From Candidatus Sulfopaludibacter sp. SbA3 (GTDB taxonomy: Bacteria; Acidobacteriota; Terriglobia; Bryobacterales; Bryobacteraceae), in the NCBI GenBank assembly GCA_945893365.1, contig CAMDED010000040.1, positions 1 through 51,244 on the forward strand: 51,244 bases of DNA. The letters are read 5' to 3'. A model generated the notes under the pieces. It was not told the DNA's origin. It did no database searches and saw nothing but the letters and a program-made list of their open reading frames with translations. The first letter of the stretch is position 1, and every line of letters begins with the position of its first letter. Positions 1 through 51,244 of this stretch are shown here, piece by piece. Made by a program: the position numbers and the translations under genes.

Positions 1-102
1 CGCCCGTTCGACGAGCCGATGTTCGCGCGTACCCGCTCTTGCCCACTGCCGTAAAGTCTGCTCTTCTTCAGCGGTCAAGGAAACCACAGCCGGTTGGCTC
101 AT
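1..102 (-). CDS. IS630-family transposase, N-terminus (partial)
   Basis: Thirty-four codons from an ATG at 102 run off the left edge. The peptide has the usual IS630 N-terminal pattern: a short strand, then LTAEEEQTLRQWARAGT, then a run ending LVERA. In this family that segment is the start of the helix-turn-helix that binds the element ends, and the DDE catalytic domain follows. The catalytic part lies outside the window. The start codon is only a few bases from the end of the broken helicase frame, so the element lies in the same orientation as the gene it interrupts. Recognition rests on a short segment. Confidence 0.72.
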   Translation of the reverse strand, partial: MSQPAVVSLTAEEEQTLRQWARAGTREHRLVERA

Positions 103-142
103 AGTTCATGATTGCAGACTTCGCTGATTTCTGCAAGTAGGT
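1..142 (-). mobile_element. IS630-like insertion sequence, one end only
   Basis: The window starts inside an insertion sequence. The transposase start is inside the window and reads out of it. The helicase reading frame to the right stops resembling helicase at about position 140 and ends after some eleven unrelated codons, which places the element edge near 140. IS630 elements insert at TA, and TA dinucleotides occur at 142-143 and 145-146. Only one end is visible, so the terminal inverted repeat and the target duplication cannot be confirmed. Confidence 0.6.
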
Positions 143-1242
143 ACTAGTCGATCAAGCAAAACGCGAAGCAGATACGCGACCTCTGTGCCCGGTGTGCCCC
201 GGTAGGAATGCAACTCATCTACAACGAGGTGAAATATGTGGCCCTCGTCTGCTTCAAGCCAGCGGCGCGTCTGCTCAAAGATGCCGGACTCAACAGTTCG
301 CATCAGCATGATGTTGAGCATTGAGTAATTCGTGATCAGGATGTCCGGCGGATGGTCCTGTATATCCCAACGCGACCACATCTCTGCCCCATCCATCGCC
401 GGGAAGTATCGTTTGGCGTCGGGTGTACCTGCCGCGCGTTGGGCGTGTAGCTGTACTTCTTTGAGCTCTTTTCGCAAGCGCGCGATATTGCTGTTATCGC
501 TTGAATCGCCCGATACGGGGGTGAGCTTGTTATATCGCCCGAAGTAGAAGCGGTTGCCTAGCCGATTCGCGTCGAGCCAGTCGTGAGCGGTCTGGCTGTC
601 GAGGGCTTCGCGGAGCCGAATAAGCTGATCCTCCACTAGCGCATTAAGCGGGTAGAGTAGGAGGGCGCGAACCGCAGGTGGCCGCAATGCCCTGTCTTCG
701 TGACCGCGCTGTGGTGTGCGAGGGCCGTAGCGAGTATTCTGCCCTTGAAATCGCCTATGCCGGTCATCCCACCAATCCCAGTTTGGCGGTCTCGCGCCGG
801 GAGCGCCCCAGTTCGCCGATTCACGAACGAGCGCTGCCAGGATGGGCAACAGGAAGCACTCCGTCTTCCCTGACCCAGTACCCGTAGTCACAACCACGTC
901 GCGACCGTTTACGGTGCACGCTTCGAACGATTCCTGCTGGTGCAGATAAGGCTCCAGGTCGGGGCGAAGTAGGCCGCATCTCACGAAATCAGCCAACTCA
1001 TCCACGGCCGACGCTCCCCAGCTCCTATCGAGAATTCCGTGGGCCATCATGCGGAAGTCGTGTCCGCACGTTTTATAGACAGGTACTGGTTCGATGAGCG
1101 GCTCACGCCAGATGAAGCCGTCTCGGTCGAGCATCGTCTGGCGCTCCCTCGAGAGGTCGGCGTAGCGAAGGTCAAAGGGGCTGTTGATGTAGCGCAAATA
1201 CATCCGCCGCAGGCTCTCGAACAGAGCAATTGGATTGTTCAT
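106..1242 (-). pseudogene. DEAD/DEAH-box helicase, cut by an insertion sequence
   Basis: This is the N-terminal part of a superfamily 2 helicase. Visible features are an N-terminal segment with PVYKTCG, a Q-motif-like LHQQESF, the Walker A motif TTGTGSGKTE near residue 125, a motif Ia-like LLLYPLNALVEDQ, ITNYSML, and the motif II-like DELH followed by SYRGTPGTEVAYLLR. This organisation is known from long DUF1998-type helicases (MrfA, DruE of Druantia, DrmA of DISARM), usually 1000-2000 residues. Here only about 365 native residues remain, then the frame enters the IS630-like element and stops. The ATG overlaps the stop of the upstream gene as ATGA, so it is translationally coupled. The gene is probably inactive unless the element excises. 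Confidence 0.8.
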
Positions 1243-2159
1243 CTGAGGTCCTGCCTAAGGATTTGGGCAGCGAGCCGGGCGATGTTTTCTGGCACGTGAG
1301 AGTATGTCAATCGTACGTTACGCGGGTCAAATGTTGGAATCAGGCCGGAACAAAGTACCAGCGCGCGCTCCATCAGAAGCATCGGCCGGCAAGTCGCCGG
1401 TAACGCAAGCGTGCGACCAACCCGGTCGTAAAAAAGCACTTGTTTCCGTCGGCGGCGAAGCAGCGCGTAGATCCCAATGGCACGCCGGACTTCATGTGTG
1501 GACCCCTCCCACCGTAGGAAATATCGAGGAGGTTGGAAGTGAATGGTGAATCTGAACAGCCCAGTTCGTCTCATACTGGCTTCGGCACGCCGTACGGCCT
1601 GCCATCTGAGCTGTTCGACCTGAAACTCATCTATTTCCCAGTCCGCTCCGTGCCGAAACTCATCTTCAGTTTGGCGATAGTCCGGCGGCGCGGCTATGGG
1701 CAACTGCAAGATGATCGCTAGCGGCGCATCCGGTTGGTAACGAGCACCAGCCCCTGCGGCGATTCGGACGAAGTCGCTTTCTTGTTCGCCGAACACGCGC
1801 AGCACCGTGGGAGTACCGGAGTCTTGGATGCTCTCCAAGCCCATATCGTTCGCTGCCGTCTTAAACCGTCTGAGGAAATTATCCGAGCGGGCTCCACACA
1901 AGACACCCATATGGCGTCCATCGGCGGAAGAGCCTGCGAGTACCGGCGGAGCTACTCGCCAGCCATCCTCGCATTCATGTGCAAAAAACTCAACATGTGC
2001 CAGTCGCTCCAGATTGAGCCTCAGGCGCTTGTGAAGTGGAAACTCGTTTCCTTCTGAAACCTCCTCAGCACCGCACAGCTGCTCGACCGCAGCGCGGAAT
2101 TGGCGCCACGAGCCCTCGCGTCGCGCCGAGATCCAGAGCAGGAGTTGGTCTGCGCTCAT
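1239..2159 (-). CDS. Unknown protein coupled to the helicase
   Basis: This is a 306-residue basic protein that I do not recognise. I chose the ATG at 2159 because it overlaps the upstream stop as ATGA and leads straight into MSADQLLLWISARREGSW; a longer frame starting at 2207 would overlap the upstream gene by about 50 bases. The N-terminal 100 residues look helical and could be a winged-helix-like DNA-binding fold (LRLNLERLAHVEFF, then GWRVAPPVLA). The middle is mixed alpha/beta, and the C-terminus has basic stretches such as LLRRRRKQV. Its stop overlaps the helicase start as ATGA. Inference: an accessory or loading subunit of the helicase in a defence-type module. Confidence 0.75.
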   Translation of the reverse strand: MSADQLLLWISARREGSWRQFRAAVEQLCGAEEVSEGNEFPLHKRLRLNLERLAHVEFFAHECEDGWRVAPPVLAGSSADGRHMGVLCGARSDNFLRRFKTAANDMGLESIQDSGTPTVLRVFGEQESDFVRIAAGAGARYQPDAPLAIILQLPIAAPPDYRQTEDEFRHGADWEIDEFQVEQLRWQAVRRAEASMRRTGLFRFTIHFQPPRYFLRWEGSTHEVRRAIGIYALLRRRRKQVLFYDRVGRTLALPATCRPMLLMERALVLCSGLIPTFDPRNVRLTYSHVPENIARLAAQILRQDLR

Positions 2160-4174
2160 CGCATGGCTTTCCAAAGCCGTTTGGCTTCGGCGCGATAACT
2201 CCTCCAAAGAGCGATCGCCTGTTCATTGCCCGTGGACACGGCCAGCCCCTTCCTCCCAGCGTCGGCAATGACCCTGGACCATTCCGCAATAGCCCTATCT
2301 CTTCCCCGGTGTCTGGTCGTCCGCCTGATTTGTCGCACTGGCTCGATTGCACCCACTGGCACAACTCGAGCGTGTCGTTTGTCCAGATGTGCCGGATTTC
2401 TTGGCAGCGCCCACACGGGCTCGAACGGAACCAAAGCGAGACCGGTTGCCGTGTGCAAATCCTGACGGGGTTGACAAATGAAAATCTGGCCGGGCTCAGC
2501 CCCTACCAGGACCGGATTTTGTGAGGGAACGCGAACCTTCCAGCGCCGACCGAGCTGCTCATGATGGCAGTAAGCGCCGCAGATCGATTCCCCCGTGCCG
2601 AGATCGTATGCGTTCCACACCTGCCACTCCTCTTTGCATCCCCGAAGCCCGTACGAAACGCGCTGATCGGCAAACCACAACTCGTGAGTTCCCTCGGCAT
2701 CCCATCCCGGAGCCTCGTAGCTCTGGCTATCGCTCAGCAGGGCTTCGATTCCATCAATCTTCACAACAAACTCCCGTTCGATCTGGCCAGCAAATTGAAT
2801 CCGCGGGGGGTGACCCAGCAGCCACGTCCGACTCTCCAGGCGGATACCGCCAGCGAATTGGGGCTTAATGTCTGCCACCGGACAGAGGGCGTTAAGAATG
2901 TCCCGTTCAGAGCGCGAGGGAACCGCGCGCGTGGGCCTGACGCGGCGGAAGAGCAACCAACCCGGAGGCACGCCAGGATATGACTGGTCCAAGACCAGGG
3001 GCTCGGGGCAACCTGCGTCCGCGAGAGCATCGAGCACATCCTTTTGCAACGACATCGTTGCCAACACGAGGTGTTCCTGATTGAGCGACAGCCGCGCCGC
3101 CGAAACGAAACCACTCAGACCAATGTCGTTCCCGGGAATCAATACATAGAGTTCACGACCCCCTAAAACCCAACGCCATTTCCGGTGCTCAGCATCCCGT
3201 CCGCGCCACTCGATGCCGCTACGAAGTCCAGAACCCATGTCAGGCAGCGTCACATCCTGATAACGGTCATCCTGAAGTCGTACGAATTCAAAATCTCCCT
3301 GCGTGCCGGACACTTCCAATTCCGCGGGCATTCCCCGCCGCCAGTCCGCCACGAGCGCCAAAGTCCGCACACCATCTCCACGGGAGTTGAAAATCAAGTG
3401 AAGCAGTATACTCGCTTCGGATTCACGGTTGAGCCCATCGGTCCCTGACGTCTTGCGAATGTTCTCCTCACGACCACCAGCTTTATCCATGGGCCGCACA
3501 GGCTCCAACCCGCGATAGACTGGCGTTCGCTCTCGTGACTTTCCTACGACTGCCGTCGGGATCTTGGCTGGTTCAGGTTCCGATAGCCACACGGTGAGGT
3601 TTTTTGAAATCTCCAGTGCTGATGGAGAGTTGTCGCCGTCGCTTTCGTCAACTTTTGCACGTTCCCTCAAACCGACTTGCGCACCTGATGGCCAACCGCC
3701 ATCGTCCGGATCGTCCGGTGGTGCACTTTGAGTAGAGGGAAATCCACTCGTTTCATCCATTGCGAATTCTAATGTAGACGACTCTGGTCCAGGATCGAGA
3801 ACGCCCTGGGCATCTGTGAGGGGCTTACCCTCTGGAGCCGGTGCGGCATCCGAGGTGGAGAGAGGCCGTGGGGAATAGTCGTGCTCCGAAGGTTCCGAAC
3901 CAGGTCCGCAAATGGACGGATGTTCATCAACGGCCGTCGGTACATCAGGTTCCGGCAGGACTAATTGACCGGCATCGAACTCGCCTGAAATATCCGGACT
4001 AATTACCTTCGCCGGAACATCGGCGATGCCTGCAGAAATACAAGTAGCCTCTGGCAAAGAATCGGAGGGCACAACCTCCGCGAGCAGAGACCCCATTTTA
4101 ACAATTGGACTGGCGGTAGCGTGGATTGTCCTATCTTCGGAGGCTTCTTCGGTCGCTGTCGCGGACGAATTCAA
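2156..4174 (-). CDS. Large unknown protein of the helicase operon
   Basis: This frame has about 672 codons. The first 230 residues are low-complexity, rich in Pro, Ser, Asp and Glu, and look like a disordered linker. From about residue 245 the protein looks folded, with many Trp and Gly residues (VADWRRGMPAELEVSG, WRWVLGGRELYVLIPG, PPGWLLFRRVRP) and a beta-rich core; the C-terminus is basic and helical (ALWRSYRAEAKRLWKAM). I know no family for it. The start is uncertain: the first usable start is TTG at 4174, without a good ribosome site. The same frame is open up to a TAA at 4202-4204, beyond which a small membrane ORF is in phase. It is coupled by ATGA to the next gene. Confidence 0.7.
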   Translation of the reverse strand: MNSSATATEEASEDRTIHATASPIVKMGSLLAEVVPSDSLPEATCISAGIADVPAKVISPDISGEFDAGQLVLPEPDVPTAVDEHPSICGPGSEPSEHDYSPRPLSTSDAAPAPEGKPLTDAQGVLDPGPESSTLEFAMDETSGFPSTQSAPPDDPDDGGWPSGAQVGLRERAKVDESDGDNSPSALEISKNLTVWLSEPEPAKIPTAVVGKSRERTPVYRGLEPVRPMDKAGGREENIRKTSGTDGLNRESEASILLHLIFNSRGDGVRTLALVADWRRGMPAELEVSGTQGDFEFVRLQDDRYQDVTLPDMGSGLRSGIEWRGRDAEHRKWRWVLGGRELYVLIPGNDIGLSGFVSAARLSLNQEHLVLATMSLQKDVLDALADAGCPEPLVLDQSYPGVPPGWLLFRRVRPTRAVPSRSERDILNALCPVADIKPQFAGGIRLESRTWLLGHPPRIQFAGQIEREFVVKIDGIEALLSDSQSYEAPGWDAEGTHELWFADQRVSYGLRGCKEEWQVWNAYDLGTGESICGAYCHHEQLGRRWKVRVPSQNPVLVGAEPGQIFICQPRQDLHTATGLALVPFEPVWALPRNPAHLDKRHARVVPVGAIEPVRQIRRTTRHRGRDRAIAEWSRVIADAGRKGLAVSTGNEQAIALWRSYRAEAKRLWKAMR

Positions 4175-4201
4175 TCTGTCGCAAAAGTGTTGGGGATCCG
4201 T

Positions 4202-4369
4202 TTAGGCGCTCAGCTCTGATTGGCTAACGTTGTCGGCACGCTCCAGAACTGGCTCTGAGGTAGGAATCTTCTGCGTGCCAATACCCGAAAGGGAATCGCG
4301 CTTCCGCCTCTTGGCCAACGACCAAATGGCAAGAGTCGAGCCTATAATTACCATCAGGAGCCGAATCAT
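4202..4369 (-). CDS. Small single-pass membrane protein
   Basis: A 55-residue ORF starts at ATG 4369 with a good ribosome site (AGGGGG, about 5 bases before the start). Residues 2-19 form one hydrophobic helix (IRLLMVIIGSTLAIWSLA), followed by the basic stop-transfer stretch KRRKR and a polar tail rich in Ser and Glu. It lies directly upstream of the large operon protein and in the same reading frame, separated by a single TAA and about nine sense codons. It may be a stand-alone small protein, or the membrane anchor of the large protein separated by a nonsense mutation. The ribosome site supports real translation of this segment. Confidence 0.55.
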   Translation of the reverse strand: MIRLLMVIIGSTLAIWSLAKRRKRDSLSGIGTQKIPTSEPVLERADNVSQSELSA

Positions 4370-4522
4370 GGCGTCCCCCTAGACTACGCTGTTTGCAACC
4401 GTCTCCACAATGTATAACTAATAGTACTTGACGGACGCTGGGTTGCATCAAAAACAGCGGATGTTGGCAGAGGTCGGCAAACTAGGACGATCAAGGAGGC
4501 CCGGAGCCGGGATGCTGGAGAT

Positions 4523-4708
4523 TCAGTTCGGCCACGGCTTCACATCGTCAATTCGAAAATACCAGTGGGACCTATTCGATCTTGCGAAACTCGGGGCCTT
4601 CAGCTTCGCGCTTAATTTCCCTGAGAAGTACACGCGCCGCGCTTCATCGCTATCAAAATGCAGTCCGAGGCACTCAACGGGACCGGCTTCGGCCGCACAA
4701 CTGATCAC
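4523..4708 (-). pseudogene. Possible gene remnant
   Basis: An open frame of 61 codons begins directly after an in-frame stop, with GTG as the only start. The C-terminal half looks protein-like (VYFSGKLSAKLKAPSF, then WYFRIDDVKPW), with the aromatic and charged balance of a natural C-terminus. The first part does not look like a natural N-terminus and there is no ribosome site. I read it as the tail of a decayed gene. No family is recognised. Confidence 0.25.
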
Positions 4709-4829
4709 TCATCGCGTGAACTGCCCCCGACTTCCATGCACTGGCGCAATGTGCCGCCGGGTACTCAGACCAAAGCAAATGAATGGTGGCCGCCTTTGCG
4801 CTGGCGAAGGTCTCTTGGGAACGGCGACG

Positions 4830-5049
4830 CTACGTCTGCAACTCTCTCATGAGCGCTTCCCGCGTCGCTGGAACGACGTTGATGTTCAAATCCGGCTGTT
4901 CCAGCAGCAGCCACTGTTGGCTTTCCGCGTCGCGCTCAGGCGTGATGGCGAGAGGCTTCCTGAAGTGCCGTCGCGCGGCGGACGATTTCCGTAATCTCAC
5001 ACCCAGTCTTATCCAATTCCCCCGCCACCCGGATGTGACGGGGCCTCAT
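4830..5049 (-). pseudogene. Third gene of the DUF1828 operon, frameshifted
   Basis: The ATG at 5049 overlaps the stop of the DUF1828 gene as ATGA. The first frame gives 37 residues (RHIRVAGELDKTGCEITEIV and on) and stops at 4936. A neighbouring frame, open across the same place, continues with natural-looking sequence (ITPERDAESQQWLLLEQPDL, then REALMRELQT) and stops at 4830. Joined, they would make a protein of roughly 72-75 residues. A single-base indel between about 4940 and 4970 would explain this. The family is unknown. The small size and coupling fit an accessory or antitoxin-like partner, but that is a guess. Confidence 0.35.
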
Positions 5050-5828
5050 GCGCCGGACTCCATGAGATCCCGCAGGAATCGAACGATGCGGTCGCGGTTG
5101 CCTATCAAGCTTGAGAACTGCTTTTCGCACACGTCCGTGAACCGGGCCAGCACTTTTCGGTTGACCTCTTCCTGATCTTCGAAAACGCCCAGGGACTGGT
5201 GTGCCATCCCCCACTTCTCGAGTTGCAACAGCGCAATCGTGGCATCGCGAGTGCGGTCGTCGTTGGGCAGGGCGAAGACCATCAGGGGCCGCCTTACACC
5301 GTTGATCGGGCAATCCACGGCGTAGCTGGCCTGAGGGTCGTGCGCGGGGGCGTGCCAGTTGAAGACGCGTCGCGCGTCGGGAACCGTTTCCTCGATGAGC
5401 GAGTGGAAGTCCTCCATGAGAGTGGACCTGACCCGCTCGCGCGTCAGGAAGGCGACGTCGGTAACTTTGAGGAGAGCTTGCACGAAGCTGTAAAGGGCGT
5501 CTCCGAACCGTTCCTCCACAACACGAGCGATCAACTCGCCGTCCCGGTCCTCAACGCGGAATGCGTCTAGCGCGCCGCTGATGATCTTCTGACGGGTCCC
5601 CTTCCGGAGGTCCTTTTCATCCAGGTCATAGGTCAGGTGCATGTAGGTGTGGCCCTCATCCGAGAGGACCCATGCGTTCTCCCGCTTTTTCAAGACTATG
5701 GCGAGGTGATCCCCGTCTTCGAAGAGGAATGGAGTGAAGACACGGAACCGCTCATCACCCTCCAGGACGATCCGGACCTTGGCGCAGACCTTTTCACGGA
5801 ACGATTTTTCAATGACGTCTGTATTCAT
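5046..5828 (-). CDS. DUF1828-domain protein
   Basis: This is a 260-residue protein. The N-terminal 90 residues match the DUF1828 pattern: a helix, then [20 protein letters not shown], then [13 protein letters not shown]. The rest resembles the DUF1829-type second half, with a conserved-looking [10 protein letters not shown] and [17 protein letters not shown]. The biochemical function of the family is unknown to me. Such genes often sit in mobile or defence-rich regions, which fits the neighbourhood. It follows the preceding gene with a 3-base gap and is coupled by ATGA to the frameshifted gene downstream, so the three form one operon on the minus strand. Confidence 0.75.
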
Positions 5829-5831
5829 GCC

Positions 5832-6209
5832 TCACTCACTCTCATCGAAGGGATGGAGATTGGGGCCGGGCTGCCTCTCGAACCCGCAATCGTCCACCAG
5901 GCAGAGGAGCGCGCTGTCAAAGTCCCCAAAACGGTCTGTCGCTTCGGCGTAGGCATCCTCGCGCATTCCGAGTTCCCGATACCGTTCGGTCGCCATGTGA
6001 ATGTGGAAGTCGTAGAACGCGCTCGCCTCGATCTGGTTGGTGTGTTCATGGCTTTTCCCGTTGTGGCGCAAGCGGAATAGCTGGTTGCTGTCTGAGGGGC
6101 AATACGCGTCCGGCAACGGCTTGCGTGGCGGATCCGATTCAGGCGCGGCTTTTGAATCGACGAGCAAACGGGTGATTCTGAACTGCACAAGGCAATGGGG
6201 GAAGCCCAC
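5832..6209 (-). CDS. Unknown small partner of the DUF1828 protein
   Basis: The frame has about 125 codons. The conserved-looking core is FRLRHNGKSHEHTNQIE, then FYDFHIHMATERYRE, then EDAYAEATDRF and a C-terminal LLCLVDDCGF. The two His-containing strands (HEHTN, FHIH) suggest a small alpha/beta fold that could bind metal, but there is no known motif. The start is doubtful: GTG at 6209 is the best in-frame choice, has no close ribosome site, and the first 25 residues look less natural than the rest. Three bases separate it from the DUF1828 gene. Constant pairing with DUF1828 would suggest a two-protein unit; that is inference. Confidence 0.6.
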   Translation of the reverse strand: MGFPHCLVQFRITRLLVDSKAAPESDPPRKPLPDAYCPSDSNQLFRLRHNGKSHEHTNQIEASAFYDFHIHMATERYRELGMREDAYAEATDRFGDFDSALLCLVDDCGFERQPGPNLHPFDESE

Positions 6210-6407
6210 GGTGACGGCGGCGAAGGCGCCAGCCTCCCCAACAGCACAAAAGGCGATTGCCCCCCACCCTCACCACATTCGACGGCAAAATGTGGCAGTT
6301 GTCTTGTGGTATCCGTTTAGATGCACGGCCTTCGCCTCGGGGGTGGCCTGAGGACTTTCGATCCCGCAACTGCCGCCGACCTTGAGCGTGGCGCGGCAAG
6401 CCGGTCG

Positions 6408-7349
6408 CTACCGGCCGCTTGTGCGATACCACTCGAGCGTCAGGCGCAACCCCTCTTCAAAAGAATATTTCGGATCGTGTCCGAGATCCCGAACGACAGC
6501 CTTGGTGCAGGCCTGCGAGTCGCGCACATCGCCCGCCCGCGGAGGAGCGTGCAGCGGCGGGATCTCGACGCCTTCAAACTTCTGCAGCAGACTCCAGGCC
6601 TGGTTCAGAGTGATCCGGCCACCGTTTCCGCCGTTGTACATCCTGCCCGAAACGCCGGCCGCTCGGGCGGCTTTCAGATTCAGCTGCGCAACGTCTTCGA
6701 CGTACGTAAAGTCGCGCGACTGCTCGCCGTCTCCGAAAATCGTGGGCGCGTTGCGGGCAAGAATGCACTTGATGAACAACGACAAAACCCCCGAATAGGG
6801 GCTCGTGGGATCCTGCCGGGGTCCGTAAACGTTAAAATACCGCAGGCTCACGGTATCGACGCCAAAACACGAAGTATAGACGCTCGCGTAGTATTCGCCG
6901 GTGAGCTTCTGGAGCGCGTAGGGAGACTTCGGCGCGGGCAGCATGGTTTCCACCTTCGGCTGCGCGACAGTATCGCCATAGGCCGAGGAAGACGCGGCGT
7001 AAACCAGCCGGCGGACCTGGGCCGAGGCCGCGGCGCGCATTACCTGAAAGGTCCCATCGATGTTGACTTCATGAGAGGGTACCGGATCGTCGATCGAAAG
7101 CGGAACGGAAGGAATCGCCGCTTCGTGGAAAACCACCTCGGCGCCCTCCATCGCCCCTCGCAGAGCGCCGTAGTCGCGAATGTCGACGCGGTGCAGGTCC
7201 ACGGAAGATCGAACTTCTTCGAGGTTCTCCTCCGTTCCGCTGCGAAGATTGTCAATTACAGTTACTTTGGAAGCGCCCTCTCGGAGCAGGGCTCTCACGA
7301 TCGCGGAACCGATGAACCCGGCGCCGCCCGTCACCACGTATTTAATCAT
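6408..7349 (-). CDS. NAD-dependent sugar epimerase/dehydratase
   Basis: This is a 313-residue extended short-chain dehydrogenase of the UDP-glucose 4-epimerase/dehydratase type. The Rossmann motif TGGAGFIG is at residues 7-14, and VIDNLRSG gives the acidic residue that binds the NAD ribose. A catalytic SSS...SPYALQK stretch (Tyr-x-x-x-Lys) and the downstream SLRYFNVYGPRQDP are typical of UDP- or dTDP-sugar enzymes. It acts in the cytoplasm on a nucleotide-activated sugar; the exact sugar cannot be read from the sequence. The ATG overlaps the stop of the sugar isomerase as ATGA. Together with the glycosyltransferase upstream it fits surface polysaccharide or glycolipid synthesis. Confidence 0.9.
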   Translation of the reverse strand: MIKYVVTGGAGFIGSAIVRALLREGASKVTVIDNLRSGTEENLEEVRSSVDLHRVDIRDYGALRGAMEGAEVVFHEAAIPSVPLSIDDPVPSHEVNIDGTFQVMRAAASAQVRRLVYAASSSAYGDTVAQPKVETMLPAPKSPYALQKLTGEYYASVYTSCFGVDTVSLRYFNVYGPRQDPTSPYSGVLSLFIKCILARNAPTIFGDGEQSRDFTYVEDVAQLNLKAARAAGVSGRMYNGGNGGRITLNQAWSLLQKFEGVEIPPLHAPPRAGDVRDSQACTKAVVRDLGHDPKYSFEEGLRLTLEWYRTSGR

Positions 7350-8185
7350 TTGTTCAGTTCGGCGATTTGCCCTTCGAGCCGGCGCAGCGATTCACTGGCG
7401 ATCGTCTCCGCGCCCGGCGTAAAGTCGAAGGCTTCAAGTGAAATCCACGCCGCGTACGCCTGCCTCTGGAGAGCCGCGAGCATGGGCTTGAAGTCGTAAG
7501 CGCCCGTCCCCGGATGGCGTCCGTCCATCTCGTTGACGTGGACATGCTTGATGACGTTGCGGTGGCGTTCGATCAGCGCGGCGTGGGGCTCGATTTCGTT
7601 GACGGCGTTATGCACGTCGAACATCGTGCGGATGGAGGACATGCCGATCTGCTTCACGAGCATCGCCGCCTCGTCGAGACTGGTGACGACATCGCTATCC
7701 TGCACGGGAAGCGCTTCAATCAGGATGGTGACGCCGCGATCCTGGGCCTGCGGCGCAACCGAAACCAGGCCGTCCACATAATGTTTGGTAGCCTCGGACG
7801 GCGTGAGGCCCCCGGTCGAACCGCGCTGTTTGGGCGATCCGAACACCATGATGCCGTTCGGACCGAGGTCGGCGCACAGGTCGATCAGATTCCGTATGTG
7901 CAGCCAGGATTTCTCGCGCAGGGCGGCATCGGGCGTGGTCACGTGGAGGCCCTTCGGACTGACCATGATCCAGTGAAGTCCGACAAACTGGAGGCCTTCG
8001 GTCTCGATGACCGAGCGGGTCTCCTGCCGCTGTGCCGCGGTGAGCGCGGCGGGGTCCTCGGCGAGCGTGAAGGGCGCGATCTCGATCCCCGAATAACCGA
8101 TTCTCCGGATCGCCTTGCACGCGGCGGTGAAGGGCCAGTCCTGAAACACTTCGTTGCAGATAGCGTGGCGGAATATGAAACTCAT
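7346..8185 (-). CDS. Sugar phosphate isomerase/epimerase (TIM barrel)
   Basis: This is a 279-residue protein of the xylose-isomerase-like TIM-barrel (AP endonuclease family 2) superfamily. The pattern includes GYSGIEIAPF near residue 28, GLHWIMVSPKGLHV, a metal-site Glu in ILIEALPVQDSDVVT, MFDVHNAV, KHVHVNEMDGRHPGTGAYDF, and the C-terminal AWISLEAFDF. These supply the usual Glu/Asp/His/Glu divalent metal ligands. I chose ATG 8185 (MSFIFRH); the frame upstream of it overlaps a conserved tail of the dehydrogenase family and is not coding for this protein. It is coupled by ATGA to the epimerase. The substrate is unknown, probably a ketose or keto-inositol. Confidence 0.88.
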   Translation of the reverse strand: MSFIFRHAICNEVFQDWPFTAACKAIRRIGYSGIEIAPFTLAEDPAALTAAQRQETRSVIETEGLQFVGLHWIMVSPKGLHVTTPDAALREKSWLHIRNLIDLCADLGPNGIMVFGSPKQRGSTGGLTPSEATKHYVDGLVSVAPQAQDRGVTILIEALPVQDSDVVTSLDEAAMLVKQIGMSSIRTMFDVHNAVNEIEPHAALIERHRNVIKHVHVNEMDGRHPGTGAYDFKPMLAALQRQAYAAWISLEAFDFTPGAETIASESLRRLEGQIAELNK

Positions 8186-8193
8186 GGGGAGAC

Positions 8194-8238
8194 TTATTCC
8201 GTTATAACATGCACGAGTTTGAATGTGTCCCGCGGGGG
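8194..8238. repeat. Direct repeat copy A: tail of a lost dehydrogenase gene
   Basis: These 45 bases match 8841-8885 at 41 of 45 positions. Read on the minus strand they encode PPRDTFKLVHVITE and a TAA stop, the same C-terminus as the complete dehydrogenase (EPPRDTFKLVHVLTE), and the stop is 8 bases before the isomerase ATG. So a second dehydrogenase gene once ended here. Differences are mostly silent or conservative, which suggests the copy was coding until it was lost. Confidence 0.85.
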
Positions 8239-8330
8239 TGGCAACCAAACCATCGATCGCCTACGCGCCTCTGCCGGCGTGCGAATGCATTATTGACCGA
8301 TCGGGCCGCTTCAAGGCAACCTTTCTTACC

Positions 8331-8750
8331 GTGAAAAATCGAATTCCCCGTACCCAAGGCGAGCCGGCACGGCGGCATTTTTTCGCCACGACTATTAAGA
8401 CCACCGGGCTCGCCGCCCTCTACGCGGAGCTTCCGTAGGGATGGGCCGGGACTTTCTACGCTAGTGACGCGCCCGAAAAAAGCGACCTCCGTCTCGGGAT
8501 TGTAGCGGTAGCCAGTTGCGCCTCCCTCGTCATAGCCCACAAGAAAGGCTTCCTCAAGAAGTACGGCGTCAATTCGACGCTCTCAAAGGAGAACGGCTGG
8601 GCGGCGGCGCGCGACAAGTTGAACCGTGGCGAAAACCACGCCACGCACCTGAAGTACAGACAGAGTGTCGCATCGAATCTCGGCGCCTCGGGCTCGCCCA
8701 GGATCCCCATTTTCGGGAAAACCACGCGGGAAGGCAACCGCACGCATAGT
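8331..8750 (+). pseudogene. Relic of a nitrate/bicarbonate-type ABC binding protein (NrtA/CmpA)
   Basis: On the plus strand, from GTG 8331, the frame encodes a Tat-like leader (ARRHFFATTIKTTGLAAL), meets one TAG at 8436-8438, and continues in the same frame with TFYASDAPEKSDLRLG, then ASLVIAHKKGFLKKYGV and NGWAAARDKL...HATHL...VASNLGASGSP. That is the N-terminal lobe pattern of NrtA/CmpA periplasmic binding proteins (normally about 400-450 residues). Homology fades after about 8715. Only the first third remains, with no transporter partners nearby, so it is a decayed fragment. It lies opposite to the neighbouring genes, between the two direct repeats. Confidence 0.7.
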
Positions 8751-8794
8751 CGGGAGGCGTTCCGGATTCGGCCGCCCTGCCTGGCGCCCTCACG

Positions 8795-8885
8795 GCGGTA
8801 TGACCGGGCCGCACGCGCCGGTGAAGGGCTAGTTCCAGACCTATTCCGTCAGAACATGCACAAGTTTGAATGTGTCCCGCGGGGG
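8795..8885. repeat. Direct repeat copy B: dehydrogenase tail plus decayed isomerase start
   Basis: The right part (8841-8885) is the 3' end of the complete dehydrogenase gene and repeats 8194-8238. Just downstream of its stop, on the minus strand, bases 8795-8836 resemble the isomerase codons for DWPFTAACKAI (here reading roughly PFTGACG, with a stop replacing the Trp). This looks like the start of a second isomerase copy, with about 14 codons lost and no open frame. Copy A kept the isomerase and lost the dehydrogenase; copy B did the opposite. Confidence 0.6.
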
Positions 8886-9863
8886 CTCGAGAACGCCGCC
8901 GCGAAAGGCGCCAAGGGGAACGCGCCGGATAAAGCCTTCGAGCACGCGGCGGTCGAACCGGGCGAGATCCCTAACCGCAAGCGCCATCGATTCCGGACTG
9001 GCGTTGACGCTGCCGAACACGATTTGGTTCTTCATCACCAGGTCGAGAAAAGAAATATGTCCGGCTCCCACTCCGCCGCCAAGCACTGCGTAAACCCCGC
9101 TCGGACCGAGGCAGCGGAAGCCGGCGAAGGCGGCTTCGGGAGAGCCGGTCGCTTCCACCACGAGGTCCGCCCGGGGCGCGTGGCCGTCAAGCGCCGTGCA
9201 ATAGCCGATTCCCGCGGAGACGATCTTCGAGACCCTTGGATGCGAGCCGGGCTCGGCCGAATGAATGGCGACTTCAATTCCACGAGCCTGAAGAGCGAGC
9301 GCGGCGAGAAAACCGATCGGCCCCGCGCCCAGCACAAGCGCGCGCTCGATGGGCTCTTCATGGAGCCGGATCGCCTTTTCGATGGCCTTTTCCACCACAC
9401 TCAGAGGTTCGGTCAACACCGCGAAGCGCGCGATCTCCTCAGGAACAGGGATCAGATCGCCGGCGAAATCGACGGCTCGTTCACTCATGTATCCGTGCCG
9501 GCGAAAGATGCCGCGTTCGGTGTAAGCGCCGCTCACGCACAAGTCGCGGCGGTTGCGCTCGCAGGCGCGGCAGGCGGGTGCGCAGGCTCGCCGGACCGTG
9601 GGCACGACCCAGTCTCCGGGTTTCAATCGCGTCACCGCTCCACCGGCGGCAAGGACCCGGCCGAGCGCTTCATGGCCCGGAATCAGAGTCGTCTCGCCGG
9701 ACGGAGCTTCGCCCCGCGCAAACGCGGCGAGATCGCGGTCGGTGCCGCACACTCCAACCTCCACGACTCGAATCAGAACCTGATTGTCCGAATCGAAAAC
9801 CGGCTCGGGGACGTCTCCCTCCTCGATTCTCCGTGAGTTAAGGTCGAGCCAGACGGCTTTCAT
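8841..9863 (-). CDS. Zinc-dependent sugar/polyol dehydrogenase (MDR family)
   Basis: This is a 340-residue medium-chain dehydrogenase, closest in pattern to glucose/aldose and polyol dehydrogenases. Catalytic zinc ligands are Cys39 (VGVCGTD) and His64-Glu65 (PGHEALG). The structural zinc is held by Cys94, Cys98, Cys101 and Cys109. The Rossmann motif LVLGAGPIGFLAAL lies near residues 190-203. It oxidises an alcohol group of a sugar or polyol with NAD(P). It starts 19 bases after the glycosyltransferase-methyltransferase gene, so they are probably co-transcribed. Its last 15 codons recur at 8194-8238, evidence of a former second copy beside the isomerase. Confidence 0.88.
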   Translation of the reverse strand: MKAVWLDLNSRRIEEGDVPEPVFDSDNQVLIRVVEVGVCGTDRDLAAFARGEAPSGETTLIPGHEALGRVLAAGGAVTRLKPGDWVVPTVRRACAPACRACERNRRDLCVSGAYTERGIFRRHGYMSERAVDFAGDLIPVPEEIARFAVLTEPLSVVEKAIEKAIRLHEEPIERALVLGAGPIGFLAALALQARGIEVAIHSAEPGSHPRVSKIVSAGIGYCTALDGHAPRADLVVEATGSPEAAFAGFRCLGPSGVYAVLGGGVGAGHISFLDLVMKNQIVFGSVNASPESMALAVRDLARFDRRVLEGFIRRVPLGAFRGGVLEPPRDTFKLVHVLTE

Positions 9864-9882
9864 CGTTCTCGCGATTCTCGCT

Positions 9883-11304
9883 TCATCCCTTCCTCGCCGC
9901 GGATTTTCGCGCCACGACGATGAGCGAGAGCCCCTGCCACGGCAGCAGCTTATCGATGTTGCGCCAAATCCACACGGACTTGTCGAACAGCTTCAGCACA
10001 AGCTTGTTGATGGACGTCCGGCCGAGAACCTTGCCATAGAACCACCATGCCGGCACGCCGATCCTGTTGACCTCAATCGCATCCTCGATCTGAAGACCCG
10101 CTCGCTCCGCCGCTGCCCGCACGGTTGCCGCGTCGAACCGGCGGCTATGTCCGGCAAACCGGTCGAGCGTTCCAAACAGTCCCTCGCCTTGCGGGACCAG
10201 CGCGACCAGCGCCCCTCCCGGCTTGAGCGTTCGAACAAGCGAGGCCAGCGTCCGATCGGGATTCGGCGTGTCCGCCAGAACGTTGAGCGCGAGCACGGTG
10301 TCGAAGGATTCTTCGAGGCCGTCGAAATCCGCATCCACGGACGGGTCGATGCGCCGCACCGTGACGTTCGGCGTGCGAAGAAAGCGGTTGTTCAGGGCGT
10401 GGAGATGCAGCGGGTCCTTCTCGGCCGCGACGTACATCACGCGGCGGCTCATCGTGCGGGCGGCAATGTTGCCGATCCCCGCTCCCAATTCAAGCACCGT
10501 GTCGCCCATGTGAGGGCGCAGCACGCGGATGATCCAGCTGATGTACTGCGGCGTTCCCGTGAGAGTGTTCAACGACCCTCGTCCGTAAGGCTCCGAGTAC
10601 AGATCGTCGATCAGCCAGAAACGCAGAATCACCCCCATCGCTTTGACGCCGTCCTTCCACCCTATCTTTTTACCTTCCTCGTACGTCCGGCCATGGTAGC
10701 TGATGGGCACCTCGTAAACCCTCAGCTTCCTTTTGGCGCACTTCACTACGATTTCAGGCTCAAATCCGAACCTGTTTGAGCGGATGGGAATGCTCTTAAG
10801 AAGATCCGTGCGGAACGCCTTGTAACCGGTCTCCATGTCCGTCAGGTTGAGATTGCAGAACATGTTCGAGATCAGAGTCAAGGTCTTGTTGATGACCGAG
10901 TGCCAAAACAAGAGCACGCGGGTCTGTTCGCTCACAAGATAGCGGGAGCCGAAAACGGCGTCGGCGTGGCCGGTGACAAGGGGCAGCAGCAGGCGCGGAT
11001 ACTCCGCCGGGTCGTATTCGAGGTCGGCGTCCTGAATGAGGCAGAAATCGCCCTCCGCATACCCGATCGCGGTGCGAACGGCCGCGCCTTTTCCTTTGTT
11101 CACCTCGTGCCGGTAGAGGCGAATTTCCGGGTGCGCCGCGGCCAGGCGCTGAAGAATGGCGAAGGTGCCGTCGGTCGAAGAATCGTCCACCATGACAATC
11201 TCCCGCGTCATGTCTTCGGGTAAGGGGGCGGCAAGCACATGGGAAATACAACGCTCGACGACCGTGCGCTCGTTGTAAACCGGCATCAGGATGGAAAGCT
11301 TCAT
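9883..11304 (-). CDS. Bifunctional glycosyltransferase 2 / SAM methyltransferase
   Basis: This is a 473-residue fusion. Residues 1-235 form a GT-A glycosyltransferase of the dolichyl-phosphate mannosyltransferase-like GT2 type: ILMPVYNE at the start, VDDSSTDGT near 39-47, DAD at 92-94, and a late FGFEPEIVVKCAKRKLRVYE. Residues 255-410 are a class I SAM methyltransferase with motif I LELGAGIGN at 271-279 and a following acidic strand end (AAEKD). A hydrophobic, basic tail follows (KSVWIWRNIDKLLPWQGLSLIVV). It probably transfers a sugar to a lipid carrier at the membrane and methylates the product or an associated one. Fusions of this type are known in several phyla, so the arrangement is uncommon but not new. 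Confidence 0.88.
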   Translation of the reverse strand: MKLSILMPVYNERTVVERCISHVLAAPLPEDMTREIVMVDDSSTDGTFAILQRLAAAHPEIRLYRHEVNKGKGAAVRTAIGYAEGDFCLIQDADLEYDPAEYPRLLLPLVTGHADAVFGSRYLVSEQTRVLLFWHSVINKTLTLISNMFCNLNLTDMETGYKAFRTDLLKSIPIRSNRFGFEPEIVVKCAKRKLRVYEVPISYHGRTYEEGKKIGWKDGVKAMGVILRFWLIDDLYSEPYGRGSLNTLTGTPQYISWIIRVLRPHMGDTVLELGAGIGNIAARTMSRRVMYVAAEKDPLHLHALNNRFLRTPNVTVRRIDPSVDADFDGLEESFDTVLALNVLADTPNPDRTLASLVRTLKPGGALVALVPQGEGLFGTLDRFAGHSRRFDAATVRAAAERAGLQIEDAIEVNRIGVPAWWFYGKVLGRTSINKLVLKLFDKSVWIWRNIDKLLPWQGLSLIVVARKSAARKG

Positions 11305-11323
11305 CTGGCAAAAGCCCGGCGGG

Positions 11324-11329
11324 TATAAT
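11324..11329 (+). promoter_or_regulatory. Putative -10 box for the oxidoreductase gene
   Basis: A perfect TATAAT lies 17 bases before the preferred ATG at 11346. The matching -35 region is weak (TCATCT with a 17-base spacer). The box overlaps an upstream in-frame ATG at 11328, which argues for the later start. Confidence 0.4.
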
Positions 11330-11345
11330 GAGTGCGGAGTGTCAA

Positions 11346-12512
11346 ATGAGCCAACACACGAGCAACGATACCAACAGGCGGGACTTCTTCAAGAATAGCG
11401 GAATTGGCGCTGCCGCGGGCTTTACGGCAGGTTTCACCATCGTCAAACCGGAGCAGGTTCGCGGCTCTCAGGCGAACTCGGCGCTATCGGTGGGATTGGT
11501 GGGCGCCGGCCGGCGCGGGACGGCGATCGCGGGTATATTCGCGCGCAACGAGTTCGCGAAGATCGTCTCGATCACGGACATTTACGACGATCAACTGGAA
11601 GCCGCTTCGAAAAAATTCGCCGGGGCGCGCAGGTTCAAGAGTATCAACGACGCGCTGGCGAGCGAGGTGGATGCAATCTACATCGCGACGCCGCCCTATC
11701 TGCACCCGGAGCATTTCGAGCTGGCGGTGAAAGCGAAGAAGCACATCTTCATGGAAAAGCCCGCGGGCGTCGACCCGGCAGGGTGCAAACGAGTGATCGA
11801 GGCCGCGAAGATAGCGGACAAGAACAAGCGAATTTCGGTCGATTACCAGCAGCGGTACGGCAAGGATTACAAAAAAGCGTACGCCATCGTGAAGTCGGGC
11901 GAGCTGGGCGGGATCAAGATGATTCGCGCGGCGTGGCTGGGAGGCGATCTGCCGCGGCGGTCGGGGCATAAGGCGAGCGAGGAGAAAGTCCGCAACTGGC
12001 TTTTCTACCGCGAGCTGGGGGGCGACATCATCGTCGAGCAGAACTGCCATAATCTCGACGTGGTGAACTGGTTCATGGGAACGCACCCGGTAAAGGCTTC
12101 CGGTTACGGCGGGCGGCAGGTGCGTACCGACATCGGCAACATCATGGACAATCTGGCCGCGACGTTCCAGTTCGAGAACGGCCTGGTGTTCAGTTACAGC
12201 GCGAATCAGTTTTCGACGGGCGGATTCCAGGACATTTCAGAGACGTTCATCTGCGAGCGCGGTGCGATCACGACGTCGCGGCGCGGCTACAAACTGTACA
12301 ACGGCAAGGATCGCAATGCGCCTCCGGTCGAAGTAGTTACGGCGGGCGACATCACGGTGGACGCCGTCAACGAATTTGTGGACGGAGCGCGCAACGGACA
12401 CATCGAGAACGCGGGTTTCACGGCGGCCGAAAGCACGCTTACGGCGATCATGGCGCGGGAAGCGATTTACAGCGGGAAAGTGGTGACGTGGGGAGACGTG
12501 TGGAAGGGATGA
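11346..12512 (+). CDS. Tat-exported Gfo/Idh/MocA oxidoreductase
   Basis: This is a 388-residue protein. The N-terminus carries a Tat signal (TNRRDFFKNSGIGAAAGFTA), so it is exported folded with its cofactor. The Rossmann domain has LSVGLVGAGRRGTAIAG, and the family motif HIFMEKPAG contains the conserved Glu-Lys-Pro; the C-terminal alpha/beta domain shows YQQRYGKDYKKA and a catalytic-type ELGGDIIVEQNCHNLDVVNW with conserved His. It oxidises or reduces a sugar or inositol derivative with NAD(P). I prefer ATG 11346 (GGAG ribosome site 7 bases before it) to ATG 11328, which overlaps the -10 box. It is divergent from the glycosyltransferase gene and may serve the same carbohydrate. Confidence 0.88.
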   Translation: MSQHTSNDTNRRDFFKNSGIGAAAGFTAGFTIVKPEQVRGSQANSALSVGLVGAGRRGTAIAGIFARNEFAKIVSITDIYDDQLEAASKKFAGARRFKSINDALASEVDAIYIATPPYLHPEHFELAVKAKKHIFMEKPAGVDPAGCKRVIEAAKIADKNKRISVDYQQRYGKDYKKAYAIVKSGELGGIKMIRAAWLGGDLPRRSGHKASEEKVRNWLFYRELGGDIIVEQNCHNLDVVNWFMGTHPVKASGYGGRQVRTDIGNIMDNLAATFQFENGLVFSYSANQFSTGGFQDISETFICERGAITTSRRGYKLYNGKDRNAPPVEVVTAGDITVDAVNEFVDGARNGHIENAGFTAAESTLTAIMAREAIYSGKVVTWGDVWKG

Positions 12513-12554
12513 GGGCTGCCATAGCGGCAAAAGCGGCGCCGGAGCCGGGCCGGA

Positions 12555-12947
12555 TTAGACTTTCGGAAGCGCGTATAGATTGAGCTCCTTCATCGGGTAG
12601 TGCTTAACGTTATCTGTGATGAGAGTGATTTGGTGATAAATCGCCACGGCCGCAATCGTCGCGTCAGTCGCGGCCAGAGTGGTTCCCTTGCTGCTGTAGT
12701 CTCGCTTGAGCAGACCAGCCAGGCGGGCGACCGGCCAAATGATTGAATAGTATTGCAGGCTCTGCAACAGCTCCAAGGTTTGAGCTTCCTCATGCGGCCG
12801 CAGGCCGGCGTGGACTTCGGTGACATTGATGGCGCAACACGCCAAGAGATGGCCTTGATGCAGGAGTTCTTTTAGAAGATGGTCTCGATGCCGCTTGCCG
12901 TTGATAGTGTCGATGATGACGCTCGTGTCGAGAAGATAAGTCGCCAT
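12555..12947 (-). CDS. vapC: VapC-type PIN-domain toxin
   Basis: This is a 130-residue PIN ribonuclease. The acidic active site is visible: Asp7 in LLDTSVIID, Glu44 in NVTEVHAG, Asp95 in AATDATIAA, and Asp112 in LITDN. VapC toxins cut tRNA or rRNA with Mg2+ and are neutralised by the partner made from the preceding gene. One base separates the antitoxin stop from this ATG (TGACATG), so translation is coupled. It is complete with no damage visible. The downstream neighbour converges on it. Confidence 0.9.
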   Translation of the reverse strand: MATYLLDTSVIIDTINGKRHRDHLLKELLHQGHLLACCAINVTEVHAGLRPHEEAQTLELLQSLQYYSIIWPVARLAGLLKRDYSSKGTTLAATDATIAAVAIYHQITLITDNVKHYPMKELNLYALPKV

Positions 12948-12948
12948 G

Positions 12949-13215
12949 TCAGCGGGAGGCTACTTTCTGAAAGCGCTCCTCGTCCTGCCGCCGCATTTCG
13001 TCCACCCACTTGGCCGCGCCCTGCATCAATTCGGGGTGGTCTTTGTCTTTCCAGGAGCCGGCCGCGGCTTCGAGCGCCTTAAGCTGCCGCAGGCGCATGA
13101 GTTCTTTCTCAGCCGCTTGAACAAGAAAGGCGCTGCGGCCGCGCTTGCCGACCAAGGTGTCAATTGCGGCGGCCAGTTGCTGGGGAATGACGATATGTGT
13201 GCGTTTAAGGTTCAT
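12949..13215 (-). CDS. vapB: Antitoxin of the VapC pair (ribbon-helix-helix-like)
   Basis: This is an 88-residue protein. The N-terminus (MNLKRTHIVIPQQLAAAIDT, then RGRSAFLVQAAEKELMRL) has the strand-helix-helix layout of an RHH DNA-binding antitoxin. The charged C-terminal half (WKDKDHPELM, then VDEMRRQDEERFQ) would wrap the toxin. Antitoxins of this class usually bind their own promoter; the good -35/-10 pair just upstream fits that. The gene symbol is by analogy to VapB; the exact subfamily is not certain. Confidence 0.85.
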   Translation of the reverse strand: MNLKRTHIVIPQQLAAAIDTLVGKRGRSAFLVQAAEKELMRLRQLKALEAAAGSWKDKDHPELMQGAAKWVDEMRRQDEERFQKVASR

Positions 13216-13233
13216 GGCGTTAGGCCCACTCTT

Positions 13234-13261
13234 AGTTTAACAGGCTGTGTGAATCCGTCAA
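13234..13261 (-). promoter_or_regulatory. Putative sigma70 promoter of the toxin-antitoxin pair
   Basis: On the minus strand TTGACG (13256-13261) and TAAACT (13234-13239) are separated by 16 bases. The -10 box is about 18 bases from the antitoxin ATG, leaving a short leader where autoregulation by the antitoxin would be expected. Confidence 0.5.
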
Positions 13262-13276
13262 CTACGGATAATCACA

Positions 13277-15700
13277 TCACATCAGGCTGAACGGATCGAC
13301 ATCGATCACCAGCGCCGTCGCGTTCCACTTCTGCTTCAGCGCAAACTCGCGGGCCCGCTGCAGGAAGTCCTTGAGCGCTACGCGGCTGGCGGCCTTGATC
13401 AGGAACTGATACCGGTATTCATTCTTCAACCTCGGCACGGGAGCCTCCGCCGGACCCATCATCCTCAGCTTCTCGGGCGCAGGCTGCAGGAACCAGTTCA
13501 ACTCCGACGTCAACTTTAGCGCGTGCTCCTGCTTCTCGCTGCGCACCAGAATGTTCGCCATCGCGCTGAACGGCGGATAGTGCATCAGCCGCCGGAAATT
13601 CAATTCCTTTTCGTAGAACGTCTGATAGTCGTGTTTGGCCGCCATCCGCACGGCGTAGTGATCCGGATTGATCGTCTGGATGAGCACGATCCCCGGCAGA
13701 TCTCCCCGCCCCGCGCGCCCGGCGACTTGCGTCAACAACTGAAACGTACGCTCCGCCGCGCGAAAGTCGGGCATGCCGAGGCCGACGTCCGCCGAGACGA
13801 CTCCCACGAGCGTAACGTTCGGAATGTCGTGGCCCTTGGCGATCATCTGCGTGCCTACCAGAATGTCGAAGCTGCGCTCGCGAAAGCCTTGGAGAATCGT
13901 CTCGTACTGCCGCTTGCCGGACGCCGTGTCGCGGTCGAGCCGCGCGATTCGCGCTTTCGGAAATTCCCGATGCAGCTCCTCCTCCACCTTTTCCGACCCC
14001 ACGCCCAGAAAATAGATGTGCTCGCTCTGGCATTTCGGACAGTGTTCGGGAACCTTCTCCGCGTAGTTGCACACATGGCAGAGCATTCGGCGGTCGCGCC
14101 GGTGATAGGTGAGCGTGAGCGCGCAGTTGGCGCACTGCACTCGTTCTCCGCAGGAGCGGCACGCCACGAAACTCGAAAAGCCGCGCCGGTTCAGAAGCAC
14201 CATGGTTTGCTCGCCATTCTCGAGCCGGAATCCGATCGCTTCGATCAGACGGCGTGAGAACGTGGCCTGCTTGCGCGTTTCGAGAAACTCCTGCCGCATG
14301 TCGATGATTTCCACCTGCGGCATGGGCCGCGCCTCCACGCGCTCGTTCAGTTCAATGAGCGCGTACTTCCCGCGCTCCGCGTTGTAGCGCGTTTCGAGGC
14401 TCGGAGTGGCCGAACCGAGCACCACGCAGGCTCCCGCGGCTTGGGCGCGTACGAGCGCCACATCCCGTCCGTTGTAGCGCGGCGTTTCCTCCTGCTTGTA
14501 ACTCTGGTCGTGCTCTTCATCAACCACGATCAGGCCCAGATCGGGAATCGGGGCGAAAATTCCGGACCGCGTGCCCACGACGACGCCCGCCGCGCCGGCC
14601 TGAATGCGCCTCCATTGTTCGGCGCGCTCGGTATCGGTAAACGCGCTATGCAGGATCGCCACCTTGGCTCCGAAGCGGCCGAAGAACTGACCCGCAACCG
14701 CGGGCGTAAGCGCTATCTCGGGCACCATCAGGAGTGCGCCCCGGCCTATCGATAAAGCCACTTCGATGGCATTCAGATAGACTTCGGTCTTACCCGAACC
14801 CGTCACGCCGTGAAGAAGAAACGCGGAGAATTGCCTCGAGCGGATGGCGGCGGCGATGTTCTCGAAGGCTTCCGATTGCGCCGCATTGAGCGCGTGAGGC
14901 GTGCGGATCGGTCCCGAGGCATTCGTGCCGGCCATCGTGCGCACGGCGGTCGCGAACCCCTTTCGTGCGAGCGAGCGGGCGGCAGCGCCGAAGCCGCGCA
15001 TGGTTCCTTCGAGGTCCTTCAGGTTGTGCGACCCGGGATGCAGATCGAGAAAGGCAAGCAATTCCCGCTCGGCCTTGGGCAGTTTGACTTCTGCCGGCCT
15101 CTTTTCCGAAAGCTCGATTTGCAGACGGTCGCCGGGCGCCTTTAGCGGGTCGCGTTCTTCCCGCATCTGCTCGGCGATCACGAATCCGCGGCGCTCGAGA
15201 GACTTCAGGGCCTTGTCCGCGAGCGGGAGTTTCTTCGCGAGATAGGCTGCCGAAAGCGGGCGTCTCTCGATCAGACGCAGCACCTGCACCACGGGATCCT
15301 CGGGCGAGGCGTCGAACAAGAGCTGACGCACCGCATCGCGGCCCGCATCGGAAATCGAATACGTCTTCCCGGAGCGGATCTCGGCGGCCAGCGGCAGCAT
15401 GGAACGCAGCACTTCGCCGAGAGGAGCGCAGTAGTAGCCGGCAATCCACTTGCCGAGCGCAAGCAGATCCGCGCCCAGCACGGGAACGGTGTCGATGAGG
15501 CGCAATGCTTCGCGCGCCGCAATCTCGGGCGGCGGCGTGTCGTCGTGGCAGCGGAGAACGACGCCGGTCATCTTTCGCGTGCCGAAGGGGACCACGACCC
15601 GGCAGCCCTCCCTTACGCGATGGCGCAGGGTATCCGGAAGGGAGTAAGTGAACGGCTGATCGAGCGGAACGGGGAGACTGACGTCGCAGAATCTCGGCAT
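13277..15700 (-). CDS. priA: Primosomal protein N' (replication restart helicase PriA)
   Basis: This is an 807-residue protein, normal to slightly long for PriA. The N-terminal 3'-DNA-binding domain starts VSLPVPLDQPFTYSLP. The helicase core has Walker A (GVTGSGKTEVYL, near residue 295), the DEEH box (VDEEHDQSYKQEE, near 393), and GTQMIAKGHD and QVAGRAGRG in the second lobe. The zinc-binding insertion (CRSCGERVQCANC, then CHVCNYAEKVPEHCPKC, near 513-560) gives the eight Cys expected. It reloads the replicative helicase at stalled forks in the cytoplasm. No damage is visible. It stands apart from its neighbours on the minus strand. Confidence 0.96.
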   Translation of the reverse strand: MPRFCDVSLPVPLDQPFTYSLPDTLRHRVREGCRVVVPFGTRKMTGVVLRCHDDTPPPEIAAREALRLIDTVPVLGADLLALGKWIAGYYCAPLGEVLRSMLPLAAEIRSGKTYSISDAGRDAVRQLLFDASPEDPVVQVLRLIERRPLSAAYLAKKLPLADKALKSLERRGFVIAEQMREERDPLKAPGDRLQIELSEKRPAEVKLPKAERELLAFLDLHPGSHNLKDLEGTMRGFGAAARSLARKGFATAVRTMAGTNASGPIRTPHALNAAQSEAFENIAAAIRSRQFSAFLLHGVTGSGKTEVYLNAIEVALSIGRGALLMVPEIALTPAVAGQFFGRFGAKVAILHSAFTDTERAEQWRRIQAGAAGVVVGTRSGIFAPIPDLGLIVVDEEHDQSYKQEETPRYNGRDVALVRAQAAGACVVLGSATPSLETRYNAERGKYALIELNERVEARPMPQVEIIDMRQEFLETRKQATFSRRLIEAIGFRLENGEQTMVLLNRRGFSSFVACRSCGERVQCANCALTLTYHRRDRRMLCHVCNYAEKVPEHCPKCQSEHIYFLGVGSEKVEEELHREFPKARIARLDRDTASGKRQYETILQGFRERSFDILVGTQMIAKGHDIPNVTLVGVVSADVGLGMPDFRAAERTFQLLTQVAGRAGRGDLPGIVLIQTINPDHYAVRMAAKHDYQTFYEKELNFRRLMHYPPFSAMANILVRSEKQEHALKLTSELNWFLQPAPEKLRMMGPAEAPVPRLKNEYRYQFLIKAASRVALKDFLQRAREFALKQKWNATALVIDVDPFSLM

Positions 15701-15737
15701 CCTCAGGCTTCCGTCGGGTCTTCGCTCAGGGCTTCTC

Positions 15738-17942
15738 TCAAGTCTTGCGGATTTCGCGATTCAAGTCTTCAAGCACTTCCTGCCGCCGTTCCCCTTGTAT
15801 TTCCGCCTCCATCCGGCGCAGCGCGACGCCCACCACGTCGCGATGATGCAGAGTGGAGCCGAGACCTTCCGACAAACCCAGCCATAGGTCGTGCAGGCGG
15901 TCCAGATCTTCCGGCCAGAGCCGCGGCGGATGCGGACCGAGATTCACATACACCGAGGGCCGTCCGGGGCTGATCACTTCAAGCGAAAACGGATGCCGGG
16001 GTTCAGGCAGGCGCTCCCATGCCAAGCCGATCTTTCGCGCCAGATCTTCGGACGCCATCTTGGGAGAAACCCCGCTGACCAGACGCGACGCCTGCACCTT
16101 CGCCGCCGTTTGCACCATGGCGTCGAACGGGTCGATGCCCGGAACCACGAGCAGGTCGACGGTCTTGCCCTCCTTTTCCGCCATGGTGACGACCGCCGAG
16201 AACAACTCGCGCTCGTAGTCGGAAAAGAGCTGGTTATCGCCAAGCTCGTACTCGCCGGCGCCGGTTGAGACGGGGCGCACCGTCATCACCACGATATCGT
16301 GACGCCGCAGATTCGTCTTCTCCAGCACGTTGTGGAAGTGGGCCATCCGGTGATAGTCGCGGACCGCTACCAGAACGCAGCCCGGCCGCGCGTGGATGGT
16401 GCCGCCCGTTATTTCCGGACGGTGATCGAGATTGAATTCTTCAAGGCCGGACTTCTGCTGAATCTTTTTACTATTGATATGTTCGGATATCGTGAAGACG
16501 ACAAAAAGAAACGCGGTAAAGCCGACACCGTACACTGTGGCGACCTTCTTCGTGAACAGATTCGCGATCGCCACAAGGAACAAAACGGATGTCGTGAGCG
16601 CGAGTCCGGCGGGAAATTGCACACCGCCGATCGTGAAGTTCAACGGCGTTCTGTATTCCTGGTCGTGCCGTTTGAACCGCAGCACCAGCACGCCAAGCGA
16701 CTTCATGAAGAAGCTCCAGACTACGCCGAAAGCGTACGCTTCACCAAGGAAGATCACGTTGCCGCCGCTGAAAGCGATGGTTCCAATCTGCAGGATCACG
16801 ATCATGTTGATGAGACGGGAAGTGGTTCCGAAGCGGCGGTGAGGCTTCCGGAACCAGGCGACCAGCACGCGGTCCTCGGCAAGCCGGTTCAGAACGCCAT
16901 TCGCTCCGATAATGGACGTGTTTACCGCCCCGGAAAGTATCAGCACGCCGACGATCACCACAAAGATGTGAAAGCCGATACGCAGAAGCTCGGGTCCGGC
17001 GAGGTGCATCGCGAGACCGCCCAACAGGTTGTCCACGTAGGTCTTCCGCGCCGAGTCTGGAATCACGATGCCGGCGAAGAGAGTAATCACTCCTGTCGAC
17101 ATGACCGCGTAGAAGCAAACAATGTTGGCCGTGATCCTCAGGTTCTTCATCTTCGGATAGCCGATTTCGCGATACACCTGGGCGAGCGTTTCAAATCCGC
17201 TCATGGAGAGCAGGGAGTGCCCGAAGGCGATCAACATCGCGGCAAGGGAAATTTGCGGCCAAAACGTTCCTTTGAGCCAACCGAGGCCCTCATCGCTGAA
17301 TTCGAGGTTCGACGGTATTGGAGCGGGCGGCAGAGTGACGTTTCCCCGAATCAGCATCGTAATGGGGCACCAGATCAGAAACGCGACCACCATCACGGTC
17401 GTGATCTGCATAATGCGCAGCGCCTTGCCGCTCGATTCGTGAATGCCTTTGGTGTTGCTCCACCAGAAATAAATCGTAATCGCGATTCCAAAGAAAGCGG
17501 AAAAGCCGCTGGGCGCGAGCCGGAACTCCAAGCGCATCAGTCCGCTGATCTCGTTAATGAGGTGTCCCAGGTACTGGCCGGCTGTGACGATGCTGATCGG
17601 CCCGGTGAGGACGTAGTCGAAAACCAGCGCGGAAACGGAGAGGCGGGCCGCAAAATGGCCCATGGCGTCTCGAACCACGACGTACACACCGCCGCGTACG
17701 AACATGCTGCAACTCTCCATGTACACGGAGCGCACGGCGAAGCTGAAGAACATCACGCCGAGAATGAACCAGGGCGCGCTCTTCCCGATCGCATGCTCGG
17801 CAATGCCGCCGGCATAGAAGGCGGACGACGCGAGATCGCTGAGTACGATCGACGCGGCGCGCCAGAAGGAGATGAACGACAGGGCGACCGTGGTGGCAAC
17901 CACCACCTTCGCGGCCGGATGCCGTTCCGGGGATGTAGACAT
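15738..17942 (-). CDS. APC-family permease with stress-protein-like tail
   Basis: This is a 734-residue protein. The N-terminal 490 residues hold about twelve hydrophobic segments with the APC pattern (SFISFWRAASIVLSDLASSA at the first helix, and a typical GFETLAQVYREIGYPKMKN loop), as in amino acid or organic ion permeases. The last 200 residues are soluble and resemble a universal-stress-protein fold (GCVLVAVRDYHRMAHFHNVL, then VDLLVVPGIDPFDAMVQTAA), probably a cytoplasmic regulatory domain. Substrate unknown. It is larger than the usual 450-500 residue APC carriers because of the tail. The start has no strong ribosome site. Confidence 0.85.
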   Translation of the reverse strand: MSTSPERHPAAKVVVATTVALSFISFWRAASIVLSDLASSAFYAGGIAEHAIGKSAPWFILGVMFFSFAVRSVYMESCSMFVRGGVYVVVRDAMGHFAARLSVSALVFDYVLTGPISIVTAGQYLGHLINEISGLMRLEFRLAPSGFSAFFGIAITIYFWWSNTKGIHESSGKALRIMQITTVMVVAFLIWCPITMLIRGNVTLPPAPIPSNLEFSDEGLGWLKGTFWPQISLAAMLIAFGHSLLSMSGFETLAQVYREIGYPKMKNLRITANIVCFYAVMSTGVITLFAGIVIPDSARKTYVDNLLGGLAMHLAGPELLRIGFHIFVVIVGVLILSGAVNTSIIGANGVLNRLAEDRVLVAWFRKPHRRFGTTSRLINMIVILQIGTIAFSGGNVIFLGEAYAFGVVWSFFMKSLGVLVLRFKRHDQEYRTPLNFTIGGVQFPAGLALTTSVLFLVAIANLFTKKVATVYGVGFTAFLFVVFTISEHINSKKIQQKSGLEEFNLDHRPEITGGTIHARPGCVLVAVRDYHRMAHFHNVLEKTNLRRHDIVVMTVRPVSTGAGEYELGDNQLFSDYERELFSAVVTMAEKEGKTVDLLVVPGIDPFDAMVQTAAKVQASRLVSGVSPKMASEDLARKIGLAWERLPEPRHPFSLEVISPGRPSVYVNLGPHPPRLWPEDLDRLHDLWLGLSEGLGSTLHHRDVVGVALRRMEAEIQGERRQEVLEDLNREIRKT

Positions 17943-18279
17943 AGGAATTAGATTTCCATTCTACGCCCACTCACGCGGAACCTCTACTTCCGCGCGTCGC
18001 GGCGCCGCATGGCTCCCGCGGACAAGCGCAGCCGGAGCGAAACGGCCCGGCCCCGTAACACACTGCGGCCGTTCGACATCTCGCGCCGGGCCGCGCGCGT
18101 TAAGCAAGCGGTTAAAGCGTGCGGTTCGCCTCGGGGCAGTGGCGTAACAGGCGAGTGTTCGAGAATAACGAAAGGGACGTTCCTTGGGGATTCCAGTACT
18201 TTCACGCGTCCTTCTACGCGGCTCGGCCGGAGGCGGACGGCTGCGTAATTTGACGCGCCCGGTTCGGGTTTTCCGGCCG
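17943..18279. other. Intergenic stretch without a supported gene
   Basis: This is a GC-rich gap of 337 bases between two minus-strand genes. It must hold the permease leader and promoter, but no convincing -35/-10 pair or terminator with a T-run was seen. Open frames here have no ribosome site and no natural-looking composition. Confidence 0.5.
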
Positions 18280-19119
18280 CTATTTCTTCCCGGCGGCCCT
18301 AGTCCGGATCTCTTCCAGCGTCAGTATCGCCTGGCGCTGCAGACGCTCCGGCATTCCGGGGGCGGCGCGCACGAAGCGCTGCACGTCCTCCGTATCTTCC
18401 GGCTCGCCCACAATCAGCAAGGCACGCAACGCTTCCCAGGCGTGCTCTTTGTCCGGGGAGACTTCGATCAGCGGCTCGCCAGCCGCGACCGTCGAGCCGT
18501 CGTCCCGCAACAGCACGCGCACTTCGCCAGGGAGCGGCGACCGCACTTCCACATCGCCTACCCTCGCCACTAGCGTCCCGTTGTTCATATACTCGCCGAG
18601 CTTCAAGCGGTAGCGGACAACGCCCGCAGCCGGCGACGGTAGCGTGTGCGGCCGCAGCATCCCGCGCAGTTCAGGCCGCGCGGAAGCGTCGCGAAAGTTC
18701 GCAAGCGCGAGCGCGGCGTTGCGGCGGACCACCGGGTTTTCGTCCCGCAGAAGGTTCCGGAGCGGCTCGCGGAACGCTTCGTGCGACCTGTCGTGGCCCA
18801 TCACCCAAGCCGCCGTCTGACGAACTTCCGCCGCCGGGCTCGCCGTGAGCGCCGCAATCCGGGGATACCACCGCCGCACCGACGTGTCCCCGCGAGTCAG
18901 CCGGTCGCTGATCTTCACCAACGCCTGTTGCGCCTGCCGCGGTTTCGAGGCGTTCGAAAGGTAGCTCTCCATCTCGGCGTCCTTCAGGTCGCGCCCAAAC
19001 CAGGTCTGATACCAGAATTGAAACGGCAGGACGACCAGAGCCACGGCGAAAATGCCTACGTAAATGTAGGCTTTTTTTCCCGGCCGGTTCGGATGAGTTG
19101 GCTGCGCTACAGCTTCCAT
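18280..19119 (-). CDS. Membrane-anchored HEAT-repeat protein with lipoyl-like domain
   Basis: This 279-residue protein has a short cytoplasmic head, one transmembrane helix at about residues 17-38 (YIYVGIFAVALVVLPFQFWY), then HEAT-like helical repeats at about 55-160 (VRQTAAWVMGHD, VVRRNAALALANF). A domain at about 163-230 resembles a biotinyl/lipoyl hammerhead: LPSPAAGVVRYRLKLGEYMN, then VEVRSPLPGEVRVLL and GSTVAAGEPLIEVSP. There is no lysine in the hairpin position that would carry the cofactor, so it probably acts as a structural module, as in membrane fusion proteins. Two further helices end it. The role is unknown; it may scaffold an envelope complex. Confidence 0.7.
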   Translation of the reverse strand: MEAVAQPTHPNRPGKKAYIYVGIFAVALVVLPFQFWYQTWFGRDLKDAEMESYLSNASKPRQAQQALVKISDRLTRGDTSVRRWYPRIAALTASPAAEVRQTAAWVMGHDRSHEAFREPLRNLLRDENPVVRRNAALALANFRDASARPELRGMLRPHTLPSPAAGVVRYRLKLGEYMNNGTLVARVGDVEVRSPLPGEVRVLLRDDGSTVAAGEPLIEVSPDKEHAWEALRALLIVGEPEDTEDVQRFVRAAPGMPERLQRQAILTLEEIRTRAAGKK

Positions 19120-19200
19120 GAAGGCTCAAAGTCCAGGGCGAAAGGGGACATTTCCAGTTGACCACATCTCAGCTCGACCTGCCGATCGCTTGCGGCGAAC

Positions 19201-19323
19201 TTACCGGCCGAGAATCGCGACGCCATTCCGGGTCGCTTCGAAGTTGGCCGGCGGATCGAAGACGAGTTTCATCGAATACGCCGCGCCGCCAGGCGGACCG
19301 GAAGGGCCGATTCGAACGTTCAC
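19201..19323 (-). pseudogene. Possible 40-codon gene tail
   Basis: Directly after the PEP-CTERM stop, a 40-codon minus-strand frame from GTG 19323 reads VNVRIGPSGPPGGAAY, then KLVFDPPANFEATRNGVAIL and a stop. The composition looks like the C-terminal beta strands of a secreted protein. No ribosome site is seen. It may be the remnant of a lost surface protein gene. Confidence 0.25.
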
Positions 19324-19327
19324 CCGC

Positions 19328-19957
19328 TTAGTGTCGTCCCAGCCGCTGTCGAGACACGCGGAAGATCACGAGGCCAACCGCGACCATGTAGCCCATCGCG
19401 GGTTCCGGTATCGGAGAGCCCGTTTGGGTGAGTGAAACGTTGTCGATGTAATACGAAACATCGGTGTTAAAGGCTACGCCTGGGGTGCGAAGATCGAGCT
19501 CGGAGGCTAGATATATGGTGTGGCTGGAATTCGTCGCCACGAACGAGACTTGCGCGGCGTGCCAGTTGTCGTCGAGCCACTCACCAAGGAAGATCGGACT
19601 ACCTGGCTGGTTATCGAGGAATACGCCAAAACTTTCGCCATTGCCGGCGAACGTGCCGGCGAAATGCAACAGCACATCCCATGTAAGCGTGTATGTCAAG
19701 CCCGCGGACAGGCCGGTGACGAGCTGGGACGCCACGGAGTCGCCGTTGGATTCCCCACAGGTATTAAGCCGTGCCGACCCCGCTGGGTTACCGGCGAGCG
19801 GATCGTAAGCGGTGGCTAGCGGGCACAACAGCGCGGCCAGAGTCCAGCCGCTGGCGCTGCCGCTAAACGTACCGTTGGTGATCAACTCGGCGCGGATCGG
19901 CGAGGCGAGTAATACCAAACCCGCCAAGAAGCTCGTCGCCGGTCCAAGTCTGCGCAT
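19328..19957 (-). CDS. PEP-CTERM surface protein
   Basis: This is a 209-residue secreted protein. I chose ATG 19957 because GAGGGGGA lies about 8 bases upstream and the protein then starts with a signal peptide (MRRLGPATSFLAGLVLLASP). The body is beta-rich and Gly/Thr-rich, as in carbohydrate-binding-like sandwich proteins (ITNGTFSGSASGW near the N-terminus, SYYIDNVSLTQTG near the end). The C-terminus has the sorting signal: IPEPA, a hydrophobic helix (YMVAVGLVIF) and basic residues (RVSRQRLGRH). Exosortase (EpsH-type) would cleave at PEP and release or anchor it. No exosortase gene is in this window. Confidence 0.85.
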   Translation of the reverse strand: MRRLGPATSFLAGLVLLASPIRAELITNGTFSGSASGWTLAALLCPLATAYDPLAGNPAGSARLNTCGESNGDSVASQLVTGLSAGLTYTLTWDVLLHFAGTFAGNGESFGVFLDNQPGSPIFLGEWLDDNWHAAQVSFVATNSSHTIYLASELDLRTPGVAFNTDVSYYIDNVSLTQTGSPIPEPAMGYMVAVGLVIFRVSRQRLGRH

Positions 19958-20093
19958 TAGAGATTCCCCCTCGAAGTAAACTAGCACAGTAATGAAGTCC
20001 TGTCTCATGCCTCGCTGCGGAAAGGGCGCGAACCGGCGCATCGCCCACGTCTTTGTTCCAAGCCAACTCGAGCTTAGCCGGAACCGTTCAGGC

Positions 20094-20702
20094 TCACGCC
20101 GTCCCTCCAAGGCTGCCGAGGGATCGCAGCCGCGCCCGTTTGTAGCGTTGGTGCATGAGGGGATAGAGGTTGAAGGCGACGTTTCCCGCGCTCAGGATCG
20201 CTGCCCGCACAACCTCATTCAAGTTCAGGGCGAAACCCGCTGTAAACAACCCCGCCAAGAAGAATGCGAGATGTCCGCGCTCGGTGGAATAGGCGCCTTG
20301 AATGTGAGCCCGTAGTGACGCGCGAGTGCGGACGGCGCGGTAGGCCGGATCGAGCGCGCGGAGCCTCCGATTGATCAGGTCGCCGTCTGTTGCGAGCAGA
20401 CGAAAATACTTCACGCCGAGACGGGTATAGAAGCGTCCACGCTCGAAGGCTCTCGGGCGGAAGTATGCGCGGGGCAGTGCGTACGGGAGAAGGCACACTG
20501 CCAGGCAGGCGGCAAAGGTGGTTACAGATGGCGCTGGGGCCTCGAACTTGAACGGCCGCAGGGGCGGATAAAAGCGACCCCAGAACATCGTCATTGGTAC
20601 GAACCAAATCGCGCACCCAACTACAATCGGCACGTTGTTCAGTCGCTCTCGGAGGCGCTGAACACCCGTAGGCTCGTAGGATGGGCTTAACGCTTCGTTC
20701 AT
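20094..20702 (-). CDS. Membrane protein resembling CrtO-type acyltransferases
   Basis: This is a 202-residue protein with three to four hydrophobic helices (VPIVVGCAIWFVPMTMFW; TFAACLAVCLLPYALP; AFFLAGLFTAGFALNL; AAILSAGNVAFNLYPL). The last third (STERGHLAFFLAGLF, then NVAFNLYPLMHQRYKRAR) resembles the small membrane family annotated as glycosyl-4,4'-diaponeurosporenoate acyltransferase, but nothing here points to carotenoid genes nearby, so the real substrate is open. ATG 20702 overlaps the stop of the half-length toxin ORF as ATGA; a GGGG ribosome site is 4-7 bases upstream. Confidence 0.6.
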   Translation of the reverse strand: MNEALSPSYEPTGVQRLRERLNNVPIVVGCAIWFVPMTMFWGRFYPPLRPFKFEAPAPSVTTFAACLAVCLLPYALPRAYFRPRAFERGRFYTRLGVKYFRLLATDGDLINRRLRALDPAYRAVRTRASLRAHIQGAYSTERGHLAFFLAGLFTAGFALNLNEVVRAAILSAGNVAFNLYPLMHQRYKRARLRSLGSLGGTA

Positions 20703-20851
20703 CTTGCCCCGAGGACCGGCAATAATCGAAGGATAGCGCAACTTGCGGCGACGTCCGGAGCGATGCCGCAATCGCGGGCGTCCCATCCCTCCGATCGAAG
20801 CAGGACGGCTACGCGTGGCGCGAGGCCACGATCGAGCAGGACCCGCTTCAC
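20699..20851 (-). pseudogene. Half-length DUF5615 PIN-like toxin
   Basis: This is a 50-codon frame from GTG 20851 that overlaps the antitoxin stop as GTGA. It starts VKRVLLDRGLAPRVAVLLRS, then EGWDARDC, the N-terminal half of DUF5615 PIN-like proteins (normally about 110-120 residues, with a first acidic Asp in LLD). The remaining part does not match: the second acidic cluster is missing. The stop overlaps the next ATG as ATGA. It is too short to be an active nuclease. Either the 3' half was lost by deletion, or it is a retained regulatory stub. Confidence 0.6.
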
Positions 20852-21087
20852 GCGACGCGGTTTAGGTCGACCAACTCCTCATCGACCAAGGCGGCAGCGT
20901 AGCGGAGCGCCCGATCGAGGTCTTCTTCTTCGAGAAACGGATACTCGCGGAAGATTTCGTCTCGCTCACGGTGGGTGGCCATAATCTCCAGGACCCGGCG
21001 TACGGTGATTCGCATCCCGCGTATACAAGGTTTGCCGCCGCACTTGCCTGGCTCAACCGTGATGCGGTCAAACGTCGGATTGGGCAT
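20848..21087 (-). CDS. DUF433 antitoxin
   Basis: This is a 79-residue DUF433 protein. The family signature ITVEPGKCGGKPCIRGMRIT leads into a helix-turn-helix-like part (VRRVLEIMATHRERDEIFRE, then YPFLEEEDLDRALRYAAA). DUF433 proteins pair with DUF5615 PIN-like toxins, which explains the GTGA-coupled frame downstream. Here the toxin is only half length, so the antitoxin may be an orphan. It is complete with no damage. The start codon is ATG. Confidence 0.9.
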   Translation of the reverse strand: MPNPTFDRITVEPGKCGGKPCIRGMRITVRRVLEIMATHRERDEIFREYPFLEEEDLDRALRYAAALVDEELVDLNRVA

Positions 21088-21129
21088 AATATGCCATAAG
21101 TCTACCGCAATCTGTGTGCTCGACAGCGG

Positions 21130-22842
21130 CTATTGACTTTTACGCGAGTTCCGTTCAGATCGTGGAATATCGTCGCTCTGCCTTGACGTCTTCGACTCGG
21201 GCGCGGCTGCGGGGGCTGCGGCCTGCGCCGGCGCTGGGACGACCGGGGACGCCGTGTGGCGCTGCATCCGGTCGTCGTTGCGCGGAACCCTTTGCACCGC
21301 GGGTGCAGGGGCAGGTGCGGGTACCGGAGGAGTCGCAGGCTCCGGCGGTTTCGCGGCAGTTTTCGCTTCCTTCGGACGTTTCGGCTCCCTGTGCCCGCGC
21401 TCAGGAGGATTCAGCACGACCACGCCCGTGTAAATCGGCGCGACATAGTAGGTTTCGACCGGCGGCACATTCGCCGGTGTGGGAACAGGGACGCCCACGA
21501 AGACCGTCGGCTCCGGCGCGGCCGGCGGAGGTTCTGGCGGACGCACATCCGCAACCGCGGGTGGCACGGGTTCGGGTATGCTCGCCGTGACCGTCGCTGG
21601 AGTTTCACAGGCCATGCCCGCCACCAGGGGCACGACGCGCGTGCTGCCCACCCGAAGCGCGGGGCGCGCGACGCCGGCATTCGCTACCACCGTAACCGAA
21701 GGCAACGCCAGCGCGAACGCCGCACCGGTGAGTGGATCCTTCGGCCGCCCTCCAAAGCCGGCGGGATCAATCTCGCGAGCCTCCGGAGCGAACTTCGCGA
21801 ACGTCGTGTTCGCGTTCAGGAACAGGCGTGGCAGGACATCGTTTCCCGCTTCGCGGCGCGCACCGGGGCGCCACTCCTCACCGGGCGCGAGCGGCCCCCA
21901 TCCCGCCATGCCGGGCGCTCGCATCCAGTACACCTCGCCCGCGCGGAAGGATGGGTCCTTCGACGGGCTCCACAGCCAGCCCAACCCCTCTCCGCCGTGC
22001 ATCCACCGGCCGTGGTGGTAGGGGAGCCAGCCCCAGGGTTCGGCGGCGATCCAGGTGTAACCCAGACCTTCATACCACAGCCACTTCCCGTCGCGAAACG
22101 GGGTCCAGTTCCCCGAGGCCGGCGCCGGGGGCCTCCAGGCCGTGCCGTATTCCGCCGACTCGATCCACGTGCCGGCCGCGTCCAGGTCCGCCATTCCATA
22201 GGGCAGATCCGGGAGCCGCCGCGCATTGACTCCCGCAAGAACCTTGTCGCGCGATTCACTCCATCGGTCCGTATCGAGCACCGGAATCTCCCCGTATAGG
22301 AAGAACTTGTCGCGCTTCGACGCACTGAGGCGAGCCATCTGTCCTTCCTTTAGATCCAGCTCCGCGGCAGGGGAGATCAGTCTGGCCCGGCCTTCGATAA
22401 CCGACGCATGGCTCCAGTCTTCGGTAACGTCAAGGCGCAGGCGCGTGCCGCGGCGGACGCTCAGCTGCGCGCCGGGAATAGCGAGGATGGCCGCGTCGCG
22501 ATCCGAAGGCTCGCCCGTGAAGTAGGCGAGACCGCGGTCGAGCGAAAGGAGAGTGATTCGCTGGCCCGTCGAAAGCCGCGTATAGTCCGAGAATTCGGCG
22601 AGCGAATCGGGACCGAGGCGGAATACGCTGCCTTCATCGAGTTCGATTTCGACCTTGGCGCCCGCGGCCGTGCGCAGCCAGAATCGCTCGGTCACCGGCA
22701 TGTTGCGAAGCGCCGGACGCCACGCATCCCTTGCGCTCGCCTGCACTTCGACGGCCCCTTCCATCTCGCCGATGCGCGCGAAACGGGGCTCCGCGTACAG
22801 CGGCCCAGCGAACACCAGGACCAGAATGGACCAGTTGCGCAT
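21130..22842 (-). CDS. FecR-domain / DUF6600 secreted protein
   Basis: This is a 570-residue protein. ATG 22842 is chosen because of AGGAGGA just upstream and a clean signal peptide (MRNWSILVLVFAGPLYA). A FecR-like beta domain spans about residues 55-155 (FRLGPDSLAEFSDY, then IPGAQLSVRRGTRLRLDV). A Trp-rich DUF6600-like segment lies at about 230-310 (WTPFRDGKWLWYEGLGYTWI, then EPWGWLPYHHGRW). The last 150 residues are Pro/Ala/Glu-rich and disordered, with several PVP and PPEP runs. It is probably exported to the periplasm or surface. It is divergent from the quinoprotein gene, with a 73-base shared promoter region. Function unknown. Confidence 0.85.
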   Translation of the reverse strand: MRNWSILVLVFAGPLYAEPRFARIGEMEGAVEVQASARDAWRPALRNMPVTERFWLRTAAGAKVEIELDEGSVFRLGPDSLAEFSDYTRLSTGQRITLLSLDRGLAYFTGEPSDRDAAILAIPGAQLSVRRGTRLRLDVTEDWSHASVIEGRARLISPAAELDLKEGQMARLSASKRDKFFLYGEIPVLDTDRWSESRDKVLAGVNARRLPDLPYGMADLDAAGTWIESAEYGTAWRPPAPASGNWTPFRDGKWLWYEGLGYTWIAAEPWGWLPYHHGRWMHGGEGLGWLWSPSKDPSFRAGEVYWMRAPGMAGWGPLAPGEEWRPGARREAGNDVLPRLFLNANTTFAKFAPEAREIDPAGFGGRPKDPLTGAAFALALPSVTVVANAGVARPALRVGSTRVVPLVAGMACETPATVTASIPEPVPPAVADVRPPEPPPAAPEPTVFVGVPVPTPANVPPVETYYVAPIYTGVVVLNPPERGHREPKRPKEAKTAAKPPEPATPPVPAPAPAPAVQRVPRNDDRMQRHTASPVVPAPAQAAAPAAAPESKTSRQSDDIPRSERNSRKSQ

Positions 22843-22915
22843 GCGCGCGTCCTCCTGAAAGCATGACGAGAAAGCGAGGCCCGGCGTTGCCGAATTTTGA
22901 TACTCTGTATGCTTC

Positions 22916-25294
22916 ATGCGACAGACCGCCCTATTCTTCGTGACCTTCGCGCTGATTTTCGCGTCGGCTTTGCCTGGCCAGCAGCGGCAGCGTCCGGATC
23001 GCCCGGAGGATCGAAACCCCCTCCGGGGAGACCCGAACGCCGTAGTAACCGGCGGAAAGTTGTTCGGCCAATCGTGCGGCGGCTGTCACGGGCCCACAGG
23101 CGAGGGCGGGCGGGGACCGAATCTGGTGGACGGGCGGGCGATCCGCCGCCTCAACGACCGCGAACTGATGACTTCCATACAGAAGGGCGTTCCGGGCACG
23201 GACATGCCGCCCTCAGCCCTTTCCGAAGAAAAGCTCTGGCAGATCACGGCCTTTGTCCGTAGCCTGAGTTCACCTGCGTTCGACAGCCCTGTCGCCGGCG
23301 ACGCCGAAGCCGGAGCGGCGCTCTTTTTCGGGAAGGCCGGCTGCTCGAATTGCCACATGGTGCGAGGAAGAGGCGGCTTCCTGGGACCGGATCTGACGAA
23401 CGCAGGTCAGATTCGCTCTGAGGCGCTGCTGCACGAGTCGATGGTGAATCCGAATCGCAGGCTGGTCGAGGGCTTTCAGGGGGCGTCCATCACGACGGGG
23501 GACGGCCGCAAGATCGAGGGCGTGGTCAAGAATTCGAACAACTATTCGATTCAGGCTCTTGACGCGAAAGGCGAGTTGCACCTGCTCGACCGGGCGTCGC
23601 TGAAGAGCCTGTCCCTGAGGACCGAGTCGCCGATGCCGTCGGATTACGCCAAGCGGTTGAGCCGCGAGGAGATTCAAAATGTCGTTCGATTCCTGAGCAG
23701 GCAATCGGTTCGAAACGGAACCGGCGCGTTCGTCAGTCCGGACGCCGGCGCGGCCCCGGTGCGCTTCGAAGATATCCGGCGCAGTCCGAACGAGAGTTGG
23801 CTGACTTATGCGGGCGACTACCAGGCGCAAAGGCACAGCCCGCTGACCCAGATCAATGCCGCTAACGTGAAATCGCTCGCCCCGGCCTGGGTCTATCACG
23901 TGGATACCGCCCGGAAACTCGAAGCGGTACCGCTGGTTGCCGATGGCGTGATGTACGTGACGAGCAGCAACGAAATTTACGCCCTCGACGCGAGGAACGG
24001 CCGGCGAATCTGGACCTATCGCGACGATCAGTCGCCCGTGCAGCGTGTCAATAGAGGCGCTGCCCTGCTCGGAGACCGCGTGTTTTTCGTCACCGGCGAC
24101 AACTATCTGGTGGCCCTGCACCGGAAATCGGGGGCCGTGCTGTGGCACAACAAGTACGCCGACACCAGGGAGGGGTATTTCGCAACTTTAGCGCCGCTTG
24201 CGATTAAAGACCGCGTGCTTGTGGGAGTCGGCGGCGGCGACAGTGGCATGCGCGGGTTCGTAGCGGCGCTTTCCGCGTCGACGGGCGAGGAATTGTGGCG
24301 ATTTTACACGGTTCCGGCCAAAGGCGAGCCGGGCTCCGATTCCTGGGCGCAGTTTCCCCTTCAGTGGGCCGGGGCCGCCACCTGGCTCAGCGGAACCTAT
24401 GATCCGGAGTTGAACCTCGTCTACTGGACGACCGGCAATCCCTGGCCCGATTTCTACGGTGGAGACCGCAAGGGCGATAACCTCTATTCGGCGAGCGTGG
24501 TGGCGCTCGACCTCGGGACGGGAAAGCTGAAATGGCACTTTCAATTCACTCCGCACGACACCCATGATTGGGACGCACAGGCGTTTCCGGTGCTGGTGGA
24601 CACGGAGTATCAGGGTAAGATGCGCAAGGCCTTGCTGCATCCTAACCGCAATGGATTCCTTTATTTGCTGGATCGGGCAACGGGCGAGTACTTGAGGTCC
24701 GCGAGGCTTGTGGATAAGCTCAACTGGGCGACGGGAATCGACGCCAAGGGCCGCCCGATCGAAGTCCCGGACATGGACCCTACGGCTAGCGGAAAAAGGG
24801 TCTGCCCCTCGGTGCGCGGAGCGGCGAACTGGATGTCGCCGTCCTACAACCCTCAGACCGGTCTGCTCTACGTGCCTACGCTAGAGCAATGCGACATCTA
24901 CACGGGTTCGGCGAAGGAGCCCGCGCCGATGCAAGGGTTTGCGGGCACCGGTGGGGAGAAAATTCCAACCGAGCCCGGCCAGTTCTTCCTGCGGGCCTTC
25001 GACCCGAAAACCGGCAAGCGTGTCTGGGAATATCCGATGACGGGCCCGACAACCATGTGGTCCGGGACGGTGTCGACGGCTGGCGGCTTGGTGTTCTTTG
25101 GAGACGATGACGGGCAGCTTGTGGCGGTGGATGCGAAAACGGGTAAGTACTTGTGGCACTTCTATATGGGGCAGACGCTGTCGGCTTCTCCCATCACCTA
25201 CAGTGTGAATGGAAAGCAATACGTGACGATAGCCGCGGCGACGGACGTTTTCACTTTTAGTTTGGGAGAGGGGGGCCTGGGCGAGGGCCGGTAG
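22916..25294 (+). CDS. PQQ-dependent alcohol dehydrogenase with two cytochrome c domains
   Basis: This is a 792-residue periplasmic quinohaemoprotein. Signal peptide residues 1-22. Two c-type haem sites come first: CGGCH at 54-58, with Met97 (DMPPS) as the likely axial ligand, and CSNCH at 143-147. A linker leads at about residue 285 into an eight-bladed PQQ propeller (WLTYAGDYQAQRHSPLTQIN, then VYHVDTARKLEAVPLV, IYALDARNGRRIWTY, HFQFTPHDTHDWDAQ). The last Trp docking motifs end with YVTIAAATDVF. It oxidises alcohols and passes electrons to the haems. Most homologues carry one cytochrome at the C-terminus; here both are N-terminal. Confidence 0.92.
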   Translation: MRQTALFFVTFALIFASALPGQQRQRPDRPEDRNPLRGDPNAVVTGGKLFGQSCGGCHGPTGEGGRGPNLVDGRAIRRLNDRELMTSIQKGVPGTDMPPSALSEEKLWQITAFVRSLSSPAFDSPVAGDAEAGAALFFGKAGCSNCHMVRGRGGFLGPDLTNAGQIRSEALLHESMVNPNRRLVEGFQGASITTGDGRKIEGVVKNSNNYSIQALDAKGELHLLDRASLKSLSLRTESPMPSDYAKRLSREEIQNVVRFLSRQSVRNGTGAFVSPDAGAAPVRFEDIRRSPNESWLTYAGDYQAQRHSPLTQINAANVKSLAPAWVYHVDTARKLEAVPLVADGVMYVTSSNEIYALDARNGRRIWTYRDDQSPVQRVNRGAALLGDRVFFVTGDNYLVALHRKSGAVLWHNKYADTREGYFATLAPLAIKDRVLVGVGGGDSGMRGFVAALSASTGEELWRFYTVPAKGEPGSDSWAQFPLQWAGAATWLSGTYDPELNLVYWTTGNPWPDFYGGDRKGDNLYSASVVALDLGTGKLKWHFQFTPHDTHDWDAQAFPVLVDTEYQGKMRKALLHPNRNGFLYLLDRATGEYLRSARLVDKLNWATGIDAKGRPIEVPDMDPTASGKRVCPSVRGAANWMSPSYNPQTGLLYVPTLEQCDIYTGSAKEPAPMQGFAGTGGEKIPTEPGQFFLRAFDPKTGKRVWEYPMTGPTTMWSGTVSTAGGLVFFGDDDGQLVAVDAKTGKYLWHFYMGQTLSASPITYSVNGKQYVTIAAATDVFTFSLGEGGLGEGR

Positions 25295-25306
25295 GGATCG
25301 GCCTGC

Positions 25307-25801
25307 CTAATTCGTACCTGCGGCAAAGGCGGCAAGGCGTCGTGTCCGCTCGATCCGGCGCAGTACCCGGAGACCGATCAGATCCGCGACCTTCCCGAGA
25401 AGACTCGGAACATCCTCGGTTTCGATGAACAGTTGCTGCTGGAGCTCTTCCATCGGCTCAAGCGCGTTGTGGTACGAGGTTACAAGCGCGATAGCGGGCT
25501 TGTAATCCTTGAGGCGCGCATGCGCCAGAACTTTCATTCCGGCCTCGGGAGATTCCATCCCTAAGTCACTCAAAACAAGCTCGTACCGGCCTTCATCCAG
25601 CTTACCGACGGCTTCGGCGGCGGAGGCGGCGACGTCAACGGCGTAACCGCCGGCCTCAAGCACGGTCTGCAACGTAAGACGAGAGGCGACATCGTCGTCC
25701 ACCAGCAGAACCCGCGCCAAGTCCAGTCCACGTCCGGACGCACGATCCCCGGAAGGGGCAAACCGCATCTTCAATGTTAATTCCTTTCCCAGCATTAACA
25801 A
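25307..25801 (-). CDS. Orphan response-regulator receiver protein
   Basis: This is a 164-residue single receiver domain with no output domain. The acidic pocket VLLVDDDVAS (Asp35-37) and the phosphate acceptor Asp79 (LVLSDLGMES) are present, as is the switch Thr (IALVTSYHN). The Lys-Pro pair normally found after strand beta-5 is replaced (FIETEDVPSLL), which would weaken phosphorylation. A short N-terminal extension (residues 1-28) and a helical basic C-terminal tail (LRVLRRIERTRRLAAFA) flank it. It converges on the quinoprotein gene. The start is uncertain among ATGs at 25801, 25795 and 25765. Confidence 0.85.
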   Translation of the reverse strand: MLMLGKELTLKMRFAPSGDRASGRGLDLARVLLVDDDVASRLTLQTVLEAGGYAVDVAASAAEAVGKLDEGRYELVLSDLGMESPEAGMKVLAHARLKDYKPAIALVTSYHNALEPMEELQQQLFIETEDVPSLLGKVADLIGLRVLRRIERTRRLAAFAAGTN

Positions 25802-25941
25802 CTATCCGTCATCCTTGATTATAAAGCGGATTTCGGGAATTTGATCACAAATATTACATCCTGGTCTCATTTTGTTTCGAAGTATTTCGCAAGCGGGCGA
25901 AGGATGCCGCCGCGGTGGTATGCTTCCTCGGGAGGGACTAT

Positions 25942-26400
25942 ATGACAGAAAACGGGCAATCGAGTTCGAGGCGCCGGGCGCTCCGGTCGGCGGCGATGGC
26001 ATTAGGCTTGGGCGGCATGGCGCAGGCCCAGAACGTGGAGGCGTGGGCGCCGAAAAAGGCGTCGGCAGGTGGGCCTATTCGTTCAGGGCACCTCCTGTTC
26101 CTGAGCGGAATCGGCGGCTGGTATCCCGAGCGGCGGCCCAAGCCGGGAGACGCAAAGCAGCAGACTGGAGACGCTTTAACGATCATGAAAGCGGCGCTCG
26201 AAAAGGCGGGATCGAGCATGGAAAATGTTCTGAAAGTCCAGGTGGCGCTGGTCGATCCCGAGAAGAATTGGGAACCGATGGACGAAGCCTACAACACGTT
26301 TTTCACGAAGAACAAGCCGGTGCGTTCGTACTTCGGCTCGACCGGATTCCGCCGCCCGGGGCAACTTCTGCAAATCGACTGTATCGCCTACGTAGATTGA
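25942..26400 (+). CDS. Tat-exported RidA-family protein
   Basis: This is a 152-residue protein. ATG 25942 follows a GGGAGGG ribosome site and gives a Tat-like leader (SSSRRRALRSAAMALGLGGM). The body is a RidA/YjgF/chorismate-mutase-like barrel: IRSGHLLFLSGIGGW, then ALEKAGSSMENVLKVQVAL and a C-terminal GQLLQIDCIAYVD. Cytoplasmic RidA hydrolyses reactive enamines. In the usual family Arg binds the carboxylate near the C-terminus; here YFGSTGFRRPGQLLQIDC keeps Arg at that place. Export is unusual for the family but common in this group of bacteria. Confidence 0.82.
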   Translation: MTENGQSSSRRRALRSAAMALGLGGMAQAQNVEAWAPKKASAGGPIRSGHLLFLSGIGGWYPERRPKPGDAKQQTGDALTIMKAALEKAGSSMENVLKVQVALVDPEKNWEPMDEAYNTFFTKNKPVRSYFGSTGFRRPGQLLQIDCIAYVD

Positions 26401-26626
26401 GACTGCGGGACGCACGGCTGCGGCGAGATGTCGTGAAAGCAAAGGGCATGGAAAAGTGGGGAAAGCGGGTTTTCAGGCTGCCGGCAGGACTTCTCGGCAG
26501 TGAGCCCTGAGCGGTCCTTATGGACCCACCCGCCGGCCGCTTTCGGCCACTACCAGAGATCGAAAGCCAATTCGGTATTTAGCTTCAATAACTTGCAACT
26601 GGCCACCAGCGTGCCTTCCGTATGCC

Positions 26627-28456
26627 ATGCTCTACTTGAGTTCGGCCAAGCGTTGGGGACGTTGCGCGCTACTGACCGTCTGCTGCATAAGCCTTTCCAA
26701 GAGCCTGCTCGCGGCCGACGAAGAGCGTCTCCGCCAGTTTCAGGACTCGCTCGATTCTGTGCGGAGACAGTATCGAATCCCAGGTTTATCGGCGGCGATC
26801 GTCAAGAACCGGCAGATTATCTGGGAGAAGGGCTACGGCTATGCCGACGTCGCTAATGGCATTACGGCCCAGCCGGATACGCCCTATCTGATCGCCTCAT
26901 TGACGAAGACGTTTACATCAATGCTACTGATGCGCTGCGTGGAGCAGGGCTCTCTGAACCTGAACGACCCCATTCGCAATTACACATCGGCCATCCCTGA
27001 ACCTGGCGTGACGGTACGCCATGTCTTTACGCATACGTCGGAGAGCAGACCTCCCGGGGAGGCGTATCGCTACAACGGAAACCGGTTCGGCGCGCTCGGG
27101 GCCGTCGTGGATAGCTGTCACGGGACTCCCTTTCGACTGGCATTGGCGAAGTCGATCCTCGACGAATTGAACCTGTTGGATACCATGCCCGGAAAAGACG
27201 CGGGTACCCCCTCCGCGGCATTGGCGGCAAATTTTTCGCCTGAGGCTTTGGCCCGGTATTCACGAACCTTGCAGCGGCTCGCAAAGCCGTATGTGATCGA
27301 CAGCCGGGGCCAGGCGGTCCTATCCAACTACCCGCAGAACGACGTGAATGCTTCGGCGGGGATCATCTCTACCGTCCGCGACCTGGCACGGTACGACGCG
27401 GCGATTGACCGGAGCCTTCTGCTGCGAGCGGAAACGCAGGAAGCGGCCTGGACCAATCCCATCAACAGCCGCGGTCAAGTTCTGCCGTACGCACTCGGCT
27501 GGTTTGTTCAGCGCTATGGCGGACAGAGGGTGCTTTGGCATTACGGCTATTGGGATACGTTCTCCGCACTCATCCTGAAGATCCCCGATCGGCAACTCAC
27601 GCTTCTTCTGCTAGCCAATAGCGACGGTCTGAGCGCCCCGTTTTCGAGCGCACTCGGGGGCGCGGGAGACGTGACCGGGTCGGCGTTCGCGATGCTGTTT
27701 CTGCGCCTGGCGCAAGAACCGGGGGTATTGGCGGCCGACGCACCCGCCCTCGGCAGCAACGGGGTGGTGAATGCAGCGAGTTTCGTCCCAATCGTCTCGC
27801 CGGGTAGCTGGGCGACAATATTTGGCCAGAACCTTGCCGCCATCGCACCGCCCGGCCGCGGTTGGCTTGCCGAAGAGATCGTTGACGGGGCACTGCCCAC
27901 TTCACTCGAAGGGGTAACCGTGCATGTGGCCGGCAAACCCGCGGCCATTTCATTCGTCGGACCTGGGCAAATCAATATACAGATTCCCGATGCGGTCCCG
28001 GTTGGACGCGTGTCGATAAGAGTTGCGGGGCCCACTGGCTCGTCTGAGTCCGAAGCCGTGGTGCAGTCCATTGCTCCGGCGCTTTTCACGACGCGAATCG
28101 GCAACCGGGATGTGCTTGTGGCGATACACGCGGATGGCACGCCGGTGGGCTGGCCCGGCCAAATGCCGCGAGCCACGCCCGCGCGCGGCGATGAAACGAT
28201 CTCGCTTTATGGGACAGGGTTCGGATTAACCGACCCGCCGCGCGAATCCGGCCGGCTCGTCGAAATGGCGCCGTTAGCGTCGTTCATCGCCCGGATCGGA
28301 GACGTTGCAGCTTCGAGCGACTTCGGCGGCATGGTGGGGCCTGGGTTGTATCAATTTAATATCCGAGTACCGTTGAACTTATCCGGAGACCAGGTGGTCT
28401 TCATTGAAACCGGCGGAATCACGACACAGACCGGCATGACAATCGCCGTTCGATGA
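26627..28456 (+). CDS. Beta-lactamase-class serine hydrolase with TIGR03437 domain
   Basis: This is a 609-residue protein. After a signal-like N-terminus (to about residue 30) comes a class C beta-lactamase/penicillin-binding-like hydrolase: Ser91-Leu-Thr-Lys94 (the SxxK nucleophile and base), a Tyr/Asn motif at YRYNGN (about 147-152), and WHYGYWDTFSALI as the HxG triad. From about residue 375 to the end is a domain typical of Solibacter-like acidobacteria (TIGR03437): VNAASFVPIVSPGSWATIFG, then PGQINIQIPDAV and ISLYGTGFG. That domain is an immunoglobulin-like surface module. A secreted esterase or peptidase is likely; the substrate is unknown. Confidence 0.88.
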   Translation: MLYLSSAKRWGRCALLTVCCISLSKSLLAADEERLRQFQDSLDSVRRQYRIPGLSAAIVKNRQIIWEKGYGYADVANGITAQPDTPYLIASLTKTFTSMLLMRCVEQGSLNLNDPIRNYTSAIPEPGVTVRHVFTHTSESRPPGEAYRYNGNRFGALGAVVDSCHGTPFRLALAKSILDELNLLDTMPGKDAGTPSAALAANFSPEALARYSRTLQRLAKPYVIDSRGQAVLSNYPQNDVNASAGIISTVRDLARYDAAIDRSLLLRAETQEAAWTNPINSRGQVLPYALGWFVQRYGGQRVLWHYGYWDTFSALILKIPDRQLTLLLLANSDGLSAPFSSALGGAGDVTGSAFAMLFLRLAQEPGVLAADAPALGSNGVVNAASFVPIVSPGSWATIFGQNLAAIAPPGRGWLAEEIVDGALPTSLEGVTVHVAGKPAAISFVGPGQINIQIPDAVPVGRVSIRVAGPTGSSESEAVVQSIAPALFTTRIGNRDVLVAIHADGTPVGWPGQMPRATPARGDETISLYGTGFGLTDPPRESGRLVEMAPLASFIARIGDVAASSDFGGMVGPGLYQFNIRVPLNLSGDQVVFIETGGITTQTGMTIAVR

Positions 28457-28543
28457 ACATGGCGCAGCACTGAAGGACACTGGGAAAGGACGGCGAAACC
28501 AACCCTCGAACGGCTAGCCTCAAACCCCGACTCCGGTTCGTCC

Positions 28544-28634
28544 TGGTGGTGGAAGAGGGGAGCCGAACCCTTCACGTTCATTGAGAGCCGCCGGATTCTG
28601 AGCGTGGTGCGTCTGCCGGTTCCGCCATGACGCC
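28544..28634 (-). pseudogene. tRNA-Leu(CAG)-like relic
   Basis: On the minus strand TGGCGGAACCGGCAGACGC (from 28627) is a good tRNA-Leu D-arm, CTCAGAA gives the anticodon loop with CAG, GGGTTCGGCTCCC gives a T-arm, and the segment ends CACCACCA. However the acceptor halves do not pair (5' GGCGTCA against 3' CTTCCAC), the anticodon stem has two mismatches, and the variable arm is poorly paired. It is therefore read as a decayed or integration-rearranged tRNA-Leu, not a working gene. Sequence and loops are still tRNA-like. Confidence 0.5.
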
Positions 28635-28801
28635 GCGGGAAGGCCGATGTCGAGTGTAACCAATGTGTCCCCGGCGGCCCGGCGCTCACGGCTCTGGGCG
28701 CGGAAAGGAAAAGCGCGGCCCGGCTAAAGGCGCCATGCGTTCAACCAGTTTGCCGGAACCGGGAGCCCCGTACACCGGTACGGTGTTATGATCGGTGCCG
28801 G

Positions 28802-30229
28802 ATGGGACACCCGCTCACGACTCTGCTCCTGATCTCGGGCTTGGTGTTGAAGGCTGCCGATTCCCTAACCGATGCGCTCGCGAACCGCCGTTTCGACGCA
28901 GCCCTTGTCCTGGTAGACTCCATGCTGAAGGCGCATCCGGGCGATGTCCGCCTCTGGACCGCTCGGGGAATCGCGCTCGACGGCCTCGGCCGGCACAAGG
29001 AAAGCTGGTCCAGTTTCGATCGCGCGTTGGGGATTCAGCCCTCGTTCGTTCCCGCGCTGAAGGTCGCCTCGGAGGCGGCCTACCGGGCACGCGACTCCCG
29101 CGCGGGCTCCTACCTGGAAAGACTGCTGAGAGAAGAACCTGCAAGTGAACCGGCGCACGCCATGGCTGCGGTGCTCGATTTCGAGTCCGGCAATTGCAAG
29201 AGCGCCGCCGCCCACTTCGAGCGGAGTTCGAGCCAGGTTCGCGGCAATCGGATCGCTTCTTCTCAGTTCGGCCACTGTTTGCTGCAACTCGGCCGGCCGA
29301 AGGAAGCCTCCCGGCTGTTTGCGGATCTGGTCGCACTCGCCCCGGCCGACGCGGCCGTCCGTTACAATCTGGCCGTCGCGCAACTGCAGGACGGGCAGCC
29401 CGCGGAGGCTATCTCCACGCTGAGCGCGCGCGCGGATGCGCTCGACGCCGGCTCGCTCAGCCTCCTTGCCACCGCTCAGGCCGCCGACGGGCGGACGGCG
29501 GAGGCCGTTCGGACGCTGCGGACGGCCGCTCAACGGAACCCTCAAGAGGAGCGAAACTACCTCGACCTTGCGATCTTGTGCCAACGCGATGGGGCGCTGA
29601 CTTTGGCGGTCGAGTTTCTCGATGCGGGACTAAGGCGCTTGCCGGACTCGGGCCGTCTTTACGCGGCCCGCGGCGTTGTGCGCTCCCAATTGGGCGAGAT
29701 GGAGAAGGCGGAAGAGGACCTTGAGCACGCCGCTTTGCTCGAACCGGAACAGGCATACGCGGCGGCAGGTCTCAGCGTCCTATTCACCGAAACCGGCCGG
29801 GCGGAGGGCGCAGCGAGACTTCTGCGCCGGAAGCTGGCACGGTCGCGGAACGACCCGAATCTAAACTGTCTTCTCGCCGACGCCTTGATGCGGGACGGCG
29901 CTCAGCCCGGCCAACCGGAGTTTGAGGAGGCTCGCCAAGCCCTGTTGCGCGCCATCGGCGGACGTCCGGGATTTGCACGCGCCCACGCCGCCTTGGGAAA
30001 ACTACGGCTGCGCGAGGGTAATGCGGAGGCAGCGGCAAAGGAGCTCGGCAAGGCTCTGGAGCTCGACTCTCAAAACCGGACCGCGCTCAGCCATCTCTCC
30101 ACCGCGCTGCGAAAGATGGGGCGCACCCGGGAAGCGGCGGAGGTGGCCGAGCGGCTAAGGCGCCAGTACGAAAAGGACCTTGAATCGGAGGGAACACGTC
30201 CGCGGGTACGGATCGGTTCGTCTCAGTAG
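28802..30229 (+). CDS. TPR-repeat protein, probably secreted
   Basis: This is a 475-residue protein with a short hydrophobic leader (PLTTLLLISGLVLKAAD), then about a dozen tetratricopeptide-like helix pairs through to the end (for example WTARGIALDGLGRHKESWSS, YNLAVAQLQDGQPAEAISTL, RLYAARGVVRSQLGEMEKAE). The C-terminal 40 residues are basic. TPR arrays bind protein partners; nothing else in the sequence fixes a role. It stands alone on the plus strand, and the base composition is like the surroundings. Confidence 0.85.
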   Translation: MGHPLTTLLLISGLVLKAADSLTDALANRRFDAALVLVDSMLKAHPGDVRLWTARGIALDGLGRHKESWSSFDRALGIQPSFVPALKVASEAAYRARDSRAGSYLERLLREEPASEPAHAMAAVLDFESGNCKSAAAHFERSSSQVRGNRIASSQFGHCLLQLGRPKEASRLFADLVALAPADAAVRYNLAVAQLQDGQPAEAISTLSARADALDAGSLSLLATAQAADGRTAEAVRTLRTAAQRNPQEERNYLDLAILCQRDGALTLAVEFLDAGLRRLPDSGRLYAARGVVRSQLGEMEKAEEDLEHAALLEPEQAYAAAGLSVLFTETGRAEGAARLLRRKLARSRNDPNLNCLLADALMRDGAQPGQPEFEEARQALLRAIGGRPGFARAHAALGKLRLREGNAEAAAKELGKALELDSQNRTALSHLSTALRKMGRTREAAEVAERLRRQYEKDLESEGTRPRVRIGSSQ

Positions 30230-30960
30230 CAGGTGAAAAGCGTCATCCGCGCAGCCCTGTGCGTTTCACGCCGCGGCCGCTTCGAGCGGAGTGGCTGAAC
30301 CAGCGGTGGGAGAATTCGCCGACGCATCCACCTGATCTACCTCGGCCGGGCGAGTCCGGCCACATCAATGCCGAGCGGAGTCAGGACCGCCGACTCTTCG
30401 CCTGGAGGACCGCTTAAGGCCAGATACCGCGATTCCTGCAACGCCCATCAGCCTGCCTTCGACAGACTATGCGATCACCCGCTCCTTCAGAGTTTCGGCA
30501 AAGCAGTGAAGGACATGCCGCTCGCCGCCTGGAGATCCCGGACCGGCATTTGCCGTTCCGGAGCTTCGGCCAGGACGCTCGCCGGAAAACGTCGCCAAGT
30601 TATTGATTCTTCGTGGTGCGGGTCGACGTTTTCCGATTCAATGAATCGCGGCTCCAGACCGCGGCAAGCGTGCTCAGAAGGGTCAGGGGAGTGGCGCCGC
30701 TCTGCTGACTCGCCTCGTCCATCGCTTTCAGCCTCTGTTTCTCCAAGAGGAAGGCGGTAAAGCTATCGGCCTTGGAACGCTCCATGTATTCATCATGCTA
30801 CCGCTGCAAGTAGCCGGCCGTGTGGTTGGCCATGCGCATCCCGGCGTTAGCCAACGGTTGCTGGGCGTTTTCGCGCACTCCGCAGACACAAAATCGCCGA
30901 ATCGGCGGCATTTACACGTGGCACAACGCGTGCTTGGATATTCGCGCAGGAGGTTCTCCC
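30230..30960. other. Long gap with decayed coding sequence
   Basis: Two stretches look like protein remnants on the minus strand. One (about 30600-30785) encodes 61 codons starting MERSKADSFTAFLLEKQRLK, with a helical look but no ribosome site. Another (about 30475-30590) encodes PERQMPVRDLQAASGMSFTA and then needs one frameshift to continue as FAETLKERVIA before a stop. The rest shows no supported gene. AGGAGG at the right edge is the ribosome site of the next gene. Confidence 0.35.
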
Positions 30961-31425
30961 ATGACGATGCTCCGAAGAATAGAAAACTACCTCGGCGATC
31001 ACCACATGAGTTACGTCCACACCGTGCATCGGAACGCATTGACGGCACGGGATGTGGCCCACAACGAGCACATTTCCGAACACAAGGTGGCCAAGACTGT
31101 TGTGTTTCACGGCGACAACGGTTACGGCATTGCGGTATTACCCGCCAGTGCCTTGGTGGACCTTCAGGAGCTGCGCGTCCTTCTCGGCCTCACCCATGTG
31201 CGCCTCGCCACGGAAGCGGAGCTGGCCCGCCTTTTCCCCGAAAGCGAATTGGGCGCGATGCCGCCGTTCGGCAATCTCTTCGGCCTGCCGGTCTATCTTG
31301 ACAGCAGCCTGTGCAACGAAGACATGATTGCATTCTCCGCCGGCACTCATCGCGACGCGATCCACATTCGGCTGCGGGACTTCGAACGGCTGGAGCGTCC
31401 GGTCGTCGTGCCTTTCGCGTTCTAG
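30961..31425 (+). CDS. YbaK/EbsC-type aminoacyl-tRNA deacylase
   Basis: This is a 154-residue protein. ATG 30961 follows a textbook AGGAGG with a 7-base spacer; longer in-frame starts upstream run into non-coding sequence. The YbaK/ProX fold shows HTVHRNALTARDVAHNEHIS, then the conserved Lys of KVAKTVVFHGDNGYGIAVLP, then the Gly-Pro-rich loop GAMPPFGNLFGLPVYLDSSL, and FSAGTHRDAIHIRLRDF. The family hydrolyses misacylated tRNA (Cys/Ala-tRNAPro). The stand-alone, complete form suggests a trans-editing factor in the cytoplasm. Confidence 0.9.
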   Translation: MTMLRRIENYLGDHHMSYVHTVHRNALTARDVAHNEHISEHKVAKTVVFHGDNGYGIAVLPASALVDLQELRVLLGLTHVRLATEAELARLFPESELGAMPPFGNLFGLPVYLDSSLCNEDMIAFSAGTHRDAIHIRLRDFERLERPVVVPFAF

Positions 31426-31996
31426 GGCCTAATTGCAGCCGTTCGCGGGGCTGGTGGCGCGCTCTTCATGAGGCGTCCGGTCGCCACCATAGCGCCCGGC
31501 CGCCGATGGCGCGTTCGATATGCAGTGAAACGCGTGGTGAGACTGAAGGAGTCTCTCGACCATGCCGTTTCAAACCATTTACGCTCGCGTCGTTTTCCTC
31601 GCACGGGTTGTTGCGTCGTATGCAGTCACGCAGCCGCCCGCTCGACCGGCGTTGAGTAGACTCGTGGAGTCGTTGCCGGCGTACTGGGAATCGCGATCGG
31701 AATGATGGACGAGGCGCGCTGCGACGAAGCGTAATAGCGCCCGTGAGACCTTTTGAACGGATTAGGACAATACGGTATTCAAGCGGCGCGCCAGCGCTGT
31801 TGTGCCGCGCCATTCGTGGTTAGCAACCGGGAATTTCTCGATGGCGCGTCCTCCAGCCGGAAATCTCCTCACAGGATCTTGGGATCGCCGATAGGGCCGT
31901 TACCCTGTTGGGCGATCCGTTCGTCCACCGTGCTCGCGCAGAAGTGTGGCCGGGACAATTGGATCTTTTATCCGGATCGGATGATCCGATACATTC
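31426..31996. other. Gap with one doubtful 47-residue ORF
   Basis: At 31562-31705 on the plus strand a 47-codon ORF starts MPFQTIYARVVFLARVVASY, with AAGGAG ten bases before the ATG. It could be a small membrane peptide, but its composition is also compatible with chance. No other supported gene, hairpin with T-run or RNA was seen in these 571 bases. Confidence 0.3.
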
Positions 31997-33673
31997 TTAA
32001 CGCCCAAAATACGCGTGCGGTTCCGGTATCGCCGCGCCGTCCTTCCTCGGTGACGAAGCGCCATAGTTGATGCGCGCCTTCGAATCGTGGATCACCGCCT
32101 GTCCTCCGCCGACCCACCCGGAGAATTCCCCCAACACGTCCAAGCGGTGCCCTTTCGCCGTCAACGCCTCCCTCACGTCCGCCGGAACGCGCGATTCAAT
32201 CATCACGTCGCACCCGCCAAAGTTCAATTTCGTAAACCGGGGCGCTTCCAGCGCCGCCTGGATGTTCATCTTGTGATCCACCAGGTTCGAGACGAACTGA
32301 GCGTGCGCCTGCGATTGATTCAACCCGCCCATGATTCCAAACCCGATGTGTACGCCGTCCTTCTCCATGAAGGCCGGAATGATCGTATGGAACGGACGCT
32401 TGCGCGGCGCGAGCGCGTTCGGATGCGCCGCGTCGAGATCGAAAAGACCGCCGCGGTTCTGCAGATGAAAGCCCATGCCGTCCACGACGACGCCCGATCC
32501 GAAACTCAAGTAGAGGCTCTGAATGAGCGAAGCAATGTTGCCGTCGCGGTCCACGGCGGAAAGATAAATCGTATCGCCCGCGCCATCGAGTGGACTGCCG
32601 TGCCTGACGTCGCACCGCGCCTTCTCCGCGTCAATCAAGCCCGCACGTTCCGCGGCGTACTTCTTGGACAGGATCCCGGCGAGCGGAACTTTGCTGAAAC
32701 GGGGGTCGGCGAGGTAGCGCTGCAAATCCATGTAGGCCAGTTTCTGCGCCTCGATCTTGATATGCAGAGCCTCCGCGCTGCGCTGGCCGTAATCGCCCAG
32801 CGGAAAGCGCTCCATGATGTTGAGCATTTCAAGCGCCGCCATGCCTTGGCCGTTCGGCGGCAGCTCGTAGACCTTCCAGCCGCGATACTCCGTCTTGATC
32901 GGATCGGTCCATTCGGATTGGAAGTCGCTCAGATCCGCCGCCGATAGCGTTCCATCCAGACGCTTCGACGTGGCCAGAATCGCCTTGGCGACCGAACCGC
33001 GGTAGAAGGCGTTCGCCCCACCCGCGGCAATCGCTTCGAGCGCCTTCGCGAATTCCGGATTGCGGAACACTTCGCCCACGGCAGGCGGCATGCCATCGCG
33101 AAGGAACACGCGCCGGCCGTTCTCATCGGCGCCCAGCTTCGAGACTGCGTTCTTCCAATGGTCTTGAATGATTTCCGTCACCGGGAAGCCGTTCGCCGCA
33201 TAGTAGATCGCCGGCCGCAGCAGTTCGGCCCAAGGCAACTTCCCGAACTTACGGTGCAGCTTCTCCCAACCGTCCACGCAGCCGGGCACCGTCACGGACT
33301 GGATACCGTCCTGCGGCATGCCATAGTGCCCTTTTTGTTTCAGCAGCTCGATGGACAAGCCTTTCGGAGCCCAGCCGCTGGCGTTCATCCCCGTGAGCTT
33401 GCCGGTTTTCGCCTCCCAGTAGATGGCGAACAGATCGCCGCCGATTCCATTGCTCATCGGCTCCAGAACGTTGAGCGCGGCGTTCGCGGCAATGGCGGCG
33501 TCCATGGCGGAACCGCCTCGCGCGAGCGCCTGCGCACCGGCCTGCGAGGCGAGTGTCTGACTTGTGGCGACGATTCCATGGCTCGAAATCACCATGGACC
33601 GCGCCTGCGTGCGGTCCTGCGAATAGGTGGGCATGGCGATAAGAAAAGGTACGAGTGCGCAAAAGCTCTTCAT
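31997..33673 (-). CDS. ggt: Gamma-glutamyltransferase
   Basis: This is a 558-residue secreted enzyme that cleaves the gamma-glutamyl bond of glutathione and related compounds. ATG 33673 gives a signal peptide (MKSFCALVPFLIAMPTYS); a GTG at 33685, which overlaps the upstream stop as GTGA, is an alternative start. The proenzyme hallmarks are VVATSQTLASQAGAQALARG near the N-terminus, NGIGGDLFAI, and the autocleavage site at Thr368 (AGDTIYLSAVDRDGNIASLI), which frees the N-terminal nucleophile of the small subunit. FGIMGGLNQSQAHAQFVSNL is the conserved C-terminal part. It is complete. It lies downstream of, and probably in one transcript with, the PQQ-repeat protein. Confidence 0.92.
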   Translation of the reverse strand: MKSFCALVPFLIAMPTYSQDRTQARSMVISSHGIVATSQTLASQAGAQALARGGSAMDAAIAANAALNVLEPMSNGIGGDLFAIYWEAKTGKLTGMNASGWAPKGLSIELLKQKGHYGMPQDGIQSVTVPGCVDGWEKLHRKFGKLPWAELLRPAIYYAANGFPVTEIIQDHWKNAVSKLGADENGRRVFLRDGMPPAVGEVFRNPEFAKALEAIAAGGANAFYRGSVAKAILATSKRLDGTLSAADLSDFQSEWTDPIKTEYRGWKVYELPPNGQGMAALEMLNIMERFPLGDYGQRSAEALHIKIEAQKLAYMDLQRYLADPRFSKVPLAGILSKKYAAERAGLIDAEKARCDVRHGSPLDGAGDTIYLSAVDRDGNIASLIQSLYLSFGSGVVVDGMGFHLQNRGGLFDLDAAHPNALAPRKRPFHTIIPAFMEKDGVHIGFGIMGGLNQSQAHAQFVSNLVDHKMNIQAALEAPRFTKLNFGGCDVMIESRVPADVREALTAKGHRLDVLGEFSGWVGGGQAVIHDSKARINYGASSPRKDGAAIPEPHAYFGR

Positions 33674-33681
33674 GGAGAGAA

Positions 33682-35004
33682 TCACCGTTTGCCGGAGATG
33701 CAGAATAGCGTATTCCGGCCGCGCAGATAGATTTCGCCGTCCGCGATCGCCGGCGTCGCGATGAAGAACTCATCGTTGAGCGTGTTGGTCGCGAGCACTT
33801 CGTATTTCTCGGAGGCCTTCAGAACCACCACGTCGCCGTCCTCGGACGCCATGTACAGCTTGCCGCCCGCGAGCACGGGCGAGGATTTGAAGCTGTAGGG
33901 CTTCGGCAGCCGCTGCTGCTGGTAGTAGGGCTCCCCGGTCTTGGCGTTGAGGCAACTGACGGTCCCGTTGTCGGTCAGGAAGAAAAGCTTTCCGTCGAAC
34001 AGAACCGGCGAGGGCGTATACGAGTTGCCGCGCGTGTTGGTCCACAGGACGGCGTCCGTTCCCGTCAGATCGCCGTCTCGCCCCAAGCGGATCGAGAGCA
34101 TGTTCGGGTCGCGGAAGCCGCTCATCACGATTACCGTATCACCCATCTTCACGGGCGCGGGAATGACATTCTGTCCAAGGCCGCCGCACTCCCAGATCAC
34201 TTTGCCGGTCTTCAGGTCGTAGCTGCGGACCTTATTCGTCGCGCTGACAATCACCTGTCTCCGGCCGGCGTGTTCGATCACGAGCGGCATGGCCCAGGCG
34301 CTGATTTCGTCGCGGTTGGCGCGCCAGATCTCCTTGCCGTTGTTCTTATCGAGCACCACTATGAACGATCCGCTCTGCTGGTCGAAGTTCAGAATGAGCG
34401 AGTCGCCGTCGAGCGCTGGCGCGGTTCCCTCTCCGAACTGGAGGCGCATTTTCATCGCCACGTCCAAATCCTTTTCCCAGATCAGCTTGCCGTCGAGATC
34501 GTAACAATAGATGCCCCGGGAGCCGAAGAAAGCATATACGCGCTTGCCGTCGGTGACCGGCGAATTCGACGCGAAACTGCCGTACATGCGGTGAAAACCT
34601 TCATGGGGGGTGGCGGTCTTCGCGGTTCTTTGCCAGAGGACTTTGCCGGTCTTCCGGTCGAGAGAGACGACTTCGAAGCGATGCTCGGCTTGGGGACCCG
34701 AATTGCCTGGAGGGCCGCCCCGGCGTTGGGTTTCGGGCGCGGCCGGAGCCGCCGCGGGACCCGTTGGAACGGCAGTGGTGAGGAAGATTTTATCGCCCCA
34801 GATGACGGGCGACGAGTGGCCGCGTCCGGCGATCGGCGCTTTCCACTTGATGTTCTCGCCGTCGCTCCAGCGAAGGGGCGCATCGCCTCGCGCGATGCCG
34901 TTGTCGTCGGGCCCGCGCCACTTCGGCCACTGGCCTGGGTCGGCGGCGGCCTGGAGCCACGCCGTGAAAATCGCTAGAGATGCCGTGAAGATTGAACGTC
35001 GCAA
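33682..35004 (-). CDS. PQQ-repeat beta-propeller protein, secreted
   Basis: This is a 440-residue protein. The start is TTG 35004, because AGAGGAG lies about 10 bases upstream and a signal peptide follows (RRSIFTASLAIFTAWLQAAA); codons further upstream do not look natural. The body is an eight-blade pseudo-propeller of PQQ-like repeats (WPKWRGPDDNGIARGDAPLR, VVSLDRKTGKVLWQRTA, YCYDLDGKLIWEKDLD, VRSYDLKTGKVIWECGG, SCLNAKTGEPYYQQQ). It has no haem motif or catalytic Asp-Glu pair of true quinoproteins, so it is probably a structural or binding propeller, as in BamB-like proteins. It abuts the ggt gene. Confidence 0.88.
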   Translation of the reverse strand: MRRSIFTASLAIFTAWLQAAADPGQWPKWRGPDDNGIARGDAPLRWSDGENIKWKAPIAGRGHSSPVIWGDKIFLTTAVPTGPAAAPAAPETQRRGGPPGNSGPQAEHRFEVVSLDRKTGKVLWQRTAKTATPHEGFHRMYGSFASNSPVTDGKRVYAFFGSRGIYCYDLDGKLIWEKDLDVAMKMRLQFGEGTAPALDGDSLILNFDQQSGSFIVVLDKNNGKEIWRANRDEISAWAMPLVIEHAGRRQVIVSATNKVRSYDLKTGKVIWECGGLGQNVIPAPVKMGDTVIVMSGFRDPNMLSIRLGRDGDLTGTDAVLWTNTRGNSYTPSPVLFDGKLFFLTDNGTVSCLNAKTGEPYYQQQRLPKPYSFKSSPVLAGGKLYMASEDGDVVVLKASEKYEVLATNTLNDEFFIATPAIADGEIYLRGRNTLFCISGKR

Positions 35005-35110
35005 GCTCGAAGGTCTCCTCTGTAAAGGTGATGATATCGTCCGGCCCTCGATTTCCGCAAACCGCGTGCCGTGTATTGTAAGATAGTGTGCTGTCCGCAA
35101 CCGGCTTCTT

Positions 35111-36652
35111 ATGGACCACATTCTCTCGATCGTTCTCTTCGCGCCGCTCGCCGGCCTGCTTGTCCTATTGTTCATTCCGAACTCGAACCAAAAGGCCATA
35201 AGGCTGTGGGCCAATATTGCGGCTCTCGCCGGCTTCCTGGTTTCGGTCCCTCTGGTCACATCGTTCGACCGCGCGAAGGATTTTCAATTCGTCGAAAAGG
35301 CCAACTGGATTCCGACCATCGGCGCAACGTATCACCTGGGCATCGACGGCATCGGCCTGATGCTCGTCATCCTCACGACGGCCATCGGATTCATCGCCAT
35401 CCTCTCGAGTTGGAACGTTGAGAAGCGGCTCAAGGAATATTACGCCTTTTTTCTGCTCTTGCAGACCGGCATGCTCGGCGTCTTCATGACGCTCGATTTC
35501 CTGCTGTTTTTCGTGTTCTGGGAACTGGTTCTGGTGCCGATGTACTTCATCATCGCCATCTGGGGCGGACCGCGGCGGGGCTACGCTTCGATCAAGTTCA
35601 TGATTTACACGCTGATCGGCTCGGTGCTGATGCTGCTCGGCATTCTTACTCTCTACTACCAGCACTATGTGCAGTTCCAGACATGGTCCTTCGGGATCGC
35701 CGACCTGATGAAGCTCAATCTGGCGCCTGCGATGGGCTGGTGGGTGTTCTGGGCGTTCTTCGTGGGCTTCGCCGTCAAGGTTCCGATGTGGCCGTTCCAC
35801 ACTTGGCTTCCCGACGCGCACGTGGAGGCTCCGACGGCGGGCTCCGTCGTGCTGGCGAGCGTGCTGCTGAAGATGGGAACGTACGGCTTTCTGCGCTTCT
35901 CGCTTCCGCTGCTTCCGGAAACGGCGAAAGATCCGCGCGTGATCAACGCCATGGCGCTGCTCTCGATCATTGCGATCGTCTACGGAGCGCTCGCATCGCT
36001 TATGCAGAAGGATTGGAAGAAACTTGTCGCCTACTCCTCGGTGAGCCACCTGGGCTTCTGCACGCTTGGCATTTTCGCGCTGAACCCCCTGGGGATCGCA
36101 GGCTCCGTGCTGCAGCAGATCAACCACGGCATCTCAACGGGAATGCTCTTTCTGATTGTCGGTGTCGTGTATGAACGCCGTCACACGCGCGAAATCAAGG
36201 AATACGGCGGTCTGCTGAAGGTCATGCCGATTTTCACGATGGTGTTTCTGATCGCGGCCCTCAGTTCGATGGGCATGCCGCCGCTGAACGGGTTTATCGG
36301 GGAAATCACCATTATCCAAGGCGCGTATCAAGCGTCGTTCAACTGGGCCTTTTGGTGCGCCGTGGGAATCGCGTTGGGCGCGGCCTATTTGCTGTGGCTA
36401 TTCCAACGCACGATGTTGGGCGAATTGGGCAAGAGCAATGAAAAGCTGCTCGACCTCTCGCCGCGCGAGATCGCCGTCTTCGCGCCGCTGCTGGCGGCCT
36501 CGTTCTGGATCGGCCTCTATCCGAAGCCGTTCCTCGAAATTCTGGAGCGGCCCACCGCGCAGATCGTCGAACGGGTTCGCCCGGGCTACCACGCCTCGCA
36601 CAACCTTAAGAATCCGCTCAACGCCCCGGCGCCGTCGGCGGCCTTGCGCTAG
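35111..36652 (+). CDS. nuoM: Complex I subunit M-like antiporter protein, orphan
   Basis: This is a 513-residue membrane protein with about fourteen hydrophobic helices. It has the NuoM/Mrp-antiporter signatures: a Glu in helix 5 (FWELVLVPMYFIIAIWGG), Lys in helix 7 (AVKVPMWPFHTWLPDAHVEA), Lys in the helix 8 region (SLMQKDWKKLVAYSSVSHLG), and His-rich GISTGMLFLIVGVVYERRHT. Length and motifs match the NADH dehydrogenase chain M subunit that pumps protons. No other nuo gene is beside it: the upstream gene is divergent and the downstream gene is unrelated. It may complete an incomplete complex elsewhere or be an extra paralogue. The start has no clear ribosome site. Confidence 0.9.
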   Translation: MDHILSIVLFAPLAGLLVLLFIPNSNQKAIRLWANIAALAGFLVSVPLVTSFDRAKDFQFVEKANWIPTIGATYHLGIDGIGLMLVILTTAIGFIAILSSWNVEKRLKEYYAFFLLLQTGMLGVFMTLDFLLFFVFWELVLVPMYFIIAIWGGPRRGYASIKFMIYTLIGSVLMLLGILTLYYQHYVQFQTWSFGIADLMKLNLAPAMGWWVFWAFFVGFAVKVPMWPFHTWLPDAHVEAPTAGSVVLASVLLKMGTYGFLRFSLPLLPETAKDPRVINAMALLSIIAIVYGALASLMQKDWKKLVAYSSVSHLGFCTLGIFALNPLGIAGSVLQQINHGISTGMLFLIVGVVYERRHTREIKEYGGLLKVMPIFTMVFLIAALSSMGMPPLNGFIGEITIIQGAYQASFNWAFWCAVGIALGAAYLLWLFQRTMLGELGKSNEKLLDLSPREIAVFAPLLAASFWIGLYPKPFLEILERPTAQIVERVRPGYHASHNLKNPLNAPAPSAALR

Positions 36653-36690
36653 GGCGTGGAATGAAACAACTGTTGCAATCGGCAGCCGCC

Positions 36691-36771
36691 GGTGGGGCAG
36701 GCGATCGTCTTCTGCCGCCTGCCTTCTACCGCGCATTCGGCAGGCCACAAACAACGATGGCCTGCCCCACC
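36691..36771. repeat. Inverted repeat, possible REP-like element
   Basis: Arms 36691-36709 (GGTGGGGCAGGCGATCGTC) and 36753-36771 pair with two mismatches over 19 bases. Between them lies a partly self-complementary core with two GCCTGCC/GGCAGGC-type blocks. The layout between two genes is like a repetitive extragenic palindrome. Copies elsewhere cannot be tested in this window. It could also act as an mRNA stabilising or terminating hairpin between the NuoM gene and the SCO gene, but no T-run follows. Confidence 0.55.
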
Positions 36772-36854
36772 GTTACCACCGTTCCAGCGGCACTCCCAGC
36801 CGGACCGCGCCCGTCGGCAGGCGGTCCGGAAGGTCCGACCTTGCGTGCCGATCC

Positions 36855-37691
36855 ATGACCTGGTCGAAAGCCGCGCTCTCCCTGTTTGCGTTCGCCGCCC
36901 TGTGCCACGCCAAACGGTTTCACGGGGAAGGCGTGGTGCTGCGCGTCGATCCGGCGGCGAAGACCGTCATGATTTCTCACCGCGCCATTCCAGGCTACAT
37001 GGACGCGATGGCGATGCAGTTCCAGGCCGCCGACGCGCGGGAGATTGCAGGTCTCAAGCCCGGCGAACAGGTGAAGTTCGATCTTGTGGTGAGTGGGAAA
37101 TCGTCGCGCATCGAGCGAATCGGGACCATGGGCAAGGACGCGATCGAAGATGACGGCGAGAAGGTCAAGCTACCGGAGCCGCGCGAAAAACTGGCCATCG
37201 GCGCGCCTGTTCCGGACTTCCATCTGACCGATCAGGCTGGCGAAGATGCGCGGCTGAGCGACTTCAAGGGCAAGGTCGTCGCCGTCAACTTCATCTACAC
37301 TCGCTGTCCGCTGCCGGAGGTTTGTCCGCGGCTTTCGGCCAACTTCGCGCGAGTGCAGCGCAGGTTCGGCGAGCGCATGGGGAAGGACGTTGTGCTCCTC
37401 TCCCTTACGCTCGACCCTCAGTATGACACTACCGCAACTCTCGCCGCGTACGCTAAAATCTGGAAAGCGGAATATCGCGGCTGGCGATTCCTGACGGGTT
37501 CCGAAGAGGAGATCGGCCGGGTCGCGCGGGCGTTCGGCATGGTGTATTGGCCCGAGGAAGGGCTGGTGGCGCACACGTCTGAAACAGGCGTGATTGGACG
37601 CGGTGGAGATCTCGCCGCGCTGGTTTCGGGTTCGAGTTTCACGGCGGCTCAGATCGGCGATCTGATTGCCTCCGAGTTGGAGGGAAATTAA
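36855..37691 (+). CDS. CusF-like/SCO1-SenC fusion, copper protein
   Basis: This is a 278-residue exported protein. Signal peptide residues 1-19. Residues 22-95 resemble a CusF-like small copper-binding barrel with a Met-rich face (GYMDAMAMQF; Met49, 52, 54). Residues 112-275 are a SCO1/SenC thioredoxin fold (LAIGAPVPDFHLTDQAGE, YTRCPLPEVCPRLSANF), with Cys151 and Cys157 and His240 as the copper ligands. The Cys spacing is five residues, not the usual three; this longer loop occurs in CusF-fused members. It probably delivers copper to an oxidase or handles copper in the periplasm. Its TAA overlaps the next ATG by one base. Confidence 0.85.
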   Translation: MTWSKAALSLFAFAALCHAKRFHGEGVVLRVDPAAKTVMISHRAIPGYMDAMAMQFQAADAREIAGLKPGEQVKFDLVVSGKSSRIERIGTMGKDAIEDDGEKVKLPEPREKLAIGAPVPDFHLTDQAGEDARLSDFKGKVVAVNFIYTRCPLPEVCPRLSANFARVQRRFGERMGKDVVLLSLTLDPQYDTTATLAAYAKIWKAEYRGWRFLTGSEEEIGRVARAFGMVYWPEEGLVAHTSETGVIGRGGDLAALVSGSSFTAAQIGDLIASELEGN

Positions 37692-39337
37692 TGCTTCGTA
37701 CCACGTCATTTCTTGCCGCGGCGCTTTTTCTCGCAGCCTGCGCGTTCGGACAACAATCGAAACCGAAGGATCTGTGCGCGCCGCCGCCTGGTGGAGCGGC
37801 TCCGGCTCTGCCTGCAAAGCTGATGACGGGCCAGGGGAAGTTGCATTTTGCCATTACGACTTCAAACCCCAAGGCGCAGGAGTTCTTCGACCAAGGTGTC
37901 AACCAGATGCATTCGTTCTGGGCGACAGAGGCGGAGCGGTCTTTCCTGCAAGCCGCCGCGCTCGATCCCTCCGCTCCCATGCCGCATTGGGGAATCGCTA
38001 TGGTCGCCGCCGGCGACTACCGCCCGCGCTTCCAGCTCGATCGTGACACGCCGAGTAAGAAGAAGGCCGCCCCGGTGCGTTTGGAACCCGTTGGCGGACC
38101 GAAGCGAGCCATCGAGGCGGCGAAGAAGGCGGTCGCGCTGGCGGAAGTGCCGGGCAAGGCGACTGAGCTCGAAAAGTTGTATATCGCCTCGATTGCCGCG
38201 CGGCGCAGCGGCAAGGGTGAAGACGCCGACGCTGGCTATATCAAGGGCTTGCGCGCGATCGCCGCCGCTCATCCGAATGAAGTGGAGGCCAAGACCTATC
38301 TCGCGCTCCACCTGATGCGAGGCTTCACCACGCCGGATAAGCAGCCGCGGCCCGGTTCCATGGAAGCCGTCGAGATTCTCAAGGATCTCGTAGTGAAGTT
38401 TCCGGAGCACGCGGGCGTGCATCACTACATCATTCACGGATTTGAAGGCTCCACCTTCGCTAAGGACGCTTGGCCGGCCTGCCGCCGGTACCCGGAGCTG
38501 GTTGACAACATTCCGCACGCCTTGCATATGCCCGGGCACATCTGGGCGCAGACCGGAAAGTGGGATGAAGCCGTGAAGTCCTTCGGCGACGCCTCGAATA
38601 ACGAACTGGGATACATCAAGGCGGATAAGCTCTATTCCACCGGACATCACGGCCACAATGTGCATTTCCTGACGATGAGCCTTAGTTTCAACGGCGAATA
38701 CGACAAAGCGGTCGAATCGGCGGAGGGGCTGCTGGGGTTCAAGGAGAATCCGCGCGACGCGGCATCGATCGACAACGTCTACAGCACCTACCGTCAGGGC
38801 TGGTTTGCCATGATGCGAATTCTCGTGCAGAACGAGAAGTGGGACGAAATCCTCACCGGGACCAAGCTGCCGACGTACGACAAACCGCGGGAGCAGGCAT
38901 GGCGGCACTGGGCGCGCGCGCTGGCGTTCAACGCGAAGGGCGACGCGGATGGCGCGGCGAGAGAGGCGCGGGAGATGGACGTTGCGCTTCAAGACTACAA
39001 GAAAAAGACAAAGGGCGACATTGCGCCCCCGCTCGTCGTGGCGCGCCTGGAGCTCGCCGGCCAGACGACTCTGGCCCGGAAGAAGACGGAGAAGGGCCTC
39101 CGGACACTCCAAATGGCTGCAACAAAAGAACTTGCACTGCGGTACACCGAGCCGACCGCGTATCCTCGCCCGGTGCTTGAGGTGCTGGGCGCGGCGGCGC
39201 TCGCGGCCGGAAAGCTGCAAACGGCTGAAACGGCCTTCCGCGGCGCACTCGATCAGTATCCCGAGAGCCGGCGCGCGCGGACCGGTCTGGCGGAAACGCT
39301 GAAGCGCGGAGGCAAGCCGGTTAACGCCGGGTCTTGA
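37691..39337 (+). CDS. TPR-like secreted protein of the SCO operon
   Basis: This is a 548-residue protein with a signal or lipoprotein-like N-terminus (FLAAALFLAACAFGQQ) and helical repeats throughout. It shows the motif set of a family seen in acidobacteria and planctomycetes: GVNQMHSFWATEAERSFLQA, MPHWGIAMVAAGD, GVHHYIIHGFEGS, IPHALHMPGHIWAQTGKWDE. The His-rich motifs suggest a metal or ligand site, but no catalytic function is established. It overlaps the SCO gene by one base and the FAD gene by four (TTGA). Inference: envelope scaffold or sensor working with the copper protein. Confidence 0.8.
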   Translation: MLRTTSFLAAALFLAACAFGQQSKPKDLCAPPPGGAAPALPAKLMTGQGKLHFAITTSNPKAQEFFDQGVNQMHSFWATEAERSFLQAAALDPSAPMPHWGIAMVAAGDYRPRFQLDRDTPSKKKAAPVRLEPVGGPKRAIEAAKKAVALAEVPGKATELEKLYIASIAARRSGKGEDADAGYIKGLRAIAAAHPNEVEAKTYLALHLMRGFTTPDKQPRPGSMEAVEILKDLVVKFPEHAGVHHYIIHGFEGSTFAKDAWPACRRYPELVDNIPHALHMPGHIWAQTGKWDEAVKSFGDASNNELGYIKADKLYSTGHHGHNVHFLTMSLSFNGEYDKAVESAEGLLGFKENPRDAASIDNVYSTYRQGWFAMMRILVQNEKWDEILTGTKLPTYDKPREQAWRHWARALAFNAKGDADGAAREAREMDVALQDYKKKTKGDIAPPLVVARLELAGQTTLARKKTEKGLRTLQMAATKELALRYTEPTAYPRPVLEVLGAAALAAGKLQTAETAFRGALDQYPESRRARTGLAETLKRGGKPVNAGS

Positions 39338-40326
39338 GCCCAATCACGATCATCGGCGGCGGTCCGGCTGGTTCGGCGGCCGCCTTATCGGCCCGATCCC
39401 AGGGCGCGGCGGTGCGCCTCTTCGAAAAGTCGACCTTCCCCAGGCACAAGGTTTGTGGTGAGTTCATTTCGCCCGGCGCTCGCGAGGTGCTGGAAGATTT
39501 GGGCGTTTGGAACGCCTTCGAAGAGTGCGGTCCGCCACGCATCTCACGGGTAGCATTAGCTTTCGGGGCGCGGCACAAGCAGTGGCGGCTGAGCGAGCCA
39601 GGCTTCGGAATGAGCCGCTTCCAATTTGACAACCTGCTGCTCAACCAAGCCCGCGAGCGTGGAGCCGAAGTGATTCACGGCCACGGGGAACCCGCCGGAG
39701 CCACAATCGTCGCGCACGGGCGGCGCGAGTCGGCGCGGGGGGCCCGTCTGTTCGGATTCAAGGCTCACTTCGAGGGTCCCGCCGACGATGCCGTCTCGCT
39801 TTATTTTTTCAAAAGCTGCTACGTTGGAGTGAGTTCCGTGGAAGGAGGCAGGACGAACGTCTGCGGTCTTGCGCCGGAGAGCGTCTTGCGTCCGAATAGC
39901 TTCGAAATCGACCCCATTTTGGTGAGAAATGAGCCCCTTTTCGCCCGAATCCGTCCTCTTTCGCGAGTTTTGGACTGGATGATCACCGGGCCGCTCGTTT
40001 TTGGCCAGCGTTTCGATTCGGGCGCCGCGGGCGAATACCCGGTGGGCGACGCGTTAGGCTTCATCGATCCGTTCACGGGCTCGGGCATGTTGGGCGCGCT
40101 TATCACCGGGCAGATGGCCGGCAGGGCCGCCGCACGGGGAGTTTCGCCGGAGGAATATCTCGGGGAGTGCCGTACCGCACTACGGGGAGCGTATCGGGCT
40201 GCCGCAGTCTTTCGAGCCGCGCTACGGACCGGGGTAGCGGATTGGCTTGGCCCGTTAATACCGGGACCGGTCCTGCTAAACCTGACGCGTCCGAAATATA
40301 CCTCCGGAAACGAAAAAAACCGGTAG
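39334..40326 (+). CDS. FAD-dependent oxidoreductase, geranylgeranyl-reductase-like
   Basis: This is a 330-residue protein with TTG start, overlapping the upstream stop as TTGA. The N-terminal FAD site is TIIGGGPAGSAAALSARSQG, and FEKSTFPRHKVCGEFISPGA is the RxxVCG-type motif of the geranylgeranyl reductase/halogenase-like group. A late YPVGDALGFIDPFTGSGMLG is the FAD-binding GD motif. It is somewhat short against 380-400 residues. The group reduces isoprenoid double bonds or hydroxylates aromatics; the substrate here is unknown. It is the last gene of the SCO-TPR operon. Confidence 0.85.
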   Translation: MSPITIIGGGPAGSAAALSARSQGAAVRLFEKSTFPRHKVCGEFISPGAREVLEDLGVWNAFEECGPPRISRVALAFGARHKQWRLSEPGFGMSRFQFDNLLLNQARERGAEVIHGHGEPAGATIVAHGRRESARGARLFGFKAHFEGPADDAVSLYFFKSCYVGVSSVEGGRTNVCGLAPESVLRPNSFEIDPILVRNEPLFARIRPLSRVLDWMITGPLVFGQRFDSGAAGEYPVGDALGFIDPFTGSGMLGALITGQMAGRAAARGVSPEEYLGECRTALRGAYRAAAVFRAALRTGVADWLGPLIPGPVLLNLTRPKYTSGNEKNR

Positions 40327-40352
40327 GAGCTCGGAGGTTGCCCCCACCGGTT
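40313..40352 (-). terminator. Intrinsic terminator for minus-strand transcription
   Basis: The inverted repeat AACCGGT (40318-40324) / ACCGGTT (40346-40352) has a run of seven A directly to its left on the plus strand. Read on the minus strand that is a GC-rich hairpin followed by TTTTTTT, a textbook intrinsic terminator. It overlaps the end of the plus-strand reductase gene. It implies a minus-strand transcript coming from the right, although no confident minus-strand gene lies there. Confidence 0.65.
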
Positions 40353-40358
40353 CGTCCG

Positions 40359-40421
40359 CTAGTTGCCCAGACCTGGGAGGAAAATATCCACGCCAGGGAG
40401 CGTCGCGGCACTCTTGTACAT
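40359..40421 (-). CDS. Possible 20-residue peptide before the terminator
   Basis: A minus-strand ORF from ATG 40421 encodes 20 residues (YKSAATLPGVDIFLPGLGN after Met) and stops 7 bases before the terminator hairpin. A longer frame to the right in the same phase ends with two stop codons just before this ATG. No ribosome site is visible. It could be the tail of a decayed gene, a leader peptide or chance. Its position at the terminator makes it worth noting. Confidence 0.25.
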   Translation of the reverse strand: MYKSAATLPGVDIFLPGLGN

Positions 40422-40439
40422 CTACTAGACGTAGTGTAC
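40416..40439. promoter_or_regulatory. Palindrome, possible operator
   Basis: GTACA-t-CTAC, a five-base centre TAGAC, then GTAG-TGTAC: the arms pair with one bulged base. It lies over the start of the 20-residue ORF. Function unknown; no nearby regulator gene. Confidence 0.3.
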
Positions 40440-41033
40440 TACGGATTCGTTACGGATACCAAAGCCCGTGCCAAGCCGATCGGTGTGCATAACCGCTTTG
40501 GGGAAAGGCGCACTGCTGGGTACGGTGGCGGCACGGCGAAACGCTGCCGCCATTGCTTCGACTTCCGGCACGCTCGGAACACGCGTGGGAAGTTGCTCCG
40601 CTCCACGATGTCGAAGGTTCGGCCCAACCCGACCGATGGGCTCGTGATATCGCCAAGGATCCGCGGGCGGGAAAGTGCAGCGAGAATGCCGGGCGCACGC
40701 GCTATGACGAATATTTGCGGCTGCTGTTACTGAACCGGAACCGGGCGCTGTTGGACCGCCTGGGCTTGGTTTCGCTCGCATTGCGTTGGTTTGCCCGAAA
40801 TCGGTTACCTCGGCCTCGCCATCGCCATGCTTGGACCATGGCTCGCCGCTCCGCGGTGGCAGTCCCTGCCGGTCTCCCCGCGGCCCCGCTCGATCCGCGG
40901 GCTGGTGGAGATTGGTCCATCGTCCTCTTCGACACGATGGTACCGGCTTTCATCGCGGGTTCCGGCTATTCGGGTCGGGGTGATTCGAAAACGAAGACTG
41001 AAAAGACTTGAAAGGTGTAGCATTGAAAGAATA
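40440..41033. other. Gap with possible decayed gene
   Basis: About 600 bases without a confident gene. On the plus strand a stretch near 40680-40800 reads RTRYDEYLRLLLLNRNRALL, which looks like natural helical protein, but it has no start with a ribosome site and degenerates on both sides. On the minus strand a frame of about 118 codons ends just right of the palindrome and has unusual composition. I treat both as remnants or chance. Confidence 0.35.
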
Positions 41034-41852
41034 ATGACACCGCGAATGGACCGGCTAAGGATGCGGCTCTCGATTGCCTTTCTGACGGCTGCGCATTTGG
41101 CGCTCTGCGAAACGCCCACCGTCTGGAAGAGCGCGGAGATTGGGGCGCGGGCGGCTAAGGCGAAGGGGACGTTGACGCTGCACTCCGGCAAGGGCTACTC
41201 GATTCAGTTGAAGACCCTTGAGAGGGAGCAGCGAAGCGCTTCGGGAGAATCGGCCGATCGGATTCTGTGGATCCGGCGGGGAGCGGGCCGCTTGTCGCTG
41301 GGCTCTCCGGCGCGGCGATCCGAGGTGGCGGTGGGCGATCTGGTTCGACTTCCCCGTGGCACGCCGTATGCGATCGAGCCTGTGAGCGGAAAGCTCGAGT
41401 TCGTCGCCGTGCGGGTCAAGGGGCTCGCAGCGGGCCGCGCCGCGCCGGCCGGTATTCGTCCCGCTCGCGGTGAGATGGGCGATGTCGTCAAGAAGGCCGA
41501 GATCGACGCGACGATCGCGCGTAGCCAGGCTAACGCTCCCCTCCATTCGCAGAACAACTTCACCGTCAACTACGTCCTGTTCAAGGGGCGGGCGGGACCG
41601 TGGGAGTCACACGCGGGATGCACCGATATCTATTTGGTGCAGACGGGCGCAGGAGCGATTCAGCTGGGTGGATCGATCGAGGACGCAAAGGAAGAAAGTT
41701 CAGGTGAGCCCCGCGGCACGGGGATGACGGGATCTCGGGAAAGCACTGTGGGGGCCGGGGATCTGGTCGCGATCCCGCGCAACGTGGCCCATCACATGAA
41801 CCCGACGAGCCTGCCGCTCGCTTATGTGTTGATCAAGGTTTGGGCGGAGTAG
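41034..41852 (+). CDS. Double-cupin secreted protein
   Basis: This is a 272-residue protein with an N-terminal signal peptide (RLRMRLSIAFLTAAHLALCE) and two cupin barrels. The first has WIRRGAGRLSLGSP and VGDLVRLPRGTPYAIEP; the second has GPWESHAGCTDIYLVQTGAG and GDLVAIPRNVAHHMNP. The second barrel keeps His and Glu residues that can hold a metal; the first has lost most of them. Possible starts are ATG 41034 (chosen), 41046 and 41061. Probably a metal-binding isomerase, oxygenase or sugar-binding protein; the substrate cannot be told. Confidence 0.8.
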   Translation: MTPRMDRLRMRLSIAFLTAAHLALCETPTVWKSAEIGARAAKAKGTLTLHSGKGYSIQLKTLEREQRSASGESADRILWIRRGAGRLSLGSPARRSEVAVGDLVRLPRGTPYAIEPVSGKLEFVAVRVKGLAAGRAAPAGIRPARGEMGDVVKKAEIDATIARSQANAPLHSQNNFTVNYVLFKGRAGPWESHAGCTDIYLVQTGAGAIQLGGSIEDAKEESSGEPRGTGMTGSRESTVGAGDLVAIPRNVAHHMNPTSLPLAYVLIKVWAE

Positions 41853-41882
41853 GCTCGCGGCGCGGGATGGCTCCCGATGATC

Positions 41883-41919
41883 GGCATGCCGCCGTGTGGC
41901 GAAGGCGATGCGGCATGCC
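41883..41919. repeat. Perfect inverted repeat after the cupin gene
   Basis: GGCATGCCGC (41883-41892) and GCGGCATGCC (41910-41919) are exact reverse complements, 10 bases each, with a 17-base loop. No T-run follows, so a Rho-independent terminator is not proven. It sits between the cupin gene and the next promoter. Confidence 0.5.
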
Positions 41920-41960
41920 GGGCGCTTGCGGCGCACAGGCATACCGGGTTCCAAATGTTA

Positions 41961-41966
41961 TATAAT
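41961..41966 (+). promoter_or_regulatory. Putative -10 box of the propeller gene
   Basis: A perfect TATAAT lies 72 bases before the ATG at 42038. The -35 region at the right distance (GGCATA) is poor, so an activator or a different -35 may be involved. Confidence 0.35.
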
Positions 41967-42037
41967 CCGCGAAGTCAATCAATCCGGCTGGGCAAAAGCG
42001 ATACGCCGGTCCGGCAAGACAGCTTGATGGAGAACTT

Positions 42038-42946
42038 ATGACCAAACGAGAATTCCTTTCCGCGAGCATCGGTTCGGGCTTCGCCTTGGGGAAAGGGAGT
42101 GCCGCCTTTGCACAGCAAGCGCCCGCCGCCACGCGGAAAGACGGTGGGCAAGCGGGAGGGAATCGGCGAATTCCGTCCCGGATGGCGAAAACGACGAAGC
42201 TGTTCAAGAGTCCGCCAGGGTTTCCCAACGGGCTTGCCGCCACGCCGGAGGGCTTGTGGATTGGCGAGCAAAAGCTCTCGGGCCCGCAGGCCGCTTCCTA
42301 CCACCTGCCCGAACCGAAGTCGCTGGATGAGGCGGCATGGCTTGTCGATTGGAATGGCAAGCTGCTGAAGACGGTGAAGACTCCGTCCCGAAACACGAGC
42401 GGGATGGCGGTGGGCGGCGGGTATGTCTGGATGGTTGCCAACGCGCCTCCGCAAGGCGTTTTTCAAGTGGACATGAACTCCAACCTGATCAGCCACCGCC
42501 AGATCCCACTCGGTCCGGCCAACGACGGCGGCGGCTCCCACGGCGCCCTGTGGCACGACGGGAAACTCTGGATCTCGTCGCTGCGCCTGCGCGGGAATCT
42601 TCGTGTCGACCCCAAGACCTGGCAGCCGGAATTCATGATCCCGTTCTATCAGGCCTTTCCGGACCGCGTTCGTTACCACGGTATTGCCTGGGACAACGGG
42701 ACGATCTGGCAGGTGGTCGGCAACGACAGCAAGAGTTATAAAGAGGGTAAGCCGGGTCTGGTCCGGCACGATGCCGCCACCGGAAAGGTGCTGGAGACGG
42801 TGGACTTCGTGCCCGGCTCCTGCGACCCTCACGGACTGGTCATGCACGATGGAAAGCTGATCGGTTGCGACGCCGGCATCCATCCGGGCTGGCCGAACAA
42901 CGATAGTCCCACCGCGGGCTGGATTTTCCAGATCGATTTCGTGTAG
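42038..42946 (+). CDS. Tat-exported beta-propeller protein
   Basis: This is a 302-residue protein. The ATG follows a GGAG ribosome site. The N-terminus is Tat-like with a single Arg (TKREFLSASIGSGFALG) and is followed by a linker to about residue 50. The body has five to six propeller-like repeats (FPNGLAATPEGLWIGEQK, WLVDWNGKLLKTVKTPSRN, GVFQVDMNSNLISHRQIP, HDGKLWISSLRLRGNLRVD, YHGIAWDNGTIWQVVGNDS), like glutamine cyclotransferase or virginiamycin lyase-type propellers. There is no clear catalytic motif. It is probably a periplasmic lyase-like or sensor protein. It ends before a 218-base leader of the next operon. Confidence 0.75.
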   Translation: MTKREFLSASIGSGFALGKGSAAFAQQAPAATRKDGGQAGGNRRIPSRMAKTTKLFKSPPGFPNGLAATPEGLWIGEQKLSGPQAASYHLPEPKSLDEAAWLVDWNGKLLKTVKTPSRNTSGMAVGGGYVWMVANAPPQGVFQVDMNSNLISHRQIPLGPANDGGGSHGALWHDGKLWISSLRLRGNLRVDPKTWQPEFMIPFYQAFPDRVRYHGIAWDNGTIWQVVGNDSKSYKEGKPGLVRHDAATGKVLETVDFVPGSCDPHGLVMHDGKLIGCDAGIHPGWPNNDSPTAGWIFQIDFV

Positions 42947-43106
42947 CGGATCGGCATAACCAAAGACGCGCCGCAACTGGCGGTGGCGCGTTGACATCTC
43001 CCGATGGAGAGTGGGCGAGAGTCGCGCGGTGGGCCTCGCGACCGGTCTCGGGAACTTCCGCCAGCCCGCCGCCGTATTCTTTGATGTGAATCCACCTGCT
43101 TCGCAT

Positions 43107-43135
43107 TTGACTTTAGGCCTTGATAGACATACACT
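43107..43135 (+). promoter_or_regulatory. Sigma70-like promoter of the PspA-AAA operon
   Basis: TTGACT (43107-43112), 17 bases, TACACT (43130-43135). The -10 box ends 29 bases before the first ATG (43165), so the leader is short. This is the best vegetative promoter in the window. No sigma54-type -24/-12 (GG-N10-GC) signal, the usual psp control in enterobacteria, was seen. Confidence 0.6.
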
Positions 43136-43164
43136 TACGCATGGAAATGTGAGGAAAAGACCCG

Positions 43165-43845
43165 ATGAGCAAGAAGTGGTACAACTACTTCGTATCAGTA
43201 GCCGAAGGGAGCCAGGAAGCCGGAACCGGCGATGCCGGACAGAATGCGCCGACAGGCGTCCCGAGCGCGGCCCAAACGGTTGCCGATATCGCCGCCGCCG
43301 TAAATACGCCGTCGTTCACCCAGACCGTTGCGGATCCCACGTCCTTTGAGCAGATCTACCAGGCAGCCGACGTACGCACTCCGCCGCACGGGTTCACCAT
43401 CTTCAAAATTGCCGACATGCTGAAGAGTGAGCATATCCGCACTCTTCCCGTGGAGATCAAGCGCAGCTCCGTGTTGCTCGCGCTGGACGCAGCGGGAGTG
43501 AAGCTGCAGGAAGTGATTGAAGACGCCGTGAGGCGGGACCGGGCGCTCGACACCTTCGAACTCGTTCAGCAGCGCGCGCTCGACCAACTGGAGGCGCGCA
43601 AAACGGAGGAGAACGGCAAGCTGCAGGCCGAGGCCGACCGGGTTCTGAACGAGCTGCGAGTGCAGGTGCAAGCCAACAATGACGAGGTCGCGCGCGAACG
43701 GGAGCGAATGCAGACGTGGCGCCTTCAGAAACAACGGGAAGAGGGGCGCATTGCGGACGCAGTGTCGCCGTTCGCGACGGAAAATCCGATCACCACGGGC
43801 CACGCCACCGTGCCGGCAAAGTCTGTCGAACCATCCGGGCGCTAA
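43165..43845 (+). CDS. Coiled-coil protein, first gene of the PspA-AAA operon
   Basis: This is a 226-residue protein with no family recognised. GAGGAAAAG precedes the ATG. Residues 1-75 are polar and probably flexible. Residues 75-120 are a folded-looking segment (GFTIFKIADMLKSEHIRTLP, then VLLALDAAGVKLQEVIEDAV). Residues 120-200 form a long charged coiled coil (ARKTEENGKLQAEADRVLNE, then ARERERMQTWRLQKQREEGR). There is no signal peptide or membrane helix, so it is cytoplasmic. A 20-base gap leads to the PspA gene. The coiled coil could bind PspA, whose own fold is a coiled-coil hairpin; that is inference. Confidence 0.75.
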   Translation: MSKKWYNYFVSVAEGSQEAGTGDAGQNAPTGVPSAAQTVADIAAAVNTPSFTQTVADPTSFEQIYQAADVRTPPHGFTIFKIADMLKSEHIRTLPVEIKRSSVLLALDAAGVKLQEVIEDAVRRDRALDTFELVQQRALDQLEARKTEENGKLQAEADRVLNELRVQVQANNDEVARERERMQTWRLQKQREEGRIADAVSPFATENPITTGHATVPAKSVEPSGR

Positions 43846-43865
43846 CCGGAAGAAGGAGCAATCTT

Positions 43866-44600
43866 ATGTTGAATAGGCTCTCACGAATATTCCGTTCGTT
43901 CTTCGGATTCTTCATCTCGATCGCCGAAGATCCGGAATTGATTTTGGAACAGAACATCCGCGACATGAACGACCAGGTTCCGCGAATGAACGAGAGCATC
44001 GCGATGGTGAAAGCCAACGTGACGCTGCTCGCAAAAGAGGAAAGCAAATACAAGGCTGAAGTCAACGATCTGGCCATGAAGATTAAGGCGAGCATCCAGG
44101 CGGGCCGCGACGACTTGGCCGGACACTTCGCCGTGCAGCACGAGCAGCTGCGGGGAGCCCTGGCGCGCACGCAGGGCCAGTTGGAAACGGCGCGGTCGGC
44201 CCTCGAAAAGGCAATGAACGTGAAGGCCGCCTTTCTGCGCGAAAAGGAGCGGAAGACTCATGAGGCAATGAACGCCATCCGCGACTACCGGCGCTCGCAG
44301 TGGCAGAAGAAAGTGGCCGATGCGATGGAGCAGTTCGAAGTTGCGGGCATCAGCCAGACCCATGACGAGATGGTCCGCAAGATCGAAGAGACTACCGCGG
44401 TGAACGAAGCCCGCATGGAGATGGCCTTGGGTAACGTCGATCAGCAGCGCTTTAAGATCGAGGAAGAGGCGGAGCAGCTGCGCGCGAATGAGCTCGTCAA
44501 GCAGTTCAAGGCCGAAATGGGGCTCATTACGCCGGGAGCGGCGCCGGCAGCGACGCCCGAGAAGACTATCGGGGGCCGCGATACGGAGAGGACTGCGTAG
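43866..44600 (+). CDS. PspA/IM30-family protein
   Basis: This is a 244-residue protein with ribosome site GAAGGAG. The N-terminal amphipathic helix (MLNRLSRIFRSFFGFFISIA) binds membrane. Residues 20-215 are the PspA/Vipp1 coiled-coil array (EDPELILEQNIRDMNDQVPR, MNESIAMVKANVTLLAKE, LEKAMNVKAAFLREKERK). The family is the bacterial branch of ESCRT-III: it polymerises into rings or rods on stressed membranes. The last 25 residues are Pro/Ala-rich and outside the usual fold. Spacing of 15 bases to the next gene indicates co-expression with the binding protein and ABC genes. Confidence 0.9.
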   Translation: MLNRLSRIFRSFFGFFISIAEDPELILEQNIRDMNDQVPRMNESIAMVKANVTLLAKEESKYKAEVNDLAMKIKASIQAGRDDLAGHFAVQHEQLRGALARTQGQLETARSALEKAMNVKAAFLREKERKTHEAMNAIRDYRRSQWQKKVADAMEQFEVAGISQTHDEMVRKIEETTAVNEARMEMALGNVDQQRFKIEEEAEQLRANELVKQFKAEMGLITPGAAPAATPEKTIGGRDTERTA

Positions 44601-44615
44601 CGGTCGGAGACAATT

Positions 44616-46172
44616 ATGGCTGTGCGAATTGAAAAGGGCGGTTGGATTTTCATCTTTCTCGTTGGACTGGGTCTGGTCGGCTACAGCCTGGATAGGTATG
44701 GCTTCGTCAACCTGTCCGGGATGCTCGGGAAGAAGGCGGCGAGCACGAGCGCAGTGGACACCTCGAGACCTTTGCCGGCCACCGGAGGGTCGGAGAGCAA
44801 TAACGTCCGGGTCCGCGTGAACATCTGGGTCGGCTGCGTCGGTGGACTGGTGGCGAACGGCGGGCTCGACACCACGCCCGGCTCCATCTACGACCGCAAG
44901 GGGTTGAAGGTTTCCTTCAAGATCATCGACGATTGGACCGAGGGAAGCGTCGCGCTCGCTTCGAACAACGTCGATGTGATGTTGACCACGGCCGACGTTT
45001 GGGCAAAGGACTATGGGCAGCTTCTCGATAAGGGGTTCAAGGCGCGCGCGGTCTACATGGTGGACTGGTCGCGCGGCGCCGACGGGGTGATCGGAAAGCA
45101 GGGCATCAACTCAATTGAAGGTCTGGCCGGCAAGAGTGTCGCATTCGCGCCTTACACCCCCTCGCACTTCCTGTTGTGGAACGGGCTGAAGAGCTCCGGG
45201 CTGACGACGGAACAGCGCAATGAGATCTTCGACAAGGCCGTTCACACGAAGGACGGCATCGAGCCGGCTACGTTGTTTGCGCAGCAGAAAGTGGACGCCG
45301 CGGTGGCCTGGGATCCGGACATGAGCGATGCCGTGGCAAAACGAAAAGGCGCGAAGAAGATCTACGATACCAAGGTTGCCAACCGTCTGATCGCGGATAT
45401 TCTCGTGGTTAGCGACCGGTTCTCTTCCGAGTCGCCCCAGACAATGCGCAAATTCCTGGAGGGCTGGCTCGAAGGCGTCGAGTTTATCCGGCAGGAACCG
45501 GTGCGGGCGCACACGCTCATCGGGACCGTCAAGGATTTCAACATTCCGGCCGATCTCGCGAAGAGCATGCTGGAGGGCGTGCGGCTCACCGATTACGCCG
45601 ACAACAAGGCATTCTTCGGCGCGGGCGCGGGATCGGATTACAACAACATCCTCACCATGGCGCAGGAGATGTACCGGGAGCTTCGGCTGATCAAGCGCAC
45701 CGCCGACATTGAGGCCAGTGTCGACCGGCGCTACGTCGCCGGCATGGAGGGCAAGTTCTCCTCCACGTCCACCGAGCCGCCCATCGAGTATAAGGCGCCG
45801 CCCAAGGGCGCTACTCCCATTGCCACGCAGCGGCGCTCGATCTACTTCGAAACCAATTCGGCGGTGATGAGCCCCGATTCGCGGGTCGTTGTGGATGAGA
45901 TCGGCGCCTTCATGCGGGCCTATGAGAACACCGTGGTGGATATCGAAGGCAACTCCGACTCCACCGGTGCGCGAGAGCTCAACATGAGTCTTTCCGAGCA
46001 GCGCGCGGAGACGGTGAAGAAATACCTCATGACCAAGTACGGGTACCCTTCGGTGCGCATGCGCGCGGTGGGCAACGGTCCGGATAAGCCGATCGACAGC
46101 AATGACACACCGGAAGGACGGGACAAGAACCGGCGCACCGACATCAAGGTGTATCCGAACCCGGGCCAATGA
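44616..46172 (+). CDS. Solute-binding domain fused to OmpA peptidoglycan-binding domain
   Basis: This is a 518-residue protein. One membrane helix at about residues 9-26 (GWIFIFLVGLGLVGYSLDRY) is an anchor. Residues 65-375 are a periplasmic binding fold of the NMT1/SsuA or phosphate-binding-like type (VRVNIWVGCVGGLVANGGLD, then NNVDVMLTTADVWAKDYGQL and KSVAFAPYTPSHFLLWNGLK). Residues 400-515 are an OmpA C-terminal domain (RRSIYFETNSAVMSPDSRVV, NMSLSEQRAETVKKYL, DKNRRTDIKV), with the Asp and Arg that hold diaminopimelate. It would tie an ABC importer-like complex to the cell wall. Its stop overlaps the permease start as ATGA. Confidence 0.88.
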   Translation: MAVRIEKGGWIFIFLVGLGLVGYSLDRYGFVNLSGMLGKKAASTSAVDTSRPLPATGGSESNNVRVRVNIWVGCVGGLVANGGLDTTPGSIYDRKGLKVSFKIIDDWTEGSVALASNNVDVMLTTADVWAKDYGQLLDKGFKARAVYMVDWSRGADGVIGKQGINSIEGLAGKSVAFAPYTPSHFLLWNGLKSSGLTTEQRNEIFDKAVHTKDGIEPATLFAQQKVDAAVAWDPDMSDAVAKRKGAKKIYDTKVANRLIADILVVSDRFSSESPQTMRKFLEGWLEGVEFIRQEPVRAHTLIGTVKDFNIPADLAKSMLEGVRLTDYADNKAFFGAGAGSDYNNILTMAQEMYRELRLIKRTADIEASVDRRYVAGMEGKFSSTSTEPPIEYKAPPKGATPIATQRRSIYFETNSAVMSPDSRVVVDEIGAFMRAYENTVVDIEGNSDSTGARELNMSLSEQRAETVKKYLMTKYGYPSVRMRAVGNGPDKPIDSNDTPEGRDKNRRTDIKVYPNPGQ

Positions 46173-47008
46173 AGTCCGATCTCATGAGTATCCGAAAGCC
46201 GATTCCGCGGCAGAGGAGGCTGATTTTAGGATTCGGCGCCTGGGCGCTTGTGGTGACCGCCTGGTTCGCCGTCACAAGAAGCGATATCCTGCCGCCGCTG
46301 GCGCTGCCCGACCCAGTGGGAGTAGTGGTGGCCATCGGCCGCCTCTGGGTGGAGTACGACCTGTTGGGAAATGTGTTCAAGAGCTGGTGGCGGATCGCGC
46401 AGGCGTTCGTCTGGTCCGCCGCGGTGGCGATTCCCCTCGGGCTACTGATGGCCAGCTTCCCATGGGTCTTCCACCTGGTGAATCCCATCGCCGCTCCCAT
46501 GCGGTCAATGCCGATAACGGCATTCCTACCGGCATTCATCGCTCTGTTCGGAATGGATGAAGCGATGAAGGTCGGGTTCCTGTTCTTCGGTATGTTCTTC
46601 TACCTGCTTGCGCTGGTGGTGGAAGAAGTGAACAAGGTGGAGCAAGGTTTGCTCGAAACGGCCTACACGCTTGGCGCGAACGTGCCTCAGGTCCTGTGGC
46701 TGCTGTTCCGGGCGTCTTTTCCGTCGATTTTCGGGTCGTTTCGAATCCTCTACGATATCGGCTGGACGTACGTAATCCTGGCGGAGATGGTAAACTCCCG
46801 CAAGGGCGTGGGCTACATGGTGGAGGCGGCGCGAAAGGTGCTCGATTTCGAGCGCGTGTACGCGGGAATCATTGCCATTGGAGTGGCCGCGTTTCTGTTC
46901 CGCTGGCTGCTCACCATCCTGGAAGACCGCCTGTTCCCGTGGCGGCGTCCCGCCCGGCAGCACGCCGAACCGGTCTTCGCAATCGCCAATCATGGATCAA
47001 AAAGCTAA
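46169..47008 (+). CDS. ABC transporter permease (BPD type)
   Basis: This is a 279-residue inner-membrane protein with about six helices. It has the binding-protein-dependent permease pattern of the SsuC/TauC group; the EAA-type loop is EEVNKVEQGLLETAYTLGAN. The last helix region ends LLTILEDRLFPWRR. ATG 46169 is coupled by ATGA to the binding-protein fusion; ATG 46184 is an alternative. It pairs with the ATPase that overlaps its 3' end by 17 bases. The transported substrate is unknown. Confidence 0.9.
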   Translation: MKSDLMSIRKPIPRQRRLILGFGAWALVVTAWFAVTRSDILPPLALPDPVGVVVAIGRLWVEYDLLGNVFKSWWRIAQAFVWSAAVAIPLGLLMASFPWVFHLVNPIAAPMRSMPITAFLPAFIALFGMDEAMKVGFLFFGMFFYLLALVVEEVNKVEQGLLETAYTLGANVPQVLWLLFRASFPSIFGSFRILYDIGWTYVILAEMVNSRKGVGYMVEAARKVLDFERVYAGIIAIGVAAFLFRWLLTILEDRLFPWRRPARQHAEPVFAIANHGSKS

Positions 47009-47816
47009 GATCACGCTTCGCGGCGTGTCGCGCGTTTTCACGAGCGCCTCGGGCGAGCGGGTGGAAGCCCTGCGCGATGTCAACCTGGAAGTGTCCGACG
47101 ATTTCGCGCCCGACGGCCGCGACATCGGGGAGTGCCGCGTGCTGCTGGGGCCATCAGGCTGCGGCAAGTCGACAATCCTGCGGCTCATTGCTGGGCTCGA
47201 CTTCCCCACGGCGGGAGAAGTTCTGGTGAACGGAAGGCGCGTCGAAGGGCCAGGGTCGGATCGCGGCATGGTCTTCCAGAAGTACACGTCCTTCGCCTGG
47301 CTGACGGTGGCAGCCAACGTGGAATACGGGCTGCGGCTTAAAGGCACGCCGCCGGGGGAACGGCGCGAGATTGTGGACCACCTGATTGACGCGGTCGGCC
47401 TCCGGGGATTCGAAACGGCGTATCCGCATACGCTGTCCGGCGGCATGCAGCAGCGTCTTGCGATTGCACGTTCGTTAGCCGTGCGGCCCCAGGTGTTGCT
47501 GATGGACGAACCGTTCGGCGCTCTCGACGCTCAGACGCGCAACGGCATGCAGACCCTGCTGTTGAAGATCTGGGACGAAACGGCCGCCACCATCCTGTTC
47601 GTCACTCACGACGTTGCGGAGGCGGTCTTTCTGGCTGACCGGTTGTACATCGTTAGCCCCAGACCGGGCACGATCGTCGAGGAAATCCCGGTGCCCTTCG
47701 GACGTCCTCGCGATCAGGATCTGAAGGAGCTGCCGGCGTTTCAGGAGTTGGAGGCCCTCGCCCTGGCGCGATTGCGGCGCACGGGAGGATCCGGACAGGT
47801 TCGGATGAGTGTTTGA
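46992..47816 (+). CDS. ABC transporter ATPase
   Basis: This is a 274-residue nucleotide-binding subunit of the SsuB/TauB/NrtD type. Walker A is GPSGCGKST (near residue 55), the Q-loop is MVFQKYTSFAWLTVAANVEY, the signature is LSGGMQQRLAIARSLAVRPQ, Walker B is VLLMDEPFGALDAQTR, and the switch His is in LFVTHDVAEAVFLADR. All catalytic residues are present. An insertion after the first strands (about 15 residues, DDFAPDGRDIGECR) is longer than usual. The start ATG lies inside the permease end in another frame. A 61-base gap follows before the next gene. Confidence 0.93.
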   Translation: MDQKAKITLRGVSRVFTSASGERVEALRDVNLEVSDDFAPDGRDIGECRVLLGPSGCGKSTILRLIAGLDFPTAGEVLVNGRRVEGPGSDRGMVFQKYTSFAWLTVAANVEYGLRLKGTPPGERREIVDHLIDAVGLRGFETAYPHTLSGGMQQRLAIARSLAVRPQVLLMDEPFGALDAQTRNGMQTLLLKIWDETAATILFVTHDVAEAVFLADRLYIVSPRPGTIVEEIPVPFGRPRDQDLKELPAFQELEALALARLRRTGGSGQVRMSV

Positions 47817-47877
47817 CCCGGTTCATAGCGCCCCACCCAGGCGGACCTATACAATCTAGTTGTGGCAGAAGAGTTCC

Positions 47878-48786
47878 ATGTCCGGGAATAGTCCCAGTTT
47901 CGGATCCGGGTTGAAGGGCGGCATTGAGGGTAAGGCGGACGAGGCCGGACTCTCCCAGGGCGACTATATCAGGGCTGCGCTTAAGTGGCAGTACAACTGG
48001 ATCGGGCTCGCGGGTGTGGCTGCGTTCGCCGCCATCTCCGGGACGGGCCTGCCGCTCGTGCTGGCCGCGGGGCTCGAGCTGATGTACGTGGCGCTGGCGC
48101 CCCAGAGCAGCCGCTTCCGCAGGCTGGTGCGCTCCTGGAAATACGCGGAAGAGGAGCGCGCGCATCGGGAACGGCTGGATCGGATGTTCCGAAATCTACC
48201 TCCCGAGATGCGCAGCCGCAGCGCCTATCTCCAGCAAGTCGCCCAAGCCATTCGCGCGAATTATTCACAGCTCTCCTTCGGCTCGCAGGTGTTCGCCAAG
48301 CAGATGGACAGCAAGCTCGCCGGGCTGCTGGAGGGCTACATCCGGTTGCTGAACGCGGCGCACACGCACGGCGAATACCTGAGAACTCTCAACCCGGAAC
48401 AGGTTCGCGGCGAGTCGGAATATCTGGCCAAGTCGCTCGAGAACGAGCCGCCGAAGGTGCGCGAGATCAACCAGAAGCGCATCGAGATTCTTAAGAAGCG
48501 GCTCGGTAAATTCGACAAAATTCGAGAGAACAGCCAAGTGATCGACGCGCAATGCGCGGCCATTGAAGATGTCCTCCAACTGATCCGCGATCAGTCCGTC
48601 ACCATGCGCGATCCGCAGGAAGTGAGCGCCCAACTGGACCATTTGGTGGAAGACGTCGAGCAGACCGAGCAGAGCGTTCGCGAGATGGAGGAGATTTTCG
48701 CGCTGACTTCGCCCGAGAATGGAGGGGAGATGCGGCTGGCGGAGACGGAGGAGCGGCCGGAACCTCGAAATCGAGTGCCGAACTAA
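47878..48786 (+). CDS. Two-helix membrane protein with coiled-coil tail
   Basis: This is a 302-residue protein with no family recognised. ATG 47878 (MSGNSPSFGSG) is preferred over an upstream GTG at 47860 because AGAAGAG lies before it. Two hydrophobic helices follow at about residues 40-70 (WIGLAGVAAFAAISGTGLPL, then VLAAGLELMYVALAP), making a hairpin. The remaining 220 residues are charged and helical (SRFRRLVRSWKYAEEERAHR, then VREINQKRIEILKKRLGKFD and VSAQLDHLVEDVEQTEQSV), like a long cytoplasmic coiled coil. Three bases separate it from the AAA+ ATPase, so the two probably form a complex: membrane receptor and motor. Confidence 0.78.
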   Translation: MSGNSPSFGSGLKGGIEGKADEAGLSQGDYIRAALKWQYNWIGLAGVAAFAAISGTGLPLVLAAGLELMYVALAPQSSRFRRLVRSWKYAEEERAHRERLDRMFRNLPPEMRSRSAYLQQVAQAIRANYSQLSFGSQVFAKQMDSKLAGLLEGYIRLLNAAHTHGEYLRTLNPEQVRGESEYLAKSLENEPPKVREINQKRIEILKKRLGKFDKIRENSQVIDAQCAAIEDVLQLIRDQSVTMRDPQEVSAQLDHLVEDVEQTEQSVREMEEIFALTSPENGGEMRLAETEERPEPRNRVPN

Positions 48787-48789
48787 TCC

Positions 48790-50523
48790 ATGATTCCCGA
48801 GACACCAACAACGATGGACGGCCTGCCGGATTGGGCGAGGCGGCTTTCGGAAAAATACTATTCCCGCACGCTGGCGATGTTCGTGCTGCATGGCAATGTG
48901 CACGATCTGGTGGCCTGGAAACGAGGCGGCCACACCGACTTTGTTCCGCTGCCGGCATTCCTCAACGGCGCCCTCTTCGGCCGGCGCGACCTGGTGCTCT
49001 CCTACGACCGCGGCGGCGGCCTGGCCTTTGCCAACGCCGCGATGCAGGACGATTTTCAGCGCGCCCTGTCCGGCTACGATGCGTTCCACGGCACGAAATA
49101 CACGCAGGGGCTGCCGCGGAATCCCGATGCGGTACTCGCGCTGATAGAGAGCTTCATGCGGGTGCGGGTCGCCGACGCGAAGAAGATCGCCATCACGCTG
49201 CTGTATGCTGACATGCTGTCCCCGGCCGGCGACTCGGCGGGCATGAGTTCGGAGGACCGGAACTGCCTGGTGATCTTAAAGCGTTGGGCGCAGAACCAGA
49301 GCTTCCTGAGCGCCGATGTTACGCTATGCCTGGTGACGGAGAGCCTTTCCGGTCTCAATGCCGGGCTGATCCAGAATCCCGGCGTGGCGGCCCTTGAAAT
49401 CCCGTTGCCCGACGAGGAGGAACGGCTGGAATTTGTTCGCTGGCAGTTGGAGAAGAAGGAGCTGCCGGCTGGTTCGGAGGTGACCGCGGAGACGCTGGCG
49501 AAGTTGGGCGGAGGACTCAAGCGAGTGCAGTTGCAGAACCTCATCGCCTACGCCTGCGAGAACCGCCAGCCGCTGACGATTCCGGTTGTCGCGAAGCTCA
49601 AGAAGGAGCTGATTGAGGCTGAGTCCGGAGGATTGCTGGAGTTCGTGCACAGCCGGTTCGACCTGTCCATGGTGGCCGGCCATGAAGCCGTCAAGCGGAA
49701 ACTGCGGGAGGCTGCCTCCGCGCTACGCGCGGGACGTTTCGACGTCGTGCCGATGGGCTACGTCATCTGCGGGCCTGTCGGCACCGGCAAGACTTTCCTC
49801 ACGACGTGTTTCGCCGGCGAGGTGGGCATCCCAGCCGTCATGCTGAAGAATTTTCGCAGCATGTGGCAGGGCGTAACGGAATCGAACCTGGAGCGGGTGC
49901 TGACGCTGCTGAAGGCGATGAGCCCGATCGCCGTGGTTGTAGACGAGGCGGACGCGCAATTGGGGAACCGGTCTAGCTTCGGCGACAGCGGCGTGAGTAA
50001 CCGCGTCTTCGCCCAAATCGCGCAGTTCATGGGGAACACCGAGCTGCGGGGCAAGGTGATCTGGTTCCTGCTGACCTGCCGCCCGGACCTGCTGCCGGTG
50101 GACCTGAAGCGTCAGGGCCGCGCCGAGGAGCACCTCGCTCTCTTCTATCCGGACACCGACGAGGAACGGCTGGCGATGCTGCGGGCGATGCAGAAGAAGA
50201 CCAATACCCGCGTGGCGTCGGAAGAGGCGGAGAAATTTTTCCTCGCCCACTCCGCCAGCCTCTCCGGCGCCGACACCGAGGCGGTGCTGGTGAGGGCCCG
50301 CATGAAGAGCGCGATCGAAGGCGATGCCGCCGTCGATGCGGAAGACCTGATGGCTGCGTTCTCCGATTTCATCCCGCCCTCCTACCCCACCGAGATCGAA
50401 CTACAGAAACTGGTGGCGGTGCTGGAGTGCACCTCGAAGAGCCTCCTTCCCGAAGAGTACCGGCACATGGACAGGGGTGAGATTCTGAGGCGCGTGGCGG
50501 AGATGAGTTCCCTGAACCGGTGA
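48790..50523 (+). CDS. AAA+ ATPase of the PspA operon (Vps4/FtsH-like core)
   Basis: This is a 577-residue protein. Residues 295-520 are a classical AAA+ module: Walker A GPVGTGKT at 328-335, Walker B VVVDEADA (Asp385-Glu386), the second-region motif TCRPDLLPVDLKRQGRAEEH with an arginine-finger candidate, and a lid (YPDTDEERLAMLRAMQKK). Residues 1-290 look like a second AAA-like region without a Walker A (FVLHGNVHDLVAWKRGG, then ADAKKIAITLLYADML and LPDEEERLEFVRWQLEKKEL), perhaps a regulatory module. No signal or membrane helix. In ESCRT-like systems an AAA enzyme disassembles the polymer. Here PspA is the likely client; this is inference. Confidence 0.87.
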   Translation: MIPETPTTMDGLPDWARRLSEKYYSRTLAMFVLHGNVHDLVAWKRGGHTDFVPLPAFLNGALFGRRDLVLSYDRGGGLAFANAAMQDDFQRALSGYDAFHGTKYTQGLPRNPDAVLALIESFMRVRVADAKKIAITLLYADMLSPAGDSAGMSSEDRNCLVILKRWAQNQSFLSADVTLCLVTESLSGLNAGLIQNPGVAALEIPLPDEEERLEFVRWQLEKKELPAGSEVTAETLAKLGGGLKRVQLQNLIAYACENRQPLTIPVVAKLKKELIEAESGGLLEFVHSRFDLSMVAGHEAVKRKLREAASALRAGRFDVVPMGYVICGPVGTGKTFLTTCFAGEVGIPAVMLKNFRSMWQGVTESNLERVLTLLKAMSPIAVVVDEADAQLGNRSSFGDSGVSNRVFAQIAQFMGNTELRGKVIWFLLTCRPDLLPVDLKRQGRAEEHLALFYPDTDEERLAMLRAMQKKTNTRVASEEAEKFFLAHSASLSGADTEAVLVRARMKSAIEGDAAVDAEDLMAAFSDFIPPSYPTEIELQKLVAVLECTSKSLLPEEYRHMDRGEILRRVAEMSSLNR

Positions 50524-50764
50524 AGCAGGCGTCGCGTCTCTTACAGCTCGGGCCATTTTCCTTCAGCCGCGTTCCTCACGCGAGGCCGCCCTGCTTCCGC
50601 GTCCAGCGGGAATGCCGAAGCTGAACTGGACCGCCTGGCGCGCCAGATGGAACGCGAAGATCGCATCGCCTATGCCGCCGCCTACCAGGGGGCACTGCTC
50701 GCGAACCCGCGCCTGTACACGGCGTCCTGGACCAGCACTCCCGCCAGACCGGCGCGAGCTGATT

Positions 50765-51070
50765 CTACGCAGCCTTCACGGTCAGCTTCACGCCGACTCT
50801 CTTTTGCAACACCTGAAGAATCGCGAAGAAGTTGACCGTGTTCGGGTTGCCATTCGGACCCAGCATGCGATGCAGGCTCTTGCTGGGTTTCTGAAGGTCG
50901 ACGGCCAACTGCTCGAAGCCGATGGTCGCGTTGATGACGTCGCGTAAGACGGTTTTCCGCGTCGCCTCATCGCCACCAAGATAGGCATTCACCGCCTCCG
51001 TCAGCAGCGCCTTGCGGAATGCGCCATCCTGCTGCGCGCGATTGTAAACCTGAATTCCGAAGTTGAAGGC
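50765..51070 (-). pseudogene. Helix-turn-helix antidote-like regulator, N-terminus lost
   Basis: About 100 codons remain. The core AFRKALLTEAVNAYLGG, then VLRDVINATIGFEQLAVDLQ, KPSKSLHRMLGPNGNP and VNFFAILQVLQKRVGVKLTV matches small HTH regulators that act as antidotes of RelE/HigB-like toxins. Its 5' end runs into the IS1380-like element: upstream of about 51060-51085 the frame is only the antisense of a transposase and no native start is present. Probably cut and not expressed from its own start. No toxin gene is seen in the window. Confidence 0.65.
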
Positions 51071-51244
51071 AAGGTCAGGGTAGACTGGGCGGATGGAAGG
51101 CACACGGATATTCGGTGGGCAGAAGGTGTTGTTGAAGGAGACGGACAGAGCGCTGACGCCCTTCGGCGGCATGGTGGTGTTTCTAGAGTTTCTGAATAAG
51201 ATCGGGTTTGTGAAGAAGGTGATCGAGTGTATACCGGTCACACA
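51071..51244 (+). mobile_element. IS1380-like insertion sequence, one end only
   Basis: The right end of the window is inside an insertion sequence, defined by the transposase start at 51093 and by the interrupted regulator gene to the left. The exact edge lies between about 51060 and 51092. Its terminal repeat cannot be identified from one side. A contig break inside an IS is typical of assembly at a multi-copy element. Confidence 0.6.
51093..51244 (+). CDS. IS1380-family transposase, N-terminus (partial)
   Basis: Fifty codons from ATG 51093 run off the right edge. The pattern LTPFGGMVVFLEFLNKIG, then FVKKVIECIP is the usual N-terminus of IS1380-family transposases (a conserved Thr-Pro-Phe-Gly-Gly followed by a helix). 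The catalytic DDE part is outside the window. It reads away from the interrupted regulator gene. Confidence 0.72.
   Translation, partial: MEGTRIFGGQKVLLKETDRALTPFGGMVVFLEFLNKIGFVKKVIECIPVT

Follow-up and report, generated by a model that had tools for sequence, protein, structure and literature searches.

A PspA, TMcc and tandem AAA gene core with an accessory wall-tethered importer in Acidobacteriota: a candidate ESCRT-III/Vps4-like system

An operon of Candidatus Sulfopaludibacter sp. SbA3 joins a PspA-family protein, an OmpA-tethered ABC importer and an AAA ATPase, and thereby raises the question of which of its genes belong together and whether the ATPase acts on PspA. The window, i.e. 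the whole stretch of DNA that was analysed, is 51,244 nucleotides long. Its seven genes of interest lie on the plus strand at 43165-50523 with intergenic gaps of 20, 15, -4, -17, 61 and 3 bases, matching the initial annotation, which had described seven adjacent plus-strand genes separated by 3 to 61 bases or overlapping. Start codons of the PspA, ABC ATPase and TMcc genes were picked by comparison with relatives. The features are as follows.

43107..43135, plus strand: sigma70-like promoter TTGACT-17-TACACT, from a scan and an alignment of 8 relatives
43165..43845, plus strand: g1, coiled-coil protein, 226 aa, no family found
43866..44600, plus strand: PspA/IM30-family (ESCRT-III superfamily) protein, 244 aa, PF04012
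44562..44573, plus strand: KTIG, residues 233-236 of PspA, in a C-terminal tail that is a candidate docking site for the AAA protein
44616..46172, plus strand: SBP-OmpA, solute-binding protein fused to an OmpA domain, 518 aa
44616..44705, plus strand: putative membrane anchor at the N-terminus of SBP-OmpA, assigned by reading of the first 30 aa
45843..46133, plus strand: OmpA domain, residues 410-506, predicted peptidoglycan binder, PF00691
46169..47008, plus strand: ABC permease, TauC/SaoP-like
46992..47816, plus strand: TauB-like ABC ATPase in which the Walker A, LSGG, Walker B and H-loop motifs are present
47878..48786, plus strand: TMcc, N-terminal membrane hairpin followed by a helical bundle, 302 aa
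48790..50523, plus strand: tandem AAA protein, 577 aa, with a degenerate N-half and a classical AAA C-half with intact motifs
49771..49794, plus strand: GPVGTGKT, residues 328-335, the Walker A motif in the C-terminal AAA domain

Operon structure and domain make-up

The promoter scan alone was weak and not significant (3 sites versus a mean of 1.7 in shuffles). In the alignment of 8 relatives, TTGAC and TA...T are invariant, and these core bases bear out the single sigma70-like promoter proposed earlier. The complete seven-gene set, in the same order and on the same strand, was found in 42 of the 54 loci whose sequence extends 5.5 kb or more upstream of the AAA gene (genes placed by tblastn and HMM); these loci were retrieved by the AAA protein, and the count is uninformative on AAA-less genomes. 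The conserved same-order co-occurrence that the initial annotation had proposed to look for is thus present, and the order is kept across many Acidobacteriota, which argues against a chance adjacency of the PspA, ABC and AAA genes. PspB, PspC and PspF, described earlier as missing, are indeed absent from the family matches listed for the seven proteins. The window's genome has a second PspA, adjoining a 488-aa ORF that we take to be flotillin/band-7-like.

The PspA protein scores 62 bits against PF04012 (curated cut-off 33.9), all 23 members of a wider alignment match this family at E <=0.001, and a profile search starting from it finds Vipp1/IM30 structures (E 5.5e-6). The last gene had been called a classical AAA+ ATPase. 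This holds for its C-half, whereas the protein as a whole is a tandem with a degenerate N-half: Walker A is present in 0/32 N-halves and 32/32 C-halves, and a classical AAA domain with intact Walker A and B occurs in each of the 32 sequences. One Trp and two Arg are invariant in all 32; the Trp presumably falls in the stretch aligned with pore loop 1, and we take the two Arg to sit at Arg finger positions. The structure model aligns with both p97 tiers (Z 22.0, rmsd 8.3, 460 residues) and its C-half with fidgetin-like 1, Vps4 and spastin (Z 21-22). At the sensor-1 position, which we take to be Asn in classical AAA proteins, the C-half carries Cys, Ser or Ala, and this substitution could make for a slow ATPase. 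Pfam lists no MIT domain in the protein.

TMcc proved difficult to place. Homology to PspA was rejected at profile level (hhalign probability 0.3% and 1.5%), and Snf7 and PspA are absent both from the Pfam matches of the window's TMcc and from the 25 of 68 families listed for 29 TMcc members; at the level of sequence, we therefore find TMcc homologous to neither. With its structure model (pLDDT 78, pTM 0.64), Foldseek gave no match at E <=0.001. The best VIA match was hormone-sensitive lipase (Z 13.5), followed by many BAR-like structures, whose Z of 8-11 lies within the helical-bundle background, and no match to a known fold is clear; ESCRT-III structures are not among the matches listed in this fold comparison, which carries no weight. 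For g1, a search for a family or solved relative found none, and its match to the PspA profile is weak (9.9% probability); K3, W5, Y6 and N207-P208-I209 are invariant across 34 relatives.

In SBP-OmpA, the solute-binding part is NMT1/SsuA-like and the OmpA domain scores 65.6 bits against PF00691 (cut-off 27.2). The first 30 residues contain an uncharged hydrophobic run that we read as a membrane anchor; a simple hydropathy scan of the protein gave no transmembrane segment at its threshold. As in TauABC/SsuABC-type importers, a solute-binding protein is combined with a single permease and an ATPase with intact motifs, but here the former bears an N-terminal anchor and OmpA. Judged by NCBIfam scores against curated TauABC/SsuABC cut-offs (ATPase 238.8/357, permease 110.1/342, solute-binding protein 81.7/163.5), the importer is of the same broad group and is not TauABC itself. 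An anti-phage defence role was dropped after a defence library gave scores for MotB, generic ATPases (mad3, AriA) and IetA/TRIP13-type AAA proteins and nothing else.

The PspA-TMcc-AAA core and its attachment

Co-occurrence of PspA, TMcc and AAA was examined in 297 Acidobacteriota genomes and 195 genomes of another class. In Acidobacteriota, TMcc is present in 35/35 genomes with this PspA versus 27/262 without it. In the second class, PspA was found in 187 genomes, TMcc in 186 and AAA in 173, and the 8 genomes lacking PspA also lack the other two. The AAA protein is not obligatory, because one family includes 19 genomes that retain PspA-TMcc with no match to the AAA profile. PspA-TMcc-AAA have no importer next to them in the five Bacteroidetes loci, in the eight Acidobacteriota loci L112-L119 and in L089, so that the core cannot depend on it. 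This core consists of PspA, TMcc and AAA, and the importer and g1 are a replaceable attachment to it. The membrane anchor of SBP-OmpA is kept where the rest of the importer cassette is replaced. The earlier proposal that a wall-anchored transport or sensing complex controls PspA is weakened by these data, since other lineages can dispense with the importer and none of the tools gave a sign of sensing.

A PspA tail that accompanies the AAA protein

PspA ends in a short conserved stretch behind a variable linker. Its K-T-I/L-G motif is present in 77/89 AAA-positive versus 4/14 AAA-negative genomes of the second class, and in 14/15 versus 0/19 in Acidobacteriota, the frequency expected from shuffled tails being 1.9%. 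The motif is missing from the second PspA encoded in the window's genome, and the tails of TMcc show no pattern as clear. After correction for the tree, tail and AAA evolve dependently (LR 27.3, df 4, p 1.7e-5), as they do in the second class alone (LR 21.3, p 2.7e-4, a value reached by 0/40 simulations). The link depends on few independent events: among 8 AAA-negative clades, the PspA motif was lost in 4 and kept in 4 single genomes. Conversely, the PspA motif is missing from 12 AAA-positive genomes, which fall into 2 clades, and from one genome of the Acidobacteriota, L117. The Gly is not fixed, because 12/53 AAA-bearing loci read K-T-I-A, and this variant counts slightly against a docking role.

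In the second class, a third coiled-coil gene adjoins PspA and carries the same tail in 45/45 AAA-positive genomes examined, a set chosen non-randomly that includes all 12 genomes whose PspA lacks the motif. Among AAA-negative genomes, a tailed third gene was found in 3/14 and no such gene beside PspA in 11/14. Its tail and AAA also evolve dependently (tree-corrected LR 18.9, p 8e-4; 0/40 simulations). The third protein is small and PspA-like, sometimes with two copies of the tail. A search of 12 Acidobacteriota loci for a second motif-bearing ORF matched PspA alone in 9/12 and nothing in L089, L117 and L121; thus no second tail carrier was found in L117. Overall, these patterns suggest that K-T-I/L-G is a Vps4-like docking tail for the AAA protein. 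They lend support to the part of the initial annotation that had the AAA enzyme acting on PspA, while docking and remodelling themselves stay at the level of what we infer.

A possible remodelling machine and its relation to known systems

On balance, we think it probable that the operon encodes a membrane-remodelling machine of the ESCRT-III/Vps4-like type, to which a wall-tethered importer is accessory. PspA would polymerise on the inner membrane, with TMcc, held in the membrane by its helical hairpin, as its constant partner and probably the membrane seat for the polymer or the motor. The tandem AAA protein would form a ring with one inactive and one ATP-driven tier, capture the C-terminal K-T-I/L-G tail of PspA (in the second class also that of the third protein) and pull subunits from the polymer, which would thereby be reset or reshaped. 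In Acidobacteriota, the SBP-OmpA/permease/ATPase cassette and g1 would be added to this core; OmpA would fix the cassette to the wall, the N-terminal anchor of the solute-binding protein would contact the core, and the SBP/ABC part may import or read a solute, making remodelling responsive to envelope or nutrient state.

It is unlikely, in our assessment, that the AAA protein acts mainly on TMcc or a TMcc-bound client, with TMcc having both PspA and AAA as partners, and that the PspA tail serves another purpose. Four Acidobacteriota loci (L062, L065, L069 and L105) in which TMcc adjoins AAA with no PspA in the fetched stretch would fit this, as would the persistence of TMcc with PspA in the 19 genomes lacking an AAA-profile match; TMcc is the hub both ways. 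However, PspA may be encoded at another site in those four genomes, and it is the tails of PspA and the third protein that track AAA presence, TMcc having no evident one. That the operon merely co-regulates PspA effectors, a TauABC-like importer and an AAA chaperone for envelope stress, not as one machine, seems to us very unlikely. The importer and g1 come and go, and one family has PspA, TMcc and AAA dispersed through the genome, both of which this explanation would accommodate; yet the dispersed genes co-occur all the same, gene order is stable in many lineages, the SBP anchor outlasts cassette replacement, and tail and AAA evolve dependently. Least probable, in our view, is that the tail is a degron through which AAA unfolds PspA for a protease with no recycling. 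A short conserved tail behind a variable linker would suit a degron, and the AAA C-half also scores on FtsH and proteasome-activating ATPase profiles, but none of the seven operon proteins, the AAA protein included, has a protease among its listed domains.

The preferred reading, an ESCRT-III/Vps4-like machine, shares with eukaryotic and archaeal ESCRT-III/Vps4 an ESCRT-III-superfamily polymer protein and an AAA motor, together with an invariant Trp in the pore loop 1 region and a short tail at the C-terminus that is tied to the motor. It differs in that Vps4 has one AAA domain and an MIT domain whereas the protein here has two AAA tiers, the first of them dead, and in that the tail is K-T-I/L-G; to our knowledge, TMcc and the importer have no counterpart there. 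With the E. coli Psp system (PspFABC) it has in common a PspA-family effector expected at the inner membrane, but PspB, PspC and PspF are not among the seven and the AAA protein is classical, not enhancer-binding.

The gene cluster and its Vps4/ESCRT reading are already in print and not new. In the part of Ravi et al. 2024 (PMC11237479) available to us, PspA, a two-domain AAA protein, ABC components and PBP-OmpA are predicted together and read as ESCRT-like/Vps4; their long operons share with ours PspA, an AAA protein with an inactive N-copy, an ABC ATPase, a permease, PBP-OmpA and a transmembrane helical protein, and all genes of the neighbourhood they describe, from PspA and the tandem AAA with its inactive N-copy to the ABC ATPase, the permease and PBP-OmpA, sit together in the present operon. 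The same text names Snf7 homologues with a transmembrane segment, for which TMcc offers no sequence support, and, in Bacteroidetes, a third gene whose coiled-coil product recalls PspA, probably our third tailed gene. The common tail, the tail-AAA link, the cassette replacement and the counts are not mentioned in that part of the paper and are new relative to it. It also calls the assembly control of PspA homologues lacking AAA unknown, and the accessible part of a 2021 study in Cell (PMC8281802) states that it is not clear if PspF plays a Vps4-like role or an equivalent ATPase assists Vipp1.

A tail common to two neighbouring proteins and mostly gone where the motor is absent turns a neighbourhood prediction into one that can be probed by a point test, and an anchor kept through cassette replacement marks a likely contact between the wall-tethered importer and the membrane-remodelling core. 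Vps4 may have a true functional counterpart in some bacteria, a proposition we regard as evenly poised: a tandem AAA protein with a dead first tier would grip the K-T-I/L-G tail of PspA and of a small PspA-like partner and, with TMcc as its seat, strip PspA polymers at the membrane, and in Acidobacteriota the conserved N-terminal anchor would wire this machine to an exchangeable peptidoglycan-tethered importer, coupling wall or nutrient state to remodelling.

Conservation of the gene cluster

The initial annotation had described seven adjacent plus-strand genes, and these were confirmed from 43165 to 50523 in the order g1 (coiled-coil), PspA, SBP-OmpA, ABC permease, ABC ATPase, TMcc (a membrane coiled-coil protein) and AAA (a tandem AAA protein). 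The gaps and overlaps it had noted also hold, with 20, 15, -4, -17, 61 and 3 bases between successive genes. The promoter at 43107-43135 does not stand out when scanned against the consensus (3 sites versus a mean of 1.7 in shuffles); TTGAC and TA...T do not vary in an alignment with 8 relatives. No family match was found for g1 (43165-43845). Residues K3, W5, Y6 and N207-P208-I209 of g1 are invariant among 34 aligned members. The minus-strand ORF at 50765-51241, at the contig end, is presumably HigA-type antitoxin/regulator-like.

Searching named genomes with the AAA protein yielded 72 loci, of which 54 had an upstream flank of at least 5.5 kb before the AAA gene and were used for order counts. 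The nearest named matches came from Bryobacterales/Bryobacteraceae assemblies, in keeping with an acidobacterial origin of the window. The search for conserved co-occurrence proposed in the initial annotation bore out the cluster: 42 of these 54 loci retain all seven genes with order and strand unchanged. PspA-TMcc-AAA only was found in six, namely L089 plus five loci from Bacteroidetes/Balneolaceae (L095 and L097-L100), TMcc-AAA in four and AAA alone in one; L104 was counted without the ATPase solely because its best match is elsewhere, a match of near-equal score lying at the expected site. At L084, where the upstream flank is shorter, g1-PspA-TMcc-AAA are contiguous and the importer (SBP-OmpA, permease and ATPase) lies downstream on the opposite strand. 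At L100 (7816-9939, Bacteroidetes), which has no importer, enoyl-CoA hydratase and CNNM/CorC-type genes separate TMcc from AAA, and ORFs from the same two clusters occupy this position at L095. L107 and L108 carry g1, importer and TMcc, with neither PspA nor AAA nearby. The gene cluster is real and conserved. It is not new, having been published earlier as a prediction: the operon, the ESCRT/Vps4 analogy and a suggested tie to solute transport already appear in passages of Ravi et al. (PMC11237479). No other description was found among the matches listed (titles and abstract openings, with many subscription papers, bioRxiv preprints and supplements outside this scope).

Across 297 Acidobacteriota genomes, the scan for AAA (E up to 1e-60) matched 43, that for TMcc (1e-15) matched 62 and that for operon-type PspA (1e-20) matched 35. 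TMcc was present in all 35 genomes with operon-type PspA versus 27 of the remaining 262, and in 30 of the 35 the two genes lie at most 4 kb apart on one strand (coordinates read by eye); in the other five, from a single family, PspA, TMcc and AAA are all separated. In 19 genomes of another Acidobacteriota family PspA and TMcc are adjacent and the AAA profile is unmatched at 1e-20. Among 195 genomes of a second, non-Acidobacteriota class (that of the L100 genome, which we take to be Rhodothermia), 187 have PspA, 186 have TMcc and 173 have AAA; the 8 without PspA, some of them small assemblies, have neither TMcc nor AAA.

The C-terminal tail motif and its association with AAA

In both phyla the PspA C-terminus consists of a variable linker followed by K-T-I-G or a near variant, scored as [KR][TSA][ILVM]G within the final 40 residues. 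In the second class, the motif was found in 77 of 89 genomes matching the AAA profile (AAA-positive) versus 4 of 14 AAA-negative genomes, the former being 87 of 173 genomes, drawn non-randomly from the best and lower list parts, plus those of L097 and L099, and the latter every AAA-negative PspA genome of that draw. Excluding the five genomes of the motif-discovery alignment left 72 of 84. In Acidobacteriota, the counts were 14 of 15 AAA-positive (15 of 16 genomes, G282 being left out) versus 0 of 19 AAA-negative genomes. Shuffled tails contain the motif in 1.9% of cases. Fisher p values, which ignore relatedness, were 1.7e-5 and 1.1e-8. On a PspA-core tree of 137 tips, dependent gain and loss of tail and AAA was favored over independence (LR 27.3, df 4, p 1.7e-5), as it was in the second class alone (LR 21.3, p 2.7e-4), and none of 40 independence simulations reached the observed value (largest 9.1).

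The exceptions, counted as clades, weigh against this link. AAA is absent from 8 clades, four without the motif (19, 8, 1 and 1 genomes) and four single genomes with it, and the motif-less AAA-positive genomes form 3 clades (10, 2 and 1 genomes), three of these genomes having K-T-A-G. Some of the single-genome exceptions could be due to assembly gaps. The pattern matches 41 of the 53 PspA proteins from AAA-seeded loci, and the remaining 12 have K-T-I-A. The strongly diverged PspA (PF04012, 68-75 bits) that precedes the same importer, TMcc and AAA at L120-L122, in two other Acidobacteriota families, terminates in KTM, possibly a shortened tail motif. The K-T-I-G tail is absent from the second PspA of the window's genome (L147, G000:C187:1169-4819), which scores 130 bits against the Pfam model versus 62 for the operon PspA and adjoins a 488-aa ORF, presumably flotillin/band-7-like.

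Further evidence on the exceptions comes from a second carrier of the same tail:

Third coiled-coil gene: L095, L097-L100 (between PspA and TMcc); L149-L193, L255-L269; beside PspA, K-T-I/L-G tail

This extra gene is short in the five Bacteroidetes loci, and its motif is doubled in four of them. The PspA neighborhood was inspected in 59 second-class genomes, namely 45 AAA-positive (including 12 with motif-less PspA) and all 14 AAA-negative. All 45 AAA-positive genomes have the third gene, in each case with the motif in its final 70 residues (shuffled sequences would have it in 2.7%), and many of its proteins end in LPEKTIGRMK; the 12 motif-less exceptions are therefore genomes whose neighbor bears the tail. 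It was not found beside PspA, in stretches of 3.7-9.4 kb, in 11 of the 14 AAA-negative genomes, these absences being distributed over 4 clades, and the three that have it also keep the PspA motif. AAA and the third gene are likewise dependent (LR 18.9, p 8e-4; 0 of 40 simulations reaching that). No second tail carrier was seen in the 12 Acidobacteriota loci examined. A third coiled-coil gene in Bacteroidetes is mentioned in Ravi et al. (PMC11237479), and is probably the same gene.

The AAA protein, TMcc and the importer

Walker A is absent from the N-half and present in the C-half of all 32 AAA sequences examined. Also invariant are the Walker B Asp-Glu, two Arg at finger positions and a Trp-Gln-Gly stretch that we take to align with pore loop 1. 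At residue 430 of the AAA protein (48790-50523), presumably the site of sensor-1 Asn in classical AAA proteins, all 32 sequences have Cys, Ser or Ala. In the structure model (pLDDT 84.8, pTM 0.79), p97 aligns across both tiers (Z 22.0, rmsd 8.3, 460 residues), and the C-half aligns with Z 22.0 to fidgetin-like 1, 21.5 to yeast Vps4 and 21.1 to spastin, in agreement with the two-domain AAA described in Ravi et al. (PMC11237479).

For TMcc, hydropathy calls a single membrane stretch, which in the model takes the form of a helical hairpin (38-76) ahead of a bundle of long helices. Pfam gave nothing credible, and comparison with the PspA profile gave 0.3% probability (1.5% with wider alignments). 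Snf7 homologues with a TM segment are named in Ravi et al. (PMC11237479); if the TMcc gene is meant, this homology was not reproduced by sequence. Comparing the modelled fold with known structures gave no clear match.

All three importer proteins (SBP, permease and ATPase) fall within the TauABC/SsuABC group, yet score under curated cut-offs; the ATPase motifs are intact and a pattern search for the permease EAA loop gave no match. At seven loci (L067, L075-L079 and L104), nothing is unusual about the PspA, TMcc and AAA relatives, but the importer genes are replaced by a divergent set with the same layout (SBP domain 19-22%, OmpA 32-38% identical). The first 30 SBP residues at these loci are 60-80% identical to those of the window, so that selection seems to retain the anchor while the periplasmic part gets exchanged, and the anchor therefore may touch the conserved core. 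This applies to the nearer lineages, because at the more distant L120-L122 the anchor (30-32% identical) is conserved no better than the rest.

Overall, the best-supported reading, in which we infer all biochemical steps, is that a Vps4-like AAA acts on PspA through its C-terminal tail. Where the small partner protein exists, AAA would also act on it via the tail. TMcc would be the constant partner at the membrane, with the importer probably a lineage-specific attachment.
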